Source of the DNA: an uncultured bacterium
GTDB taxonomy: Bacteria; Cyanobacteriota; Vampirovibrionia; Gastranaerophilales; Gastranaerophilaceae
Assembly: GCA_902780525.1 (NCBI GenBank)
Contig: CACZFL010000012.1
Coordinates: forward strand, 1-64,000
Length of the DNA stretch: 64,000 nt
Reading direction: 5' to 3'
Part shown: positions 1 through 64,000 of the stretch, in pieces
How positions within the stretch are numbered: position 1 is the stretch's first letter
How the letters are laid out: each line of letters begins with the position of its first letter
Notes under the pieces: generated by a model
Database searches by the model: none
The model's input: the letters and a program-made list of their open reading frames with translations, nothing else
What the model was told of the DNA's origin: nothing
Made by a program: the position numbers and the translations under genes

Positions 1-68
1 AGATTTATGAAATTCAAAATAATCAACATTTCCAAAATGTAATAAAACTAAGAAAAGAATTGGGATAA
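1..68 (+). CDS. C-terminal end of an unseen gene (partial)
   Basis: Read from base 3, the frame gives a 21-residue tail ending NVIKLRKELG and a TAA stop at 66-68. A terminator-like hairpin follows 26 bases later, which fits the end of a rightward gene whose body lies left of the window. The tail is too short to identify a family, and a chance open frame of this length is possible. Confidence 0.3.
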   Translation, partial: IYEIQNNQHFQNVIKLRKELG

Positions 69-93
69 GTTTTCACACAAAAATAAAAATATT

Positions 94-123
94 AAAAGGA
101 ACTAGTTTATACTAGTCCCTTTT
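94..123. terminator. bidirectional terminator hairpin 1 of the tRNA-Arg tail series
   Basis: Stem AAAAGGaACTAGT (94-106) pairs across a TTAT loop with ACTAGTcCCTTTT (111-123), flanked by A and T runs, so it can work on either strand. It follows the partial rightward gene and also lies just beyond the first truncated tRNA-Arg tail on the minus strand. Confidence 0.65.
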
Positions 124-149
124 AATTTACGCCCGGCGTGATTGTCTTG
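121..149 (-). repeat. truncated copy 1 of the tRNA-Arg 3' tail
   Basis: The + strand bases TTTAATTTACGCC-CGGCGTGATT match the 3' end (T-loop edge to acceptor) and downstream flank of tRNA-Arg at 551-574, with two differences. The rest of the tRNA is missing. A second copy is at 348-376, and all three are followed, in minus-strand sense, by a terminator hairpin. This is what repeated integration and loss at a tRNA 3' end could leave. Confidence 0.6.
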
Positions 150-317
150 GATTATTGGCAGTTCAACCGTTTACATTCGTTTTGTTTTGTTTGCACAAAA
201 CAGTCACTCATTACAACGGTTTCACTAGGACGGCGTTCCGTTCACTGACGTTCACTCCAGCCTTGCCAAAATCCGCCGAACGCAAGAACACTTTCTCTCA
301 TGCTCACAAAACAAATT
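150..317. other. non-coding spacer with short GAAC/GTGA-type repeats
   Basis: I see no credible gene here. The stretch is richer in G+C than its surroundings and contains short related words (for example CGTTCCGTTCACTGACGTTCAC) that resemble the spacers at 385-515 and 38820-38935. Open frames in it have no recognisable protein character. Confidence 0.4.
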
Positions 318-350
318 AAAAAGGATAAGCATTTCATGCCTATCCTTTTT
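318..350. terminator. terminator hairpin 2 of the tRNA-Arg tail series
   Basis: AAAAAGGATA (318-327) pairs with TATCCTTTTT (341-350), with a further inner GCAT/ATGC pairing. In minus-strand sense it lies directly downstream of truncated tRNA-Arg tail copy 2. Its stem differs from hairpins 1 and 3, but position and length are the same. Confidence 0.65.
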
Positions 351-376
351 AATTTACGCCCGGCGCGATTGTCTTG
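348..376 (-). repeat. truncated copy 2 of the tRNA-Arg 3' tail
   Basis: TTTAATTTACGCC-CGGCGCGATT is nearly identical to the + strand of the real tRNA-Arg 3' end (one change) and then continues GTCTTG exactly as in copy 1 at 121-149, where the functional tRNA reads CGAACG. Copies 1 and 2 therefore share a junction sequence that the intact tRNA lacks. Confidence 0.6.
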
Positions 377-522
377 ACCTGTTCGCGTTAAACGTGTCTG
401 CGTGTTTTGCTTCAAAGAACTTACGTTCTTTTCGCAAAAGCACTCCGCACTCTGCTCACAGGTCGCTCGAACTGCGCAGGAACTTTGTTCCTTGCACGTC
501 AAATCTTGGCACAGACAAAATT

Positions 523-553
523 AAAGAGGATAGGAATAAATCCTATCCTCTTT
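523..553 (-). terminator. terminator of tRNA-Arg
   Basis: AAAGAGGATAGGA (523-535) pairs perfectly with TCCTATCCTCTTT (541-553) around a 5-base loop. It begins a few bases after the mature 3' end of the minus-strand tRNA-Arg, the expected place for its Rho-independent terminator. Confidence 0.75.
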
Positions 554-557
554 AATT

Positions 558-631
558 TACGCCTGGCGCGATTCGAACGCGCGACCCTCTGCTTAGAAGG
601 CAGATGCTCTATCCAGCTGAGCTACAGACGC
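558..631 (-). tRNA. tRNA-Arg(TCT)
   Basis: On the minus strand a 7-bp acceptor stem (GCGTCTG with CAGGCGT, including G-U pairs), a D arm with AGCTCAGCTGGA, an anticodon arm CTGCC-TTCTAAG with anticodon TCT, and a T arm GCGCG-TTCGAAT-CGCGC fold as a standard tRNA. The discriminator is A and CCA is not encoded. It reads AGA codons. A perfect terminator follows at 523-553, and truncated copies of its 3' tail lie further downstream. Confidence 0.95.
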
Positions 632-711
632 ATATCTCGTTTACTGTATCGGCTATCTGTCTTGCCAACCTATTCTAAAAATATCACATCAATTTTAAAA
701 TGCAAGTTTAA

Positions 712-1995
712 TCATAATAACTGATGCTTAAAATACTCTATCCAGCGTATCAAATCACTTATCTCATAAGGCTTCGGCAAATACAAATCTACTCCCGAAT
801 CCAGGATTGCGGATTTTTCGTGTACGGAAGTTGTTACTATAATTTTTGAGTTTACAAAATTCGGATTACATTTGATTTTCTTGCAAAGCTCAAGTTCTTC
901 AAGATTATCACCGCTGTCAATTATTAATATTGCCGGCTGGGTATTGTTTTCTGTATTAAGCGTTTCAACTACATCATACCCCTGAAGTTCTAAAGTGGTT
1001 CTTAAAAGAAGTGCTAATGCTTCATCCGGTTCCTGTATATAGATGTTGTTTACTACAGAATCCGTTTCTGTCGAATTTTTATCCGTAAGTCTTACTCTGT
1101 CAATTACATAGTTAGAACCGCTTGGAGTTTTGGCAGATTTTTTTATTGAATACAATCTTTCAATCAGCCCTGATACAGAGGATATTTGTTTATAACTCCC
1201 CGGGATTCCTCCTATCTGAACAGAAACAAAATTAGCTCTCATACCGGCTAATCTGTCACTTTTCATGAGCATATACCCCCTTCTTGCATCTTGTTCCGAG
1301 TAAAACTTAGGTGCAACAGTATCAAAAGCAAATGTCAAAAATGCTGCGAGCTTTTCTGCTCTATAAACATTTGTAACTATTACAAAATTTGTGTCATTCA
1401 GTTGTCCAAAAAAGTCATTCGGCTCCAGTGCCGATTTTGTAATTGCCACAAATGTCTGAACAAGTTTATCTGCGGCAATATCAGAATATACACTTTTATA
1501 GTTATCAAGATTTTCCAGGCCGATAAGCAGCGATGCCTGGTGAAGTTCTTCGTGCAAAATCCGTTTCAGGGTTTTAATAACAATTTTTTTGTTCGGCAAT
1601 AAAGTTTTGTTATCAAGATTAAGCTCAATATCGCGTCTTAAGTGCGCTTTTATTCTTGTTTTAAACTCTGCTATATTAACCGGTTCGCTTAAAAAATCAT
1701 CCGCTCCGCTATCGAGAACAAGTATTCTGTCACCAGAATCAGCTGATTTAGAGAGTGCAATAATTACAGGGCGTGTGTTAAAAGTCAGACTTCTTATTTT
1801 TTCGCAAAAATCACTGAGTTTTTCATTAATACTGTCCGATACAATAATCATATCTGGCTCAAGTTCCTGAATGTTTTGCAGAGCATCTTTAAGGTTGTTA
1901 GATATAATGACAGAAGTATCTGCATCTTCAATATTTTTTTTATACTTTGCAGGAAGTTCTTTTCTTTTGTCTATAATTAAGATTTTTGAGAGCAT
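712..1995 (-). CDS. response regulator-like protein: degenerate REC, degenerate GGDEF, C-terminal REC
   Basis: The 427-residue protein has three parts. Residues 1-120 fold like a receiver but lack key residues: the acidic pair is DK, the phospho-Asp position is shifted (MIIVSDS), and the conserved Lys is Glu in FLSEP. Residues about 130-310 resemble a GGDEF domain whose signature is replaced by LNDTNF, so cyclase activity is unlikely. Residues about 320-427 form a second receiver with an Asp (LIIDSGD) and a Lys (YLPKPY) that could be phosphorylated. A good GAGGAGGTG ribosome site precedes the ATG. It overlaps the 3' end of the histidine kinase gene by 19 bases, so the two are probably cotranscribed partners. 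The output is unknown; the middle domain may bind protein or nucleotide rather than make c-di-GMP. Confidence 0.85.
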   Translation of the reverse strand: MLSKILIIDKRKELPAKYKKNIEDADTSVIISNNLKDALQNIQELEPDMIIVSDSINEKLSDFCEKIRSLTFNTRPVIIALSKSADSGDRILVLDSGADDFLSEPVNIAEFKTRIKAHLRRDIELNLDNKTLLPNKKIVIKTLKRILHEELHQASLLIGLENLDNYKSVYSDIAADKLVQTFVAITKSALEPNDFFGQLNDTNFVIVTNVYRAEKLAAFLTFAFDTVAPKFYSEQDARRGYMLMKSDRLAGMRANFVSVQIGGIPGSYKQISSVSGLIERLYSIKKSAKTPSGSNYVIDRVRLTDKNSTETDSVVNNIYIQEPDEALALLLRTTLELQGYDVVETLNTENNTQPAILIIDSGDNLEELELCKKIKCNPNFVNSKIIVTTSVHEKSAILDSGVDLYLPKPYEISDLIRWIEYFKHQLL

Positions 1996-2693
1996 TTAAG
2001 CACCTCCTCTTCATTATAAACAGGGAAGGTTACAATAAACGTTGTGCCTTTGCCTTCCTCGCTTTTATACGTAATTGTTCCGCTCATGCTTTCAACAAGC
2101 TGTTTTGTAATATATAAACCAAGCCCGTTACCCTGAGTTTTGCTTGTAAGATGGTTTTCTATACGGCTGAATTTTTTAAACAGCTTATCTGCATCTTCTT
2201 TTTTTATTCCGACGCCTTCATCCTTAACGTTGATAATAATCTCGTCACCTTTCGACTCAGTTGTAATTAAAACTGTGGAGCCGGGTTCGGAATATTTCCC
2301 TCCGTTGTCAATAAGATTTGTCATAATCTGTTGAAATTTATCTTCGTCAAGTCTTGCGGATGGTAAATCTTTTTGAGGAGTAAAGACTATTTTATGTGAT
2401 TTGTATTGCTCCTGAAACATCGGAATAATACTTTTTATTGATGCGTTTACAAAAACCTTTTTCATAACCGTACTTCCAGAATTGGCTTTTGATACAGTTA
2501 AGATGTTTTCAACAAGGTTAATGAGTCTGTTTGATTGCTCCTCGATAATTCTGATGAATTTCTTTTTGTTCTCATCATCAATTCTGTCCCAGGAAGACAA
2601 TAAAGTCTGAGAGAACCCCCTGATACTTGTCAAAGGGGTTCTCATCTCATGTGATACTGTTGATATGAATTCATCCTGAATAGAGTTTTTCAA
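1977..2693 (-). CDS. minimal soluble histidine kinase (HisKA-HATPase, no sensor domain)
   Basis: This 238-residue protein is just a kinase core. The phospho-acceptor His is residue 15 in SHEMRTP, followed by the N box NLIDNGGKYS, the G1 box DEGVGI and the G2 box GNGLGLYI. There is no signal peptide, membrane segment or PAS domain. An in-frame stop lies about 25 bases upstream, so no longer N-terminus is available; the likely start is TTG at 2693, with a weak GGTG. It sits 46 bases after the PC4-like gene and overlaps the regulator gene downstream, forming an apparent PC4-kinase-regulator operon. Input must come from a partner protein, or the gene has lost its sensory half. The start codon is uncertain. 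Confidence 0.85.
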   Translation of the reverse strand: MKNSIQDEFISTVSHEMRTPLTSIRGFSQTLLSSWDRIDDENKKKFIRIIEEQSNRLINLVENILTVSKANSGSTVMKKVFVNASIKSIIPMFQEQYKSHKIVFTPQKDLPSARLDEDKFQQIMTNLIDNGGKYSEPGSTVLITTESKGDEIIINVKDEGVGIKKEDADKLFKKFSRIENHLTSKTQGNGLGLYITKQLVESMSGTITYKSEEGKGTTFIVTFPVYNEEEVLKCSQKS

Positions 2694-2739
2694 TTTTACA
2701 CCAAACTTTCGTCCGAATTATATGTTGTACAACTGGTCC

Positions 2740-2973
2740 CTATTCTTCTTCCATAAATTCTTTTTTAGCTTCTTCTATAGCTTCTGATAAAATATCAAGC
2801 TGATCTGGTGCAAAAGTTACGCCTTTTTTGGTAGGAAGCCATGTTGCACCGTCATCTGTTGTATAGAAAATTCTGAGGTTAAAATAACTTTTTCCTCTAT
2901 ATTCGGAAATTGATATTTGTAATTGTTCCGTGTCTGTTCTCGGAATACTTGCAAGTAACTTTGCTTCTGCCAT
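2740..2973 (-). CDS. PC4/YdbC-like single-strand DNA-binding coactivator homologue
   Basis: A 77-residue protein whose centre (EYRGKSYFNLRIFYT, then DDGATWLPTKKGV and a C-terminal helix) matches the bacterial transcriptional coactivator p15/PC4 family. These are small proteins that bind single-stranded DNA as dimers and act in transcription or repair. The gene has a strong AAAGGAGAG ribosome site and is first in the operon with the minimal kinase and the pseudo-receiver regulator. The family call rests on pattern recognition; the cellular role here is unknown. Confidence 0.75.
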   Translation of the reverse strand: MAEAKLLASIPRTDTEQLQISISEYRGKSYFNLRIFYTTDDGATWLPTKKGVTFAPDQLDILSEAIEEAKKEFMEEE

Positions 2974-3075
2974 TTTTCTCTCCTTTTTGATAATTTATTA
3001 CTCTTCGATTATAACACGGGCAATATTATAAGTTGCATTAAAATACTCTATATTACAAAATGTTAATAAATCCGG

Positions 3076-3123
3076 TTATATTTACCCCAGATTTGCCCGA
3101 TTAGTGAATTTGGGGTAATATAA
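3076..3123. promoter_or_regulatory. inverted repeat in front of the REC-PAS-kinase gene
   Basis: TTATATTTACCCCA (3076-3089) and TGGGGTAATATAA (3111-3123) form a long inverted repeat with one unpaired base and a 21-base centre. The right arm ends next to the start codon at 3128 and includes TAATAT six bases before the ATG. It may be an operator or a leader hairpin. The half-site word GGGTAAATATA recurs at other intergenic places (8571-8593, 32216-32226, 40305-40316). Confidence 0.45.
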
Positions 3124-3127
3124 GGTT

Positions 3128-4684
3128 ATGAATAAGGGGAAAATAGTAATTGTTGATGATGAAAAAATGTTCACCTCAGCATTAAAAATTTTAATGCGTG
3201 TTGAGGGGTTTGATGATGCCCATTGTTTCAATTCACCGAAAGATGCCCTTGTTTTTTTAAAAGATAACAAACCTGATTTGGTTCTGTCTGACTTTTTAAT
3301 GCCTGATATGAATGGAATTGAGTTTCTGACAGAAGTTAACAAACTTTATCCGGAAGTAAGTAAAATCCTTTTGACTGGTTATGCTGATAAAGAAAATGCC
3401 ATCAAGGCTATAAATGAAGTCGGATTATACAGGTATATCGAAAAACCCTGGAAAGATAATGATTTGATAATTGATATAAAAAATGGTATTGAAAGAAGTT
3501 ATCTGATGTCAGAGCTCAGACAAAAGATTAATGAACTTGAAATTGCAAAAAAAGAGCTTGAAAAATATTCACATAACCTTGAAGAACTTGTAGAAGAAAG
3601 AACTGCTGATTTAAAACAATCAAATGCTAAGCTGGAAGGATTGTTTAATTATTGTGCTGACGGTATTTTGATAATTAATGAAGACGGAATAATTGAACAG
3701 GTTAATCCAGCTTGTGAAAATATGATTGGACATATTAACTCAAAGCTGGTTAATGCTTCAATTGATGATTTCTTGTTCGGTAAAAACAAACTTATATCAA
3801 AAGAGCTCTATAACCTTGAATCTAATGAACTTATGCTCAGGGACTTTTTTATCAAAAATCCGTTTGCTAACTCAGAGATTCCTGTAGATGTTAGTTTTGC
3901 CAGAATAAATCCTGATGATGAATACAAACGATTTGTCGGAGTTATCCGTGATGTTACTGAGCAAAAGAAGGCTGACAGGCTAAGAGATGATTTTATTGCA
4001 ACTCTTACTCACGATTTAAGGACACCGCTTCTGGCTGCTATCCAGACATTAAAATTCTTCTTGGATGGTGCGTTGGGTGAACTTACAGAACAGCAAAAAT
4101 TACTTCTTTCAACAATGTACAAGAGTAATGAAGATTTGCTTGGACTTGTTAATGCACTTTTAGAAGTTTATAAGTATGACGCCGATAAGCTTGTATTAAC
4201 AAAAACCAATTTTAATATTGCAGATTTGGTACACCAGGTTTATGATGAACTACTTCCGCTTGCAAAATCAAAAAATATTGATTTTACTATTGATACAGAA
4301 CTTACGGATACGGAAATACTCGCTGACAGAAGTGAGTTAAGACGTGTTATATGTAATTTATGCGGGAATGCAATTAATTATACGCAGGAAGACGGTAAAG
4401 TTACTATTACATTGAAATCAGATGATAATGATATAATATTTTCCGTTGCAGATAACGGTTCCGGTATTCCTCAAGAAGATATTCCGAATATGTTCCAGAG
4501 ATTTTCACAGGGAACAACGAAAAAACGTTCAACAGGAACGGGTTTAGGGTTATATTTATCAAGACAGATTATTGAATCACACGGAGGAAAAATCTGGCTT
4601 GAAAGTATTCTGAATAAGGGTAGTGAGTTTTCGTTTTTGCTCACCGATGTTGTTACGCACAGAGCATTACAGAAACAAAATTAG
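3128..4684 (+). CDS. hybrid sensor kinase: REC-coiled coil-PAS-HisKA-HATPase
   Basis: The 518-residue cytoplasmic protein starts with a complete receiver (phospho-Asp 55 in SDFLMPD, Lys 107 in EKPW), then a coiled coil (about 125-170), a PAS domain (about 170-280), a HisKA domain with His 295 in THDLRTP, and an ATPase domain with DNGSGI and GTGLGLYLS. All catalytic residues are present. A receiver ahead of PAS and kinase suggests the kinase is controlled by phosphoryl input from another kinase. The NarL-type regulator gene begins 9 bases downstream and is its natural target. No membrane segment is seen. The start is close to an inverted repeat, with AAGG as a short ribosome site. Confidence 0.9.
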   Translation: MNKGKIVIVDDEKMFTSALKILMRVEGFDDAHCFNSPKDALVFLKDNKPDLVLSDFLMPDMNGIEFLTEVNKLYPEVSKILLTGYADKENAIKAINEVGLYRYIEKPWKDNDLIIDIKNGIERSYLMSELRQKINELEIAKKELEKYSHNLEELVEERTADLKQSNAKLEGLFNYCADGILIINEDGIIEQVNPACENMIGHINSKLVNASIDDFLFGKNKLISKELYNLESNELMLRDFFIKNPFANSEIPVDVSFARINPDDEYKRFVGVIRDVTEQKKADRLRDDFIATLTHDLRTPLLAAIQTLKFFLDGALGELTEQQKLLLSTMYKSNEDLLGLVNALLEVYKYDADKLVLTKTNFNIADLVHQVYDELLPLAKSKNIDFTIDTELTDTEILADRSELRRVICNLCGNAINYTQEDGKVTITLKSDDNDIIFSVADNGSGIPQEDIPNMFQRFSQGTTKKRSTGTGLGLYLSRQIIESHGGKIWLESILNKGSEFSFLLTDVVTHRALQKQN

Positions 4685-4693
4685 CAGTAAATT

Positions 4694-5371
4694 ATGGGTG
4701 TTGATATGATTAACGTACTTTTAGTTGAGGATCACGTATTAACAAGAATGGGCTTGTCGATGCTGTTAAGCAACTCAGAGGGAATCTCTCTACTTGCTGA
4801 AGCGGCTGACGGTGCTGAAGGTATTAAAAAGGCCAGAGAGTTTTCTCCTGATGTTATTTTAATGGATATTGGACTGCCTAATATTGACGGTATAGAAGCA
4901 ACTCAAAAAATCAAGGATTTTAATCCGAATATAAAAATATTAATATTTACATCTCGTGACGGTGAGAGTGATGTGTTTGAAGCGTTTAAAGCCGGTGCAG
5001 ACGGGTATATTATGAAGGGCGCAACTCCGGAACAGACAATTACTGCTATTAAAGCGGTTTATGAAGGGGTAGGCTGGATAGACCCGGGCATTGCGAAGAT
5101 GGTTTTTGCAAGTCTGCAAAGACCGTCATCTCAGATTGTTTCAGAACCTGATACGGCGAAAACAGGACGTAATAATTCATACGGCCTTACTGACAGGGAA
5201 TTAGATGTGCTTGAGCTTATGGTAGAGGGACTTACAAATCCGCAAATTGCTGATAGGCTTGTTATAGCTCGTTCAACAGCAAAAGCTCACGTACACAGTA
5301 TTTTGCAAAAACTGTGTACTACTTCCCGCACGCAGGCAACTGTAATGGCTATTAATGAGGGACTTATTTAA
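4694..5371 (+). CDS. NarL/FixJ-family response regulator
   Basis: A 225-residue two-domain regulator: an N-terminal receiver with phospho-Asp 58 (VILMDIG) and a C-terminal LuxR-type helix-turn-helix (about 163-225: LTDRELDVLELMVEGLTNPQIA then RSTAKAHVHSILQKL). It probably receives phosphate from the adjacent hybrid kinase and binds DNA as a dimer. The start at 4694 or the internal ATG at 4706 are both possible; the second has GGTG upstream. Its stop overlaps the next start (TAATG at 5369-5373), so the following unknown protein is translationally coupled and likely acts in the same response. Confidence 0.92.
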   Translation: MGVDMINVLLVEDHVLTRMGLSMLLSNSEGISLLAEAADGAEGIKKAREFSPDVILMDIGLPNIDGIEATQKIKDFNPNIKILIFTSRDGESDVFEAFKAGADGYIMKGATPEQTITAIKAVYEGVGWIDPGIAKMVFASLQRPSSQIVSEPDTAKTGRNNSYGLTDRELDVLELMVEGLTNPQIADRLVIARSTAKAHVHSILQKLCTTSRTQATVMAINEGLI

Positions 5372-6639
5372 TGTTTAATGCTCTTGCCGGTATGTATATG
5401 GCTACAAAACTTCAGTTTATGCAGGTTAAGGCTAATATGACCAAAAATCAGAATCAACAGGTTTCTGAAACAATTTACCGTAACAAAATTGATAAGTCCG
5501 ATGAAAAAGAAAAATTTGAAAAAAGCAAATTGCCCAAATCGGGTTATATGACTGTTGAAGAGTATGAGAAAAGTTCACGCGGTTTAACAAGAAAAGAAAT
5601 TAATGACAAAAATCTTGATAAACCTGACTTCCCAAAAGATAAAAATTATGTTTATGTTCCGCAGCATGTTTTTAAACTTGTTAAATACAACGACCCGGTT
5701 GGCAGCCCTGAACTTTCTCTTCCACGGAGACTTCAGTTTGAAAGACAGGTAAATGCACAAGGAATTATATCCGGCGATTATACAATGCTTGTGTATCCGT
5801 CGGTATATTATTATGCCGAAGGTGATTGTGTAAGCAGTGATTTATTCTTAATAAAACTAGACACAGGCAAAACAAATCTTGAACGTGTTAAGACAGCTAA
5901 TGTTTTGAATAAAGAACAAAAACCTATTCTTTCAACCCAAAAAGATATTGATAAAAAATTCGTGTTCAGAACTCTTACCCCGATTGATTTTTCAACTGAT
6001 AACTCAAAACTTCTTATCAAAGAAAAAATAGGATATAAGCATGATGGTATATGGAAAACTGATGTATGGGTTTATGATTTTAATAAGCGGTCAGCCAAAA
6101 ATTTATCAGCTGTGCGTGAAGCTATTGCGTACTATTGGAATACTTCAGAAAATATTGATTTGAACGATATCAGATGGGATATTTATCCCCTGGGATTTGA
6201 TGCAAATAATGATGGCAGGATTGTTTTATGCGCATACGCTTATACGGGTAATGTTCCTAAATTTCTTGGTACCTGGAGCATTGATGTTAATAACGAAGCA
6301 TCAAAGCTGGAATCTCTGACAGGCGTTGGTACTCCTATCTCTGTTGTTGGATATAAGCTTTCTGAGGAACAGGAAGTTAAATCAATATCTGAACTTGAGT
6401 ATGATGCAAAGCTTGTAAAAAAAGAAGTAAAAATGGCAGAAAAAGCCAAAAAAAAGGAACAAAAAATGATATCCAAACAGCAGCTTTACGAATACAGACG
6501 TAAAGTTCATCAAATGGATATGAATACACTTTTGCAAGTCAGAGAGTATAAAAAAGAACAGAAATCTCAAAAACAAAAGATAAAAGACGGAGTAACAGAT
6601 AATCTGGGATCTCCTCAAAATGATAATGAAGCTGATTAA
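5371..6639 (+). CDS. unknown 422-residue protein coupled to the response regulator
   Basis: I do not recognise a family. The protein has a hydrophobic N-terminus (MFNALAGMYMATKLQFM), a lysine-rich linker, a central beta-rich region with many aromatic residues (about 90-330, e.g. WKTDVWVYDF, WDIYPLGFD), and a very basic, probably coiled-coil C-terminus (about 345-422). It lacks a clear signal peptide. It overlaps the NarL-type regulator by one base, so it is part of the same operon. The mix of a small beta domain and a KKE-rich tail is loosely like the unknown protein at 21490-22038; both may be lineage-specific. Confidence 0.75.
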   Translation: MFNALAGMYMATKLQFMQVKANMTKNQNQQVSETIYRNKIDKSDEKEKFEKSKLPKSGYMTVEEYEKSSRGLTRKEINDKNLDKPDFPKDKNYVYVPQHVFKLVKYNDPVGSPELSLPRRLQFERQVNAQGIISGDYTMLVYPSVYYYAEGDCVSSDLFLIKLDTGKTNLERVKTANVLNKEQKPILSTQKDIDKKFVFRTLTPIDFSTDNSKLLIKEKIGYKHDGIWKTDVWVYDFNKRSAKNLSAVREAIAYYWNTSENIDLNDIRWDIYPLGFDANNDGRIVLCAYAYTGNVPKFLGTWSIDVNNEASKLESLTGVGTPISVVGYKLSEEQEVKSISELEYDAKLVKKEVKMAEKAKKKEQKMISKQQLYEYRRKVHQMDMNTLLQVREYKKEQKSQKQKIKDGVTDNLGSPQNDNEAD

Positions 6640-6662
6640 TTAAATAAAAAAGGAGTAAAATT

Positions 6663-7415
6663 ATGAAAAAATCAATGGTAATAATTGCTGTATTGTCTAT
6701 TTTGGCCGGTTCAATGATGACTTCTCAGGCAGGTCAGACAGGCGAAAAAGAAAGAGGCACCATATCAATTTCTACTTCTGCAGAAGCTGATGTCACTCCC
6801 GACGTTGCAGATATCTCTTTTGCTGTTGTAACTACGGACGCTAAATCTATGCAAAAAGCAACTTTAATAAACAAAGATATCTCAGAAAAAGTTTATAATA
6901 TTCTAAAAGAACAAATTAATACCGCAAACGGCGATTATATAAAGACTTCTAACTACAATGCATCTCCTGTTTATATATATAGAGATAAAAAGCAGATTCT
7001 TGATAAATATCAGGTATCCAACAGGGTGACCGTTCATACAAAATCTCTTGATAAATTGGGTTCTATGATTGATAAGTCTATGGAAGCAGGAGCTACAAAC
7101 GTAGATTCGCTTAATTTTTCAATCTCAAATTATGAGTCAAGATGCAATTCTTTAATCGAAAGTGCCGTAAAAAAAGCTAACTCAAGAGCAGGTATTGCAG
7201 CTAAAAACTCAGGAACAACGCTGGACGGTATTATGTCTATGAACGTCAGCTGTTCTGAAAACAGAAACTATAATGCCCCAAGAATTATGATGGCAAAATC
7301 AATGGCTTTAGGAGCATCAAACGATGCGGTAGAAGAGGCTAAACCTTCAACGTCAATTTCCGCAGGTGTGATAAAAGTATATTCAAATGTAAATGCAACA
7401 TTTTTTGTAAAATAG
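6663..7415 (+). CDS. secreted SIMPL-domain (DUF541) protein
   Basis: A 250-residue protein with a signal peptide (MKKSMVIIAVLSILAGSMMTSQA) followed by a SIMPL/DUF541 domain: it begins with ISISTSAEADVTPDVADISFAV, carries a long central helix region, and ends with SISAGVIKVYSNVNATFFV. Family members are periplasmic or surface proteins linked to oxidative stress or envelope functions. AAAGGAG precedes the ATG. It follows the signalling operon by 23 bases and may be cotranscribed with it. A hairpin with an outer 8-bp inverted repeat follows at 7421-7474. Confidence 0.88.
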   Translation: MKKSMVIIAVLSILAGSMMTSQAGQTGEKERGTISISTSAEADVTPDVADISFAVVTTDAKSMQKATLINKDISEKVYNILKEQINTANGDYIKTSNYNASPVYIYRDKKQILDKYQVSNRVTVHTKSLDKLGSMIDKSMEAGATNVDSLNFSISNYESRCNSLIESAVKKANSRAGIAAKNSGTTLDGIMSMNVSCSENRNYNAPRIMMAKSMALGASNDAVEEAKPSTSISAGVIKVYSNVNATFFVK

Positions 7416-7420
7416 AAATA

Positions 7421-7474
7421 ACAAGCGGGGAAGGGGATTTTATCCTTTCCCACTTTATTATATTTACCGCTTGT
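7421..7474 (+). terminator. nested inverted repeat after the SIMPL gene
   Basis: An outer perfect inverted repeat ACAAGCGG (7421-7428) / CCGCTTGT (7467-7474) encloses an inner hairpin GGGAAGG-GAT / ATC-CTTTCCC. There is no long T run right after the inner stem, so it may be a weak terminator or an mRNA-end structure. Confidence 0.45.
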
Positions 7475-7535
7475 ATAACAACTTCAGATGTGTAAACCGT
7501 TCAACCAGCAGGAATATATTTATCACATCCCCCAC

Positions 7536-7563
7536 TTGCAAAAGTTTTGAAATGTCTTATAAT
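7536..7563 (+). promoter_or_regulatory. predicted housekeeping promoter
   Basis: TTGCAA (7536-7541) and TATAAT (7558-7563) are separated by 16 bases. The promoter points rightward into a region with only a 24-codon open frame (7632-7706), convergent with the flagellin gene. Confidence 0.5.
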
Positions 7564-7631
7564 ATTAATAACAAGGGTAAATGTGCAGTGTAGGCGCAAA
7601 TAACAATCAACATAAAGGGGTTATAATTATT

Positions 7632-7706
7632 ATGCTTAGATTAATATATGAAATATTCAGATATATAACAAGAAAACCGTGCCCTGTAAGAATCGAGATA
7701 AAGTAA
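7632..7706 (+). CDS. candidate small protein, 24 residues
   Basis: ATG to TAA encodes a short basic peptide (MLRLIYEIFRYITRK, then PCPVRIEIK). The first half could be an amphipathic helix. AAGGGG lies 11 bases before the ATG, and a good promoter is at 7536-7563. No family is recognised. It is convergent with the flagellin gene 15 bases away, so the transcript could also act as an antisense or small RNA instead. Confidence 0.35.
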   Translation: MLRLIYEIFRYITRKPCPVRIEIK

Positions 7707-7721
7707 TTTATTATTTGTAAT

Positions 7722-8549
7722 TTAAAGCAGTTGTAATGCAATAGACGGCATCTGGTTTGCAGTAGCAAGCAGAGTCACACAAGCCTGTTGCAGAATCTGA
7801 TATTTTATATAATCGCTGGAAGCTTCAGCAATATCAGCATCACGAATTGTTGATATAGAGCTTGTTAAGTGCTCTGTGTTGACGGCTGCAAGCTCTAATG
7901 CACATTCAAGTCTGTTCTGAGATGCTCCTATATTTATCTGATAATCTGATACGTTACTTAGCATGCTGTCTATTCTGTCAAGACAGGAAGAGTCTGTTAC
8001 ATCCCAGTCGTCAATGCCTGATATTGCACTCAAGTCTATTGTTGTATCTACGGCAATTCTTGAGTTTTCGCTTCCGTCTATTCCTACCTGAAGGTTTATT
8101 TTTTTTCGTATCAGGTTTCCGTCGGAATCATAATCACCAAACAGTTTTATGTCATTAAACTCTGCACAGTCTTTAATTCTGTTAATCTCATCTGCTCTTG
8201 CCGTTATTTCAGCTTTTATAGCTTTTATGGATTCTTCCCCGTAAGTGCCGTTAGCAGCCTGCTCGCATAAATCTCTTATTCTGGTGAGATGATTTCCTAT
8301 TAATGAAGCATTGCTGTCAGCAGTTTCAAGCATATTGTATCCGATAGAAATGTTATCTGATGCAACATCCCAGGCTCTTAATTTTGTTTCCATGTTTTTC
8401 ATAATGGAATAGTTAGCAGCATTATCTTTTGCCCGATTTAGCTTGTACCCCGTTGTCATTTGTTCAATAGCAGTATTTAACCCTTTTGTCGCTGCAGAAA
8501 GGTTACGCTGAATCATTAAACTTGCTAAATTTGTTCTGATACTAATCAC
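7722..8549 (-). CDS. fliC: flagellin
   Basis: This 275-residue protein has the conserved flagellin ends: N-terminal ISIRTNLASLMIQRNLSAATKGLNTAIEQM and GYKLNRAKDNAANYSI, and a C-terminal helix ending QQACVTLLATANQMPSIALQLL. The variable centre is small, so it is a short filament protein of the minimal type. The start is GTG at 8549, preceded by TAAGGATG. A 15-base tandem repeat of GGTAAATATAGGG and an inverted repeat (8649-8679) lie in its leader. Two giant FliD-like proteins and several sigma-28 promoters elsewhere in the window belong to the same flagellar programme. Confidence 0.96.
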   Translation of the reverse strand: MISIRTNLASLMIQRNLSAATKGLNTAIEQMTTGYKLNRAKDNAANYSIMKNMETKLRAWDVASDNISIGYNMLETADSNASLIGNHLTRIRDLCEQAANGTYGEESIKAIKAEITARADEINRIKDCAEFNDIKLFGDYDSDGNLIRKKINLQVGIDGSENSRIAVDTTIDLSAISGIDDWDVTDSSCLDRIDSMLSNVSDYQINIGASQNRLECALELAAVNTEHLTSSISTIRDADIAEASSDYIKYQILQQACVTLLATANQMPSIALQLL

Positions 8550-8570
8550 TTACACACACATCCTTAGGTA

Positions 8571-8679
8571 GGTAAATATAGGGGGTAAATATAGGGGAGT
8601 TAAGTAATTGGAGGAAATTGTGACAGAATAATATTCCTTTGTGTTCTTCGGATAACTTATTAAAAATCCTTATTATCCG
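8571..8679 (-). promoter_or_regulatory. flagellin leader with tandem and inverted repeats and a weak sigma-28-like site
   Basis: Two copies of GGTAAATATAGGG lie at 8571-8597 (+ strand). Further upstream CGGATAA (8649-8655) and TTATCCG (8673-8679) form a spaced inverted repeat. A poor match to the flagellar late promoter, TAAGGATT-N12-TCCGAAGA on the minus strand (8645-8672), overlaps the right side. Which element controls flagellin is not clear. Confidence 0.3.
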
Positions 8680-8748
8680 TTTATTTATTCCACATTTCAC
8701 AAGCTTTTTAACGCTGAAATCAAAGAATGTTTACAAATTTAACAAAAT

Positions 8749-8779
8749 AAAAAGGCTGTCCTACAGGAACAGCCTTTTT
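8749..8779. terminator. terminator after rpsT
   Basis: AAAAAGGCTGT (8749-8759) pairs with ACAGCCTTTTT (8769-8779). It lies 20 bases past the rpsT stop on the minus strand and carries T runs on both strands. Confidence 0.85.
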
Positions 8780-8799
8780 ATTAAACATTTTAGCTTTTA

Positions 8800-9066
8800 T
8801 TATTTTGCTAATTTCTTGATAGCAAGAGCAAGTCTTGATTTCTTTCTTGCAGCAGTGTTTTTGTGTAAAACACCTTTAGAAACAGCCTTGTCACAAAGTT
8901 TGTAAACATTAGATATAGCTGCATTCAACGCATCTTTATCAGAACCTTCTGCCAAAGCCAAAGCTTTTTTTAGTGCACTTTTGATACCTGATTTAATAGC
9001 TACATTTCTTTGTCTGTTTGCTTCTGCAATAAGAACTCTTTTTTTTGCTGACTTAATATTTGCCAT
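8800..9066 (-). CDS. rpsT: 30S ribosomal protein S20
   Basis: The 88-residue basic protein begins MANIKSAKKRVLIAEANRQRN and has the typical S20 helical pattern through KNTAARKKSRLALAIKKL, at the family's normal length. It binds 16S rRNA in the small subunit. It is a single-gene transcript: a promoter TTTACA-17-TATAAT at 9156-9184 gives an approximately 80-base leader, with a small GAGT/ACTC hairpin before the AAAGGA ribosome site, and a strong terminator follows. Confidence 0.97.
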   Translation of the reverse strand: MANIKSAKKRVLIAEANRQRNVAIKSGIKSALKKALALAEGSDKDALNAAISNVYKLCDKAVSKGVLHKNTAARKKSRLALAIKKLAK

Positions 9067-9155
9067 TTGTATTTCTTCCTTTCGTTGCGGTTTGAGTTTA
9101 AAGTTAATGACTCTTTAAAATCGCACCAGTTCACTTGAGGATAGTGAGTAATTTA

Positions 9156-9184
9156 ATTATATGTATAACATAATTAATTGTAAA
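9156..9184 (-). promoter_or_regulatory. rpsT promoter
   Basis: On the minus strand TTTACA (9179-9184) and TATAAT (9156-9161) are 17 bases apart, about 90 bases before the rpsT start. Confidence 0.65.
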
Positions 9185-9206
9185 TAGGGGTGATTTAAGT
9201 TTTATC

Positions 9207-9680
9207 TTAATTGATATAGTGCATAAGTGAATAATGTATCATAAATGCATATATTACCCCGTAGGCAGCTCCTACAAATACCTGCATAGGAGTATGTCCC
9301 AATAGTTCTTTCAACTTGCCTCCGGCTTCTGCGAGATCTTGCTTATATACATCCATAATTATTCTGTTAAGGCAAGCAGCCTGCTTTCCTGCGGCACGTC
9401 GTACGCCTGCTGCATCATACATAACGATACAGGCATATCCGATTGCAATCGCAAAAGCAATGGAATCAAAACCGTTTATTAATCCTACTGCTGTTGATAG
9501 TCCCATTACACCTGCCGAATGTGAACTGGGCATTCCGCCTGTTGTTGTAAATAGTCTTACATCAAGCTTTCTTTTTATTATTAAGAATACGATACTCTTT
9601 ATTATTTGTGCGGTTATGATTGCAGTAAATGCCGTAAAAATTACTTCGTATCCTGTATTCAAAATGTGTGATAAATTCAT
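9207..9680 (-). CDS. divergent PAP2-family (DUF212) membrane protein
   Basis: A 157-residue membrane protein of the DUF212/YuiD type, distantly related to PAP2 phosphatases and vanadium haloperoxidases. It shows the family signature TTTGGMPSSHSAGVMGLSTAVG and a following DAAGVRRAAGKQAA segment with several hydrophobic helices. AGGAG lies six bases before the ATG at 9680, favouring it over TTG three bases earlier. It directly follows the polyprenyl synthase gene (12 bases apart); from memory this pairing is common in cyanobacteria, suggesting a role in isoprenoid diphosphate handling. Substrate unknown. Confidence 0.88.
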   Translation of the reverse strand: MNLSHILNTGYEVIFTAFTAIITAQIIKSIVFLIIKRKLDVRLFTTTGGMPSSHSAGVMGLSTAVGLINGFDSIAFAIAIGYACIVMYDAAGVRRAAGKQAACLNRIIMDVYKQDLAEAGGKLKELLGHTPMQVFVGAAYGVIYAFMIHYSLMHYIN

Positions 9681-9692
9681 CAACTACTCCTG

Positions 9693-10559
9693 TTAACCTA
9701 AAATACGATTTTTTAATTTATCCAGAATCTCTCTGAAAATTTTTGAGTTGTACTTGTCTATTATACCATAACATTCATCAATTAGCTTTGCGAATTTATT
9801 TTTTGCTTCATCAAGTCCGTACAAAGATACATAAGTCAGTTTTCCTGATTTTTCATCTTTTCCTATTGACTTGCCAAGCTCTTCAAAGGTTGAAATCTCA
9901 TCCATTATATCGTCATATATTTGAAAAGCTAAACCGAATTTTGTTGCAAAGCTGTCAAACTCATTAAATTTTATCTCATCACCGTTTGCGCATATAACAC
10001 CAATTCTTACCGCCAGTCTGAATAGAACTGCGGTTTTATTCAGGTGTATAAAATCAAGTGTTTCTTCTGGTGACTTTACTAATTTTCCCCCTTCGGATTC
10101 AATATCAACAACCTGTCCTGCAATAAGTCCGTATGCTCCCGCAAATTTTGTGTATTCGTGTATTATTCTGACTATTTGTTCAGGTGATAACCCATTCGAC
10201 TTTTCAATAATTAATTGAGGTGCAAAAGTTAAAAGTGCATCTCCAGCCAGTACAGCATTTGCTTCCCCGAAAACTTTATGGTTGGAAGGTTTTCCTCTGC
10301 GGAAGTCGTCATTATCCATACACGGTAAATCATCGTGTATAAGGCTTTGTACGTGGAGCATCTCTAACGCACATGCTGATGGCATTACTTTATCAATATC
10401 ACAGCCTAAAAGTCTTGCTGTTTCAATACACATTACCGGTCTTAATCTTTTCCCCGGAAGAGAAAGTGTGTACTTCATTGCCTTAAAGATATCCTCCGGA
10501 TAGGCAATCGGCATATATTCGTCAAGTTTTTTATCTATAATATTAATCAATTCCTTCAT
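9693..10559 (-). CDS. ispA: short-chain polyprenyl diphosphate synthase
   Basis: The 288-residue protein carries the first Asp-rich motif DDLPCMDND (after LHVQSLIH), the GQVVDIES motif, and the second Asp-rich motif IYDDIMDE, so it should condense isopentenyl diphosphate with allylic diphosphates. It could make farnesyl or geranylgeranyl diphosphate; the chain length cannot be set from sequence alone. It overlaps rsgA by 17 bases and precedes the DUF212 gene, giving an rsgA-ispA-DUF212 operon. In a bacterium without photosynthesis its products would feed undecaprenyl and quinone-type lipids. Confidence 0.92.
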   Translation of the reverse strand: MKELINIIDKKLDEYMPIAYPEDIFKAMKYTLSLPGKRLRPVMCIETARLLGCDIDKVMPSACALEMLHVQSLIHDDLPCMDNDDFRRGKPSNHKVFGEANAVLAGDALLTFAPQLIIEKSNGLSPEQIVRIIHEYTKFAGAYGLIAGQVVDIESEGGKLVKSPEETLDFIHLNKTAVLFRLAVRIGVICANGDEIKFNEFDSFATKFGLAFQIYDDIMDEISTFEELGKSIGKDEKSGKLTYVSLYGLDEAKNKFAKLIDECYGIIDKYNSKIFREILDKLKNRILG

Positions 10560-11541
10560 TTTCTATATCCTTATATACGTTTTGACGTAAAGTGTTTCTT
10601 GCACTTTGACGCTTTCTTGAACTTATTTTGACAGCTATACTATTGTTATGTTTTTTGTGCGTACTTTCTGTTTTTGTTCCCTGAAACTTTACTTTTTCTT
10701 TGTAGCTTCTTGCTTCTTCTACAAACTCAAGATAACTTTGATATCTTGTTTCATCAATTTTATCAATGTTTTCTTTAACGCAACACTCATTTTCGTTTAT
10801 GTGCAAGCAATCTTGAAATTTACATTTATCCCTGTATTTGTATATTTCAGGGAACAACTTGTCAACATCAAGCGGTAAAATGAAATCAAATTTAAGATTG
10901 CTAAAACCGGGAGTATCAACTATTCTTGTATTTTTATTAAGGTTAATAATTTCGCAGTGTCTTGTTGTATGTGTGCCCCTCTGCGTTTTATCACTGACTT
11001 CTTTTGTTCTTAAATTTAATCCTGTTACTGCATTTATCAAACTCGATTTTCCTACACCTGACGGGCCGCAAAGAACCGATGTTTTACCTGATAAGATTTC
11101 TTTAAACTCATCAAGTCCCAAGCCTTCAAGTGCCGAAGTAAATAATATATCGTACCCGAGCGGTTCATAGATTGAAAAAACTTTTTCAATTATTTTGTCA
11201 TCAGAGGATAAATCGTTCTTGTTAAAACAAAGAACTGCTTCTATTCCGTAATATTTTGCAAATGATATATATCTGTTTAATTGCGGAAAACTTAAATCAG
11301 GTTCTTTAACTGCTGATATAATGATTATTCTGTCAATATTTGCAACAGAAGGTCTTGGGATGTAATTGTTTCTCGGTAATATTTTTTCTATTGCACCGTT
11401 TCTAAACTCAACAAAATCACCGACAAAAACAGACTGCTTTGTCTTTTTTAATACCTCACGAAGCTTGCACTCAAAATTTTCTCCGCCGGAGCTGACATAA
11501 TAAAAATCCGAATGTATCTTATAAATCTGTCCTTGTGCCAT
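10543..11541 (-). CDS. rsgA: ribosome small-subunit GTPase RsgA
   Basis: A 332-residue circularly permuted GTPase: an N-terminal OB fold, then NKND (G4, about 107), GPSGVGKSS (G1, 159-167), DTPGF (G3) and a Cys/His zinc knuckle (CKFQDCLHINENECCV). It checks late assembly of the 30S subunit. The C-terminus has an unusual basic extension of about 40 residues after the zinc domain (KKHNNSIAVKISSRKRQ). It is first in an operon with the polyprenyl synthase. A hairpin with a T run on this strand at 11591-11616 lies upstream and could terminate or attenuate transcription before the gene. Confidence 0.95.
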   Translation of the reverse strand: MAQGQIYKIHSDFYYVSSGGENFECKLREVLKKTKQSVFVGDFVEFRNGAIEKILPRNNYIPRPSVANIDRIIIISAVKEPDLSFPQLNRYISFAKYYGIEAVLCFNKNDLSSDDKIIEKVFSIYEPLGYDILFTSALEGLGLDEFKEILSGKTSVLCGPSGVGKSSLINAVTGLNLRTKEVSDKTQRGTHTTRHCEIINLNKNTRIVDTPGFSNLKFDFILPLDVDKLFPEIYKYRDKCKFQDCLHINENECCVKENIDKIDETRYQSYLEFVEEARSYKEKVKFQGTKTESTHKKHNNSIAVKISSRKRQSARNTLRQNVYKDIENEGID

Positions 11542-11590
11542 ATGTTAATTTTATCATAAAATCTGCACGGTTATTCTATGTAAAAATACG

Positions 11591-11616
11591 CAAAAAAAAA
11601 CTTCTCAATGGAGAAG
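11591..11616 (-). terminator. terminator-like hairpin upstream of rsgA
   Basis: On the minus strand CTTCTC-CATT-GAGAAG is followed by nine T's, a classical Rho-independent terminator. No minus-strand gene ends here: rsgA starts 50 bases downstream, and the next gene to the right runs the other way. It could end a small RNA from 11620-11900 or attenuate rsgA. Confidence 0.55.
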
Positions 11617-11769
11617 CCGGGAAAATTAATTAGGTAGGGATTTAGGGATTTATAAAAATTTGTTATTTACATCTTACATATATATTAAGTATATCTTTAG
11701 TCTTCGATTTCAGTAAGCGTTAAATTTGTTACAAATCTTAACGTTTAATATCCATGTTTTGTAAATTTT

Positions 11770-11829
11770 TGTAACAATTTTGAGTTTTTTATCCATAATC
11801 CCTAAAGTTTTTGTTCAATATGCCGTTAA
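11770..11829 (+). promoter_or_regulatory. sigma-28 (FliA-type) promoter with upstream TGTAACAATTTT element
   Basis: TAAAGTTT (11803-11810), 11 bases, then GCCGTTAA (11822-11829), one mismatch from the flagellar late-gene consensus. TGTAACAATTTT at 11770-11781 lies 21 bases before the -35 box, as in two other such promoters of this window. It drives the 392-residue protein starting at 11920. Confidence 0.8.
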
Positions 11830-11919
11830 TAGTAAGTGACAAGGGAAAATATTGATAAATGTATTTTGTCGTTAGTTAAATAAACCAACTATAAATACAG
11901 GAAAGGAAGACCCGAAGTA

Positions 11920-13098
11920 ATGGGACTTGCAGCATCACAAGCAAGATTACTGACTATAACAGCCCGAATGCATGATGTCGAGTATGCGGCTCAGAATATT
12001 ATGAACCAAAAAATTGACCTTGCTACTCAGGAAGACGCAGCATATAAAGATTACTGCGATGCTTTGGATGCAAAAAAAATTCAGGTTGCATATAATAATG
12101 GAACTGCTACAAAATATGTAGATGCAACTTTTGGCAATGTATGTACTTATGATGAAACAGGTAACAGAAAGTGTCAGTATGCATTAACTGACGCACAGAC
12201 AGGAAAAATGGTTGTTGAGCAAGAGGTTTTTGAGAATTACAGGGATTATGAAAATGATAAGTATGCATTTGCTTGGGCTATGATAGGTTTTCTTGAAGGC
12301 GGAGACTATTCCGATTTCAGCTGGGGTGATAATTGGGGCGGTAATGTCGGCATTAATGCAGGAATCGGTGATGAGGGTGCTAACGGTCATGTTTTATTAT
12401 TGATGACCGATGCCGAAGAAATTGTTTATAATAAACACTCTGACGATTCAACACTCTCTGCCGCTTATAACGAATACAATGAAGCTTTGCAGACAGACGA
12501 TTTTAAACGGCAAGAGGAAGCCGTACAGAATTTCAGAGATTTACTGTATAAAAATTCTGCATGGAAAGCTGAGATATATGATGCTATGCGTTTGGATAAA
12601 ACCCAGGATAAGGAAACTTCAATATCAAATTGTTCATATATTGATGGTTTCCCTGATGATTTTGATGATTTGACTGACAAATTCGATTATTATGTTCGTC
12701 TTTTTGAAGGAATACAGGGTTCAGGCGGATGTATATCAATAAGTGATTTTGCAGGCGGCGATACAACTGATAATGATTGGTTTAATGGGGTTGTTAACTC
12801 AGGAAGAGGTATTCTTAATATGTACAATCCAAACGGTCCGCAAAAAGGCTGGGTCGAAACAAGTGTTGCGACGTCTGTTAATGAAAATTATCTTCAGGAG
12901 ACGATTGATGAAGTTGATATTAAAAAAGCTGAAGCCAAGTATGAGCATGAGTTAAACCAGATTAAGAAAAAAGATGCCAAGTTTGATCAGGATTTACAAA
13001 ACCTTGAAACAGAACGAACAGCTTTGAAACAAGAAATGGATTCAATAAAAAAAGTAAAAGATGACAATATTGAGAGAACGTTTGGTATTTTCTCGTAG
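11920..13098 (+). CDS. unknown sigma-28-controlled protein with coiled-coil C-terminus
   Basis: The 392-residue protein has no signal peptide. Its N-terminus (MGLAASQARLLTITARMHDVEYAAQNIMNQKI) is helical and superficially like the heptad-rich ends of flagellar axial proteins. The middle is rich in Asp, Gly and Trp (e.g. DFSWGDNWGGN), and residues about 320-392 form a long coiled coil ending ERTFGIFS. A near-consensus flagellar late promoter and AGGAAAGG ribosome site precede it; a GC-rich terminator follows. I infer a secreted or filament-associated protein exported by the flagellar route, but no homologous family of known function is recognised. Confidence 0.75.
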   Translation: MGLAASQARLLTITARMHDVEYAAQNIMNQKIDLATQEDAAYKDYCDALDAKKIQVAYNNGTATKYVDATFGNVCTYDETGNRKCQYALTDAQTGKMVVEQEVFENYRDYENDKYAFAWAMIGFLEGGDYSDFSWGDNWGGNVGINAGIGDEGANGHVLLLMTDAEEIVYNKHSDDSTLSAAYNEYNEALQTDDFKRQEEAVQNFRDLLYKNSAWKAEIYDAMRLDKTQDKETSISNCSYIDGFPDDFDDLTDKFDYYVRLFEGIQGSGGCISISDFAGGDTTDNDWFNGVVNSGRGILNMYNPNGPQKGWVETSVATSVNENYLQETIDEVDIKKAEAKYEHELNQIKKKDAKFDQDLQNLETERTALKQEMDSIKKVKDDNIERTFGIFS

Positions 13099-13138
13099 TA
13101 TAAGTCTTTTCCCTTAATATAATTCCCTTTTCCCTTTT

Positions 13139-13165
13139 TCGCCGCTTTACAGCGGCTTTTGTTTT
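13139..13165 (+). terminator. terminator of the sigma-28 gene at 11920
   Basis: GCCGCT (13141-13146), TTAC loop, AGCGGC (13151-13156), then TTTTGTTTT. Confidence 0.75.
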
Positions 13166-13172
13166 GCCGGGA

Positions 13173-14549
13173 CTAAGGGGTTTCTTCCATATCAACGGTA
13201 GTAAATTTATAAGCTTCAAATGTCTTAGAAAAATAAGTAGGCGGCAATCCCGCTTTTTCTTTTAGTGAGTTTAAGAAAATTTCTTTGTCAGGAAGCTGTT
13301 CCCATACCGAAGGCAGGTACACCGCTCTGTTATCGTGTTCGGATATTATAATACCATAGGGATAAATTTTTGATAACAAATCTTTTTCATCTTTAAATTT
13401 TATATTCTCAAGCAGTGATAAAATAGAAACGGATATTTCTATATGCTCAAGCTCGTCGATAGTAAGCGGTATAAATCTAGAATCAAGAAATCCTGCATTT
13501 TTTGCATTATCAACCAAATCCATAATTAGCGGTTTCGTCGGATAAATTGAGCCTACGCATCCTCTGAGTTTTCCGTCAATTTTAATAGTTACAAATGATG
13601 CTCCGTATTCAAACATTACAGGAGGTACGTGTTCAGGTATAAACTTCTCCTGATTAATTGCGTGCAGTATGCTGTCACGAACAATATTAAAAATATAGTT
13701 TTTATAATATTGTTCAATGTAGTGGTTTTTTGAATAAGGGTATAAGAACCAGGAACCATAACCTACAACTCTTTCTGTTTCTTTATCAATATCACCTGAG
13801 TTATACATTTCGGTTCTTATCATAGAAGCGTCATTATTATTTGCAAATTCTATCAACCCTCTTATTCCGATAAGTCCGCAGGCTTGTTCTTTCTGAAAGC
13901 AATCAATTTTACCGGTTTCAATGATTGCTGCCGTATAATTATCAATTTGTCTGCAAGTGTTTTGATCATAAAAATGACTTAAATCGGAAGAGATTATAAA
14001 AGACGAAGTTTCCCAGTATTCCGATATAATATCGGCAATGAGATGATAATCGCATTTTCCGACCAAAATAGGTACAATACGTAATTTTCTGCCGATTTTC
14101 TTTAAATTCTTTACAAAATCCATTGCATTTTGTTTTTGCGGAAACAAAATGTTTTGCAGAAAAGGAAGTTGAATCTCAATTGCATACTCTCTTTCAAATG
14201 GAACGTTGGATACTATGCACGGATACTTTGCTGCCAGCTCTTTTATCAGCCTGTTATTGACTTCTACACTTCCAAGTGGTGTGTCAAAATATGTATATTC
14301 CGGCATGGCAATATTTGTAAACATTTCATTATGTGAAGGTGCAATGATAAAAATATTTTCACTGGGCTCAAAACACTGATAGGCAGTCATCGCACAATGC
14401 CCTGAATACATATACGCAGCGTGTGGAACAATGATTGCTTTTGATTTATATTTAACTTTGTCCGGTTCTTTGTATGAATCCAGCAGTCTGTTTAGTTCGT
14501 CAGGATCTGCAGGATAAAAGCTCCCAGCATATAGAGGTTCTTTATTCAT
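13173..14549 (-). CDS. MEMO1-AMMECR1 fusion (AmmeMemoRadiSam system B+A)
   Basis: The 458-residue protein joins two families. Residues 1 to about 270 are a MEMO1-like domain (LYAGSFYPADPDEL, IIVPHAAYMYSGH, IIAPSHNE), related to extradiol dioxygenase folds. Residues about 290-458 are AMMECR1 (GASFVTIKIDGKLRGCVGSI, then FLDSRFIPLTIDELEHIEISVS). In prokaryotes these usually occur with a radical SAM protein; that third gene is not in the window. The reaction is unknown. The promoter TTGCCA-17-TATAAT ends six bases before the ATG with no ribosome site, so the mRNA is probably leaderless. Confidence 0.92.
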   Translation of the reverse strand: MNKEPLYAGSFYPADPDELNRLLDSYKEPDKVKYKSKAIIVPHAAYMYSGHCAMTAYQCFEPSENIFIIAPSHNEMFTNIAMPEYTYFDTPLGSVEVNNRLIKELAAKYPCIVSNVPFEREYAIEIQLPFLQNILFPQKQNAMDFVKNLKKIGRKLRIVPILVGKCDYHLIADIISEYWETSSFIISSDLSHFYDQNTCRQIDNYTAAIIETGKIDCFQKEQACGLIGIRGLIEFANNNDASMIRTEMYNSGDIDKETERVVGYGSWFLYPYSKNHYIEQYYKNYIFNIVRDSILHAINQEKFIPEHVPPVMFEYGASFVTIKIDGKLRGCVGSIYPTKPLIMDLVDNAKNAGFLDSRFIPLTIDELEHIEISVSILSLLENIKFKDEKDLLSKIYPYGIIISEHDNRAVYLPSVWEQLPDKEIFLNSLKEKAGLPPTYFSKTFEAYKFTTVDMEETP

Positions 14550-14555
14550 AACGCT

Positions 14556-14584
14556 ATTATAGAATAATTTTTTGTTAATGGCAA
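14556..14584 (-). promoter_or_regulatory. promoter of the MEMO1-AMMECR1 gene, leaderless start
   Basis: Minus-strand TTGCCA (14579-14584), 17 bases, TATAAT (14556-14561), then six bases (AGCGTT) and the ATG at 14549. Transcription should begin at or next to the start codon. Confidence 0.65.
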
Positions 14585-14617
14585 AAAAATAATTGTTTGA
14601 GTTTTGTATAAAGTATT

Positions 14618-15217
14618 ATGAATAATATCAGTTTTAAAGGTTATTCAAATATTGTTTGTGCTCAAAAGGTCAACATTGGTGCCCTGGAAACAAGTTATAT
14701 TGCGTTTAAGCTCGACGATAACGGTGAAAAGGATTTGAGCAAACTGAGGGAAATAAGAAAACTGCAAAAATATCCTCCTGATTACAAAAATGACGATATA
14801 CTGACCCTTATTCACGTTACGGACAAAAAATACGAAGAACTTTATTTCTCTGAAAATCTTATGTGCTGGGGTGAGCAGTTAAAGGTGCTTAAAGATGAGT
14901 ATGTTCCGCAGCATTTTAAAAATGTTGAGTTTAAAAAAATTGAACAGGCACATCTTAAAGCATATACCTTATTAGCAAGTTTAACAAAACGCATGGCTCA
15001 GGATAAATTTGAGAATGAAGATGTTGATATAAAAAGAGTTATTCAAACTCTGTATAAAAATCTTCAAGTAATTGGAAGCAAAGACTTTCGTATATTTGAT
15101 AAAGAAGAGGCTTTTGAGCTTACTTCAGTCGGGTGTCTGAAAATATCAAAATTTCAGTCGCTGGCTGCAAAATTTAACAAAAAAATTGCATCGACAATGA
15201 TTGCATATTTCAGATAA
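14618..15217 (+). CDS. unknown FKG-tagged protein
   Basis: A 199-residue protein starting MNNISFKGYSN. The short N-terminal tag with FKG resembles the tags in the proteins at 30158-32118, 42933-43331 and 50068-52167. The rest is mostly helical and lysine-rich, with no catalytic motif or membrane segment that I can name. TATAAA lies five bases before the ATG and no Shine-Dalgarno is visible, so it may be leaderless. It is convergent with the TPR gene at 15222, with only four bases between stops. Confidence 0.7.
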   Translation: MNNISFKGYSNIVCAQKVNIGALETSYIAFKLDDNGEKDLSKLREIRKLQKYPPDYKNDDILTLIHVTDKKYEELYFSENLMCWGEQLKVLKDEYVPQHFKNVEFKKIEQAHLKAYTLLASLTKRMAQDKFENEDVDIKRVIQTLYKNLQVIGSKDFRIFDKEEAFELTSVGCLKISKFQSLAAKFNKKIASTMIAYFR

Positions 15218-15221
15218 GGTT

Positions 15222-15776
15222 TTACTGTAACTCTTTGCTTACCTGTTTAATATACTGGCGGATTGCAGGAGTGATAAGTAAATCAGGTTCACTCATACAG
15301 ATACCGTCTAATAATATTATTCCTCTGCGTTTTTCCCCTGTTTTTATGTATAGTATTCCCAGCATAATTTTGTCATATAAAATATCAGAGTTTTTGTATT
15401 CTGATATTTTTGAGTTCGCAATATTAAGCTGTATATAACAGTCTGCAAGGTTCATATAGTATTTAAAATTCAGTCCGTATAGCCTAAGTGCATCTTCAAA
15501 ACAGACTCTTGCCATTTCAGGATATCCGATGAACATATACGTTTCACCGAGATTTGATTTATAAATTGCAGTTGCCTGTGTGTCGGGGCTGAGTTGTATT
15601 GCAATTTTGAACTCCTGAATTGCTGCATAATAAATTCTGTCACGAAGATAGTTTAACCCTAAGGCATTGTGATAATAAGCATCTTTTCCTGCGTCTATTA
15701 CATACTTATATGGTTTTCTGTATCCTGAACAGAAAAACATTGTTATCAGTAAAAATAAACATAAAAGTTTTTTCAT
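15222..15776 (-). CDS. TPR protein with N-terminal signal or anchor
   Basis: A 184-residue protein with a hydrophobic signal (KKLLCLFLLITMFFCSGY; the Cys could be a weak lipobox) and TPR-like repeats (NALGLNYLRDRIYYAAIQEFKIAIQLSP, then YKSNLGETYMFIGYPEMARVCFEDALRLYG). It should lie at the inner membrane or periplasm as a protein-protein scaffold. It is the last of a leftward group with the MBL-fold and metallophosphoesterase genes (30 bases from the former). No specific partner can be named. Confidence 0.75.
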   Translation of the reverse strand: MKKLLCLFLLITMFFCSGYRKPYKYVIDAGKDAYYHNALGLNYLRDRIYYAAIQEFKIAIQLSPDTQATAIYKSNLGETYMFIGYPEMARVCFEDALRLYGLNFKYYMNLADCYIQLNIANSKISEYKNSDILYDKIMLGILYIKTGEKRRGIILLDGICMSEPDLLITPAIRQYIKQVSKELQ

Positions 15777-15806
15777 AATAGTTATTTAATTAACAAATTC
15801 CATTTG

Positions 15807-16739
15807 TCATCCAGCGAATAAATCTATTTCCAAGCCTTCTCGGGCAAAGATTGCATCATCTGAAGCGTATTCTTCTGCAAGTGAATCAAGTTTTTCATCT
15901 GTATAACCCGGGTCATAATGGAAAAATACAAGTTTTTTTGCTCCGATTTGCTGCTTGCAGTCAAGTGCCATTTCAAAGGTTGAATGCCCAAATCCTTGTT
16001 TTGGAACGTATATACTCAAGTAATCTTCTGTAGAATATTGTGCATCATGAATTATCAGATCGCAGCCTTTTGCAAATTTAACCAGCTTTTTATCGCCTCC
16101 TGGGTAGCTTTCTTTGTCAGTTGCATATACAACTGTTTTTCCTTTGTATGCAATTTTATAAACAAAGACACCATTTTGAGGATGTGCGTATGATTTATAA
16201 CATGTTATTACAACGTCATCTTCGGAATAGTCGCCTTCTTTTAAGTCATTTACTCTGATTACCTCAGGCATCTCACCGCTTTTAAATATTATATAGTTTG
16301 TTTCGTTTAAATCTTTTATTTTTAAATCAGCTGCGATATCACCCAAATCCAGCGGAAAAGATTTTGTAAATAATAATTTGGCAAGCTCCTGCTCTAATGT
16401 TTCATTATAATTAACACCGCCTAATAGACTCATTCTGGTTGATGCCAAGTGGCACGGACGAAAGAACGGAAAACCCTGTATATGGTCAAGGTGAATATGG
16501 CTTAATAAAATTGAACATTTTACGGGGGTTCTGTCAGTAATTGTTGTACCTGATTCAATATACTTTTGCATAAGTTCGTTTCCAAGGCTTATCAAACCTG
16601 TTCCTGCATCAAGTATTATAAGATGTCCGCCGACGCGAACTTCTACACACGAAGTGTTTCCTCCGTATTTCAAAAAATTTTTATCGGCAACCGGGTAACT
16701 TCCTCTTACACCTCTGAATTTGATTTTAAATTCATCCAT
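15807..16739 (-). CDS. MBL-fold metallohydrolase
   Basis: The 310-residue protein begins with a KFRGVRGSYPV segment and GGNTSCVEV, then ILDAGTGL and the metal-binding motif HIHLDH (81-86), with later YATDKE, HDAQY and GHSTF motifs. This pattern matches the phosphodiesterase-like MBL group that acts on phosphodiesters or cyclic nucleotides. Its ATG overlaps the stop of the metallophosphoesterase (TAATG), so the two are coupled. Two metal-dependent phosphodiesterase-type enzymes side by side suggest nucleotide-signal or phospholipid turnover, but the substrate is unknown. Confidence 0.9.
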   Translation of the reverse strand: MDEFKIKFRGVRGSYPVADKNFLKYGGNTSCVEVRVGGHLIILDAGTGLISLGNELMQKYIESGTTITDRTPVKCSILLSHIHLDHIQGFPFFRPCHLASTRMSLLGGVNYNETLEQELAKLLFTKSFPLDLGDIAADLKIKDLNETNYIIFKSGEMPEVIRVNDLKEGDYSEDDVVITCYKSYAHPQNGVFVYKIAYKGKTVVYATDKESYPGGDKKLVKFAKGCDLIIHDAQYSTEDYLSIYVPKQGFGHSTFEMALDCKQQIGAKKLVFFHYDPGYTDEKLDSLAEEYASDDAIFAREGLEIDLFAG

Positions 16740-17728
16740 TATAAATTTTCCCTTCTCATTTCAAAACTGTTATTTCTGTCAGCTTTTTCGCCGTAAAGCA
16801 TCTGAGTTCCCATTAAGCGTATTCTTGCGTGAGTTTGAGCTTCTTTTAAATTTGTTTCTTTAAGGAATACATCAACTTTTACCTTAGTTTTACCTGTATT
16901 TATATTAATTACGCGGAATGCGTTAGGGAATGATACAAGCGACGGGCAGGCTATTATAAGCAAGTTTTCGTTTTGAATAAGCCTTGCTGCATGATAATGT
17001 CCCTGCAGGACTATTACCGGATTTGTGTGTGATTTTAAAATCCTTTTTAGTTCCGGCTCATTTTCCATAGCGTGACTCGGGCTTGAATATGGTTCTGCAA
17101 CAGGTACGTGAGTACAAAGTATTATTGTTTCTTTTTTGTAGGTGTTAAGTTCATTCTTAAGCCATTCTATTTGCTCTTTTGATATTCTTCCCTTCGTTGT
17201 TACTCTGTTATCGATGATTGAATCAAGACAGATTACTCTGTATCCGCGTTTTGGGGTGAAGGCGTAATATATGTTTTTTTGTTTCATTTTTCTGTTATTT
17301 TCACCCAGAACGGATATGAATTTTGATTTTGTCAGAGGGCCGTCTATGCTAATATCGTGATTTCCGTCTATGGCATACCAGGGATAAACAAGTTTATTTG
17401 CGTGTCCTATAAATGCCTCTAATTCTGAGACTTTTGGTGTATTGATTAAATCACCAGTGAATATTACAAAATCGTAAGCACCTGAGGTATTAACCTGCAT
17501 TATTGCATCATCAAGCAGAGCTGAAGAATCTTCAAGCATCTTGTATGATGTGTTCTGTTCGTATGTGGAAAAATGCGCATCGCTGATTTGTGCAATTCTC
17601 AGATTATTGTTTGCTTCCGTGCATACCTGAGAACCTATAAAATATGCAAGAACAAGCGTTAATATCAAATTAACAACTTTAGTAAAAAATGACTCATTCT
17701 CTTGCTTTTTGTAACTTGTTTTTGCCAT
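16739..17728 (-). CDS. membrane-anchored metallophosphoesterase
   Basis: This 329-residue protein has an N-terminal membrane segment (about 18-33) and then a calcineurin-like phosphoesterase domain: QISDAHF (Asp 50, His 52), FTGDLIN, DGNHD, CTHVP and GHYHAAR, all metal-binding motifs intact. It resembles the class III cyclic-nucleotide phosphodiesterase group (CpdA-like), but substrates vary widely in this family. The catalytic domain probably faces the periplasm. It is the first gene of a coupled leftward operon with the MBL-fold and TPR genes. Confidence 0.88.
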   Translation of the reverse strand: MAKTSYKKQENESFFTKVVNLILTLVLAYFIGSQVCTEANNNLRIAQISDAHFSTYEQNTSYKMLEDSSALLDDAIMQVNTSGAYDFVIFTGDLINTPKVSELEAFIGHANKLVYPWYAIDGNHDISIDGPLTKSKFISVLGENNRKMKQKNIYYAFTPKRGYRVICLDSIIDNRVTTKGRISKEQIEWLKNELNTYKKETIILCTHVPVAEPYSSPSHAMENEPELKRILKSHTNPVIVLQGHYHAARLIQNENLLIIACPSLVSFPNAFRVININTGKTKVKVDVFLKETNLKEAQTHARIRLMGTQMLYGEKADRNNSFEMRRENL

Positions 17729-17929
17729 AACTTATATACAATAATAATATATCTGCCGACTTAAATCAACAGGTGTAAATGTATAACAAAATCCTGAACA
17801 TTTTGTAAGCTTGTAGTACTGCATTGTTACGAAATAAAAACTTGTTCAAATTTTATATAGTGCAAAAAAATTGGTTTTATGTTATTATTATCACATCAGG
17901 CAGGATTAGGAATATGAAAGGAGTTATAC

Positions 17930-18307
17930 ATGTCCAAGATTAAGGCATTTTTATTGGCAATTGCTTTATTTACTTCAACAACAGCTTTTGCATACTATAA
18001 TTTTATTGGCGAAGTCCCTTTGCCGGGTAAAACTATTGCATCACCACAGCTTCAGCAGGATACTATTTTTTCAGTAGGTGCTTATGGATTAAGAATTGCA
18101 ACAAAGGATTGCTTTACCGTAGCTATTACAAATACAGAAGTATCTAAACCTAAAAAAAATGGTGCTTGGGAAGAAATCTGGACATTAAAAGTTTGTGAAA
18201 GAGAAGGCAGATTACCTATTCAGTTTACTGAAAATGCTGATGGAACTGGAACATTTGCACTCGATTATATGAATATCAAATGGAGAACCGTCGGGGCTAA
18301 AAAATAA
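17930..18307 (+). CDS. small secreted protein of unknown function
   Basis: A 125-residue protein with a clear signal peptide (KIKAFLLAIALFTSTTAFA, cleavage before YY) and a mature part of about 105 residues with two Cys residues (KDCFTV, KVCERE) that could form a disulfide. It ends with a basic tail. AAAGGAG precedes the ATG and a strong terminator follows, so it is a single-gene transcript. I recognise no family. Confidence 0.8.
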   Translation: MSKIKAFLLAIALFTSTTAFAYYNFIGEVPLPGKTIASPQLQQDTIFSVGAYGLRIATKDCFTVAITNTEVSKPKKNGAWEEIWTLKVCEREGRLPIQFTENADGTGTFALDYMNIKWRTVGAKK

Positions 18308-18335
18308 TTTTGTTACCCTGATAAAATTTTAAATA

Positions 18336-18367
18336 AAAGGCGGGTAAATTCTTTAATTCCCGCCTTT
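18336..18367 (+). terminator. terminator of the small secreted protein gene
   Basis: AAAGGCGGG (18336-18344) pairs perfectly with CCCGCCTTT (18359-18367) across a 14-base loop. Confidence 0.8.
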
Positions 18368-18391
18368 AATAATATTACAAGGAGATTTTTT

Positions 18392-19759
18392 GTGAGCATA
18401 CATTTTGGAACTGACGGCTGGCGTGCCGTAATGGGCAAAGAATTTAACGGTGAAAACGTTGAAAGAGTAATTATGGCAATCGGTAAGTATGTTGCCGATA
18501 CATTTGGTTATGACAAGCCGATACTTGTAGGGTATGACCCGAGAAAATCCGCAGATGAGTATGCCGGATTTACGGCTAACGTATTAAAAGCAAAAGGTTT
18601 CCAGGTATATTTTTCTTCCCGTGTAGTTCCTACACCGGTACTTGCATATAACGCAAAACGCATGAATGCCTGTGCTATTATGTTTACAGCCTCTCATAAT
18701 CCGCCTGAATATTTGGGAATTAAGTTTATTCCCGATTATGCAGGTCCTGCTACATCGGAAATTACGGATGCGATTTTAGACAACCTGGATAAAGGATTCC
18801 CGAGCGGAGAAAATGGTGCTTTTATAAAGACTGATTTTGGTCCTAAGTATTATGAGCACATTGCTTCCATTGTTAATTTTGAAAAAATTCAGAGCCTTAA
18901 AACTCATATTGTTTATGATGGTCTATATTCTGCATCAATTGGATATTTTGATGAGATTTTAAAATACATCGGTATTCCTTTTCAGAGTATTCATCTTTAT
19001 CACGATTTTGAGTTTGGCGGTGGAATGCCTGACCCAAAACCAAGATTCCTAAAGGATTTAATAACAAAAGTTAAAAACACCCCGAATTCAATCGGTCTGG
19101 CAAATGATGGTGATGCTGACCGATTTGGGATTATTAACGAAAAAGGTGAGTACGTTTCACCAAATGAAATAATCGCAATTTTGTTAAAATATCTCGTAAA
19201 AGAAGGTTATAAAGGTTCTGTTGTCAAAACAGTAGGCTCTAGCCTTCTTATTGATGTTGTAGCTGAAAAACTCGGTGTAAATGTTATTGAAACTGCGGTC
19301 GGGTTTAAGCACGTAGGCGAAGCAATGCGAAATAATCAGGTTATTATAGGTGGAGAGGAGTCCGGCGGGTTAAGTATAAACGGCCATATTCCCGAAAAAG
19401 ACGGTTTGCTTGCAAATCTGCTCGTTCTTGAGGCTATGGCAGACAGTGGAAAAGCTCTTTATGAACTTCAGGAAGATATTTATGAACTTGCTGAAAACAG
19501 ATTCTATACAGATAGAATTGATTTTAAGCTTGATAATGTTGATGAGATTATGCCCATAATGGATAAAGTACTCGGCTTTAAAACAATAGGCAAGTATAAT
19601 ATAACTTCTTTTGATACAAAGGACGGGGTTAAGATGATGCTCGGAAATAAGACAAAAATTCTTGTACGTCCGAGCGGAACAGAGCCTCTTTTAAGAATAT
19701 ATTTTGAAGCAAACAGCGAAGAAAAACTTGAATATCTAAAAGAAGAATTTGTTATATAG
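18392..19759 (+). CDS. phosphoglucomutase/phosphomannomutase family protein
   Basis: The 455-residue alpha-D-phosphohexomutase has all four active-site loops: the phosphoserine loop TASHNPP (Ser 101), the metal loop DGDADRFG, the sugar loop GGEESGG and the phosphate loop RPSGTEPLLR. It interconverts hexose 1- and 6-phosphates for polysaccharide, LPS or glycogen synthesis; glucose, mannose or glucosamine as substrate cannot be told apart here. The start is GTG at 18392 with AAGGAG upstream. Confidence 0.92.
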   Translation: MSIHFGTDGWRAVMGKEFNGENVERVIMAIGKYVADTFGYDKPILVGYDPRKSADEYAGFTANVLKAKGFQVYFSSRVVPTPVLAYNAKRMNACAIMFTASHNPPEYLGIKFIPDYAGPATSEITDAILDNLDKGFPSGENGAFIKTDFGPKYYEHIASIVNFEKIQSLKTHIVYDGLYSASIGYFDEILKYIGIPFQSIHLYHDFEFGGGMPDPKPRFLKDLITKVKNTPNSIGLANDGDADRFGIINEKGEYVSPNEIIAILLKYLVKEGYKGSVVKTVGSSLLIDVVAEKLGVNVIETAVGFKHVGEAMRNNQVIIGGEESGGLSINGHIPEKDGLLANLLVLEAMADSGKALYELQEDIYELAENRFYTDRIDFKLDNVDEIMPIMDKVLGFKTIGKYNITSFDTKDGVKMMLGNKTKILVRPSGTEPLLRIYFEANSEEKLEYLKEEFVI

Positions 19760-19772
19760 GGTTAAATATAAT

Positions 19773-19802
19773 TTGAGCTTTATGCATTACATTAAATATA
19801 AT
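19773..19802 (+). promoter_or_regulatory. candidate uvrC promoter
   Basis: TTGAGC (19773-19778), 18 bases, TATAAT (19797-19802). A second TATAAT at 19804-19809 lies six bases before the ATG at 19816. Either way the leader is very short and no ribosome site exists, which argues against the earlier ATG at 19801. Confidence 0.45.
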
Positions 19803-19815
19803 GTATAATATTTTT

Positions 19816-21489
19816 ATGAATGAAGAACTTTTGGAAACGATTAAATTAGTTCCGACGCAACCGGGGTGTTATCTTTACTATAATAAAGACAATGAGATTA
19901 TCTATGTTGGAAAGGCTAAAAACCTTAAACGCAGAGTGTATAGCTATTTTCATAAAAAGCATGACAGCGTAAAGGTTACAGTTCTTGTGTCCCAGATTGA
20001 GAGAATGGAATATATAATCACGGATTCCGAAGTTGAAGCTCTTATTTTAGAATCACATTTAATCAAGAAACATAAACCAAAATACAACATTCTTTTAAAA
20101 GATGACAAAAAGTATCCGTACTTCCTGATTACAGATGAGGATTTTCCTCGGATTCAGGTAGTAAGAAAGAAAAATCTTAATCCGGATAAAGGAAGATTTT
20201 ATGGACCATATACCGATGTCGGTGCAATGTATGCAACGCTTGATTTTCTGAAAAAAATATTCCCCTTAAAGCAGTGTAAGCAGCCAAAGTTTTCAAATCG
20301 TCCTTGTCTTTATTATCATATAGGTAAATGTCTTGCGCCTTGTCAGGGAAAGGTTACTCCAGCAGAATATCAGAAGCTGATAGAACAGGTAGAGTTATTT
20401 TTAAGCGGTAAACAAACAGAGCTTTTGAAAGAAATACAGGCTCAAATGACAAAATACGCAGAAAGCGAGCAGTTTGAAAAAGCCGCTAAGATGCGTGACA
20501 GTTACAATGATTTGGTTAAAACGCTCGAACGTCAGAAAGTTGTGTATGAAAATACAAAACTTAATGAGGATATTCTAGCTGTTCTGTATGAGGATGGAAT
20601 CCTTGTAATCGTAATAATGATGGTTCGTGAGGGTCGTCTTATTGATAAAAAAGACTTTACGTATTTTGTTGATAACGCAGATAAAACGGAATACTTTGAA
20701 ACATTCTTCCGAGAGTATTATTCGACTCTGAAGCTCGAATACCCTGATAAAATTGTATCCAAAGATTTGGAAGAAGTCGGGCAAAAAGAGCTTTATCAGG
20801 AATGGCTAAAAATTATGTCCGGTAAAAAAATAAGTATTAATTATGGTAACGGCAGGGGAAAATATGGCGAACTCTATGAGCTTGCCAAAAAGAATGCGCA
20901 AAATTCCCTGGAAAATGCCCGCCTAAAGAAAATGGCTGAGATAAGGAATGATTTTAATGAAGTGGGCTCATATCTTGCAGAAAAACTTAAACTTAAGAAT
21001 TTTCCAAACAGAATTGAGTGTTATGACATATCTCATATTCAGGGTACAAATACCGTTGCATCAATGGTTGTGTTTCAAAACGGACTCCCGAAGAAAACGG
21101 CGTATCGCAAGTTTAAAATAAAAATGACAGAAGGTAAACCTGATGACTTTTTATCCATGAAAGAGGTTCTAACAAGAAGGCTGAATCGTTTAGGTGAACC
21201 AAAATGGGAAAAGCCTGATTTGATTATTATTGATGGTGGAAAAGGTCAACTTTCAAGCGTTATGCAAATTGTAGAGGGCATAAATGTTGAGGGTGTAACA
21301 GATATTGATTTTGTATCATTAGCAAAGCGAGAAGAAGAAGTATTTCTTCCGCATAAATCAAAATCAATACTTCTTCCAAGAGATTCAAACGCTTTATATT
21401 TAATCCAGCGTGTACGTGATGAGGCTCACCGTTTTGCAATAACTTTCCACAGAGAACTCAGGGGAAAAAGTGCATTAAAAGAAAAATAA
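19816..21489 (+). CDS. uvrC: excinuclease ABC subunit C, lacking the C-terminal HhH domain
   Basis: The protein has the GIY-YIG nuclease domain (GCYLYYNKDNEIIYVGKAKNLKRRV), the Cys pair region (CLYYHIGKCLAPCQ), the UVR motif (QFEKAAKMRDSYNDL) and the RNase H-like nuclease domain (ECYDISHIQGTNTVASMVVF, LIIIDGGKGQL, RDEAHRFAITFHR). It makes both incisions in nucleotide excision repair. It stops at RGKSALKEK, just where most UvrC proteins continue into a helix-hairpin-helix pair, so it is about 50-60 residues short. The next gene is convergent and immediately adjacent. Start chosen at 19816 because an earlier ATG overlaps the -10 box. Confidence 0.93.
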   Translation: MNEELLETIKLVPTQPGCYLYYNKDNEIIYVGKAKNLKRRVYSYFHKKHDSVKVTVLVSQIERMEYIITDSEVEALILESHLIKKHKPKYNILLKDDKKYPYFLITDEDFPRIQVVRKKNLNPDKGRFYGPYTDVGAMYATLDFLKKIFPLKQCKQPKFSNRPCLYYHIGKCLAPCQGKVTPAEYQKLIEQVELFLSGKQTELLKEIQAQMTKYAESEQFEKAAKMRDSYNDLVKTLERQKVVYENTKLNEDILAVLYEDGILVIVIMMVREGRLIDKKDFTYFVDNADKTEYFETFFREYYSTLKLEYPDKIVSKDLEEVGQKELYQEWLKIMSGKKISINYGNGRGKYGELYELAKKNAQNSLENARLKKMAEIRNDFNEVGSYLAEKLKLKNFPNRIECYDISHIQGTNTVASMVVFQNGLPKKTAYRKFKIKMTEGKPDDFLSMKEVLTRRLNRLGEPKWEKPDLIIIDGGKGQLSSVMQIVEGINVEGVTDIDFVSLAKREEEVFLPHKSKSILLPRDSNALYLIQRVRDEAHRFAITFHRELRGKSALKEK

Positions 21490-22038
21490 CTATCGTTTAA
21501 TTGCTCCCCAAGCTCTTATAAAACCCTTTTCGTATTTTATAAGGTAATATCCACCCTCTTTTATGTATTCAATATCGGCTTCCATATGTTCATAATCCTG
21601 CGGAGGTGTTGCTCCGGTTACGGCGTATTTTTTGTCGATTTTTTCCTGGATTTTTGCCTGTCGTTTTTTCTTTGCACGCTCTTGCTTTTCTTTTTTGGTA
21701 AGCTCTTTTTTTGAGGCATACATTTTATTTAGTTCTCTTTTGTTTTCTGCAATTTTAAATACAGGTATTACAGCAATTAAATTCTTTGATTCAATAAGGT
21801 AAAGGAACTCCCTGTCGTCAGAAAGTGCAAGCTGATAATAACCGGGGTTGATAAAGTTTCCGTTGTGGTCTGGGATATGGTCTGTTATTAAAAGTGTTGG
21901 CTGTTCGTCAGTCGGAATGGCATACCTGTATATTGTATTCTGATTTACCATAATACCCGACGGAACAACCGGATAAGGTGCCGCAGGTGCAAGATAATCA
22001 ATATCTCTTAATGCCGGTGTAACTATGCCATCTATCAT
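21490..22038 (-). CDS. unknown 182-residue protein with basic linker
   Basis: No known family is recognised. The N-terminal half (residues 1-90) is non-polar and beta-rich with many prolines and tyrosines; residues about 105-140 are a KKE-rich helix; the C-terminus (EGGYYLIKYEKGFIRAWGAIKR) is a short beta segment. The arrangement of a small beta domain plus charged helix loosely resembles the unknown protein at 5371-6639. It lies 31 bases after rnpA in the same direction and is probably cotranscribed. Confidence 0.65.
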   Translation of the reverse strand: MIDGIVTPALRDIDYLAPAAPYPVVPSGIMVNQNTIYRYAIPTDEQPTLLITDHIPDHNGNFINPGYYQLALSDDREFLYLIESKNLIAVIPVFKIAENKRELNKMYASKKELTKKEKQERAKKKRQAKIQEKIDKKYAVTGATPPQDYEHMEADIEYIKEGGYYLIKYEKGFIRAWGAIKR

Positions 22039-22069
22039 GACTTATTCCTCTTACCCCCCATGACTTACC

Positions 22070-22414
22070 CTATAATTTATATACCAATTTCCTTATTGAG
22101 TTATCAACTTCTTTAAAATCCATGTTTAGTAATCTGGAAGAAGCAACAAAAACCAGTGAAATATATTTATCAGATACAGCTCCTTCTTTAATCAGAAGTC
22201 TGTAGCTTTCTCTCATAAGTCTTTTAATTCTATTACGTTTTACGGCTCTTTTATGGATTTTTTTACTTACAACAAATCCCACCCTGGTTGGCGAGTCATT
22301 ATTTTTTTCTTTGCCGATAAAAACTGTTATTCCGCCTTTATGCAAAGTTCTTCCGGTTCTGTATGTTGCAGCAAAAGCCGTTCTTTTTTTTAGTCTGTAA
22401 TCTTTTGGTAGCAT
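22070..22414 (-). CDS. rnpA: ribonuclease P protein component
   Basis: A 114-residue basic protein beginning LPKDYRLKKRTAFAATYRTGR and carrying the RnpA signature KRAVKRNRIKRLMRESYR. It is the protein subunit of RNase P, which trims tRNA 5' ends. In most bacteria it follows rpmH and precedes yidD/yidC; here the upstream neighbour is a divergent sigma-28 gene and the downstream one an unknown protein, so the usual cluster is broken. TTTACA and TATTAT boxes (18 bases apart) lie very close to the start, leaving a short leader. Confidence 0.95.
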   Translation of the reverse strand: MLPKDYRLKKRTAFAATYRTGRTLHKGGITVFIGKEKNNDSPTRVGFVVSKKIHKRAVKRNRIKRLMRESYRLLIKEGAVSDKYISLVFVASSRLLNMDFKEVDNSIRKLVYKL

Positions 22415-22459
22415 AATCTAATTTTATAATACTATAATTCTTCTGAACATGTAAACAAA

Positions 22460-22520
22460 TGTAACAATTTTCTTTTATTGTATGCCTAATTACTAAAGTT
22501 TTTCCTATTTTTGCCGATAA
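22460..22520 (+). promoter_or_regulatory. perfect sigma-28 promoter with upstream TGTAACAATTTT element
   Basis: TAAAGTTT (22494-22501), 11 bases, GCCGATAA (22513-22520): identical to the FliA consensus of enterobacteria. TGTAACAATTTT at 22460-22471 lies 22 bases before the -35 box. It drives the protein starting at 22545. Confidence 0.9.
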
Positions 22521-22544
22521 CAAATACATAAGGAGAATTAGTTA

Positions 22545-23150
22545 ATGTCAGAAGATTATAAAGTTATTAAAAACTCGGATGTTTCTGAGCAATCTGAAAA
22601 TCAGCCTCCTCAAGTTGAGCAAAACTCAGGGAAAATAATTGATGAAGCAAATTATAAAGTCAGGGGACCAAAAGAAAGCGGTCCAACTGTTGTTGGACGT
22701 GGCGGTGATCCGTTGTTTCGCCGCATACATGCAACAAGAGAACAATTATTTGAGCTTATGCAGGAAACCCAGACTGTTCAGGATTGGGTACAAAGAGAAA
22801 CCTGTAATAATGCTGCTTTGTCATGTCTTGAAGAAGAAAATTTGAAAGAAGATTATTTTGCTATAAAAGATGGTTTTGTATCTCCAAACGGAGCATATGG
22901 TAAAATTTCTCTAATGGGATTTAAAACTCCAACAGGTGTTGAAATTCCGCGTTTAAAAGTCTATGATACCAACGGTGAAGTTCTAGAGGTTCTCTCAGGA
23001 CCTATGGCCATAGATGAAATCAGAACAAGAGTTTTTGCATACAGAACTTCTTCTGATGGGTACGAAATTGTTCCATCAGAGGTTGATGTTCCTGCAGAAG
23101 AAGGTGTTATCGCTGACTATTCAGGAAATCCAGAGGATTATATTACTTAG
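22545..23150 (+). CDS. unknown sigma-28-controlled protein, 201 residues
   Basis: The gene has a perfect flagellar late promoter 25 bases upstream and an AAGGAG ribosome site. The protein has no signal peptide or membrane segment. Residues 1-50 are polar and probably disordered; about 60-200 look like a compact alpha/beta domain (FRRIHATREQLFELMQETQTVQDWV, then ISLMGFKTPTGVEIPRLKVYD). It ends acidic. I recognise no family. By its promoter it is predicted to act with the flagellum or chemotaxis. Its last eight bases overlap the end of the convergent ATPase gene. Confidence 0.75.
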   Translation: MSEDYKVIKNSDVSEQSENQPPQVEQNSGKIIDEANYKVRGPKESGPTVVGRGGDPLFRRIHATREQLFELMQETQTVQDWVQRETCNNAALSCLEEENLKEDYFAIKDGFVSPNGAYGKISLMGFKTPTGVEIPRLKVYDTNGEVLEVLSGPMAIDEIRTRVFAYRTSSDGYEIVPSEVDVPAEEGVIADYSGNPEDYIT

Positions 23151-26106
23151 TTCCTTTTTTTAATACGATGCCATTTACTTTACAAAAAGAAGTTAAAACC
23201 GATAAATCTTCTTTTATTTTGCGCATTAAATGCGGGTGTGTCTGAACAATCGGTATATTTTTTGCCAACTGATACATCTTAAGAGCGTGTTTTATGTAAT
23301 CACCTCTCATAGATGATTTTGGAAGAGCCAACTCCTGATAATATTTTGCATATAACAGGTAATTACTTATTAATAAATCCTGCAAGTCAAACTGTTTTGA
23401 TATAAAAATAGATTTTTCAATATAAACTTTTGCGGATTCAAAATCCTGTTTTGCAATATAAATTTCACCTATAAGTCTGTTAAACTTAGCAATGAAGAAA
23501 TAGTTGTTAATATTTGGTCCCTGAGCAATGTCGAGAGCTTTCGCGGCAATATCAAGAGCAAACTGTGTTCCCTTTGTAACAAGTTTTATTTCTGATATGA
23601 GATACCAGGATAATAAAACACCTGTTGCGACTTTTTCCTTTGCAAAATATGCAACCTGTTCGTCCAGTATTTCCAAAGCACGTTTTGTTTCGTTTTTGTC
23701 CCTCAGGATTTTTGCAAGCAGGGTTTTAAGCATGTTTTTGGTAAAGTTATCATTTATGTTGTTTGCATAAGCGGTAACGTTGAACAACTCTGTCATAAGA
23801 TTGTTATAATCTTTTTTGATATATTTATTTAAAATATCCGTAAAGTTCCAGCGGGATATGATAAACGGATTCATATCGTCAAGCTGATATTCTTTTATTA
23901 TATCGTCAAGTATTTTTTGAGAAGTCGCTAAATCACCTTTGATAGTATTTGCTAAAGCAAGTGCAAGGTGAACTTTGCATAATATTGCTGTGTCCGTAAT
24001 TTTGTTTTTGTCAATGATATCGAAAATTAGTTTTATGATATCAAACATTCTGTTGTCACCCTGGAAGGTAAGGGCTTCTGCCAAATCAAAATACAAATCT
24101 AACCAAATTTTATAAAGATCCTCAGATGTGATTGAAGGCATGTTTTTGCCTTTAGCCAGATATTTTTGTATGACAGGCATTATTTCGTTATCGATCAAAT
24201 TAACAGCCTGTCCGTAATTTCCGAGTTTTACCATCGGACGTATTTCTCTAGATTTTACAAGTGCTATTTCAAGTTCCATGTCCTCCGGCAGTTTATTCAA
24301 AACGCTTTCAGCACATTCAATGGCACCCCAGTAATTTCCCATTTTCATTGCAGCTGATGCCAGATACCCCAAGATATCTATGTGTGCATAATCTTCATTT
24401 TCGTCAAGCATCATTACTGCTTTTTGCAGATAATCAAATGCGGATTCATAATCTATTGGCTCAAGCAGTTTTCCTACACGGGTGTAAATGTTCTTTTTGA
24501 TTTTTTGATAATACGGGCTTGTTTTGTGCTCGATTAATTTTAGTGCCTGCTTTTGCGAAATTATATAAAGACCGATATCACCAATGTATGAAGACTGTTT
24601 CATTAGCATTGTCCATATCTCAAAAGAACGGTCATTGTTATTGAGTTTTTGTACAATGTATCCCAAAAGTGCAATTGAAGATTGTTTGTATATGCTGATA
24701 ATCTCGTACAGTATATTTACTATTTCTTCAAAAATATCATCATTTTTTACTACTGCAATAATTGCTTTCCAAATGTCGTAACTTTTGAACTCAAATGATA
24801 AATTGTTAATTTGAGTTATATAACCTTTGCTGACAAGAGAATCTATTGCTTTTTCAAAATCAGATGGTGAATTGTTATCAAAGCTTTCCAGCATTGCAGG
24901 ATAAAATTTTGAACCTAGTATTGCCATTGCTGTAAGCAGCCTGTATGCTGCCGTATCCTCCTGACGTAATATACTCAATCTGGCTTCTATTATTGCCTGT
25001 AAAGAGTTGTAGTTTATATGTTTTAAGTCATTTCGTTTTATATCTTTGTATAACATTACAGCCTGCTCTACAATAGCCGGATTCCCGCCTGAGACTTTAG
25101 CTGCAAGCTTCATAAAATCTTTGCCGATGTTTATATCGCGGTATTGTGTAATAAGAGCTTCAACCTGACTTTCGGTAAAGTTTGTAATTGTTATATCTTT
25201 ATAATTCTCGACTGTTAGTATCGGGGAGGTAATTCTTCCCATACCCGGCTTTGGTTCTTTTGATAGAATGATAAACTTACACCTTTGTAAAACATATTCG
25301 TCTTTCAAAAGCTCTTTCAGAAAATCAAAAGACATTCCGTCTAAAAATTCAATATTATCAACAACAAAAATAGTTTTCATTTTTTCTATAATTGTTAAGA
25401 TAACCTTTTTCATCATGATAAACATTTTTGCTTTATTTTGATAAATATTTTCATATTTATCAATATTTTCGGGGTAAAGAAAATTAAGTAAATTTGATAT
25501 TTCCGTATTCGAGAGTGTTGGAAAATCCTGTCTGAAAAATCTTATTGAATTCTTTTTTAGCTGGAGTGTATCCGGGCAAAAATTGTTTATATTAAAAAAG
25601 TTCAGTAATACATCCTGAAAATATCCAAAAGGAGAGAGCTGAGTTATTTGAGTGCAGGTTCCGGTCAGCCAGACAAGTTTTGCATTTTTAAGCTCGTTCA
25701 TTACGTATCTTACAATCAAATTTTTACCGCAGCCGCTTTCTCCGTTTAATGTAATTATTGAAGTATCAGCATCTTTAATTGAGTCAGACAGACAAGACTT
25801 TGCTTTTTGCTGAGAGAAAGTTTCTGCCTTATATTCTGCATTCAGCGAGTGAGTTTCCTTATTTGCCACAGTTCCGCCTCTGACAAACTCAACACCGCAC
25901 TTTCTGCAGTATTCTGCATCGGGTAGATTTGCGCTGCCGCATTCTGTACATATTTTTAAAAGTATGGCATGGCACTTAGCACATTCAGTTGCCCTTATAG
26001 GATTAATTGCACCGCAGGTTTTACACACGGAAGCAACTCTTGTTCCACACTTTTCGCATTTTAATAAGTTTGCAGATATTTCATTTTTACATTTGGGACA
26101 TTGCAT
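23143..26106 (-). CDS. zinc-ribbon/STAND-like ATPase/TPR protein
   Basis: A protein of about 987 residues. Residues 1-75 hold six CxxC pairs (first at 3 and 6, last at 67 and 70), enough for three double-zinc-ribbon knuckles. Residues about 115-400 are an AAA/NACHT-like ATPase with Walker A GESGCGKN (122-129; Asn in place of the usual Ser/Thr) and Walker B TIFVVDNIEFLD. Residues about 470-960 are TPR-like helical repeats. This layout is that of signal-sensing STAND NTPases. GGTGA lies nine bases before the ATG at 26106, favouring it over GTG at 26118. It is last in a three-gene operon with an acidic repeat protein and a TonB-like protein. No effector domain is visible, so the output is unknown. 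Confidence 0.85.
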   Translation of the reverse strand: MQCPKCKNEISANLLKCEKCGTRVASVCKTCGAINPIRATECAKCHAILLKICTECGSANLPDAEYCRKCGVEFVRGGTVANKETHSLNAEYKAETFSQQKAKSCLSDSIKDADTSIITLNGESGCGKNLIVRYVMNELKNAKLVWLTGTCTQITQLSPFGYFQDVLLNFFNINNFCPDTLQLKKNSIRFFRQDFPTLSNTEISNLLNFLYPENIDKYENIYQNKAKMFIMMKKVILTIIEKMKTIFVVDNIEFLDGMSFDFLKELLKDEYVLQRCKFIILSKEPKPGMGRITSPILTVENYKDITITNFTESQVEALITQYRDINIGKDFMKLAAKVSGGNPAIVEQAVMLYKDIKRNDLKHINYNSLQAIIEARLSILRQEDTAAYRLLTAMAILGSKFYPAMLESFDNNSPSDFEKAIDSLVSKGYITQINNLSFEFKSYDIWKAIIAVVKNDDIFEEIVNILYEIISIYKQSSIALLGYIVQKLNNNDRSFEIWTMLMKQSSYIGDIGLYIISQKQALKLIEHKTSPYYQKIKKNIYTRVGKLLEPIDYESAFDYLQKAVMMLDENEDYAHIDILGYLASAAMKMGNYWGAIECAESVLNKLPEDMELEIALVKSREIRPMVKLGNYGQAVNLIDNEIMPVIQKYLAKGKNMPSITSEDLYKIWLDLYFDLAEALTFQGDNRMFDIIKLIFDIIDKNKITDTAILCKVHLALALANTIKGDLATSQKILDDIIKEYQLDDMNPFIISRWNFTDILNKYIKKDYNNLMTELFNVTAYANNINDNFTKNMLKTLLAKILRDKNETKRALEILDEQVAYFAKEKVATGVLLSWYLISEIKLVTKGTQFALDIAAKALDIAQGPNINNYFFIAKFNRLIGEIYIAKQDFESAKVYIEKSIFISKQFDLQDLLISNYLLYAKYYQELALPKSSMRGDYIKHALKMYQLAKNIPIVQTHPHLMRKIKEDLSVLTSFCKVNGIVLKKGTK

Positions 26107-26118
26107 GCAGCCGGTCAC

Positions 26119-27722
26119 CTATATCAAATCAACTATTTCATCTAATGCCGAAAGGACATCCTGTTTTTCAATCTGTAATTTTTCGGCAATTTCCGTAATT
26201 GGTAAATTCTGTTTATATTTTAAATCAAAAATTTTAAGAATGTTTAATTCCGGTTTCTGCTCGTTTAACTCTGCAAGTTTATTTTCAAGATTTTGTATGT
26301 CGATGTCTTCGTTATGTGTTTCGGGAACATAATTAAATAACGAATAATCTACCGGTTTAAACGCAGGTTCTGTATTTTCTGCAGTATTGTATTCCTCTAT
26401 GGTTGCGTCTGCAGGTTCCAGCGTTAAACTGTTCTCTATCCCAAAATCCTGTTCCGGGTTGTCTTCATTATCGTCAAAAAGCGTTATATCAATATTGTCA
26501 TTTTCGTTTAAGTTTTGTTCAATATTTTCAAATTCGTTATTATCAATAATAAAGTTTTCGTCAACTCCTAATAGATTATCTTCATTTGAAGCAAATTCAA
26601 TAGGCTCAAGACTGTTTTCAAACCCTTCTTCAATAGGGTCTAGGTTTTCAACTTCATCAGAGATAAGCTCATTAGTTTCTGTGATATTTTCTTCAAAAAC
26701 ATCCTCAACCGGCTCCAGAGTTTCCACTTCGTCAGAGATAATATCATTAGGCTCTGTGACATTTTCTTCAAAGCTTTCTTCAACCGGCTCCAGAGTTTCC
26801 ACTTCGTCAGAGATAAGCTCATTGGTTTCTGTGATATTTTCTTCAAAAACATCCTCAACCGGCTCCAGAGTTTCTACTTCGTCAGAGATAATATCATTGG
26901 TTTCTGTGATATTTTCTTCAAAAACATCCTCAACCGGCTCCAAAGTTTCTACTTCGTCAGAGATAATACCGGCTCCAGAGTTTCTACTTCGTCAGAGATA
27001 ATATCATTAGGCTCTGTGACATTTTCTTCAAAACTTTCTTCAACCGGCTCCAGAGTTTCTACTTCGTCAGAAACAATATCAAAGCTTTCCGTACTAACTT
27101 CAATCTCTTCTGTCCCTTCAAAATCTTCAATGTTGTTTTCAGGTTCATTTTCCGGAGAAGCATCTGTTTGTCCGACTTCTTCGGCAACTGTATTTTCAAT
27201 GTCGAGTTCAAACAATTCTGACTCTTCTTCTGTGAATTCCGGCTGGGAATCTTCAGTCAAAGCTACACTATCAGATTCTGCCATATTATCGGTTTTATTA
27301 CTTTCTGCAATTGATGAACTGTCGATTGAGTTTATCATTTTGTCTACTAGTTTAACGTTTGCTTTTTGTTCATCATTGATTTGATATTCACTTATAGGTG
27401 TAATATCATTTTCCAGTTCCGAAGGAACTTCTTCATTTGGCTCTGCTGCCGGTAATACAATTTGTCTTTCCCTTGTTATCTCACGGTGTTTCAACTCAGA
27501 GTGGAAGTTCATTCTTTTGGGAACCGTTATTACAGATACAGAAACCAGTTTCTGAAGATATGATAAAATTACATCTTTATCTCTGACTGATTCAAGGACG
27601 GTTTTTGAATGTTTGTAAACATCATCAATGATATCATCTAAAATAGCATCATATCCGTTAAATTTTCTGTTACTTTTTACGAGATTTTCTATTATGTTGT
27701 AATATTTATTATCTTTTTCCAT
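26119..27722 (-). pseudogene. acidic 25-residue-repeat protein, split by a frameshift in the repeats
   Basis: Two open frames (27722 to 26949 and about 26945 to 26119) form one gene. The N-terminal half begins MEKDNKYYNIIENLV; both halves carry acidic 25-residue repeats of the type VETLEPVEDVFEENITETNDIISDE. One repeat unit (26951-26985) is 35 instead of 75 bases, and the missing 40 bases shift the frame. The C-terminal part ends in an HTH-like segment (LPITEIAEKLQIEKQDVLSALDEIV). The full product would be about 530 residues, mostly disordered. It is the middle gene of an operon. The lesion may be real, a phase-variable slip, or an assembly collapse; a TTG near the junction is not a convincing independent start. 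Confidence 0.8.
26651..27060 (-). repeat. 75-bp tandem repeats, one truncated
   Basis: Units start at 26651, 26726, 26801, 26876, 26951 and 26986, each beginning ACTTCGTCAG or a close variant on the + strand. Five are 75 bp (25 codons) and one is 35 bp. The units are close to identical, in places differing at only a few bases, which suits recent expansion and slippage. Confidence 0.9.
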
Positions 27723-27742
27723 CTATACTCTCTTATCTGTTC

Positions 27743-29398
27743 TTATAAATGAATTATCAATATAGGATTACCCTGCAGTTTGCCAAAAGACTCAATATTT
27801 GAGCTTGTACTTATGCTTGTGGCATTTCTTATCGTGTTTATAATAACTTCATCAACCGATTTTTCTCCGCTGGAATCTTTTAGACCGACAATATCAAACT
27901 TACCTTTGTCAGCATTATAAGTAAGTTCAACCGTAATTCTGTTAGAAATTGGTGGTCTTGTTAACAAAAGTAATTCTGACTTAAGGTTAAGCTGAATAAC
28001 TTTACCCAATTTAATTAGATATCTCTTAGCAGAAGTATTTGATGCATATCCTGCTGGTACTTCCCAGTCAACTTTCAGGTTCGATACCAATACAGAGGCA
28101 TCCAGGTGTTGCTCTATTGCCGGAATTGATACGGAAGCAGCATCTTCAGTCTGACTCGGAATATTGGTTAATGTATCAACTGTTTCATTTGGCATTGCAT
28201 CTTCTTTTTTTACATTATCCTCTGCAATTAGCTCAGAATTGGCATTGTTGTCCGATTCTGCCGTTATTGCGGGCAGCATATCTTCGGATGGTAACGCGTT
28301 ATTATTTTGGGCAATGTTTGTATAAGCGTAGAATCCGCAGGCTGCTGCGAGAATCAATAGTAAAACAAGTATTCTTTTAGAAGAGCTGCCTTTTTTACCG
28401 GTCGGAATACCTTTTTGTTCGTCATTAAATAAAGAGTCTATCTGTACGCTGTTGTCCGGCTGATTTTCAGCTTCGTTTTGCTCATCGTCAATTGTTACAT
28501 TTGGAGTAATTTCCGTTGAATACTCCAAAGAGTTATACAAATCGTCACTGTCAATGTCATTATTGACATCGAACATTTCGTCCAGGTCCTTTTCTGTTAT
28601 ACCGTTATCAGTATTTAATCCGGTATTTTCACTGATATTCGGTGTTGCATCAGGAACTGCAGAAACGAATTTGAACAGAGTATTTGCTTTAAAAGCTTTA
28701 GCTAAAGTCTTTCTGGCACTGGCAGAAGTAATCAGAATCTGCATAAGTTTTGCAATGTTTTCGTTATTAATTGTTCCGTCAACAAAACTATACAACATTT
28801 CTCTTGAATCGCTGAATGAGTCAGGCACTTCTGATAGGTATGATTCTATATCGTAATAAGATACCAAATGCCTTTCATCAATGTAATAGTATTCTTCTTT
28901 TAAGTTATTTCTGTCAATATTTTCAGGACGTATAAAACCGGCTACTTTGTATCCGGATAAATCTGAATTTAATTGTATAAACATATAAGCAGCAGGATTT
29001 ATGCCCAAATCAAAATGAAATTTAGGAATGCTTAATTCGTCGTTTGAAAAATATACACGAACATCAATGTAAGCTCCGTTTAAATATATATCTGCTATGT
29101 CTATATTTTCGATTACTTTTTGTATCTTGTGCAGACCGGTCAATGCATCCGATTGAATGTTATTCGAGTTAAAATATCTTTCTGCTAATTTAACTGCTAA
29201 TACGTTTGCAACAGCTCTGTTACGCATACTACCGTCGGATATTGAACTGCAAATATTTTGTGCAATCTCAATATCGTCTGCATATATTGTCATTAAATCA
29301 TTATCCACAAACACTCTCCCATGCTCGTATTTATCATACCATAATAAACGAAAAAAATCCATATTTGCCATGCCTTCTGGACTTATGTTGACAAACAT
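27743..29398 (-). CDS. DUF1822-like, single-pass membrane protein with TonB-like C-terminus
   Basis: The 551-residue protein has an N-terminal cytoplasmic domain (about 13-240) resembling cyanobacterial DUF1822 (RNRAVANVLAVKLAERYF, IADIYLNGAYIDVRV). A long acidic linker follows, then one membrane helix (342-360), a Ser/Asn/Asp-rich periplasmic linker, and residues about 440-551 with the TonB C-terminal pattern (YLIKLGKVIQLNLKS, then PPISNRITVEL and SSGEKSVDEVIINTIRNAT). It may carry a signal or energy between membranes, or anchor the operon's cytoplasmic ATPase. The true start may be an internal Met (29362). It is first in the operon. Confidence 0.75.
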   Translation of the reverse strand: MFVNISPEGMANMDFFRLLWYDKYEHGRVFVDNDLMTIYADDIEIAQNICSSISDGSMRNRAVANVLAVKLAERYFNSNNIQSDALTGLHKIQKVIENIDIADIYLNGAYIDVRVYFSNDELSIPKFHFDLGINPAAYMFIQLNSDLSGYKVAGFIRPENIDRNNLKEEYYYIDERHLVSYYDIESYLSEVPDSFSDSREMLYSFVDGTINNENIAKLMQILITSASARKTLAKAFKANTLFKFVSAVPDATPNISENTGLNTDNGITEKDLDEMFDVNNDIDSDDLYNSLEYSTEITPNVTIDDEQNEAENQPDNSVQIDSLFNDEQKGIPTGKKGSSSKRILVLLLILAAACGFYAYTNIAQNNNALPSEDMLPAITAESDNNANSELIAEDNVKKEDAMPNETVDTLTNIPSQTEDAASVSIPAIEQHLDASVLVSNLKVDWEVPAGYASNTSAKRYLIKLGKVIQLNLKSELLLLTRPPISNRITVELTYNADKGKFDIVGLKDSSGEKSVDEVIINTIRNATSISTSSNIESFGKLQGNPILIIHL

Positions 29399-29430
29399 AT
29401 TTTAATAATTAAATCATATAGTGGATATTT

Positions 29431-29468
29431 ATCCTAACTCTTAAAGTTTTAATATTTTTTTCCGACGA
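29431..29468 (+). promoter_or_regulatory. sigma-28-type promoter of the lytic transglycosylase gene
   Basis: TAAAGTTT (29442-29449), 11 bases, TCCGACGA (29461-29468). The -35 box is perfect and the -10 keeps CCGA. ATCC lies seven bases upstream of the -35, as in two other sites of this set, but the TGTAACAATTTT element is absent. Confidence 0.65.
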
Positions 29469-29490
29469 AAAGAATGAAAGGATTAAATTT

Positions 29491-30156
29491 ATGTTTTCAT
29501 CAATGTTACAAAGTTTGTTAGCAACATCGGGTCAGTCAAGTGCTATGCAGAGAGCTGTCCAGATGAACAACTATGTTAATAAATATAATGACGTGTGGGC
29601 ACCTGTTGAAAAGACTACGGTACAAAATTCGCAATTGGATAAAACAACGGTTCAGTCATTTGATAAGGTCTTGCAAAATTCTGCCACGGTTAAATTTGGG
29701 GATTTGCTCACAAGACCGATAACAAAGGTTAATGCTTCAATATATACGGCTCAGGCACAGGGCACAAATAAAGTTTCCCCGAAACAAAGAATTCAGGATA
29801 TTGTTTCCAGAATGTCAAAAAAACACGGCGTTGATGAAAAACTTGTAAATGCTCTTATAAAACAAGAATCAGGATTTAATCCTAATGCAAAATCTAAAGT
29901 AGGAGCTATGGGACTTATGCAGTTGATGCCTTCTACGGCAAAAGGGCTGGGTGTTACCAATCCTATGGATCCGGAACAAAATGTCGAAGGCGGAGTTAAG
30001 TATTTAAAATCAATGCTCAACAAATATAACGGTAATATTATTCTTGCGCTTGCTGCATATAATGCAGGTCCGGGAGCTGTTGATAAGTATGATGGTGTTC
30101 CACCGTACAAAGAAACACAAAATTACGTAAAATCAATTCTTGCAAATTACCTGTAA
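29491..30156 (+). CDS. lytic transglycosylase (SLT domain), flagella-associated
   Basis: The 221-residue protein ends in an SLT-type lytic transglycosylase domain (about 100-221): catalytic Glu 126 in IKQESGFNP, then [13 protein letters not shown] and [16 protein letters not shown]. It cleaves peptidoglycan glycan strands. The first 95 residues have no signal peptide but contain FDKVLQN, similar to the FlgJ-type N-terminal flavour, and a sigma-28-like promoter lies upstream. I infer export through the flagellar apparatus to open the wall for the rod or another structure. AAAGGA precedes the ATG. Confidence 0.9.
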
Positions 30157-30157
30157 T

Positions 30158-32118
30158 TCAGGCTTTTAAATTTTGCAATTTTTCCATTGCTTCTCGTTCT
30201 CTGTCTTCTTTTGCGTGAATTCTTCTTGTGTTCCGGTATGTTAATCTCGGAATAAACCAGCCTAATATGTATGGTGAGATGAATATTGTTGTTAGCAGTC
30301 CCGGTACAGAGTTCAAACCTCTTGCTATTGCCGTAATTTTACTGTTACCGCCTTTTGATGCGCCCTTCATAAGTTTTGTTATCATTTCATTAATTGATTT
30401 TTTATCTGTTGATAAACCAAGTTTTTCTGCTTGTTTTTCTATGTTTTCCATAAACGAAATAATCTTTTTGTTCGCATCTTCTTTTGTTAGTTTTGCAGCT
30501 TCTTCAAGTTTTAGTGTCTTTTCGTTAAATACTTCATTTATGCCTTCCGATTTAGAAAGTATTTTCTGTAAATCGCCGCCGTTCTTGTCTATATATTTAC
30601 AGAAGTTAACCATCTTTTCTTTTGTATTTACGTTATCGTAAAGCGCAGTAATTTCGGAATTTGAAAGTACGTGAGCTTTGCTGTACGGATTTAACAGGTC
30701 AAGAGTTGTTTTTAACCCGCTCTTTGTTCTGTCTTTTTGCATCAGTACGTAACCGGAGTTCTTTTCGTATGATGTTACCAGCGCTCTTGTCATCATAGGT
30801 ACTGCAAATACAACTGCCAGAGATGATGTTATATCTCTGATTATAATTTCCCAAAGCTCTGTGAGGTCTTTTTTGTCTGTGTGCTCATCGACCTGTGCTC
30901 GACTATATGCTCTCATACATCTTGGCGTAATCAGACCAAACAAGGATAAACCTGCCATAAGCGAGTTTGTAAAATTATGGCCGTTGTATTCAAGTTCGGA
31001 TGAAACAAATTCGTTTTTGTTCTTTTCAACTGCTTTTCCGATTTTTTCGATAAATTTTGAGTTTTTGCCCTTAAATGCAATATTTTCTGCTGCAGGGTTT
31101 TCCTGCTGCTGAACTTTCTTTCTTGCACCCGGTGCAGTGTTGCTTCTGAGATAAAGCTTAGGTAATACAGATAACATTCCGAGAGTTGCAGTAATCATAG
31201 TGATATTCATTAATATACGTTTGCCCAGCGCATTGTGTTTAAAGCTTTCTGCAACAGCTCCGTCAAGCTTGTCGAGGTTTTTGTTAAATTTGATAGCATC
31301 ATTTGTATATTTTAACAATCCATCAAAGGCTTTTTTTGTATCAAATGTCTTTACATCTTTTTCACCATATACTCCGAATTTTACTTTCTGGAGCATATTC
31401 AAATCTTCGCTAGTATTGTATTTTAAACTGTTTATACGAGCAGTAATTTTTTCCATACGTTCCGAACGGTAACGGCTTTTGCCCATAACCTTCTCTAGTT
31501 TTGCATCTTCAGGAATATTTTCATACTTATTGAGCTGCTTCATTATGTAGTCTGTAGATGCATCAAGTTCCTCTTTCGTTCTGTCACCGATAGTTTCCTT
31601 CAGTATAATATTAATGTTTTTCCTGAGAAACTCTTCTTTAAACTTTGTGCTGTTTTTTAATAGCTCTCTGTTAAAATCAGGAGATGAAACCATCTCTTTA
31701 AGGCTGTTTCCGAAACGCTTAATCAACTCTGTATTTACACTTGTGGACTGACCAAATGTTTTTGATGCAAGCCACAGGCAAAGCGGTGCCATTGCCATCA
31801 TGCAAGGACCGGTAAGTCCTTCTCTGCCAAGTACTTCAAACCCTTCCTGAATGTTGTATTCGCCTGTAACTTCTTTATCACGTAAAAATCCTGCGCATGT
31901 TCTTGGAAGTGTCATTCCCAGAAAATCCTGGATTAAGAACAAAACCAAGAATCCGCCGCTTTCAATTTTATTCATAAGCCAGCCGGATTTGTTGAGAAAA
32001 GTATCAATTCCGCCCTTGAACGCAGGCGTATAACCGGTATTGTTGTTATTATTCTTATTGTAAATGCCGGGGGTTTTATTTGATAATATTATATTTTGAT
32101 TATTAATTTCCAAAACCA
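30158..32118 (-). CDS. large FKG-motif membrane protein
   Basis: About 653 residues from the ATG at 32118, which has an excellent GGAAGG ribosome site five bases upstream; the frame extends further to 32203 without one. The protein has two short FKG tags (TPAFKGG near the N-terminus, NIAFKGK in the middle), several hydrophobic segments (e.g. GGFLVLFLIQDFLGMTLP, MNITMITATLGMLSVLP, LLTTIFISPYILGWFIP) and long charged helices. It is similar in style to the protein at 50068-52167. No enzymatic motif is visible; family and function are unknown. Confidence 0.75.
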
Positions 32119-32252
32119 TGTAACCTTCCACAGTACAACCTATATATTTAATAAAGTAATCGGCATCTCTAAATTTGCCATATAATCCATGCCCAATTAA
32201 CAATTTGTTACAAATGGGTAAATATATTTTCCTCTTAGATGCATAGACCGTG

Positions 32253-32258
32253 GTATAA
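32253..32258 (+). promoter_or_regulatory. extended -10 promoter of ychF
   Basis: TGG-TATAAT: an extended -10 box 31 bases before the ychF start. No good -35 is seen, as is common for extended -10 promoters. Confidence 0.45.
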
Positions 32259-32289
32259 TTATGTTATAGATAATCAGAGAGGAAAAAAC

Positions 32290-33387
32290 ATGTTAAGAGC
32301 CGGAATTGTAGGACTTCCGAATGTCGGAAAATCAACTTTATTTAATGCACTTACCGCAACAAAGAATGCACAGAGTGCAAATTACCCGTTTTGTACAATA
32401 GAACCGAATGTCGGTGTTGTTACAGTCCCGGATGAAAGGCTTAAAATACTTGCTGATATGTGCAAGTCAAAAGAAATTATCCCGACAGTAATAGAGTTTG
32501 TTGATATTGCTGGACTTGTAAAGGGTGCAAGTCAGGGGGAAGGACTTGGAAACCAGTTTTTGCATAATATCAGAGAAGTCGATGCAATAATACAGGTTGT
32601 AAGATGCTTTGATGATGAAAATACTATTCATGTTGAAGGTAAAGTTGATCCCATATCCGATATAGAAACAATTAATACTGAACTTGCATTAGCTGATATT
32701 GCATCGATAGAAAGGCGTATTGCAAGAATATCAAAACAGGCAAAAGGCGGTGATAAGGAGGCCGTTCTTGAAAATAATGCCCTTACAAAACTTAATGAGC
32801 TGCTTCAGGAAGGTCATTTTATAAATCTTAAGGATTATTTCAACGAAGATGAGATTGCTGTTATTAAACCTCTTAATCTTATGTCTGTGAAACCTGTTAT
32901 ATATTGTGCAAATGTCTCAGAATTCGATTTAAAAGAAGGAAATGAATACACAAAACGAGTTGAAGAGTATGCAAAAAAACAGGGTGCAGAAACGGTAATA
33001 ATCTGTGCAAGAATAGAAGAAGAACTTGTAGAACTCGGTGAAGAAGGTGCAAAAGAATATCTTGCCGAACTTGGTATTTCGGATAGCGGTATTGATAAGA
33101 TGATTAAATCTGTTTATTCTCTTTTAAATCTTATAACATTTATTACAGCAGGTGAAAAAGAAACACGTGCCTGGACTTGTTCTGCCGGAACTAAAGCTCC
33201 TCAGGCAGCAGGGGTTATTCATACGGATTTTGAAAAAGGATTCATACGAGCCGAAGTTACAAGCTATAAAGATTTTGTAGAAAACGGCTCTTATACTGCT
33301 TGCAAAGATAAAGGTGTAACACGCCTTGAAGGAAAAGATTATATTGTACAGGATGGTGACATTGTTCACTTCAGGTTTGCTGTATAG
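32290..33387 (+). CDS. ychF: redox-regulated ribosome-associated ATPase YchF
   Basis: A 365-residue Obg-family protein starting MLRAGIVGLPNVGKSTLFNAL (G1), with G3 DIAGLVKGASQGEGLGNQFL and a C-terminal TGS-like domain (GVIHTDFEKGFIRAEV). The G4 position is altered (CANVSE), in keeping with YchF preferring ATP. AGAGG precedes the ATG at 32290; an earlier ATG at 32239 lies upstream of the -10 box and is rejected. Its 3' end overlaps by 17 bases a small convergent gene of the phage-like locus. Confidence 0.95.
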   Translation: MLRAGIVGLPNVGKSTLFNALTATKNAQSANYPFCTIEPNVGVVTVPDERLKILADMCKSKEIIPTVIEFVDIAGLVKGASQGEGLGNQFLHNIREVDAIIQVVRCFDDENTIHVEGKVDPISDIETINTELALADIASIERRIARISKQAKGGDKEAVLENNALTKLNELLQEGHFINLKDYFNEDEIAVIKPLNLMSVKPVIYCANVSEFDLKEGNEYTKRVEEYAKKQGAETVIICARIEEELVELGEEGAKEYLAELGISDSGIDKMIKSVYSLLNLITFITAGEKETRAWTCSAGTKAPQAAGVIHTDFEKGFIRAEVTSYKDFVENGSYTACKDKGVTRLEGKDYIVQDGDIVHFRFAV

Positions 33388-33670
33388 ACAGCCTTGCTTC
33401 GTTAATAATCCAGCCATCAGAACGAAAATGTGCATAATTGTTATGCCCTCTGTATTTGCATCCTCTTGGACTGTTGTTTAGCCAGTCTTCCAATATTTTG
33501 AGTGCATACTGCATAAGTTCTTTCCCGTAACGTTCAATAAGCTTTTTGTATTGTGTTTCTGTAAGAATAACCGTATCTGACTCAGGTAAAGAAAATACTG
33601 ATTTATAAGTGTTTCCTTTCGGCCTTCCGCCTTTTTTTCCGTTTTTCTTAAAATTGCTTTTTTTTGTCAA
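33371..33670 (-). CDS. small phage-type protein with replisome-organiser-like C-terminus
   Basis: The 99-residue protein has a basic N-terminus (KKSNFKKNGKKGGRPKGN) and a C-terminal segment LTETQYKKLIERYGKELMQYALKILEDWLNN then KYRGHNNYAHFRSDGWII. I recognise this pattern from the C-termini of phage and integrative-element replication proteins, where LTxxQYxxLxxxYG is followed by a helix and a KYKSH-like segment. It overlaps the preceding small gene by 23 bases and is controlled from the divergent promoter region at 33909-33995. Its last 17 bases overlap ychF. Confidence 0.65.
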   Translation of the reverse strand: MTKKSNFKKNGKKGGRPKGNTYKSVFSLPESDTVILTETQYKKLIERYGKELMQYALKILEDWLNNSPRGCKYRGHNNYAHFRSDGWIINEARLSIQQT

Positions 33671-33866
33671 TATTCGGTTTCCCCAATTTCCTTACAAGTT
33701 CAATAACTGTTTCTTTCATTCGGCATCTAAAATATTTCCCTGAAAAATAAATTTTGTAAATATTGCACTTTGAACAGTTGCATCCTATTTGGTAACACTC
33801 TTTTGCGGTAGGTGTCCAGTTTTTTGAATTTGTTTCACTACATGATACATTGTATTTATATATCAT
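33648..33866 (-). CDS. small Cys-rich mobile-element protein
   Basis: The 72-residue protein carries a Cys cluster CYQIGCNCSKCN, later FRCRMKETVIELVRKLGKP. The combination ECYxxGCNCxxC with a RCxMKExVIxLVRKxGxP tail is one I associate with small orphan proteins of phages and integrative elements; it may bind zinc and DNA. It overlaps the following small gene. Its promoter (TTGACA-17-TACAAT, minus strand, 33967-33995) is flanked by inverted repeats that look like repressor operators. Confidence 0.6.
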   Translation of the reverse strand: MIYKYNVSCSETNSKNWTPTAKECYQIGCNCSKCNIYKIYFSGKYFRCRMKETVIELVRKLGKPNIDKKKQF

Positions 33867-33908
33867 AAAACTCCAGCCCTTTTTTCTTCATAATTTGTGA
33901 TAATATAT

Positions 33909-33995
33909 TTGACAAAATGTCTTGTATATGATTAAATATCAACAAAAAGCTGACATTTGTATATTAATTGTAAGATAATATGATACAAATGTCAA
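33909..33995. promoter_or_regulatory. bidirectional promoter-operator region of the small switch locus
   Basis: TGACATTTGTAT (33951-33962) and ATACAAATGTCA (33983-33994) are a perfect 12-bp inverted repeat spaced by 20 bases; GACA-AAA-TGTC (33911-33921) is a third, related dyad. The leftward promoter TTGACA (33990-33995) - 17 - TACAAT (33967-33972) lies between the arms. A rightward candidate TTGTAT (33957-33962) - 16 - TATGAT (33979-33984) overlaps it. The layout is that of a phage repressor switch. Confidence 0.7.
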
Positions 33996-34014
33996 GCGAT
34001 ATTTTACTAAAACG

Positions 34015-34626
34015 ATGAAACTTGATGAGTTAATACTATTAATATCCGAAAAAACAGGCGCTCCTGTAAGTCAGTCTTTGCTAGCTGAGTGCCTTGGAAT
34101 AACAAGGCAAACTGTCTGTAACAGAATAAAAAATCTTAGCGAAGTTACTGTTAGCGAGCTACAAAAAGCTGAAGAATTTTTCAAGGTTAAAATTTTTGAT
34201 TCTTCACACTCTGATATTGCTTATGTTGATTATTATGCCGATGTTTTTGCAAGCTGTGGAAACGGTAGTATTGTTTTTTCCAGTTCCAAAACAAAACTTC
34301 CTATTTCGGCTTCTATGATAAGAGGGTATTCGAAAAATAAACTGTATTCAATGATTAATGCCACCGGAAACAGTATGTCACCTGCGATTGAGGATGGTGA
34401 TAAACTTATTGTTGAGCACTGGAGCGGTGAACAGATTCAGGATGATAAAATTTATGTTTTCTGTTATAACAACGAGTTTTTTGTAAAACGTTTGTCGAAA
34501 AATATTGACGAGATTATTATAAAATCTGATAATCCTGAATACAGAACACGTACAATACCTTCAAAGGCTTTGTCGGAACTTGTTTTAATTGGTAAAATTG
34601 TTGCTGCGGTTAAATCTTTAGACTGA
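34015..34626 (+). CDS. phage-type repressor with S24 (LexA-like) peptidase domain
   Basis: The 203-residue protein has an N-terminal helix-turn-helix (about 19-45: SQSLLAECLGITRQTVCNRIK) and a C-terminal S24 domain with catalytic Ser 120 (GNSMSP) and Lys 158 (FVKRLS). The linker contains ASCGNG, the likely self-cleavage site, where Ala-Gly is more common. It should repress the two small leftward genes and itself through the dyads at 33909-33995 and be cleaved after DNA damage with RecA. No integrase or structural phage gene is nearby, so this is a domesticated remnant or a minimal element. Confidence 0.88.
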   Translation: MKLDELILLISEKTGAPVSQSLLAECLGITRQTVCNRIKNLSEVTVSELQKAEEFFKVKIFDSSHSDIAYVDYYADVFASCGNGSIVFSSSKTKLPISASMIRGYSKNKLYSMINATGNSMSPAIEDGDKLIVEHWSGEQIQDDKIYVFCYNNEFFVKRLSKNIDEIIIKSDNPEYRTRTIPSKALSELVLIGKIVAAVKSLD

Positions 34627-35904
34627 TTAAGATAAATTATATACAAGCTCTTCAAACTCAGGGAATGATATTTTTGTCCACTCAAAGCCATTAATTGCAA
34701 TTTCTTCTTCTGCAACAAGTCCGGCAATATAAAAACTCATAGCAAGTCTGTGGTCGTGATAGCTTTCAAGCTCTGCTCCGCCTTTAATACTCTTTTTGCC
34801 GTTTATTATAAAACCGTCAGAAGTTTCAGTTATATCTATTCCGATTTTGGTAAGTTCTGATACAAGACACTTTATCCTGTCAGATTCTTTGTTTCTTAAA
34901 TCTTCAGCGTTTTTAACAATTGTTTGACCATCTGCCTGCGAAGCAAGAACTGCAATTACAGGAAGTTCATCAATCAGCCTTGGTATATCATTACCCTCAA
35001 TAACGCTGCCTTTCAGATTATCTGAATACTGAATCCTCAAATCACCGACTTCCTCTCCTGATTCAAGACGCCTGTCAATTATTTTTATTATTCCGTTCAT
35101 TCGTTCGGCAACGTCAATAATGCCTGTTCTTGTCGGGTTAAGACCAATGTTTTTTATTAAAAAATCTGAACCCGGCACAATCAAACCTGCAACGATAAAA
35201 AATGCGGCAGAAGAGATGTCACCGACTATCGAAATATCTTTTGCTGTGAGCTGTGAGGGGTAAATTGTAACTGAATTACCTTCAGTTTTTATATCTGCTT
35301 CAAGATACTTAAGCATAAGCTCTGTGTGATCTCTTGATATATATGGTTCTGTATAAGTTGTACTGCCATCTGCTTTGAGGCCGGCAAGAAGAATACAGGA
35401 CTTCACCTGAGCACTTGCCAGTTTAGAAAAGTAGTTAATACCTCTTAATTTACATCCGTGAATAGTGAGTGGTGCATGCCCATCGACGGATTCAATGTCT
35501 GCACCCATCTGACTCAATGGTTCAATAATTCTTTTCATCGGACGTTTTGAAAGACTTTCATCACCGATGATAACGGAATCAAAATTTTGACCTGCAAGAA
35601 TTCCTGAAATTAGCCTTGTTGTTGTACCTGAGTTTCCTGCATCAAGGGGGGTAAGTGATTTTTTTAGGTTACCGTCTGATTTTACGGCTAACGTTTTGTT
35701 ATCAATAAATTCGATATCCGTTCCAAGTTGTTTAAATATATTCAGCGTTGAATGACAATCGGCTCCGCTTGAAAAGTTTTTAATAATACATTCCCCTTTT
35801 GCTATTGATGAAAACATAACAGCACGATGAGATACTGACTTATCCGCCGGAATTGTTATTTCGCCTTTTAAACCTTTTTTTAATTTTTGGACAGTTTTTA
35901 ACAT
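34627..35904 (-). CDS. aroA: 3-phosphoshikimate 1-carboxyvinyltransferase (EPSP synthase)
   Basis: The 425-residue protein has PADKSVSHRAVMFSSIA, DAGNSGTTTRLISGIL, KRPMKRIIEPLSQMGA, SAQVKSCILLAGL, DIPRLIDELPVIAVLA and KESDRIKCLVSEL, the full set of EPSP synthase signatures, with GNSGTT as in Firmicute-type enzymes. It makes EPSP from shikimate 3-phosphate and PEP for aromatic amino acid synthesis. The promoter TTACAA-17-TAGAAT sits six bases before the ATG with no ribosome site: a likely leaderless mRNA. It is convergent with the repressor gene, stop to stop. Confidence 0.95.
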   Translation of the reverse strand: MLKTVQKLKKGLKGEITIPADKSVSHRAVMFSSIAKGECIIKNFSSGADCHSTLNIFKQLGTDIEFIDNKTLAVKSDGNLKKSLTPLDAGNSGTTTRLISGILAGQNFDSVIIGDESLSKRPMKRIIEPLSQMGADIESVDGHAPLTIHGCKLRGINYFSKLASAQVKSCILLAGLKADGSTTYTEPYISRDHTELMLKYLEADIKTEGNSVTIYPSQLTAKDISIVGDISSAAFFIVAGLIVPGSDFLIKNIGLNPTRTGIIDVAERMNGIIKIIDRRLESGEEVGDLRIQYSDNLKGSVIEGNDIPRLIDELPVIAVLASQADGQTIVKNAEDLRNKESDRIKCLVSELTKIGIDITETSDGFIINGKKSIKGGAELESYHDHRLAMSFYIAGLVAEEEIAINGFEWTKISFPEFEELVYNLS

Positions 35905-35910
35905 AGTCTT

Positions 35911-35939
35911 ATTCTAACATATATGTAACAATTTTGTAA
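35911..35939 (-). promoter_or_regulatory. aroA promoter, leaderless start
   Basis: Minus-strand TTACAA (35934-35939), 17 bases, TAGAAT (35911-35916), then AAGACT and the ATG at 35904. It overlaps the TGTAACAATTTT element of the divergent sigma-28 promoter. Confidence 0.6.
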
Positions 35940-35984
35940 TAATTATCCCTTTATCTCTAAAGTTTTTGTGAATTTTGCCGATAA
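35924..35984 (+). promoter_or_regulatory. perfect sigma-28 promoter with upstream TGTAACAATTTT element
   Basis: TAAAGTTT (35958-35965), 11 bases, GCCGATAA (35977-35984): a full consensus match. TGTAACAATTTT at 35924-35935 lies 22 bases before the -35. It drives the small protein at 36020. Confidence 0.9.
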
Positions 35985-36019
35985 AAACAGTATAAAGAAA
36001 AGACTCAGGGGTGCGTAAA

Positions 36020-36409
36020 ATGGTACTCAGTATCGGTTCATACTTTGGATTCAGGCCGAAACCCGATGCCGAATGGCAAAGGATTATTGATAAACTGTGG
36101 AATGATTTTGGTATTCGTTCTTCGGGCAGTAAATCACTTGATAAACAAAAACTTCATGAGCTTGAACTCAGGCAGGCTGAACAAGAATCTGCCGTAAGAA
36201 GTAAATTTATAACAGTGTCAAAATCCGAGCAGGAAAAAATACAGGCAAAGAAAATAACAAGAAAGGCAGAAAATGCGTTCAACCAGGATACTGAACCGAC
36301 AAAAGGTGCTGAAATTCTGGGTAAACAAATATTCCAGGCTATTCAAATGAAACAGGAGCTTGATAATACTGATAATAAAAGAAAACGTGATAATAGATAC
36401 CAGTCGTAA
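36020..36409 (+). CDS. unknown sigma-28-controlled small protein
   Basis: A 129-residue basic, mostly helical protein starting MVLSIGSYFGFRPKPDAEW. GGGGTG lies six bases before the ATG at 36020, preferred over GTG at 36011. There is no signal peptide or membrane segment; residues about 40-85 look like a coiled coil (KLHELELRQAEQES). A perfect flagellar late promoter precedes it. By size and charge it could be a chaperone or accessory factor of flagellar export, but no family is recognised and this is inference from the promoter alone. Confidence 0.72.
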   Translation: MVLSIGSYFGFRPKPDAEWQRIIDKLWNDFGIRSSGSKSLDKQKLHELELRQAEQESAVRSKFITVSKSEQEKIQAKKITRKAENAFNQDTEPTKGAEILGKQIFQAIQMKQELDNTDNKRKRDNRYQS

Positions 36410-36410
36410 A

Positions 36411-37220
36411 TTATCTGACCAGCTTAAAAATTTCGTTGCATTTTGAGAACACTTTTTCCGCATCTTTCAGGAACAGCATGTTTGGTCCGTCACAAAGGGC
36501 TTGGTCAGGATTCGGATGAACTTCAAAGAAGAGAACATCAGCCCCTGCTGCCATAGCACAGTTTGCCAGAACGGGAACAAATCTTCTGTCACCGCCTGTT
36601 GAATCACCGTTTGAACCGGGCATTTGAACGCTGTGAGTTGCATCAAATACAACAGGATATCCAAACTCTTTCATAATAGGAATTGCACGAAAATCAGACA
36701 CAAGGTTGTTGTATCCGAAAGTAACTCCTCTATCCGTTACCATAATATTTTTGTTTCCGCTGTCTTCAACTTTTTTGACTAAACTTTTCATTTGTTCAGG
36801 TGCAAGGAATTGACCTTTTTTTATGTTAACAATTTTTCCTGTTTTAGCAGCTGCAACCAACAAATCAGTCTGACGGCAAAGGAATGCCGGAATCTGCAAA
36901 ATGTCCGCAACTTCTGCTGCAACAGGAGCCTGGTCTGGAGTGTGAATGTCAGTTACTATCGGTACGTCAAATTCTTTTTTGATTTGAGCTAGATATTCCA
37001 AACCTTTTTCCATACCCAAACCGCGATAGGATTTAATTGAAGAACGGTTAGCTTTGTCATAAGAGCACTTGAAAACGTAGTTTATACCATTTTTTTCACA
37101 AATTTCTTTCAGCCCTTCAGCAGTTTCTCTCATAATATCCAAAGATTCCACCGCACAAGGTCCTGCTAGAATTGTAAGTTTGTTATTTCCGATTACAAAG
37201 TCTTTTAGTTTTATGCTCAT
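36411..37220 (-). CDS. kdsA: 3-deoxy-8-phosphooctulonate synthase (Kdo-8-P synthase)
   Basis: The protein (about 269 residues from the ATG at 37220) has [46 protein letters not shown] and [11 protein letters not shown], the KdsA active-site segments. It condenses arabinose 5-phosphate with PEP to Kdo 8-phosphate for lipopolysaccharide, so the cell should have an outer membrane. The start at 37220 (MSIKLKDF) follows a GGGGG ribosome-type sequence. It lies 17 bases after the activase gene. Confidence 0.95.
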
Positions 37221-37237
37221 ATTTATTCTTTTACCCC

Positions 37238-38242
37238 CTAGCCGATATCCCAACGACCGCAGGTGCCGCCCCAGCGGGCGATGATGTTGCCTTTAATATC
37301 TCCTATTTTCTGAACGTGGCCGACTGGCTCAGAGCCTTCAAGGATTGTGATAACTTCGCAGTTATTAGAACAGCCCGTACACTGACAAGTCACTGACTGG
37401 AAGTTCATATTCCCAACTTCCCAGCCTTTGAACTTGGTTGATGTTTCTGTATATTGGTGATTTTCCATAGCCAATAGTGCCGCACCGATTGCACCCATTG
37501 TCTGGTGGTGTTCTGGAACAACTACTTTCGCATTTAAAGCTTCTTCAAATGCTTTAACCATACCTGTATTAGATGCAACACCACCCTGGAAAGAAAATAT
37601 CGGAAGAAGTTCTTTTCCTAATGCTAAGTTACTTAAATAGTTTCTTACAAGAGCCTGACAAAGACCGTATAATAAATCTTCAACAGGGTAGCCCAATTGC
37701 TGCTTGTGGATTAAGTCTGATTCTGCAAAAACGCCGCATCTTCCAGCGATACGTGCCGGATTCTCGGAACGCAGTGCTGTTTCTCCGAATTGTTCAATCG
37801 GAACATTTAGTCTTTGAGCCTGGTGGTCAAGGAAACTTCCTGTACCTGCTGCACAAACAGTATTCATTGCAAAATCGGTTACGATACCATCACGGAGAAT
37901 AATAATTTTACTGTCTTGTCCGCCGATTTCTAAGATTGTTTGTACTCCCGGAATATTGGTACTTGCTGCAACTGCGTGTGCTGTAATTTCATTTTTGACT
38001 ACATCGGCACCAACCAGCGCACCTGCAAGATTTCTGCCGGAACCTGTCGTACCAACACCGCAAACTTTGTATTCACAAAGCGCCTGGTTAATTATATGTC
38101 TCATACCGTCTTGTACTGCATCAACGGGACGACCTGCTGTTTTTAGCATATATGAATCAACATATTTACCTTTTTCATCAACTAATGCTAATTTTGTAGT
38201 AACCGAACCTACGTCTATTCCTAAATATACATCTAAACTCAT
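37238..38242 (-). CDS. CoA-dehydratase activase (BadF/BcrA/HgdC-like ATPase)
   Basis: The 334-residue protein has the ASKHA ATPase fold ([29 protein letters not shown]) and the activase Cys motifs ([28 protein letters not shown]) that hold a [4Fe-4S] cluster between two subunits. Family members use ATP to drive an electron into 2-hydroxyacyl-CoA dehydratases or benzoyl-CoA reductases. A C-terminal Cys cluster ([10 protein letters not shown]) is added. No dehydratase subunit is seen next to it; the neighbour is kdsA. The enzyme needs anoxic conditions. The partner and substrate are unknown. Confidence 0.9.
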
Positions 38243-38284
38243 ATCCTAACCTTCCTCTTTCTGATAAGATAATTATACCATAAA

Positions 38285-38320
38285 AAAACGACGGTACCGA
38301 TTTTTCGATTCCGCCGTTTT
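38285..38320 (-). terminator. terminator of the rpsH-rplF-rplR group
   Basis: AAAACGACGG (38285-38294) pairs with CCGCCGTTTT (38311-38320), with a further ACCGA/TCGAT-like inner pairing; T's follow on the minus strand. It shows that rplR is the last gene of this ribosomal cluster. Confidence 0.7.
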
Positions 38321-38376
38321 AAGTTTTGTAATGGGTTTAATTAAGCAATATAAGTATATTTACTCATTTACCCCTA

Positions 38377-38745
38377 CTAAAACATCAAGCCTGCTTCTCT
38401 TGCTGCGTCAGCTAATGCTGCAATTCTACCGTGATATAAGAAGCCGCCTCTGTCGAATACAACACATTCAATGCCTGCTGCTTTAGCTTTTTTTGCGATA
38501 GCTTCACCAACAACCTTAGCTGCTTCGATGTTACCGCCGTGAGCTAATTTTTCTTTAAGTTCTTTGTCAACAGATGATGCTGAAGCGATTGTTACGTGTT
38601 TTTCATCATCAATAAGCTGAGCATAAATGTGTTTTGTGCTTCTGTATACTGCTAAACGTGGGAACTCAGTAGTTCCTGAAAGTTTAACTCTGATAGACTG
38701 ATGTCTTTTTTGTACTTTTGGTTTTCTAATTTCTTGTTTAATCAT
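38377..38745 (-). CDS. rplR: 50S ribosomal protein L18
   Basis: A 122-residue protein with the L18 pattern: [35 protein letters not shown] and the C-terminal [21 protein letters not shown]. It binds 5S rRNA. Its neighbours upstream are rplF and rpsH, the usual order, but rpsE, rpmD, rplO and secY do not follow; a terminator and kdsA-region genes do instead. Confidence 0.97.
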
Positions 38746-38801
38746 TTTTTTCCTTCTTTCTTACTGCTTTAACGGGCTAAAGCCCTTCACATGTAAATTT
38801 T

Positions 38802-38933
38802 AAACCGCCTGTGCAATCAAAGATTGCTTCGTTCCTTCACTTACGTTTCGTCACAACGGCGGTTTCGTAGTGTTTCGTCCACTGCTCGCATTGCTTATGC
38901 AACACGACACCGGACTTCACACCGGCATACGCC
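38802..38933 (-). repeat. structured GC-richer spacer with an element shared with the rpsH-rplF spacer
   Basis: AAACCGCC (38802-38809) and GGCGGTTT (38858-38865) form an outer stem enclosing a GCAATC/GATTGC hairpin. Then 38867-38933 matches 39541-39604: both begin GTAGTGTTTCG, hold a GCATTGC-TTATGC or TTTGC-TTCA-GCAAA hairpin, and end CACACCGGC-TACGC directly against a stop codon. Confidence 0.65.
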
Positions 38934-38934
38934 A

Positions 38935-39474
38935 TTATTTCTTACCGGCTTTACCTGCTTTACGTCTGATGTATTCACCTTCGTACTTAACACCTTTTCC
39001 TTTGTAAACTTCAGGAGGTCTTTTTCCTCTGATGAATGCTGCGATATCGCCGACAGCCTGTTTGTTTGAACCGCTAACAGTGATTTTTGTGTTAGCTTCT
39101 ACTGCGAAAGTAATTCCTTCCGGAGCTTCAATAAGAACCGGGTGAGAATAACCGAGTGCCATGTTAAGATTTTTGCCTTCCATAGCTGCACGATAACCAA
39201 CACCAACGATTTCTAATTTCTTTTCAAAACCTTTCGAAACACCTGTTACAGCGTTTGCAATAAGAGTTCTGAATAAACCGTGAAGAGCACCTGCTTTTCT
39301 GTCGTCAGAGTTCTGTTCAACGATGATTTGGTTTTCTTTTTGAGAAACTTTAACTTCATCTCTGAAAGAAACTGATTCAGTACCCTTAGGTCCTTTAACG
39401 GTAATTGTATTACCTTCTATCTTTACTTCTACCCCTGATGGGATATCAATAGGTTTTTTACCAATACGTGACAT
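38935..39474 (-). CDS. rplF: 50S ribosomal protein L6
   Basis: About 179 residues from [22 protein letters not shown] to the C-terminal [16 protein letters not shown], the L6 signature. The start at 39474 has AAAGGAG upstream. It is separated from rplR by 189 bases and from rpsH by 130, unusually long for this operon, and the downstream spacer element begins right at its stop codon. Confidence 0.97.
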
Positions 39475-39540
39475 ATTATTTTCTCCTTTAAATTTGTACA
39501 TCGGCTTTTCTGTCAATTGAACCGATTTGATTGTGATAAC

Positions 39541-39604
39541 GTAGTGTTTCGCCCTGCTTACATTTGCTTCAGCAAACGCAACTCCGGCTCACACCGGCTT
39601 ACGC
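39541..39604 (-). repeat. second copy of the ribosomal-spacer element
   Basis: Similar to 38867-38933 as described there, and again placed directly after a stop codon (rpsH). An imperfect stem TTTGC-TTCA-GCAAA and CCGG/CCGG words suggest a folded RNA. Confidence 0.6.
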
Positions 39605-40000
39605 TTAATATATATAGCAAAGAACTTCGCCGCCAAGGTTTTCTTTTCTTGCTTTACGGTCAGTCAATAAACCTTTGCTTGTTGAAACAATTGCTATACC
39701 CATACCGCCCATAACCTGCGGTAAGTTCTTAGCTTTGCAGTAGCTTCTTAAACCAGGTTTAGAAACTCTCTTTAAGCTTGTGATAACGGGCTTATTAGCT
39801 TCATCATATTTAAGTTCAATTGATAAAGTCTTGAAGTGTCCGTCAACTTTTTCTGAGTAATCAACAATGTAGCCTTCTTCTTTTAATAGTTTAGCCAATG
39901 CAACTTTTAATTTAGAAGATGGTAATTCTACTGATGGGTGCGAAACAACATTAGCGTTTCTGATTCTTGTTAGCATATCTGCTATCGGATCTGTGTTCAT
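39605..40000 (-). CDS. rpsH: 30S ribosomal protein S8
   Basis: About 131 residues from [17 protein letters not shown] to GGEVLCYIY, with the S8 C-terminal motif ([25 protein letters not shown]). It binds 16S rRNA and in many bacteria represses the spc operon. Here it is the first gene of a three-gene group with its own promoter about 160 bases upstream; rplN, rplX, rplE and rpsN are absent from the expected place. Confidence 0.97.
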
Positions 40001-40340
40001 ATTTTTTCCTTTACTGTTATGGAGTAGTTTAAATATCACGATTTACAAAACGTGAGAATATTGCATTTCGGCTATTTACTTGCTCCGAGTACCCGTCACT
40101 TGCTGAACTAATTTTTGCTTCAATAAAAAGCGTCTTTCAGTAGTCTGACAAACTAATGTTAGCATGAACATTTTTTTATTTCAACAGTTTTTTTATTCTG
40201 CTTGTTAATAAAAACTAGCCAATTAGTGAATATAAAAAGAACAGAGTTTTGGTTTAAATATAATTATTAAATCTTTTTCATACTTCCAGCTATTCTTAAT
40301 TCCAGGGGTAAATATATTTTATTTATCCCATTTTTTTATC
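40001..40340. promoter_or_regulatory. rpsH leader and promoter; otherwise no gene
   Basis: On the minus strand TTGAAA (40179-40184), 17 bases, TAACAT (40156-40161, with TGC before it) is a good promoter for rpsH, leaving a leader of about 150 bases. The rest (40185-40340) is AT-rich and holds no recognisable gene; GGGGTAAATATA is at 40305-40316. Confidence 0.55.
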
Positions 40341-40985
40341 TTAACTTTCCTCTTTTAGCATAAGGATGGCGGAGTTAAGCTCTTCTTTCAGGTAATCAAG
40401 TTGTTGCTCAATATTCCCGGGGCTGTATATAGAGCCGCTTTCTGTATATGCCATAAATCTCTGGTATTTTGCGGCTTCCTTTCTTAATTCCATAACTGTT
40501 TTAACGTATCTGTTTACTTCAATTAACTTTCTGAAAGATTCATAATAGCTTTCAGGTTTTCCGTCATATTTTTGTGCAAGGTAATCAATGTTTATTGTAA
40601 GCAGGTTTGCTTTTGAAACAAATAGTTGAAGACTTTCATTGTCTTCAATACAGTCATACAATTTTTCCAACATTGGTATAATATTATTTGCATCATTTTC
40701 GTATTGTGATGTCTTATCTTTTTTCTGAATAATATCAATAAATGCTGGATTATCTCTCGGAACAGGTTTAAGTTCAGACGGATTATCAAATTGCTGCGGT
40801 TCAAAAACCGGTTCTGCTACATTCACTTTCGGTTTTACGCTTTTGTTTTCAATATCAGGCAGACTTCCCGCATACCCTTTTCCCTGCAGTTCTTTTTCCA
40901 GGTTCTTATCTTTTTTATTCCAAAAGAATGCCTGTGATGGCAAGGCAAAACTTAAAACTATTAATAAAGCTACCAGTTTCTTCAT
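40341..40985 (-). CDS. secreted protein of unknown function
   Basis: A 214-residue protein with a signal peptide (KKLVALLIVLSFALPSQA, cleavage before FFW). The mature part has a proline-rich, probably disordered segment (about 40-85) and a helical C-terminal domain (about 95-214). No family is recognised. The promoter TTGTCT-16-TATAAT ends six bases before the ATG, without a ribosome site, so the mRNA is probably leaderless and the gene is transcribed separately from recR upstream. Confidence 0.75.
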   Translation of the reverse strand: MKKLVALLIVLSFALPSQAFFWNKKDKNLEKELQGKGYAGSLPDIENKSVKPKVNVAEPVFEPQQFDNPSELKPVPRDNPAFIDIIQKKDKTSQYENDANNIIPMLEKLYDCIEDNESLQLFVSKANLLTINIDYLAQKYDGKPESYYESFRKLIEVNRYVKTVMELRKEAAKYQRFMAYTESGSIYSPGNIEQQLDYLKEELNSAILMLKEES

Positions 40986-40991
40986 AATATA

Positions 40992-41019
40992 ATTATATTT
41001 ATTTTAAATCAAAAGACAA
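40992..41019 (-). promoter_or_regulatory. promoter of the secreted protein gene, leaderless start
   Basis: Minus-strand TTGTCT, 16 bases, TATAAT (40992-40997), TATATT, then ATG at 40985. Confidence 0.6.
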
Positions 41020-41036
41020 CATTTGTGTGTAGGATT

Positions 41037-41633
41037 TTATAATTCTCTTCTGCCTTCTATCGCACGAGCAAGGGTAACTTCATCCGCGTATTCCAAATCT
41101 GCACCGACCGGAATACCAAAGGCGATGCGTGATATTTTTATGCCGAACGGTTTAATAAGTTTTGTAAGATAAAGACTAGTAGCTTCACCTTCAACAGACG
41201 GAGAAAGCGCAAGTATAACTTCTTGTACAGTATCGTCAGTAAGCCTGGTTAACAATTCTTTTATTCTTATATCTTCTGCACCTATTCCGTCAATCGGAGA
41301 AATTAAGCCTTGTAAAACGTGATATAAACCTCTGTATTCGTTGGTTTTTTCGATTGCGATTAAATCTTTTGTTTCAGCAACTACGCAGATAACTGATTTA
41401 TTACGATTATTTGATGAACAAATCTCACAGGGACTTTGGGTTGATATGTTGTAGCAAATTTCACAGGTTCTTGCGCTTCTTTTTGCCATAATTATTGCAT
41501 TTGCGAATTTTTCTACTTCACTAAGAGGCATCTTTAATACCTGAAAAGCCATCCGTTGTGCAGATTTTGGGCCAACGGATGGAAATTTTTGAAACTGTTC
41601 TATTAATGCTGCTATGGATTTCGGATAAATCAT
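41037..41633 (-). CDS. recR: recombination mediator RecR
   Basis: The 198-residue protein has the N-terminal helix-hairpin-helix (LIEQFQKFPSVGPKSAQRMAFQ), the zinc finger (CEICYNISTQSPCEIC), the Toprim core (VICVVAETKDLIAIEKT, LALSPSVEGEATSLYL) and the C-terminal GIPVGADLEYADEVTLARAIEGRRE. It helps load RecA in the RecFOR pathway. It follows ybaB by 27 bases, the usual ybaB-recR arrangement, with yebC upstream. Confidence 0.97.
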   Translation of the reverse strand: MIYPKSIAALIEQFQKFPSVGPKSAQRMAFQVLKMPLSEVEKFANAIIMAKRSARTCEICYNISTQSPCEICSSNNRNKSVICVVAETKDLIAIEKTNEYRGLYHVLQGLISPIDGIGAEDIRIKELLTRLTDDTVQEVILALSPSVEGEATSLYLTKLIKPFGIKISRIAFGIPVGADLEYADEVTLARAIEGRREL

Positions 41634-41660
41634 ACTTTTATAACGTTTACCCCTTTACCC

Positions 41661-41996
41661 CTAAAAAAGTCCCGGGATTGAAATACCGCCTGTAACAGCT
41701 TTCATTTTTTCTTCCATTATTTTTTGTGCTTTTTCGGAAGTCTGGTTTATTGCTGCTGTAATTATATCTTCAAGCATTTCAATTGTATCTTCTGAAACAG
41801 AAGCCGGATCATCAGGATTAATTGCTTCTGCAGTAAGTTTGATTGATTTAAAAATACCTTTTCCGTCACAAATAACTGAAACAGAACCATTGCCTGCTTC
41901 TCCAGATATTTCCATACCGTTTAATTCTTCCTGTGCATCTTTTAATCTTTTTTGTATGTTCTGAGCCTGTTTCATCATATTCATCATATTCATCAT
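41661..41996 (-). CDS. ybaB: YbaB/EbfC-family nucleoid-associated protein
   Basis: A 111-residue protein with a Met/Asn-rich start (MMNMMNMMKQAQNIQKRLKDAQEEL) and the family core (GNGSVSVICDGKGIFKSIKL, then a C-terminal helix). These dimers bind DNA. It lies between yebC and recR in one operon. The repeated Met codons at the start leave the exact initiation site open. Confidence 0.95.
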   Translation of the reverse strand: MMNMMNMMKQAQNIQKRLKDAQEELNGMEISGEAGNGSVSVICDGKGIFKSIKLTAEAINPDDPASVSEDTIEMLEDIITAAINQTSEKAQKIMEEKMKAVTGGISIPGLF

Positions 41997-42030
41997 AATA
42001 AAATCTCCTTAAAATTTACCCCTGTACTTA

Positions 42031-42789
42031 CTATAATTGTTCTTCGATTTTTGCCATCAAGTCATCGTCAATGTCAAAATTGGCATACACATTTTGAACG
42101 TCATCATGTTCTTCAAGTCTGCCCAGTAATCTCATTATATTTATTGCGGTTTTTTCATCCGTAACTTCAATTGTATTTTGCGGAACTCTTGTAAATTCAG
42201 CTGTTACTGATTTGAAACCTTCTTTTTCCAACCCTTCTGCAATAGGCTGTAAATTAGGAATAGATGTATAAACTTTGTATTCGTCTTCTTCTTCAACGAT
42301 ATCATCTGCATCAAGGTTAATAGCAGCTTCAAACAGAGCATCAAAATCAACATCGTCTTTTGAGAATGTTATGCAGCCTTTCTTATCGAACATAAAACTT
42401 ACACAACCTGTTTCCCCGAGGTTTCCGTTAAATTTTGTGAAATAGCTTCTGATATCGCCTGCGGTTCTGTTTTTGTTGTCTGTCATTGCTTCAATAACAA
42501 CTGCAACACCGCCTGCTGCGTATCCTTCATAAGTCATTTCATCGTAGTTCTCGTTATTGCCGGCGCCTGAACCTTTTTCGATTGCACGTTTAATGTTATC
42601 ATTAGGAAGTCCTGCAGCCTTTGCTTTTTCAATAGCTGTTCTTAAACGGAAGTTTCCGGCAGGGTCAGGTCCGCCAAGCTTTGATGCGACAATTAGTTCT
42701 CTTGAATATTTTTGAAACTCTGCTGCTCGGAGAGAGTCTGTTTTTGCTTTTTTGTGTTTAATAGTTGACCATTTTGAGTGTCCGCTCAT
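42031..42789 (-). CDS. yebC: YebC/PmpR-family protein
   Basis: The 252-residue protein begins MSGHSKWSTIKHKKAKTD and contains GGPDPAGNFRLRTAIEKAKAAGLPNDNIKRAI and EGYAAGGVAVVIEAMTDNKNRT, diagnostic for YebC/TACO1. Members act as transcription regulators or help translation through proline runs. A GGGGG ribosome site precedes the start. First gene of yebC-ybaB-recR. Confidence 0.97.
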   Translation of the reverse strand: MSGHSKWSTIKHKKAKTDSLRAAEFQKYSRELIVASKLGGPDPAGNFRLRTAIEKAKAAGLPNDNIKRAIEKGSGAGNNENYDEMTYEGYAAGGVAVVIEAMTDNKNRTAGDIRSYFTKFNGNLGETGCVSFMFDKKGCITFSKDDVDFDALFEAAINLDADDIVEEEDEYKVYTSIPNLQPIAEGLEKEGFKSVTAEFTRVPQNTIEVTDEKTAINIMRLLGRLEEHDDVQNVYANFDIDDDLMAKIEEQL

Positions 42790-42888
42790 TTATAATATCC
42801 CCCTTTTGACGAGTGTAAAACTTGTTTTCATCCCTGCCTTACGGCTTTTAAATTGTACTCTAAAAGTAATTAAAAGGCAATACATATG

Positions 42889-42918
42889 AAAAGACCCGAA
42901 TCTACATTCGGGTCTTTT
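42889..42918 (-). terminator. terminator of the gene at 42933
   Basis: AAAAGACCCGAAT (42889-42901) pairs perfectly with ATTCGGGTCTTTT (42906-42918). Confidence 0.85.
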
Positions 42919-42932
42919 CCAAGTGAAATTTA

Positions 42933-43331
42933 TTATAACCATTTAATAAACGCTTTTGTTAGATCTGTATCCTTTGCTTCATCTTTAATACGGTCTTTTA
43001 AATGAGTTTCGTTTATTAATTTATTAATACCGTTACGAACTGATTTAGCAATTATTTCTCCTGATGAACTTATTGGTCCCAGTAATTTTATATATCCGTC
43101 AAGTCTTAGGTATGGATGGTACTTTACGGCCTCCGTATCTATAAAGAATATTTCTGACTTAGTGTCATTTTCTATTGCTTTTAAATTATTGTATAATTCT
43201 GAAGCTCTCTGAAGTCCTTCTTTTGTTCCTGATAATGCATCACTTTGAGCGTACTCTAACGTTATGTCTAATGCTCGGCAGGGGATTATTCTTGCATTAA
43301 AAGATTGATTGCTTATTGGGCTGATGTTCAT
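42933..43331 (-). CDS. unknown small protein with SFNAR-type N-terminal tag
   Basis: A 132-residue protein starting MNISPISNQSFNARI, a tag of the same kind as the FKG tags elsewhere in the window (short, polar, with an NISxxSNxxF core). The rest is a mixed alpha/beta domain with no catalytic motif known to me. It has a strong AAAGGAG ribosome site and its own terminator, so it is a single gene. Lineage-specific; function unknown. Confidence 0.75.
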   Translation of the reverse strand: MNISPISNQSFNARIIPCRALDITLEYAQSDALSGTKEGLQRASELYNNLKAIENDTKSEIFFIDTEAVKYHPYLRLDGYIKLLGPISSSGEIIAKSVRNGINKLINETHLKDRIKDEAKDTDLTKAFIKWL

Positions 43332-43408
43332 ATAAACTCCTTTATAGTTGTTATTATAAAAACATCTAAAAACTTTTTTTGCTATTTATATGATAATATT
43401 TCCCAATA

Positions 43409-44440
43409 TTATGGTTTTATTAAAAATTTGATTGCATTACCTGCGATATGCTGCTCCATTGCCCACTCTACTTTTTCAAGCGGAAGTTCCGCTGTAATAA
43501 GCTTTTCAACTTCAACTTCCCCAGAGGCAATATAGTCAAGTGCCTGTCTGAAATATTTTGGAGTGTGGTGGAATACGCTCATAAGCTTAATATCGCCATA
43601 ATGCATTTTTGTAGTATCAAATGTTACTGTAGAACCAGATTTGCAGCCTCCAAAGAAATGAACTGTTCCCCCGGGGCGAACACACGAAAATACTCTTTCC
43701 CACATTTCAGGAAGTCCTACACATTCAACAGCAACGTCTAGTCCTCTGCCTTCTTCCGTAAAGCTTTTGAATATTTTTTCAGGATTCGGGTATTTCTTTA
43801 AATCCACAACTTCATCAGCGTGACTAAACTCTTCAGCCAGTTTAAGCTTTATGGGATTTCTTCCTGCTGCAATTACTCTTGCTCCTTTTAGTTTTGCAAG
43901 TCGTGCAAACATAAGCCCGATAGGTCCAATACCAATTACACCGACTGTATCACCCGGCTTAATCTCCGTTCTTTCAACTCCGTGAACAACATTTGCAAGC
44001 GGTTCCGCAAATGCAGCTTTATGGAATGGCAGACTGTCGGGTAAAATAATTGTATTCTTTTTTACTATTCTTTCAGGAACTACAATATATTCTGCATAAG
44101 CTCCGTTTAATAAATCAAGGTTTTCGCAAAGATTGTATTCCCCTCTTTTGCAGTAAAAGCATTCTCCACAAGGAGCAGAGTTTGCACATACTACTCTGTC
44201 GCCTACTTTTACGTTCGTAACACCTTCTGATATTTTTTCAACCGTTCCTGCAAATTCGTGTCCAAATCCTGACGGGATATTTTTTATTAAAACAGGGTGA
44301 CCTCTTCTGAATGTTTTAACATCAGTTCCGCAAGTTAGGGCAGCACCTACTTTTACCAGAATCTCCCCCTTTTCTAACGGCTTAATCATTGTTTCTTCAT
44401 ATTTTATATTTTGCGGCCCGTAAAATAATACTGCTTTCAT
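43409..44440 (-). CDS. zinc-dependent medium-chain dehydrogenase
   Basis: The 343-residue protein has the catalytic zinc region (CGTDVKTFRRGHP, GHEFAGTVE), the structural zinc Cys set (CGECFYCKRGEYNLC) and the NAD-binding GIGPIGLMFARLAKLKGA. It oxidises or reduces a sugar alcohol or similar alcohol; sorbitol- or threonine-dehydrogenase-like relatives are closest in look, but the substrate is undetermined. Its ATG overlaps the stop of lgt (TAATG), an unexpected coupling with no obvious functional link. Confidence 0.92.
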   Translation of the reverse strand: MKAVLFYGPQNIKYEETMIKPLEKGEILVKVGAALTCGTDVKTFRRGHPVLIKNIPSGFGHEFAGTVEKISEGVTNVKVGDRVVCANSAPCGECFYCKRGEYNLCENLDLLNGAYAEYIVVPERIVKKNTIILPDSLPFHKAAFAEPLANVVHGVERTEIKPGDTVGVIGIGPIGLMFARLAKLKGARVIAAGRNPIKLKLAEEFSHADEVVDLKKYPNPEKIFKSFTEEGRGLDVAVECVGLPEMWERVFSCVRPGGTVHFFGGCKSGSTVTFDTTKMHYGDIKLMSVFHHTPKYFRQALDYIASGEVEVEKLITAELPLEKVEWAMEQHIAGNAIKFLIKP

Positions 44441-45231
44441 TATTTTATTAAATCCTTGGTTCGGTTATTAAGTAACAAAAGTATTATTGATAAAATTATT
44501 ATACCAACAGATGCAATAATTGCAACTGATACTCCAAAAATATATCTGACGCAGTCAATACGTATGCATTCTACTATAATTCTGGCTGCTGAATATAGTA
44601 TCAGATACAAAAGTGCAATATTTCCGTCTTTTTTTAACTTTTTAGAGCGTGCAAGATATAATAATGTTCCGAAAATAAATAAGTCCAGAATACTCTCGTA
44701 TAAAAAAGCCGGATGGTAATAATCAATATCCTGAAAAGGTATTTGTCTGTACTGAGGAGCTATGTATAATTTCCAGGGCAAATTTGTGGGAAGACCGTAC
44801 GCTTCAGAGTTGAAAAAGTTTCCCCACCTTCCGATTGCCTGACCTAATGCAAGTCCTATTGCAGATACATCACACAGCTTTTTTATTGATGTCTTGTGTC
44901 TGTACGCATATATCAATAAGCCGAGCAATCCGCCAATAATAGCACCGTGGATTGAGATTCCGCCGTGTCTTATTGCCAATATTTCTGTCGGAAATCGCAT
45001 ATAAAAACCGATATCCATAAAGCAATAGTATAATCTTGCTCCTATAATACCAAAAATAATCAGATAAGGAGCTAAGTCTATAATTGTTTCTTTTTTTAGT
45101 TCAAAGTACTTTACGCCGATTCTGTCAGCAACCAGCGTTCCTACTGCTATTGCGATAGCAAGAATTACACCGTAAAAGTAAATATGAACACCAAATATTG
45201 TGCATAAGATTTGTGATGGAGAGGTGAACAT
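44440..45231 (-). CDS. lgt: prolipoprotein diacylglyceryl transferase
   Basis: A 263-residue polytopic membrane protein with the Lgt signature GQAIGRWGNFFNSEAYG and HGGISIHGAIIGG. It adds diacylglycerol to the lipobox Cys of lipoproteins. The gene just upstream (13 bases away) encodes a likely lipoprotein, and the dehydrogenase gene is coupled downstream. Confidence 0.96.
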   Translation of the reverse strand: MFTSPSQILCTIFGVHIYFYGVILAIAIAVGTLVADRIGVKYFELKKETIIDLAPYLIIFGIIGARLYYCFMDIGFYMRFPTEILAIRHGGISIHGAIIGGLLGLLIYAYRHKTSIKKLCDVSAIGLALGQAIGRWGNFFNSEAYGLPTNLPWKLYIAPQYRQIPFQDIDYYHPAFLYESILDLFIFGTLLYLARSKKLKKDGNIALLYLILYSAARIIVECIRIDCVRYIFGVSVAIIASVGIIILSIILLLLNNRTKDLIK

Positions 45232-45244
45232 TTTTACTTCTTTC

Positions 45245-45811
45245 TTACTTTTTGCTGTTCTGTTCTATAAACTCTTCAGACTGTTTAATCATTTCTTCAA
45301 CAGTATCTCTGTCTTTTGTGTCAGGAACGTGTTCCAGATAAATTTTCAGATTTTTTATTGCTGATAATTTAAGGTCAATAATGCTTTCTTTATCAAGTTT
45401 TACAACATCTCTTTTTATATCAACAGAATCTTTTTCTGTGTCAGCAACAGCTGTTTCTTCAACTTCTGCTTTTTCATACATATCATCGGCAAATCCGATT
45501 TGTGCAACCCCCAGAGAATAATAAAAATCATAAAAATCAGGTTTAATTTTTATACCGTTTTCAAGAGCCTCTATTGCAATATCATATTTATTTGCGCCTA
45601 TTGCAGCAACACCAAGGTTGTAATATGTTTCATACATTGTGTTATCTAAATCAAGGCTGGCTTGTAATCTGTTCACTGCTGATTCATAATCACCTTTCTG
45701 CATAAACTCTGCAGCTTTGTTGTTAAGTTCCTGAACAGCTATATTATTAATGCAGGCAGTAGAAATTACCGCAGCAAATAAAATTGATACTATTAATAAG
45801 GCTTTTTTCAT
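45245..45811 (-). CDS. TPR lipoprotein
   Basis: About 188 residues from the ATG at 45811 (GGGAAAAGAGAG upstream). It starts with a signal sequence KKALLIVSILFAAVISTAC, whose Cys is a probable lipid-attachment site, followed by TPR repeats (NNKAAEFMQKGDYESAVNRLQASLDLD, TYYNLGVAAIGANKYDIAIEALENGIKIKP) and an acidic helical tail. It should sit on a membrane as a scaffold or assembly factor. Placed directly before lgt, the enzyme that would modify it. Confidence 0.85.
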   Translation of the reverse strand: MKKALLIVSILFAAVISTACINNIAVQELNNKAAEFMQKGDYESAVNRLQASLDLDNTMYETYYNLGVAAIGANKYDIAIEALENGIKIKPDFYDFYYSLGVAQIGFADDMYEKAEVEETAVADTEKDSVDIKRDVVKLDKESIIDLKLSAIKNLKIYLEHVPDTKDRDTVEEMIKQSEEFIEQNSKK

Positions 45812-45912
45812 CTCTCTTTTCCCATAATTATTCGTACCTAGCCATTTTAATACACACAAATCAATTAATCAAGAATGTAAAGATTTTGTCATGTATAAGC
45901 TGCGAAATAAAA

Positions 45913-45938
45913 AAGCGCTAATCTTTTGATTAACGCTT
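45913..45938 (-). terminator. terminator of the oad operon
   Basis: AAGCGCTAATC (45913-45923) pairs with GATTAACGCTT (45928-45938) with one mismatch; T's follow on the minus strand after oadB. Confidence 0.8.
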
Positions 45939-45963
45939 CTTTTATTTATGTTTTTATTTACTC

Positions 45964-47160
45964 TTAGTGGCATAATGCAAGGAGCACACCTGCTGCGACT
46001 GCTGAACCGATTACACCTGATACGTTCGGTCCCATTGCGTGCATCAGCAAGAAGTTTTGAGGATTAGCTTCTAAACCTACTTTATTAGCTACACGTGCTG
46101 CCATAGGTACCGCAGAAACGCCTGCCGCACCAATTAACGGGTTAACTTTTGTTTTAGAACACAAGTTCATAAGTTTTGCCATACAAACACCTGCTGCGGT
46201 TGCAAGTGAAAATGCAACAACACCAAGGATTAATATGAATAATGTTTGTACTGTCAAGAACTGTCCTGCAGAAAGTTTTGAACCTACTGACAAACCTAAG
46301 AATATTGTAACAATATTGATTAATGCGTTTTGCATTGTGTCTGAAAGTCTTTCAACAACACCGCATTCTTTACACAAGTTACCGAAACATAAAGCACCTA
46401 AAAGCGGACAAGCACTTGGTAACAAAATTACGCAGAGAAGTAATATCATAAGCGGGAATACAATTTTCTCGCGTTTAGAAACTTCTCTTAATTGTTCCAT
46501 CTGAATTTCACGTTCTGCTTTTGTCGTAAAGAACTTCATAATCGGAGGCTGAATAACCGGAACCAAAGCCATATAAGAATATGCTGCAACAGCGATTGGT
46601 CCGAGTAAGTTTTCAGCAAGTTTAGTTGTTACATAAATTGAAGTCGGGCCGTCAGCACCGCCGATGATACCAATTGATGCAGCTTCCGGAAGTGTAAATC
46701 CGAACAAACAGTATGCCATAAGCAATGCACCAAAGATACCAAACTGAGCAGCGCCGCCTAAGAGTGCCATCTTAGGGTTAGCAATAAGCGGACCGAAGTC
46801 TGTCATTGCACCTACACCCATAAAGATTATTAACGGGAATAATCCTTTATGAATACCTGCTTCAAAAATTATACCCAAGAATCCGTTAGGTCCTGCAATT
46901 TCTTCCCCTAATGGCATCGGAATATTTGATAACAAACCGCCGAATGCTATAGGTACAAGAAGTAACGGTTCAAATTGTTTTTTGATACCAAGCCACAGAA
47001 GGAACAGACAGATAATAATCATTATCCATTGACCGTGTGCTTCCAATATTTGTTCAAACCCTGAAACTTCAGTATTTGCAAATGCGTTTTGCGCTGAATG
47101 TACAAAACCCATTATACCTGTTGTTTCCCAGAGGGTATGTAAACCATCTACTATATTCAT
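45964..47160 (-). CDS. oadB: oxaloacetate decarboxylase beta subunit (sodium pump)
   Basis: The 398-residue polytopic protein has the OadB/GcdB/MmdB signature ([51 protein letters not shown]). It decarboxylates carboxybiotin and couples this to outward sodium transport. Last gene of birA-oadG-oadA-oadB; the gap to oadA is 13 bases. It gives the cell a sodium gradient from fermentation intermediates. The same subunit family also serves methylmalonyl- and glutaconyl-CoA decarboxylases; the alpha subunit supports oxaloacetate (or pyruvate carboxylation). Confidence 0.95.
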
Positions 47161-47173
47161 TTACTTTTCCCCC

Positions 47174-48988
47174 TTATCCGATAACTACCATAGCCTGACC
47201 TGTTACAACCTTATCGCCTTGAGCAACTAAGATTGAGTTAACAGTTCCTGCTTTTGGTGATTTTACTTCTGTTTCCATTTTCATAGCTTCAACTACAAGA
47301 AGAACATCGCCTTCTGCAACTTCCTGTCCTTCTGAAACTTCTATTCTGAGTACGTTACCCGGAAGACCTGCTTTGATTTCTTCGCCTTCACTGGCAGAAG
47401 CTGATGAACCTTTTACTTCTATACCTGATTTTACATCAATATCATAAGCCTTTCCGTTAACGGTTGCTTTTTTGTCGCCTTCAAGTTTAACAGCATAGTT
47501 TTTACCATTAATTTTAACTGTATATTCGCCTGATGCATTAGATGTTGCTGCGGCAGCTTTCGGAGCATCTGCTTTAACTTTGTTAACTGATATCTGACCT
47601 TTGCCGAGTAAGAAATCGATACCTTTGTCAACGTTACCATCTTTGCAGGCTGCTGCAATGAAGATGTTTTCTTCCGTTGTAGGAAGTCCTGCTGCTTCAA
47701 GACGTTTTTTAGCAGCTTCTACACCTTTTTCAGGGTCTTTCTCGTTCAGGTCAACAACTTTTTCTGTTGTTGGTTGTAAACCTGTTTTTTCTTCTGCCCA
47801 TTTTACAAGTTCCGGATCAGGTTCACAAGGTGTTTTACCGAAGTATCCAAGTAACATTTTTGCGTAACCGGGGTTAGCCTGTTCCCAAGGATGTTCAGTA
47901 ATTGCATTCAGGAATGACTGTTGAGCGTAGAACTGTGAAACAGGTGTTACGGATGTTGCATAACCGCCTCTTTCTACAACTTCCTTCATATTTGCTATAA
48001 GTTTCGGGAACTTGTCTAACATACCCATATCTTTTAACTGGTTAACAGTTGTAGCTGTTGCACCACCAGGAAGTGGAGCCTGAATAAGAATCGGGTTAAC
48101 AGCAAGAGAAATCGGAGATATCGGATAATCTTTCATACATTCTTTGAAGATTTCTTCTGTTTCCATGATCTTCTTGATATCTAAGCCTAAGTCATATTCA
48201 GTACCTTTAAGTGCGTGCCACATAGATATGATATCAGGTTGACCTGTTCCGCCTGAAACAGGTTTCATTGCAAGGTCAATTCCGTCAGCACCGCCTTCAA
48301 GAGCTGCAAGATATGCAGCTAAGCCTGTGCCTGCAGTTTCGTGAGAATGGAATCTGATGTGAGCATCCTGACCCAAAAGTTCACGTGCCATTTTTACTGT
48401 TGCATAAACTTTTCTAGGGTTAGAAGTACCTGAAGCATCTTTGAATGCCAAAGAATCAAACGGAAGTCCGCTATCCAAAATATTTCTTAATACTCTTTCA
48501 TAGAAAGCAACATCGTGAGCGCCTTCGCAGCCATAAGGAAGTTCCATCATTGTAATAGTAACTTCGTGTTTAAGACCATATTTTTTGATTGAATTTGCAG
48601 AATCGATTAAGTTATTTACATCGTTTAATGCATCAAAGTTTCTGATTACATTAACACCGTGTTTTGCAAACATTTTTGCGTGAAGGTCAATAACATCTCT
48701 TGGTTGAGAGTTTAGACCAACTACGTTTACACCTCTTGCAAGAGATTGTAATGTAACATCAGGACCTGCTGCCTCTCTGATTTTATCCATAGTTTCAAAA
48801 GCATTTTCGTTGCAGAAGAAAATCGGAGCCTGAAAACGAGCACCGCCTGCTGTTTCAAAATGTTTAATTCCTGCACTTACAGCTGATTGTAATGCCGGAA
48901 TGAAGTCATCAACGAGAACTTTTGCCCCGAAGATTGATTGGAAACCGTCTCTGAATGACGTATCCATAACTTTGATTAATTTTGTCAT
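47174..48988 (-). CDS. oadA: oxaloacetate decarboxylase alpha subunit (carboxyltransferase + biotin carrier)
   Basis: The 604-residue protein has the carboxyltransferase domain (DTSFRDGFQS near the N-terminus, RFHSHETAGTGLA metal-site region, KDASGT) and a C-terminal biotinyl domain with Lys 570 in VEAMKMETEV. A Lys/Ala-rich linker joins them. It transfers the carboxyl group of oxaloacetate to biotin. It sits between oadG and oadB, and a biotin ligase gene heads the operon. Confidence 0.96.
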   Translation of the reverse strand: MTKLIKVMDTSFRDGFQSIFGAKVLVDDFIPALQSAVSAGIKHFETAGGARFQAPIFFCNENAFETMDKIREAAGPDVTLQSLARGVNVVGLNSQPRDVIDLHAKMFAKHGVNVIRNFDALNDVNNLIDSANSIKKYGLKHEVTITMMELPYGCEGAHDVAFYERVLRNILDSGLPFDSLAFKDASGTSNPRKVYATVKMARELLGQDAHIRFHSHETAGTGLAAYLAALEGGADGIDLAMKPVSGGTGQPDIISMWHALKGTEYDLGLDIKKIMETEEIFKECMKDYPISPISLAVNPILIQAPLPGGATATTVNQLKDMGMLDKFPKLIANMKEVVERGGYATSVTPVSQFYAQQSFLNAITEHPWEQANPGYAKMLLGYFGKTPCEPDPELVKWAEEKTGLQPTTEKVVDLNEKDPEKGVEAAKKRLEAAGLPTTEENIFIAAACKDGNVDKGIDFLLGKGQISVNKVKADAPKAAAATSNASGEYTVKINGKNYAVKLEGDKKATVNGKAYDIDVKSGIEVKGSSASASEGEEIKAGLPGNVLRIEVSEGQEVAEGDVLLVVEAMKMETEVKSPKAGTVNSILVAQGDKVVTGQAMVVIG

Positions 48989-49014
48989 AATATTATCTCC
49001 ATTTATTATATTAA

Positions 49015-49251
49015 TTATTTTTTTGCAAACATAGCTGCGACTATGGCAGCTGCAACTTCTGAATCGTCAGAAACAACAGTTTTCTTTGATGCTCCTGCTG
49101 TTTGCGGAACTGCTTCCGGAAAAATTTCATTAAGTTTTCTGACAATTTTTGACATAATGAACATTGAAATAATCATTAAGCATAAAAAAGAAAGAACTGT
49201 TCCCATGCCTATAAGCATTGCGGACAATCCTTCAATTAATAATTCGTTCAT
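49015..49251 (-). CDS. oadG: oxaloacetate decarboxylase gamma subunit
   Basis: A 78-residue protein with one membrane helix (IGMGTVLSFLCLMIISMFIMSKI) and a polar tail ending AAAIVAAMFAKK, the usual OadG layout. It holds the alpha and beta subunits together at the membrane. It overlaps the end of birA by four bases (ATGA) and precedes oadA. Confidence 0.9.
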   Translation of the reverse strand: MNELLIEGLSAMLIGMGTVLSFLCLMIISMFIMSKIVRKLNEIFPEAVPQTAGASKKTVVSDDSEVAAAIVAAMFAKK

Positions 49252-49982
49252 AAAATATCTCCTATTAAAAGTATTTGTTCTTTGTTATCTTTGTCAATTA
49301 TTTTTAACGCACCGTTATCTGTAATATCAATTACTTTCCCTTCTGTTGTTTTGTCAAAAACTTTTACGGATACGTTTTCATTGAGGAACTCAGCTCTTCT
49401 TTTATAATCTTCTTTTATTGATATAAAACCATCCTCAATAAACCTATTATAATATAAACAAAACTTGTTGATAACATTTTTCAGGAATTTTTCTTTATCA
49501 ATAAATTTTCCTGTTTCAATATTCAAGGAAGTTGCAGGTTGGTCGATATTTTCAAGAATCTCTTTAGGTACATTCAGATTTACGCCAAATCCTAAAACGA
49601 GCCCTTTTAACATGTATTTCCCGTCAGAATCATTTACCCCGACTGCTTCGGCAAGTATTCCCGATATCTTTTTCCCGTGAATCCTTATATCATTTGGCCA
49701 TTTGATTTTTGGGTAAATATCATATTCTTCAAAAACTTCTGCAAGAACAACGCATAACAGTTGTGTTAAATTGGAATAAACTTCCTTCATTTCATATGAT
49801 GGCTTTAGAACAATACTTGCGTAAATATTATCTTCACCGGTATAGTTCCATTTTCTCTGAAGTCTTCCCCGCCCTGCTGTTTGTTTATAAGTATAAACAA
49901 CTGTTCTGTCAGGAATATCATTTATCCCTTCTTTTGCGAATTTATTCGTTGAATCAATCTCTTCCAAGTATAAATAGTTCAT
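49248..49982 (-). CDS. birA: biotin-protein ligase
   Basis: About 244 residues beginning MNYLYLEEIDSTNKFA, with the biotin-binding loop TAGRGRLQRKW, KWPNDIRI and KISGILAE. It lacks the N-terminal HTH of bifunctional BirA, so it is an enzyme only. It heads the operon and overlaps oadG by four bases, so the ligase is made together with its probable main substrate OadA. TATAAT lies seven bases before the ATG and no ribosome site is visible, so the mRNA may be leaderless. Confidence 0.95.
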   Translation of the reverse strand: MNYLYLEEIDSTNKFAKEGINDIPDRTVVYTYKQTAGRGRLQRKWNYTGEDNIYASIVLKPSYEMKEVYSNLTQLLCVVLAEVFEEYDIYPKIKWPNDIRIHGKKISGILAEAVGVNDSDGKYMLKGLVLGFGVNLNVPKEILENIDQPATSLNIETGKFIDKEKFLKNVINKFCLYYNRFIEDGFISIKEDYKRRAEFLNENVSVKVFDKTTEGKVIDITDNGALKIIDKDNKEQILLIGDIL

Positions 49983-50014
49983 AAGCAAAATTATACTATA
50001 ATATTGAATATAAT

Positions 50015-50047
50015 AAAAACCGTTCTTTACAAAGAAGAACGGTTTTT
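50015..50047 (-). terminator. terminator of the FKG membrane protein gene
   Basis: AAAAACCGTTCTT (50015-50027) pairs perfectly with AAGAACGGTTTTT (50035-50047). Confidence 0.85.
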
Positions 50048-50067
50048 ATTTTTAATTATTGATAAAA

Positions 50068-52167
50068 TTATGCAGATTGTTTTACATTTTTATCAGATGT
50101 AATAGCAATTTCTTTTGCACTATTTTCGTTTTCAGCGTTTAAAGCAATTTCTCTTGCGTGTCTTCTTGCAATGCGTCTGTCATTGTACCAGTCACCGAGT
50201 TTGTTTGCAAACGGTGTAATTAATACCGGAGAAACGTATCTGTAAACTGTTGTGAATATTAATAAGCTTGCAAGAACTCTGATGCCTTTAATCTTATCTG
50301 ATAAAGCTTTAAGCTGTTCTTCTGTATAAGGTTTGCCTATTTTAGTTTCTTCAATTACACGTTTTTGTCTTTGCAAGCCTGAATATCTGTATTCTTTGTT
50401 TTTTACAAAATTGTTTAATTTAGAATCTGCTGTATAAGCCATGAATGTCGGAACAAAGAAACATAATATCTGGTTAATTGCAAGAGTTGTGCGTTTTTCT
50501 GAATCTAAATCCTTTTTTGATAATGTCTGCTGGACATAAACACTACTCGTAATTAAAGAACCGATTGTTGACATATGCGCGGTTAATTTGCCCTGTAATT
50601 GAGCTAATTTTCCTGAGTATTTATGTATTGTCGGGTTCTTTATGATTCTTGCACCAAATTCTCTTCCCAGCCATTTTACAAAGCCTGACGGTTCTTTTGA
50701 TTTTCCTTTGAATGTAGGTTGTTGAGCAACAGCAGGTTTAACTTCATTTTTTACAACATCCTGTTTAACTGTCTGTACTTCAGGTTTTTGTTCTGCAGGT
50801 TTTTTGCGTTTTTCCAGGTGGAATACTCGTTTCAGTACCCACGGAATCATTGCAATTGTAGTTGCTGCAATCGGGATTCTGAATGCCAAATCCGGTAACC
50901 ATTCAATAAGCTTCATCTGTCCTTCGTTTGCCAAGTCAGCTTCAACCATTGCATTGTTGATAGGAGTGCCAAGTCTGCCATTTCTGCCGTTATCTAAATA
51001 GGATACTAATTTGTATTCTTTGTCTTTTTTATCGAATCTTTTTTCGCCTGTTCTTCTTGGTCTGTAATCTGCTGTTTCAAGTTCTGATGCAACATTAATC
51101 TCATCCAAATCAAGCTTCCATTGTTTTCCGTCAACGGTGCGCCATTTTCTGAAATCATTTACTATATTATTCTTTTTGTCAGCATAAACTGAATTGATAT
51201 CTAAATTGCCCCAGTTTGTATCTTTTGATTCTTTGATTAATTTATCAAAGTATTCATGGTTCAAATCTCTTAAAAGGAACTGTGTTTCACCGAATCCTTT
51301 TTCTTTTACTACAATGCCAATGTTTTTCATATCTATTGCATCGTACAGACTTCTTCCGTCTTTAAGTTTTACTTCGTTGAAAGATTTTCCTTTGTATTTT
51401 GCCCAGTCAACATCGACTTTTAATATGTCTTTGAATGTTTTGTCCGATACATCGGCGAGATGTTTGAACTGAGGAAGCATGTCAACTTGTTTGATATCAT
51501 CAATAAACTTGTTTCCCTTTATATCTTTCCAGAGTTTTTTATCAAGTCTTTTTCCTGCTTCATCTGTAATTGATTCTATGTTCAAATGCGGATAAAGACG
51601 TCTCAATACATCATCACCCATTTTTTGGATTAGGTGAGCCTGTGCATATTTGCCTCCCTGCTTAAACGGATAAGTTAACGGTGTAGTAAGAACAAAACCT
51701 GCAATACCTGATGATATTGAGTGTGCTGCCGCATATTTGTTATTTGTTTTCCCTTCTTTATCAGGCATAAACATAATTGTTGCCGGTCTTAATACTGTAC
51801 ATACAATTGCTGCGAGTCCTGCCTGTGTAATCGGTCCGAAGTTTGATACTTTCAGCATGTTATCAAAAAGGGAACCAAGTAAAAACTCGTCCCCCTTTTT
51901 TTTCTCAAGCTGGGGTTCACTCTTGATTTCCCCAACCGATTTTTTTGTTATATTAATAATCTTTTTTGCATCTTTCAGAACTGTCTTGCTCTTTCCGAAT
52001 GATACGGACGAACTATACAATTCCGCGCTCTCAGCCGATAACTTCGGCATTAACATCTGCTCTGAGTAATTTTTTAATCTAAAGTCCTTAGACGATACAT
52101 TGCTGGTTGATTGTTGATTAAGTTGTACTAAAGAGTTTAGATTTTGCGTTTTATGAATCTTCATCAT
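50068..52167 (-). CDS. large FKG-motif membrane protein (second)
   Basis: About 699 residues from MMKIHKTQN (52167); the open frame reaches 52215 without a ribosome site. It has SVSFGKSK near the N-terminus and QPTFKGKSK in the middle, hydrophobic segments (AGLAAIVCTVLRPATIMF, IPIAATTIAMIPWVL, LASLLIFTTVYRYVSPVLITP) and long polar domains. In overall plan (FKG tags, membrane segments near tags, charged tail) it parallels the protein at 30158-32118. No enzyme motif is seen; function unknown. Confidence 0.75.
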   Translation of the reverse strand: MMKIHKTQNLNSLVQLNQQSTSNVSSKDFRLKNYSEQMLMPKLSAESAELYSSSVSFGKSKTVLKDAKKIINITKKSVGEIKSEPQLEKKKGDEFLLGSLFDNMLKVSNFGPITQAGLAAIVCTVLRPATIMFMPDKEGKTNNKYAAAHSISSGIAGFVLTTPLTYPFKQGGKYAQAHLIQKMGDDVLRRLYPHLNIESITDEAGKRLDKKLWKDIKGNKFIDDIKQVDMLPQFKHLADVSDKTFKDILKVDVDWAKYKGKSFNEVKLKDGRSLYDAIDMKNIGIVVKEKGFGETQFLLRDLNHEYFDKLIKESKDTNWGNLDINSVYADKKNNIVNDFRKWRTVDGKQWKLDLDEINVASELETADYRPRRTGEKRFDKKDKEYKLVSYLDNGRNGRLGTPINNAMVEADLANEGQMKLIEWLPDLAFRIPIAATTIAMIPWVLKRVFHLEKRKKPAEQKPEVQTVKQDVVKNEVKPAVAQQPTFKGKSKEPSGFVKWLGREFGARIIKNPTIHKYSGKLAQLQGKLTAHMSTIGSLITSSVYVQQTLSKKDLDSEKRTTLAINQILCFFVPTFMAYTADSKLNNFVKNKEYRYSGLQRQKRVIEETKIGKPYTEEQLKALSDKIKGIRVLASLLIFTTVYRYVSPVLITPFANKLGDWYNDRRIARRHAREIALNAENENSAKEIAITSDKNVKQSA

Positions 52168-52257
52168 AGTTTCCAATCTAATTTGTTTTGTCTCTACACA
52201 TTTATCATAAAACAAATCAAAAGAATTTTTGCTAGTTAGTTAAAATATTGTTACAAT

Positions 52258-52285
52258 TTGTGAAAAACAACCCCAAATGTATAAT
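52258..52285 (+). promoter_or_regulatory. promoter of the secreted protein at 52300
   Basis: TTGTGA (52258-52263), 16 bases, TATAAT (52280-52285); AGGA follows before the start. Confidence 0.5.
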
Positions 52286-52299
52286 AAATATAGGATTGT

Positions 52300-53163
52300 A
52301 TGCTTATGAAAAATAGTAAAATCACATTAAGAATTGTAACAATTACACTTTTTGTACTAATATCATGTACAAATCATGTCTTTTCTTTTGATTTAGACAT
52401 GACTGTTGAGGATGATATTAGAAAAAATTACAACTCTTCTAAGCTTATTAAAGATACAAATATTGAATATTCGGAAGAATTGCCCGAACTTCCCGAAAAA
52501 CTGAAAAATAAACAATCTGTTTCTGTGAAAAAGACAAATCCTGTTTCTGTTCCAAAGTCGCAGGTAACGATTAAACCTCTGACAGGTAATATAAAAATAT
52601 CAAAAGGAACTTCTTTTGACGTTGTCAGTACGGCTAAAATATCAGATTGGCAGACAAAAGGTGCTGTTGTTAGATTTAAAACGACAAAGTCTCTTTATAA
52701 AAAGAAATACAAAATCCCTGCATCAACTGTTTTTGTCGGTAAAGTTATAGAATCTCACCAGCCCCAGGTGTCATGCAACGGAGGACTTGTTGTTATTAGA
52801 GTACAAAGCATGCAATACAATGGCACGACAGTTCCATTATGCGCCTATATAACCAGGGCTGATGAAAAAATGATTTTTTTAAATAATATAAAAGGCGAAA
52901 GAACTTATCTTAAAACAGTTTGGAAAAAAGGAAATTGGGGACGGTCTTTGTTTAGCCGAATGATGACACTTACGATAAATTTAGGCAGTGACGGTTCAAC
53001 ATTCCTTCTGTCACCTTTCCCTTTTTTATACGGAACGATATGTCTTGGTGCTAATACATTAATCTCACCCGTTACCGCATTCTTCCAAAAAGGAAAGCAT
53101 GTTTCGATTCCGTCGGGAAGTCAGTTCAGAATAAAACTTCTGGAAGACGCTTATATAGATTAA
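52300..53163 (+). CDS. secreted protein of unknown function, 287 residues
   Basis: It starts with a signal peptide (LRIVTITLFVLISCTNHVFS) and has a polar, lysine-rich region, then a beta-rich domain (about 95-215: IKISKGTSFDVVSTAKISDW, IPASTVFVGKVIESHQPQVSCNGGLVVIRV) resembling the small beta barrels of envelope-associated proteins, and a C-terminal segment with a hydrophobic stretch (FLLSPFPFLYGTICLGANTLISPV) and KGKHVSIPSGSQFRIKLLED. The phrase IPxGSxFxIKL is typical of surface-exposed beta domains. Either ATG (52300 or 52306) may be used. A terminator follows. Confidence 0.75.
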   Translation: MLMKNSKITLRIVTITLFVLISCTNHVFSFDLDMTVEDDIRKNYNSSKLIKDTNIEYSEELPELPEKLKNKQSVSVKKTNPVSVPKSQVTIKPLTGNIKISKGTSFDVVSTAKISDWQTKGAVVRFKTTKSLYKKKYKIPASTVFVGKVIESHQPQVSCNGGLVVIRVQSMQYNGTTVPLCAYITRADEKMIFLNNIKGERTYLKTVWKKGNWGRSLFSRMMTLTINLGSDGSTFLLSPFPFLYGTICLGANTLISPVTAFFQKGKHVSIPSGSQFRIKLLEDAYID

Positions 53164-53174
53164 ACTTAAAAACG

Positions 53175-53202
53175 AAAAAGCCGTACTTTCGTATGGCTTT
53201 TG
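53175..53202 (+). terminator. terminator of the secreted protein gene
   Basis: AAAAAGCCGTAC, TTTC loop, GTATGGCTTTT followed by GTTTT. Confidence 0.75.
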
Positions 53203-53236
53203 TTTTGGGGTATGTATATAAAGTATATTTTTGAGT

Positions 53237-53482
53237 CTATACTTCAATAAATAATCTTCTGCCGACTATGTTCGGCTGATTGTTGTAATAACCTGCGAAA
53301 TATCCGCCTGCAACAGGTCTGTTTTGTCCATAGAATTCAAACGGATTATTTCCCTGTGATGATACGAACGGATTTCCTGCTCCTGATGCAAAGGGGTTTG
53401 TGCTTGTTCTTTTGATTGCCGGAGCCTGCACCGCAGGTGCTGATGATAAAACATTTGCTAATAATTGTACGATTCCTGCCAT
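53237..53482 (-). CDS. small sigma-28-controlled Asn/Gly/Pro-rich protein
   Basis: An 81-residue protein. Residues 1-20 are a short apolar helix (MAGIVQLLANVLSSAPAVQA); the rest is rich in Asn, Pro, Phe and Gly (NPFASGAGNPFVSSQGNNPFEFYG), with NPF repeated three times. It is preceded by AAGG and by a flagellar late promoter on the same strand. No family is recognised. A short stem that includes the ribosome site may form in the leader. By its promoter it belongs to the late flagellar set. Confidence 0.65.
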   Translation of the reverse strand: MAGIVQLLANVLSSAPAVQAPAIKRTSTNPFASGAGNPFVSSQGNNPFEFYGQNRPVAGGYFAGYYNNQPNIVGRRLFIEV

Positions 53483-53540
53483 ATTTAGTTAAACCTTTCT
53501 TGGTTAACTTTTAATGATTTATCACTGAAAGTCAATATTT

Positions 53541-53567
53541 TTATCGACAAAAAAGCAAAGAACTTTA
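53541..53567 (-). promoter_or_regulatory. sigma-28 promoter of the small NPF protein gene
   Basis: On the minus strand TAAAGTTC (53560-53567), 11 bases, GTCGATAA (53541-53548): one mismatch in each box. Confidence 0.8.
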
Positions 53568-53625
53568 AACAAAAATCATAAATATCATCCGAACGTTGTA
53601 ATCTCTAAAAACCTTTCTCAAATTG

Positions 53626-53654
53626 TTGACATTAAAATATGTTTACTATAATAT
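53626..53654 (+). promoter_or_regulatory. promoter of the tRNA cluster
   Basis: TTGACA (53626-53631) and TAATAT (53649-53654) 17 bases apart, just before tRNA-Thr(TGT); TATAAT overlaps at 53647-53652. Confidence 0.6.
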
Positions 53655-53664
53655 AAATTGTGTT

Positions 53665-53736
53665 GCCGGTATAGCTCAACGGTAGAGCAACGGTTTTGTA
53701 AACCGTAGGTTGTAGGTTCGATTCCTATTACCGGCT
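53665..53736 (+). tRNA. tRNA-Thr(TGT)
   Basis: Perfect acceptor stem GCCGGTA / TACCGGC, D arm TAGCTCAACGGTAGA, anticodon arm ACGGT-TTTGTAA with anticodon TGT, T arm with TTCGATT. CCA is not encoded. Six T's follow. Confidence 0.95.
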
Positions 53737-53740
53737 TTTT

Positions 53741-53836
53741 TCTATGATGGGTACAAGCCTTTGTGGCAAGGACTCCATGAGAACGATTAAGTATCGTTCA
53801 AAATGGAGGAGGGTAGCAGCACTCCCTTGGTTTTTA
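53741..53836 (+). pseudogene. interrupted and truncated copy of tRNA-Thr(GGT)
   Basis: Bases 53741-53767 match 53862-53888 (flank plus 5' end of tRNA-Thr(GGT)) with one change. Then 42 bases are inserted (53768-53809), made of a nested perfect hairpin (CTCCAT/ATGGAG outside, GAACGAT/ATCGTTC inside). The tRNA sequence resumes (AGGGTAGCAGCACTCCCTTGGT) and stops after the anticodon, running into TTTTTA. The 3' half is absent, so it cannot be a functional tRNA. Confidence 0.75.
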
Positions 53837-53877
53837 CTTAAAAAGCTGTGTGACAAATGAATCTATGATGGGTATAA

Positions 53878-53949
53878 GCCTTTGTGGCGCAGGGGTAGCG
53901 CACTCCCTTGGTAAGGGAGAGGCCACGGGTTCAAATCCCGTCAAAGGCA
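53878..53949 (+). tRNA. tRNA-Thr(GGT)
   Basis: Acceptor GCCTTTG / CAAAGGC, D arm GGCGCAGGGGTAGCGC, anticodon loop TTGGTAA with anticodon GGT, T arm CGGGTTCAAATCCCG, discriminator A. CCA is not encoded. Confidence 0.95.
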
Positions 53950-53965
53950 ATTTAAAATTTAATAT

Positions 53966-54052
<87 letters not shown>

Positions 54053-54054
54053 TT

Positions 54055-54081
54055 AAAAAGACTCCGTTAGGGGTCTTTTTT
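54055..54081 (+). terminator. terminator of the tRNA cluster
   Basis: AAAAAGACTCC, GTTA loop, GGGGTCTTTTT. A near copy, fused to a tRNA-Tyr 3' tail, is at 54217-54261. Confidence 0.8.
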
Positions 54082-54098
54082 ATTTGTGGATTCTCACG

Positions 54099-54197
54099 CA
54101 TTGCCTATGGCAATGGGTTCTCCCCTCCAAATGCTTGCAAAAAGCTATTGATTTAAAATAATTTTTCACGAAAAACAGTACATTTAGTACTGTTTTT
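54099..54197. other. non-coding stretch with two perfect hairpins
   Basis: CATTGCC-TAT-GGCAATG (54099-54115) and AAAAACAGTAC-ATTTA-GTACTGTTTTT (54171-54197), the latter terminator-like on both strands. No gene is seen between 54082 and 54286. Confidence 0.6.
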
Positions 54198-54216
54198 CTG
54201 ACGCATTCGGAGTCCT

Positions 54217-54261
54217 TACCCCTGCCTACCACTAAAAAAAGACTCCGTAAGGAGTCTTTTT
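54217..54261 (+). repeat. copy of the tRNA-Tyr 3' tail plus terminator
   Basis: TACCCCTGCCTACCACT resembles the tRNA-Tyr 3' end (CCACCCCTGCCCACCACT) and is followed by AAAAAGACTCC-GTAA-GGAGTCTTTTT, nearly the same hairpin as at 54055-54081. The hairpin also serves as terminator for the leftward fliD-like gene. Confidence 0.7.
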
Positions 54262-54286
54262 ATTCGTATTGCTTTTATCAACCAGT

Positions 54287-57200
54287 CTATGACAAGAACG
54301 ATTTGTACTGGTTTTGTAATCCTGCAATCATGATGTCCATTGATGAGAATTTGTTTTCAAGTCGTTTTCTGTATTTTTCTATTGCAAGATTACCTTTAAT
54401 TATTTTTTGTGATATTGAACTCAAATCTGTGCTAAATGATTTACTTGCAGATGAGAAGTAGCCGTTTGCAGATGCAAGAGCGTTTTCTACCAGTGACTCA
54501 ACTTTTGACAAAATGCCTTCGTTTACTACATTTCCGTTTGTATCTTTACTTCCTATTAATAAGGCTCTTACGTCTTCTTCATAGTTTTCAAACGCTTCCA
54601 TAAATGCTTCTTTATCAATTGACAGGAATGTAATATCTTTTGCATCCGTAGATATACTGCTTGCGTTACTTTCTGCGGAAGCTTTGATACCAATTGCTGC
54701 AAGGTTTCTGAATCTGGTTGTACCCGGGTCAGAACTGTTCATTGCTGTTCTTATATTGTTTCTAAGAAGCTTAAGCATTGTCTGGTCACTCAGTTTTCCG
54801 CCTTTTGCAATTGCGGTATCTATGTTTGATATCAGTTCATTATATCTGTCTAAGATATTTGATACGGCATTATACAGCGATTCTGTGTCTCTCTTGACAT
54901 TAAGTGTAACTGTTGAGCCGTTTGTCAGACCTTTCAGGTTTATGGTTAAACCTGTCAAACCTGTTGAATCACTTGTTACGTTATTTGACAGAGATGTGTA
55001 TTTCGTTCCGTTAATTGTCAATATAGCGTTAGAACCGATCTTTTGTGTATCCGTTACCAGATTCCCGTCTTTTGTCAGTCCCAGCATTTCTGTGAGGTTT
55101 GTATCACCAGCTTCTATGTTTACTGCAGAAGCACCTGTTACTGTCGATTTAATTACAAGTTTACCGTCAATGCTGTCCCAGTATGCCGTTGCAAGTGATT
55201 TCTCACTTGAGTTAATTTGGGAAACTATATCTGACATTGTAGTGTCATTGTTAACATATATATCTGCATCTCCGACTTTGAATGAACCTGTTGTAATACT
55301 TTCACCGGAACCAAGATTTCTGAATAACCCTGCTTCACCAAGAGTTGTTTTGTCATTCATTTTGTACAGAAGTCTTGAACTTTCAAGCATATTTTCGTCA
55401 TTTTTTCCTATACCGGTTATCGCTACAAAGTTTGATTTGTCGCTTGTTGAACCTATGCTGATGTTTACATTTTGATTAACTGTTCCGTCGCCGTTTTTAG
55501 CATAGATTCTTAATTTACCGTCTCTCAGAAAACCATTTTCGTCAAAATCTATGTACAAATCGTTAAACGCTGAATTAAGCTTTGTCTGTAGATTTGAGAA
55601 GTTATCATTTTCATCAATGTTAATGGTTGCTCTTTGACCGTCTCTATAAACAGTCAGTGCACCGCCTGATATAGATACTGTGCTCAGTTTTGTTGTTCTG
55701 TCTGCATAGTTAACTGCAGATAATTGTTCTTGGGTCGTTGTAATAATCTTAGATTTTACAGGCGCCGAGCTTGCTGAGTACCCGCCCAAATCTTTTGGCC
55801 CGTTTAATTTAATAACATCCATAAGATTTGAAGTGGATTCAGACGCTATATATTCTACGTTATTATATCCGCTTGCTACATAGAATGAACCTCTGGTTAT
55901 ATATGCATCAATACCAACGTCTTTTAATTTGTCTATCAGAGAAGCGAATGTGTCATCCTGTCGCAGAGAAACTGTTTTGTAGTAGTCATTTACCTTAAAC
56001 ACAAGAGAACCTTCATCAAACCAAACAGTTTCTGTAGAACCGTTAACAACAGTTTGATAGTTTAGTGATGCAAGCGCCGTGCTGTTTGTTGCTGCAACGG
56101 TTGTTGTAACCCTTACTGTAGAACTCAGTCTTGAGGTTTCAACAGCGTGCTGACCGCTGGTTGTTTGTGACAGGCTTGATAATTTCAATGCTGAAAGTAT
56201 TTTAGAACCACCGCTGATTTGTTTAAGATAAATATCGGCGTCTGCTTTCAGATAGACCTTACCGTCTGACAGTACCTGACCTGTTATTCCATATTGTGCC
56301 AAACCTACTATCGGGTTATTTATAAATTCGTCAATTGTCAGTGTCGGGTCTACCATTATTGTTGATGCAACTCCGTCTACCATAAGACGAATCTTACCAT
56401 TACCGTTAGAATATCCATTTATATCGGATATTTTTGTATTTGCGTTCAGTTCAACAGCAGTATCATCGTAAACAATATATCCTGAGTTGGTGTTGGAGTA
56501 CACATTTATTGTTGTTGAGTTATAAGAATTATGTTCACCAATATTCATTTTTAATGCATTCTGGATTGATGTACTCATGCTTTTAACGTATGCACCGCTG
56601 CCGTTAAGTTCGGAAATTTTAACTTTGTTACCGACAATTTCCGCTTTGATTCCGTAGTTACTGTCGTTAATTTTGTTGCAGAATCCCTGAACGCTGAGTT
56701 CTTTATTTATGTTAACTGAAACGATGCCGTAAACAGGTGAATATATTACAACTGAACCATCGTTATCCATACCAAGCGCACCCATTGAGTTTGATGTGTT
56801 GATATTTGCTGATGATGTCATTGTAATAGGTGCTGTTGTTGAATAAGTGTCCGTAACAGGATGTAATATACCCATATTTGTAGCTATTGCACCATCTATA
56901 TAGTTACCTGTTGTTGACGTCAATGAAATGATGCCGTCATCAAGAGTAGCCGTAATACCATATTGTGCAAGTGTATCAAATAAATCCTGTACGGTTGAAG
57001 ATGCTGTTAGAGAGCTTATTGTTGTAACCGTACTGCCGCCGTCTTGTTTTTTTATAACCAATCTGTCGGATGTAGCCGTTACGGCACCAATTTGTCCCAA
57101 AGTGGCATCTCTGTTTATTAATGTTTCATGCGTTGCATAGACAATGTCTGTTGATGTCATTTTTGATAAAGAAATATACGGATCTTCGGTCGTAGTAAAG

Positions 57201-58174
57201 CCTAAAATCTCGGCTAACCGTCCGCCAAATACATTTCCGAATTTATCTGATGTCAGTGTGATTGTACCATCATCACTAACTTCATGGTATATTTGGAAGT
57301 TATTTTCTAATACGTCAAATATGCTTGAGAGTGTTGATTCTGTGGTAAATGTTGTAATATTTACTACAGAGCCGTCATTTTTTGTAATAGTAAATGCACA
57401 GTCGCTGTTGCTTTCTATGTCAAAGTGTTTTAACTTCGAATTAATTGTTGCCGTTGCAGGAGTAGTTATTGTTGTTATAACATTAATTTTGTTTGTATCA
57501 TAACCATAGTTAACGTTGCCCAGATGCAGGTTTGCCATAACTCCTGTTGCATCACTTTTCAGGGCACTCGTGCCGACATTCATTGAGAATTTTCCGGTGT
57601 TATCATCATAACTGGCTTCAATACCTATTCCATATAATTTGTCGATAAAATCTGCAATTGTTGTTGTATCGTCAATGGATACATTTCTTTGAAAGCCATC
57701 AACTTCAAATACAATATTGCCGGCCTGAATAGGGTGATTACCAGGGTCATCGCTTAAATCAAATAATCTTGATGTTGATGTTGCCGTAGTTGTTACGGTT
57801 GCCGTAACATCCCTGCTAATACCACTGTTTACCTCCGTGGCTGTGGCAAGTTGATTAACTTCTATATTATAAGTTGCGTTTTCTGCAGAAGTAGTTGCTA
57901 TCGCCGATAAAACAGATACATTGCTTGAATCTGCAATATTCTGTGAGAACAAGTCAATGGATGCAATACCAAATCGTGCATCGGTAACATTTTCCAGCAA
58001 ACTCTGGAATGAACTGAAGTAGTTTTTAATATTATTCAGTGTTTCCTGTGCGCCGGTTATTGTTGATTTTTTTGTTTCAAGTTTGGTAATTTCTGCTTGT
58101 TTAACAGATACTAGGGCTTCGACCCATGATGATGTGTCCATTCCTGAAGCTAATCCGCTAAATGATATTGACAT
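54287..58174 (-). CDS. fliD: giant FliD-like flagellar cap/hook-associated protein
   Basis: The 1295-residue protein has a FliD N-terminus (ISFSGLASGMDTSSWVEALVSVKQAEI, coiled coil to about residue 65) and a FliD C-terminus (NVKRDTESLYNAVSNILDRYNELI, later IEKYRKRLENKFSSMDIMIAGLQNQYKSFL). FliD is usually about 450-700 residues; here the centre is swollen by repeated beta-rich modules of the flagellin-IN type (each with a TTIADFIDKLYGIGIEASYDD-like segment followed by a beta strand set). FliD caps the filament and folds flagellin. It lies 17 bases downstream of a still larger paralogue, and its terminator is at 54236-54261. Confidence 0.92.
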   Translation of the reverse strand: MSISFSGLASGMDTSSWVEALVSVKQAEITKLETKKSTITGAQETLNNIKNYFSSFQSLLENVTDARFGIASIDLFSQNIADSSNVSVLSAIATTSAENATYNIEVNQLATATEVNSGISRDVTATVTTTATSTSRLFDLSDDPGNHPIQAGNIVFEVDGFQRNVSIDDTTTIADFIDKLYGIGIEASYDDNTGKFSMNVGTSALKSDATGVMANLHLGNVNYGYDTNKINVITTITTPATATINSKLKHFDIESNSDCAFTITKNDGSVVNITTFTTESTLSSIFDVLENNFQIYHEVSDDGTITLTSDKFGNVFGGRLAEILGFTTTEDPYISLSKMTSTDIVYATHETLINRDATLGQIGAVTATSDRLVIKKQDGGSTVTTISSLTASSTVQDLFDTLAQYGITATLDDGIISLTSTTGNYIDGAIATNMGILHPVTDTYSTTAPITMTSSANINTSNSMGALGMDNDGSVVIYSPVYGIVSVNINKELSVQGFCNKINDSNYGIKAEIVGNKVKISELNGSGAYVKSMSTSIQNALKMNIGEHNSYNSTTINVYSNTNSGYIVYDDTAVELNANTKISDINGYSNGNGKIRLMVDGVASTIMVDPTLTIDEFINNPIVGLAQYGITGQVLSDGKVYLKADADIYLKQISGGSKILSALKLSSLSQTTSGQHAVETSRLSSTVRVTTTVAATNSTALASLNYQTVVNGSTETVWFDEGSLVFKVNDYYKTVSLRQDDTFASLIDKLKDVGIDAYITRGSFYVASGYNNVEYIASESTSNLMDVIKLNGPKDLGGYSASSAPVKSKIITTTQEQLSAVNYADRTTKLSTVSISGGALTVYRDGQRATINIDENDNFSNLQTKLNSAFNDLYIDFDENGFLRDGKLRIYAKNGDGTVNQNVNISIGSTSDKSNFVAITGIGKNDENMLESSRLLYKMNDKTTLGEAGLFRNLGSGESITTGSFKVGDADIYVNNDTTMSDIVSQINSSEKSLATAYWDSIDGKLVIKSTVTGASAVNIEAGDTNLTEMLGLTKDGNLVTDTQKIGSNAILTINGTKYTSLSNNVTSDSTGLTGLTINLKGLTNGSTVTLNVKRDTESLYNAVSNILDRYNELISNIDTAIAKGGKLSDQTMLKLLRNNIRTAMNSSDPGTTRFRNLAAIGIKASAESNASSISTDAKDITFLSIDKEAFMEAFENYEEDVRALLIGSKDTNGNVVNEGILSKVESLVENALASANGYFSSASKSFSTDLSSISQKIIKGNLAIEKYRKRLENKFSSMDIMIAGLQNQYKSFLS

Positions 58175-58191
58175 AATTACTGTTCCTTTTT

Positions 58192-61100
58192 TTAGTTAAA
58201 GTAAACCTGGTATTGTGTTTGAATATTACTATTCAATATGTTCATTGACATATATTTTTTCTCTAAACGTTCGCGATATTTTTCGATTGCATCATTGCCC
58301 TTTGCAATTTTATTATCGAGTCTGTTTATTTGTCTTTCGAAAGATTCTTCAGTTCTTTCAAAATAACCGCCTGCATTTTCAACTGCTTCATCTATAAGTG
58401 CTTCCAGTTTTGTCAGGATACCTTCTTCTATGAGGTTTCCTTCGTCATCAACTCTTCCGATAAGAAGTGTTCTGACACTGTCTGAATCAGCTTCAAATGC
58501 TTTTGCAAATTTTTCGTTGTCCAGAGACAGTTTGTATATACCGCTTCCGACTGACAGATTTGTCGGGTCTGCAGTGTTTGTAACTATACCTATTGAAAGT
58601 ATGTTTTTGAATATCGACGAGTTTTTGTTAGTACCTGTCATTATTGATTTTATTTGATTTCTCAAACGTTTGAGTTCGCTGTCATTTTTAAGTTCACTTT
58701 TTGAACTCAATGCTCCATTTATATTATCTATCAATGCGTTGTATGCGTCAATGACATCACTTACTGCAAGTGCCAATGATTGTACATCCCTCTTGACTGA
58801 CAGAATTGTAGCTTCACCTGCAGACATGCCTTTAACGTTTATAGTCAAACCTTTAATGCTTGTAACATCACTTCCCAGAGTATTTGATACTGATGTGTAT
58901 GCTGCACCGTTAATTCTTACTCTTGCATTTTTACCTTGTTTTTGAACATCGGTATTAATTGTAGTTGTAGCAGTTCCGGTTGCTTCATCGTGTGAAGTTT
59001 TGGTAAATCCTAAAATATCGGTTAAATTGCTTGAGCCTGATTCAAAGTTAATAAAGAAGTTACCGGTATTGTTGGATACGATTCTGAGTTCACCGTCAAT
59101 GCTGTCCCAGTATGCATTAACATTTGTGTCAGGGTTCGTGTTAATTTGCGAAGCCAATTCACCTAATGTTGTTGTTTCATCAATAGTTATTGTAGCATCA
59201 CCAATTACAAAATCACCTGTTGTAACGACGCCATTTCTGAATATTCCTGCTTCGGTAACTTTTGTATTTTCGTTTGCTTTGAAGAATTGTCTTGTACTTT
59301 CTGCTACACCGTTATTTGTAAATATACCGGTAATAGCCCCGAAGTTACTTGTATCTTCGTTTGATCCGACAATTAGATTTGTATCTTTCTGGCTAACTTT
59401 CAGATATCCGTCTTCAAATCTGAGGGTTAGGTTTTCTTCATCAGAACCGTTAACATCTTGTCCCAAAGCTGTTCTGAATTTGTTTTGAAGAGTTCTTATA
59501 GTGTCTGTTCCGCTAACCTGAATACCTGCTTTTTTACCATCGGCATATATGCTGAGGCTTCCGCCAAAGATACCGAAAGTATCAAGTGTTGTATTTTCAT
59601 CAGCAAAGTTAACAACTGACAGAGATTTTGTATCAGTTATAGTAGTTGTCGACATAATTGTCTTAGAGCGATTTGTCATTGCGTATCCGCCCAAATCGAT
59701 TTTCTCGGTAAGATTAATAATTGCCGATAGGTTGGAAGTAGTTGCTTCTTCTATAATTGAGAATGTGTCAAAACCGCTGGATACAGACAATTTGCCAGAT
59801 TCTATTTTTGCGTTCAGACCTTTGTCTTTGAATTTTTGTATTAATGTAGCGAACGTATCATCAGAAGTCAACGTAACAGATTTATATGTTCCGTTTTGAG
59901 AGAATGTAATTACGCCGTTAGCTTCAAGAAGTCCGTCTGCAAATGAGCTGAGGGTTGTTTCTTCGGATGCAAAGTATCTGAATTCTTTTTCTTCTTTGTA
60001 TTGAAGAGTTTTTGAAGTAATTATTGTATCGCCTTCTGTTTTGATTGAGAAGTCGGACATATTAAGTATACTAAGAAGGTTAGAACCGCCTTCAGCACTC
60101 TTCAGATAGGTACCGTCATTGGACTGGAATGTTACTCTGCCTCCGGCTAAGATTTCGGATGTTACGCCGTAATCTTTAAGTATATCATTGAGTTGACCGA
60201 GGGTCATTGATTCTCTGATGCTTATATTTTGTTCAAGTCCGTCTGCATAATGAACGGTGATATTTCCGTTTCCGTTGTCGTATCCGTTTAATCTGGATAT
60301 TCTTGTAGAAGCTTTTATAACATTATCTGTGTCTTCAAAACGCAGGTTTCTGGAAGCGGTGTTATCGTAGTTGTTTTCAGTTGTAGTTTCGTAAGTACCG
60401 CCTGTTGTTGTTACGCCGTGGTAAGTTGTAGTTGTATAGACGCCTGCTTTATTTGTAGCAATAATTTGTTCGGAATCGAGAGTATAAGTGCCTTTTTCAC
60501 CTGTGATTAATTTTAATCCGTTTTTCAGTTCCGTATCCATGCCGACGATATAATATCCTTCGTCGATAAGCGTCGGAGTGAATGAGATTCTTCCGGTTTT
60601 GTCCTCGATTGTAACTTCAATACCGTAGTCGTTAAACAATCTGTTTCTGATTTCCTGCATAGTAGTATCGTGGTCGAATATGATGCTCTTACCACCTTCA
60701 GGAGTTTCAAGAGTCATTGTCATGTCTGCCGTAATACCAAGGTTATCAAGTCTTGTATCATAGTTCAGCAGAGTTGTATTCTGTTTTGTATAACCGTCAT
60801 TGTTAAATCTTATATCGTAGTCATACTTGTTGTAGTAGAAACCTTCGCCTTTGCTGTTTTGGATTCTGAAGTCTTTTTGCAGACCGTCGCTTATGCCGAG
60901 AATGTAAGTATATTCGTTACCTACGAGACTAATTGTTTTATCTGCGTTTATGGTTACGTTAATCTTATATATATCGTTGCCTAATACTGCGCTGGCTTCT
61001 GTTGCAAGCTGGTTAAGAGTTCCGAAGTGTTCGAGCTGATATACGAATTCCTGGAATGTTTCACCGTCAGTTATTGCATTACTGTTATTGTTGTAGCTGT

Positions 61101-64000
61101 TTGTTCCTGTCAGAGTATGACCTGTGCTGCCGGCAGTCCATGTAATTACGTATGTTGTAGTAGTTTCGTCACGGAGGATTGTTCCGTTTTTAACAACTCT
61201 GTCATCGGTTGCATCTGCAGCAAATGTTGTATTGTTGTGAGTAACAATAGTAATGTATTGGTCTGTGTATGTATCGAAGTTTTGCAGACGCATATTGTCG
61301 TAGTTGGTGTACGTATACTGAGTTTTGTTATTGGAGTTGTTTGCGTATTGAATGTTGTACGAGTACGACTTGCCGTACGAATGTCCTTCTTTTGTAGCTG
61401 ATTTGATTTTCAAGGCGTTAGCCAGGAAGTCGTCAACTCTTGATACATAAGTGTATTCATCACCGGTAAAGTGGAATTTCCCGTCTCCGTCAACATAACT
61501 TGAGAGTGTAAAGTCTTCGGAGAGGTTAAACATTGCTTTGTATTGCGTCGTAGCCTGAGCGAGCGATCTGTTGATATCAGCGATGAATTGGTTCATTGTT
61601 TCAGGCTTAGCATCAGTATCTTCAGTGCCGAGAGTACCATATGTCCATGTAACAGTAATTGTTCTTGTTACCCCTGATATGTCACCGTCTGTAACGACTT
61701 CATCTACGATTGTTCTATAAGTCTTGCCCTCACCGACCTCAACTTTAAGGGCGTTTTTGATGTTATTACTTAATTTTTTAATATAAGTAGTGTCATCACC
61801 TGTAATGCTTAATCTACCGTTAACAATACTGACGCCAAGTCCTGCATTTCTGAGTTTAGCTAACAGCTTATCGTTTTTGCCGATAACTATCGTACCGTTG
61901 TTAGTAGTAATAGTTGCGTTAGATGTTACTCCGAGGTTAGCAAGAGTAGTGTTTTCGTTAATTGTAGAGTTCAAAGTAGCTTTTCGAGCGGCAGTATTTG
62001 TGCTTGAGAACAGATGACTGATCTCGTATGATTCACCGTCACCAGTTGATATATTGAGGATATTTGCTAGATCAGCGGACATTTCTTTAATATAAGAAGT
62101 TCCGTTGGAGCTTGATATACTGATTTTCCCGTTAGAAAGAGTTACATTAAATCCATTGTTTTTGAGCGTACTTAATTTGTTCATAATAGATTCGGAGGTG
62201 CTAATAGTCATAGTTACTAATGTTGTACCAGTTTTAGAGTACACTATGGTAGCATTTTGATTTACTCCGAAGTCAGTAAGTTTGGAGTTGCTGTTAAATA
62301 TTAATGAACTTTCTGTAAGAAGCTGATTAGAAGTTGTGCTCGAGAATTTTTCGAATGTGTACCAATCCCAGCTGTTGTTTTCGCCAATGCTGATATTTAG
62401 TGCTTCCTGAAGTCCCTTGGACATAAATGATATATAGTGTCCAGGGTCACTGCTTGAGATGCTTACAACACCGACGTTGTTAACATTTACGTCAAAGCCA
62501 AAATCTCTGAGTCTCTGCAGAATATTATCGTTGCCGTAAAGGAGTTGTGTTGTAGTTTCTGCAATTGTAATTGTAGCTCTCGACAGACCTAGGTCAGAAA
62601 GTTTGGTATTTTCGTTAATGGTCTGCGGTAAGTTATATGTAACGGTTGAAGATCCCGTACTGTATGTATCATGAGGAACATTATTGTAGGAGTTTCCTTC
62701 ACCTGTAGTTATTCTAAGCAGACCGCTCAGGTTATCTGTGAAAGACTTGATGTAGTGTTTTCCGTCATTACTTTCAATACTTACTTTGCCATCGACAAGA
62801 TCAACACTGAAGCCTTTGGATTCAAGCTCCCTCAACCTGCTCATTATGCTATCACCTGAGTAAATTCCGATTGATTTCGTACTTGACCCGTCATAGTACA
62901 TAATTGTAGCTGCTTGAATTATGCCGAAATCTCCGAGTGTTGTGTTTTCATCAAGAGTAACTGTTCTTACTGTCTGAAGAGTTTGTGTTGCGCTGTCATG
63001 AAGCGTATAATTAACGTCGCCGTATGACTTACCCTCTCCTACATTTATTTTGAAGCCGTTTTTGAAGTAATTAGCGGTTCCTTCAGTCAGATAATTTCCG
63101 TTTGTTGAAATTATGGAAACTCTTCCCTGCGGGTCAACAGACAGACTGAAACCTGCTTCTTCAAATGCATCTTCTATTACTGTAGATTTTGTTGTATCTA
63201 CCTGTTTAATAGTGCCTTCGCTTACATCATAGTATTTGAAGTTTGTAGTATTGTTCATACCGATATCGCCAAAAGTAACACCTTCTTTTTCATCGATACC
63301 GTGCAATGTTTCATATGCAAGAGTACCCGTTGTCCCTTGTAATTTTATTGTTTGTGATGTATAAGTTTGTAATTTTGATGCGACTTTAAAATATTTTGTA
63401 TAACCGGTTACTGAATTTATATTAACTTCACCGTCGCTGCCAAAGTACATTTTGCCGTCTTCAAATTTGCAATTCAAACCTTTTTCGTTCAGTTTTGTTA
63501 TCATCTGAGCTATTGTGTCTGAGTTACCTGTTGATGTATTGCTGGATTTGATTGTAACTTTTTGTCCGTTGGTTAGCGTAAATGTGAAGTCACCTGTAAT
63601 GCCCAATTCATACATTGTTGAGTTAGCAGTTGCTGTCGTACCATTAGTACAGGTCATAGTAGCTGTACTTGTGATGGTAATATTTGTAATGTTAACTTCG
63701 CTATCGTAATTGTAATTTGTTAAATTCAGAGCTGTTGCAACATTGCCTGAAATATAGCCGTTTGTAATTCTTAATAAATTTTCGGTATCACCATTAGCAC
63801 CAAGAGTTGCAACAGGGCTTGAGCCATTTGTGAACTGGAAGTTGTTAATTGCATCTCTTAATTCGCCTATAGTTGTTGTACTGCTAACGTTGATTGTTCC
63901 TGATATATTTCCGTATCTGTCATGAACAACTACTTCTTCAGCAGAGTTGATACCGAACGTACTCAGTGCAGTTTGTGCGGTAGCATTTTCCGAAGTCTTG
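58192..64000 (-). CDS. second giant FliD-like protein (5' end beyond the window)
   Basis: The frame stays open to the window edge, so at least 1935 residues are seen; the Met at 63657 is internal. The C-terminal 500 residues parallel the neighbouring FliD-like protein (ANENTKVTEAGIFRNG, NAYWDSIDGELRIVS, ITVNVKG-like strand, IEKYRERLEKKYMSMNILNSNIQTQYQVYF). Upstream lie at least eight modules of about 95 residues, each with a TTLGDFGI-type strand, an SIMSRLRELESKGFSVDL-type helix, a GKVSIESNDGKHYIK-type strand pair and a closing GEGNSY-like motif. The N-terminal FliD signature is not visible yet. Function as cap or filament-associated adhesin is inferred. Confidence 0.85.
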   Translation of the reverse strand, partial: KTSENATAQTALSTFGINSAEEVVVHDRYGNISGTINVSSTTTIGELRDAINNFQFTNGSSPVATLGANGDTENLLRITNGYISGNVATALNLTNYNYDSEVNITNITITSTATMTCTNGTTATANSTMYELGITGDFTFTLTNGQKVTIKSSNTSTGNSDTIAQMITKLNEKGLNCKFEDGKMYFGSDGEVNINSVTGYTKYFKVASKLQTYTSQTIKLQGTTGTLAYETLHGIDEKEGVTFGDIGMNNTTNFKYYDVSEGTIKQVDTTKSTVIEDAFEEAGFSLSVDPQGRVSIISTNGNYLTEGTANYFKNGFKINVGEGKSYGDVNYTLHDSATQTLQTVRTVTLDENTTLGDFGIIQAATIMYYDGSSTKSIGIYSGDSIMSRLRELESKGFSVDLVDGKVSIESNDGKHYIKSFTDNLSGLLRITTGEGNSYNNVPHDTYSTGSSTVTYNLPQTINENTKLSDLGLSRATITIAETTTQLLYGNDNILQRLRDFGFDVNVNNVGVVSISSSDPGHYISFMSKGLQEALNISIGENNSWDWYTFEKFSSTTSNQLLTESSLIFNSNSKLTDFGVNQNATIVYSKTGTTLVTMTISTSESIMNKLSTLKNNGFNVTLSNGKISISSSNGTSYIKEMSADLANILNISTGDGESYEISHLFSSTNTAARKATLNSTINENTTLANLGVTSNATITTNNGTIVIGKNDKLLAKLRNAGLGVSIVNGRLSITGDDTTYIKKLSNNIKNALKVEVGEGKTYRTIVDEVVTDGDISGVTRTITVTWTYGTLGTEDTDAKPETMNQFIADINRSLAQATTQYKAMFNLSEDFTLSSYVDGDGKFHFTGDEYTYVSRVDDFLANALKIKSATKEGHSYGKSYSYNIQYANNSNNKTQYTYTNYDNMRLQNFDTYTDQYITIVTHNNTTFAADATDDRVVKNGTILRDETTTTYVITWTAGSTGHTLTGTNSYNNNSNAITDGETFQEFVYQLEHFGTLNQLATEASAVLGNDIYKINVTINADKTISLVGNEYTYILGISDGLQKDFRIQNSKGEGFYYNKYDYDIRFNNDGYTKQNTTLLNYDTRLDNLGITADMTMTLETPEGGKSIIFDHDTTMQEIRNRLFNDYGIEVTIEDKTGRISFTPTLIDEGYYIVGMDTELKNGLKLITGEKGTYTLDSEQIIATNKAGVYTTTTYHGVTTTGGTYETTTENNYDNTASRNLRFEDTDNVIKASTRISRLNGYDNGNGNITVHYADGLEQNISIRESMTLGQLNDILKDYGVTSEILAGGRVTFQSNDGTYLKSAEGGSNLLSILNMSDFSIKTEGDTIITSKTLQYKEEKEFRYFASEETTLSSFADGLLEANGVITFSQNGTYKSVTLTSDDTFATLIQKFKDKGLNAKIESGKLSVSSGFDTFSIIEEATTSNLSAIINLTEKIDLGGYAMTNRSKTIMSTTTITDTKSLSVVNFADENTTLDTFGIFGGSLSIYADGKKAGIQVSGTDTIRTLQNKFRTALGQDVNGSDEENLTLRFEDGYLKVSQKDTNLIVGSNEDTSNFGAITGIFTNNGVAESTRQFFKANENTKVTEAGIFRNGVVTTGDFVIGDATITIDETTTLGELASQINTNPDTNVNAYWDSIDGELRIVSNNTGNFFINFESGSSNLTDILGFTKTSHDEATGTATTTINTDVQKQGKNARVRINGAAYTSVSNTLGSDVTSIKGLTINVKGMSAGEATILSVKRDVQSLALAVSDVIDAYNALIDNINGALSSKSELKNDSELKRLRNQIKSIMTGTNKNSSIFKNILSIGIVTNTADPTNLSVGSGIYKLSLDNEKFAKAFEADSDSVRTLLIGRVDDEGNLIEEGILTKLEALIDEAVENAGGYFERTEESFERQINRLDNKIAKGNDAIEKYRERLEKKYMSMNILNSNIQTQYQVYFN

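What the first reader, a model, noticed from the sequence alone, without database searches (positions are those of the whole stretch)
54287..64000. Tandem giant FliD-like genes with repeated beta modules
Seen: two adjacent FliD-type proteins of 1295 and at least 1935 residues, with similar C-terminal halves and, in the larger, at least eight modules of about 95 residues closing with GEGxSY-like motifs. Usual FliD is 450-700 residues. The flagellin in the same window is by contrast minimal (275 residues). Inferred: duplicated, expanded caps or long tip adhesins, perhaps mucin- or host-binding, or a cap complex with mixed subunits.
Basis: partly seen in the sequence, partly recalled or inferred. 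Interest (0 to 1): 0.75.

Follow-up and report, generated by a model that had tools for sequence, protein, structure and literature searches.

The report
Giant flagellar-cap proteins with variable tips
A gut bacterium related to cyanobacteria carries, beside its ordinary flagellar cap protein, giant versions up to ten times longer whose two ends still look like a cap but whose middle is a long chain of repeated cap domains that changes quickly between relatives, as if the flagellum tip had been given long, variable arms.

Summary
The second gene does not stop at the window edge: it is one open frame of 4,940 residues (about 534 kDa), from contig position 73014 to 58192. With the 1,295-residue gene it probably forms a two-gene operon; the genome also has an ordinary 583-residue FliD elsewhere. 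The genome belongs to Candidatus Gastranaerophilales. The "modules" are copies of the unit that ordinary FliD carries twice: 32 in the giant, 8 in the 1,295-residue protein. Their predicted fold matches FliD D3. Giant FliDs (2,400-6,600 residues) occur in at least three genera; sixteen giant-lineage proteins form one clade apart from ordinary FliD (support 100/100). In the phylum sample, no FliD_N frame over 799 residues was found outside the family. Both ends are conserved between close relatives and the middle is not (65% against 26%); some relatives carry GLUG solenoid inserts there. Best reading: a dedicated cap paralogue whose dispensable head became a hairpin stalk with a hypervariable, probably adhesive, tip. 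Cap assembly and binding are inferred. New variant of a known kind.

The parts
58192..64000 (-). Giant FliD gene (C-terminal 1,935 of 4,940 residues lie in the window; gene continues to contig position 73014, outside the window)
   Evidence: one open frame, ATG at C12:73014, stop at 58192-58194.
58996..63708 (-). Modules 21-32 of the giant (residues 3103-4673), about 96 residues each; modules 31 and 32 correspond to the two modules of ordinary FliD
   Evidence: fold of modules 23-24 predicted and matched to the FliD D3 region.
58219..58935 (-). FliD_C (D1/D0) domain of the giant, residues 4694-4932
   Evidence: PF07195, E 6.8e-35; profile of this region against PDB, best match a flagellar cap protein (HAP2), E 3.3e-21.
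58175..58191 (-). 17-nt gap between giant stop and next ATG, with Shine-Dalgarno-like AAAAAAAGGAA
   Evidence: sequence between the two genes.
54287..58174 (-). Second expanded FliD, 1,295 aa, downstream gene of the proposed operon
   Evidence: AlphaFold model of residues 96-1295 and Foldseek match to FliD caps, best E 4.6e-9.
57839..58147 (-). FliD_N domain of the 1,295-aa protein (residues 10-112)
55067..57814 (-). Eight modules of the 1,295-aa protein (residues 121-1036)
54314..55036 (-). FliD_C domain of the 1,295-aa protein (residues 1047-1287)
   Evidence: E 6.1e-29.
54236..54261 (.). Intrinsic-terminator-like hairpin just after the 1,295-aa gene (a near copy lies at 54055-54080)
   Evidence: one search shows the minus-strand sequence AAAAAGACTCCTTACGGAGTCTTTTTTT.

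Best explanation
The gene pair encodes members of a giant FliD paralogue lineage of Gastranaerophilales. SHOWN: both chain ends are FliD D0-D1 segments, and what lies between is an array of copies of the FliD head unit, inserted between FliD_N and the first head module of ordinary FliD. The lineage split once from ordinary FliD and is kept beside it. The segments near both ends are conserved while the middle turns over. INFERRED: the protein is exported by the flagellar type III system and joins or forms the filament cap through D0-D1. Because both ends must sit in the cap, the array leaves and returns as a hairpin, giving arms tens of nanometres long whose far end is the variable middle of the chain. 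That far end binds something that differs between hosts or habitats (mucus, plant fibre, other cells), so the flagellum tip serves as a variable attachment organ, while the ordinary FliD supports filament growth.
For: FliD_N and FliD_C on one unbroken 4,940-codon frame. The module HMM recovers the two modules of the ordinary FliD, and the giant's last two modules are their best matches (32% and 43% identity). AlphaFold of modules 23-24 (pLDDT 81) matches FliD first: Foldseek's 22 best rows are FliD, and VIA-align gives Z 6.0 to E. coli FliD residues 114-221. Sixteen giant-lineage proteins from three genera are one clade, 100/100, against 49 other FliDs. In six of seven pairs of giants of 2,400-6,600 aa, identity is 60-83% at the ends and 21-66% in the centre; in the window giant against its relative G427, modules 1-7 and 27-32 match one to one and modules 8-26 do not. 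GLUG repeats in the centre of related giants, E down to 4.9e-109. dN/dS about 0.1-0.2 at the ends, with dS saturated. In Pseudomonas the FliD head is dispensable and replaceable and compatibility lies in D1 (PMC8533109). Flagella and FliD as adhesins in other bacteria are reviewed in PMC4009794 (seen only as a search result).
Against: No experiment places the protein on a flagellum or shows binding. The arrangement of domains relative to each other is unresolved (pTM 0.55 and 0.43), so hairpin and length are inference. The window giant has no recognised binding domain: no Pfam match in residues 1254-2505. The closest pair of giants (G063/G029) shows little contrast between centre and ends (86% against 91%). 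No sigma-28-like promoter pattern tied it to the flagellin genes.
Confidence: 0.6

Rival explanations
1. The giants are real caps, but their heads are structural: a shield or spacer for a particular filament type, or a drag, length or immune-evasion device, with no binding role. Fast change in the middle would then reflect relaxed constraint or escape from host antibodies or phages.
For: The centre diverges in sequence without an obvious conserved binding domain in the window giant. The genome carries about eleven flagellin-like genes over the family cut-off, so several filament types are possible.
Against: Relatives keep discrete GLUG solenoids in the centre, which are not expected of a plain spacer. 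Frames stay open over 2,400-6,600 codons in many genomes.
Confidence: 0.2
2. The proteins use FliD-like ends only as an export signal and assembly remnant: they are secreted through the flagellar type III channel and released, or sit along the filament, rather than capping it.
For: Nearly all giant-bearing genomes examined also keep an ordinary FliD, so the giant need not be the cap. FliD_N is weaker in the giant than in the ordinary FliD (bits 55.9 against 70.9).
Against: Both D0-D1 halves are retained and alignable along their length, including the long C-terminal helix seen in the model of the 1,295-aa protein; a mere export signal would need only the N-terminal end.
Confidence: 0.15
3. Artefact or decay: a misassembled repeat region or a drifting, non-functional repeat expansion.
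For: The genomes compared are largely metagenome assemblies, repeats can collapse or chimerise, and several giants end at contig ends.
Against: Long open frames with the same architecture in assemblies from several projects; no stops or Ns in the window giant; repeat copies are divergent, so assembly is not ambiguous; purifying selection at the ends.
Confidence: 0.03

Closest known systems
FliD / HAP2 flagellar filament cap protein (PF02465 + PF07195; e.g. E. coli FliD, PDB 5h5v; Salmonella cap 9gnz)
   Same: N- and C-terminal D0-D1 segments, D3-type head domain fold; last two modules correspond to the two head modules of the ordinary FliD of the same genome.
   Different: 4,940 aa instead of 583 (up to about 6,600 in relatives); 32 head-type modules instead of 2; head centre hypervariable; occurs in addition to an ordinary FliD.
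Giant flagellins (Thomson et al. 2018, PLoS One 13:e0206544; known here only from a reference list seen)
   Same: A flagellar protein of unusually large size.
   Different: Here it is the cap protein, not the filament subunit; no Flagellin_N/C match in the giant.
GLUG / M26-N repeat surface proteins (PF07581, PF05342)
   Same: The centre of several related giants is made of these repeats.
   Different: The window giant has none; the carrier ends are FliD rather than a cell-wall or membrane anchor.
Giant extracellular proteins Giant1-5 of Apilactobacillus kunkeei (PMC12863079)
   Same: 3,000-8,000-residue extracellular proteins from consecutive genes in a small genome (abstract).
   Different: The words flagell- and FliD do not occur in that paper's main text.

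Membership tests
FliD / HAP2 | FliD_N domain at the N-terminus (PF02465) | tested here: met
   Giant 9.4e-15 in the genome search and 3.8e-12 in the protein scan; 1,295-aa protein 2.4e-17.
FliD / HAP2 | FliD_C domain at the C-terminus (PF07195) | tested here: met
   Giant 6.8e-35 on the last 270 residues; 1,295-aa protein 6.1e-29. The full-length scan of the giant did not list it; the separate scan of the end did.
FliD / HAP2 | Head made of D2/D3-type domains between the two D1 halves | tested here: met
   Modules recover the two head modules of ordinary FliD; the predicted fold ranks FliD first with Z 6.0, 88 aligned residues, rmsd 3.1. Z is middling, but the top rows are FliD.
FliD / HAP2 | Oligomeric cap at the filament tip | not testable with these tools
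   Needs imaging or biochemistry; the single-chain models do not address it.
FliD / HAP2 | Export by the flagellar type III system | not testable with these tools
   The genome does encode a full-length FlhA (G000:C4, E 1.5e-258); export itself is not shown.
FliD / HAP2 | Needed for filament elongation | not testable with these tools
   The ordinary FliD is present as well, so the giant may not be needed.
GLUG-repeat surface protein | GLUG motif repeats (PF07581) | tested here: not met
   Not in the window giant; present in the related giants G117, G040, G428, G430, G059 and G064.
Flagellin | Flagellin_N and Flagellin_C domains | tested here: not met
   No match to either in the two expanded FliDs up to E 1.

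The most novel reading that the evidence does not exclude
The flagellar cap of these gut bacteria is a mixed complex in which one or more giant subunits form long hairpin fibres whose distal part is exchanged block by block between relatives. The flagellum would then carry, at its tip, something that works like a phage tail fibre: a receptor-binding system with its own fast-changing specificity, built by iterating the cap's own head domain.
Probability: 0.3. Interest if true: 0.88.

Novelty: new variant of a known kind. Interest (0 to 1): 0.74.

Why it matters
FliD is usually a protein of about 450-700 residues whose head is optional for cap function. Here a lineage has kept an ordinary cap and also evolved a second cap-type protein up to ten times larger, by repeating the head domain and placing variable segments in the middle. 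If the tip reading is right, it gives a concrete molecular handle on how gut Gastranaerophilales attach in rumen and colon. It also shows that the end of a rotating filament can carry a multi-megadalton variable structure (a pentamer of the giant alone would be about 2.7 MDa). It tests the upper limit of what flagellar type III export can pass, and it turns the experimental finding that FliD heads are replaceable into something evolution has used.

Tried and rejected
Sigma-28 control: a TAAA-N13-17-CGAWA pattern lies upstream of the giant (-79) but not upstream of the flagellins tested or the ordinary FliD (some flagellin upstream stretches were picked automatically from the wrong frame), so I dropped it. 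A sigma-70-like site TTGAAA-16-TATAAT (11 of 12) lies upstream instead, though chance gives about three sites of the scan's looser kind in that stretch. Pfam hits to ubiquitin-like families (OTU1_UBXL, Rad60-SLD, UBX) on modules are weak and read as a resemblance of fold, not as ubiquitin. Plasmid-borne spread: no tblastn match of the giant's N-terminal 445 residues in 72,556 plasmids. Local tandem duplication as the origin of the giants: rejected by the tree. A survey of FliD lengths in other phyla was not possible, because the E. coli locus could not serve as a centre; absence outside the phylum is therefore untested. Literature: no report of giant or module-repeated FliD found in the held library; subscription papers are mostly not covered.

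Full report
WHAT IS THERE. The window is positions 1-64000 of an 80,834-base contig of a 2.09 Mb, 35-contig genome, 98.6% complete. Two minus-strand genes lie at its right end: 54287-58174 (1,295 aa) and a frame that leaves the window. Reading on, the second gene is one uninterrupted frame of 4,940 codons, ATG at 73014, stop at 58192, no Ns. The two genes are 17 bases apart with an AAAGGA-type ribosome site between them, and a terminator-like hairpin follows the second, so a two-gene operon is likely. The closest relatives come from records titled Candidatus Gastranaerophilales or uncultured bacterium, several of them from rumen, colon or faeces.

BOTH ARE FliD PROTEINS. FliD_N is found at the start of each (giant 9.4e-15; 1,295-aa protein 2.4e-17) and FliD_C at the end of each (6.8e-35; 6.1e-29). 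A profile of the C-terminal 270 residues of the giant lineage and the ordinary FliD finds the solved caps of Salmonella, E. coli, Pseudomonas and Campylobacter in the PDB (best 3.3e-21). The genome has a third, ordinary FliD of 583 aa on another contig.

THE MODULES ARE FliD HEAD DOMAINS. An HMM started from one module of the giant and iterated over 24 proteins settles at about 96 positions; the final scan finds 32 copies in the giant, 8 in the 1,295-aa protein and 2 in the ordinary FliD. Shuffled and reversed proteins give one weak hit. The giant's modules 31 and 32 are the best partners of the ordinary FliD's modules 1 and 2, and the 1,295-aa protein's modules 7 and 8 likewise. So the extra modules sit between FliD_N and the ordinary head. 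AlphaFold of modules 23-24 from a 91-row alignment gives confident domains (pLDDT 81) but not their mutual arrangement (pTM 0.55). Foldseek's first 22 PDB rows are all FliD, though with E no better than 0.006; VIA-align gives Z 6.0 over 88 residues to E. coli FliD residues 114-221. The model of the 1,295-aa protein (residues 96-1295, pLDDT 76, pTM 0.43) shows successive beta domains joined by weak linkers, then helices ending in a 74-residue helix, and matches FliD caps.

DISTRIBUTION AND ORIGIN. In the genus, 62 of 65 genomes have FliD_N and by my count 39 have at least one FliD_N frame of 1,000 aa or more, up to 6,148 aa; many shorter ones are probably cut by contig ends. Other genera of the same family carry giants of 2,408-6,603 aa. 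In a 386-genome sample of the phylum no FliD_N frame outside this family exceeds 799 aa. Nearly all giant-bearing genomes keep an ordinary FliD too. A maximum-likelihood tree of the FliD core (both ends plus the last two modules) puts sixteen giant-lineage proteins from three genera on one side of a single branch, support 100/100 and in all 200 bootstrap trees, apart from 49 other FliDs. The window pair, and the pairs in two other genera, are later duplications within that lineage. The tandem arrangement was seen only in the two closest relatives.

CONSERVED BASE, CHANGING MIDDLE. Against its relative in G427 the window giant is 50% identical over residues 1-1250 and 67% over 3772-4939, but mostly 16-40% in between. 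Modules 1-7 and 27-32 pair one to one; modules 8-26 do not. A second relative (G426) stays colinear at 53% from residue 2413 to the end, so the loss of similarity to G427 there reflects replacement of blocks rather than uniform decay. In six of seven pairs of giants the centre is clearly less conserved than the ends (65/26, 60/21, 63/33, 70/42, 80/46 and 83/66%; the closest pair is 91/86%), whereas the two pairs of 1,295-aa-type proteins show little contrast (61/57 and 81/72%). The conserved ends are under purifying selection (dN/dS about 0.1-0.2, dS saturated). In several relatives the centre holds GLUG and M26-N repeats, E down to 4.9e-109. Residues 1254-2505 of the window giant match nothing in Pfam.

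HOW IT MOST LIKELY WORKS. In FliD both chain ends form the D0-D1 legs and the head lies between them; in Pseudomonas the head is dispensable and exchangeable and species compatibility lies in D1 (PMC8533109). A head with sixteen times as many modules is thus compatible with capping in principle. Since both ends are fixed in the cap, the array must go out and come back, which puts the middle of the chain farthest from the filament. That is the part that varies. The simplest reading is a stalked, variable tip structure, probably for attachment, made alongside an ordinary cap. Capping, hairpin geometry, export and binding are inferred; homology, architecture, lineage and variation pattern are shown. 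With 534 kDa per chain, five such subunits would weigh about 2.7 MDa (arithmetic; a pentameric cap is known for Salmonella, PMC12221982).

WHAT IS NEW. I found no description of giant or module-repeated FliD in the held literature, and the paper that described Melainabacteria as flagellated does not name FliD in its main text (PMC3787301). The protein is a member of the FliD family by every feature that could be tested, so I call it a new variant of a known kind rather than a new kind. Limits: the compared genomes are largely metagenome assemblies; only one phylum was sampled; no localisation or binding data exist.

Noticed in passing
145 of 146 genomes of the family (e.g. G000:C10:43018-44994 beside FlhA at G000:C4:53198-55189): The FHIPEP (FlhA) search shows two classes of match: about 1e-260 mainly in flagellated genomes and a second full-length homologue at about 1e-211 to 1e-221 found also in genomes without FliD. 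This hints at a separate, widely kept type III-like export apparatus in the family.
   Followed up: no
L051 (G111:C7:29850-30890): A FliD frame of 346 aa in which FliD_N residues 1-111 join directly to the FliD_C core, with all modules missing, beside the same downstream neighbour as giants of sister genomes. Either a natural headless cap or a collapsed assembly.
   Followed up: partly
L055-L056 (G005, 5,924 aa), L057-L058 (G064, 6,214 aa); also G274 (6,511 aa) and G379 (5,508 aa): A second type of giant FliD-like protein in two other genera: module arrays and solenoid inserts, but FliD_N is matched only from about position 15-17 on, and FliD_C was found in G064 but not in G005; G005's lies next to a 584-aa FliD. 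It may be an independent expansion.
   Followed up: partly
G000:C4, C6, C8, C12, C15, C18: Twelve Flagellin_N matches in one 2.1 Mb genome, including two short frames of 95-97 aa at C8:71083 and C8:74403 flanking full-length flagellins, possibly remnants.
   Followed up: no
window 54055-54080 and 54236-54261: Two nearly identical terminator-like hairpins about 180 bases apart downstream of the 1,295-aa gene.
   Followed up: no
L126 and L136: Records titled 'uncultured Acinetobacter sp.' carry FliD genes that fall inside the Gastranaerophilales clade in the tree, so the bins look misnamed or mixed.
   Followed up: no
L109 and L110: Two contigs of one bin (CASDWH010000022 and CASDWH010000011) begin with the same end of a giant-type FliD (same match position, identity and frame length), suggesting a repeated or misassembled contig end.
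   Followed up: no
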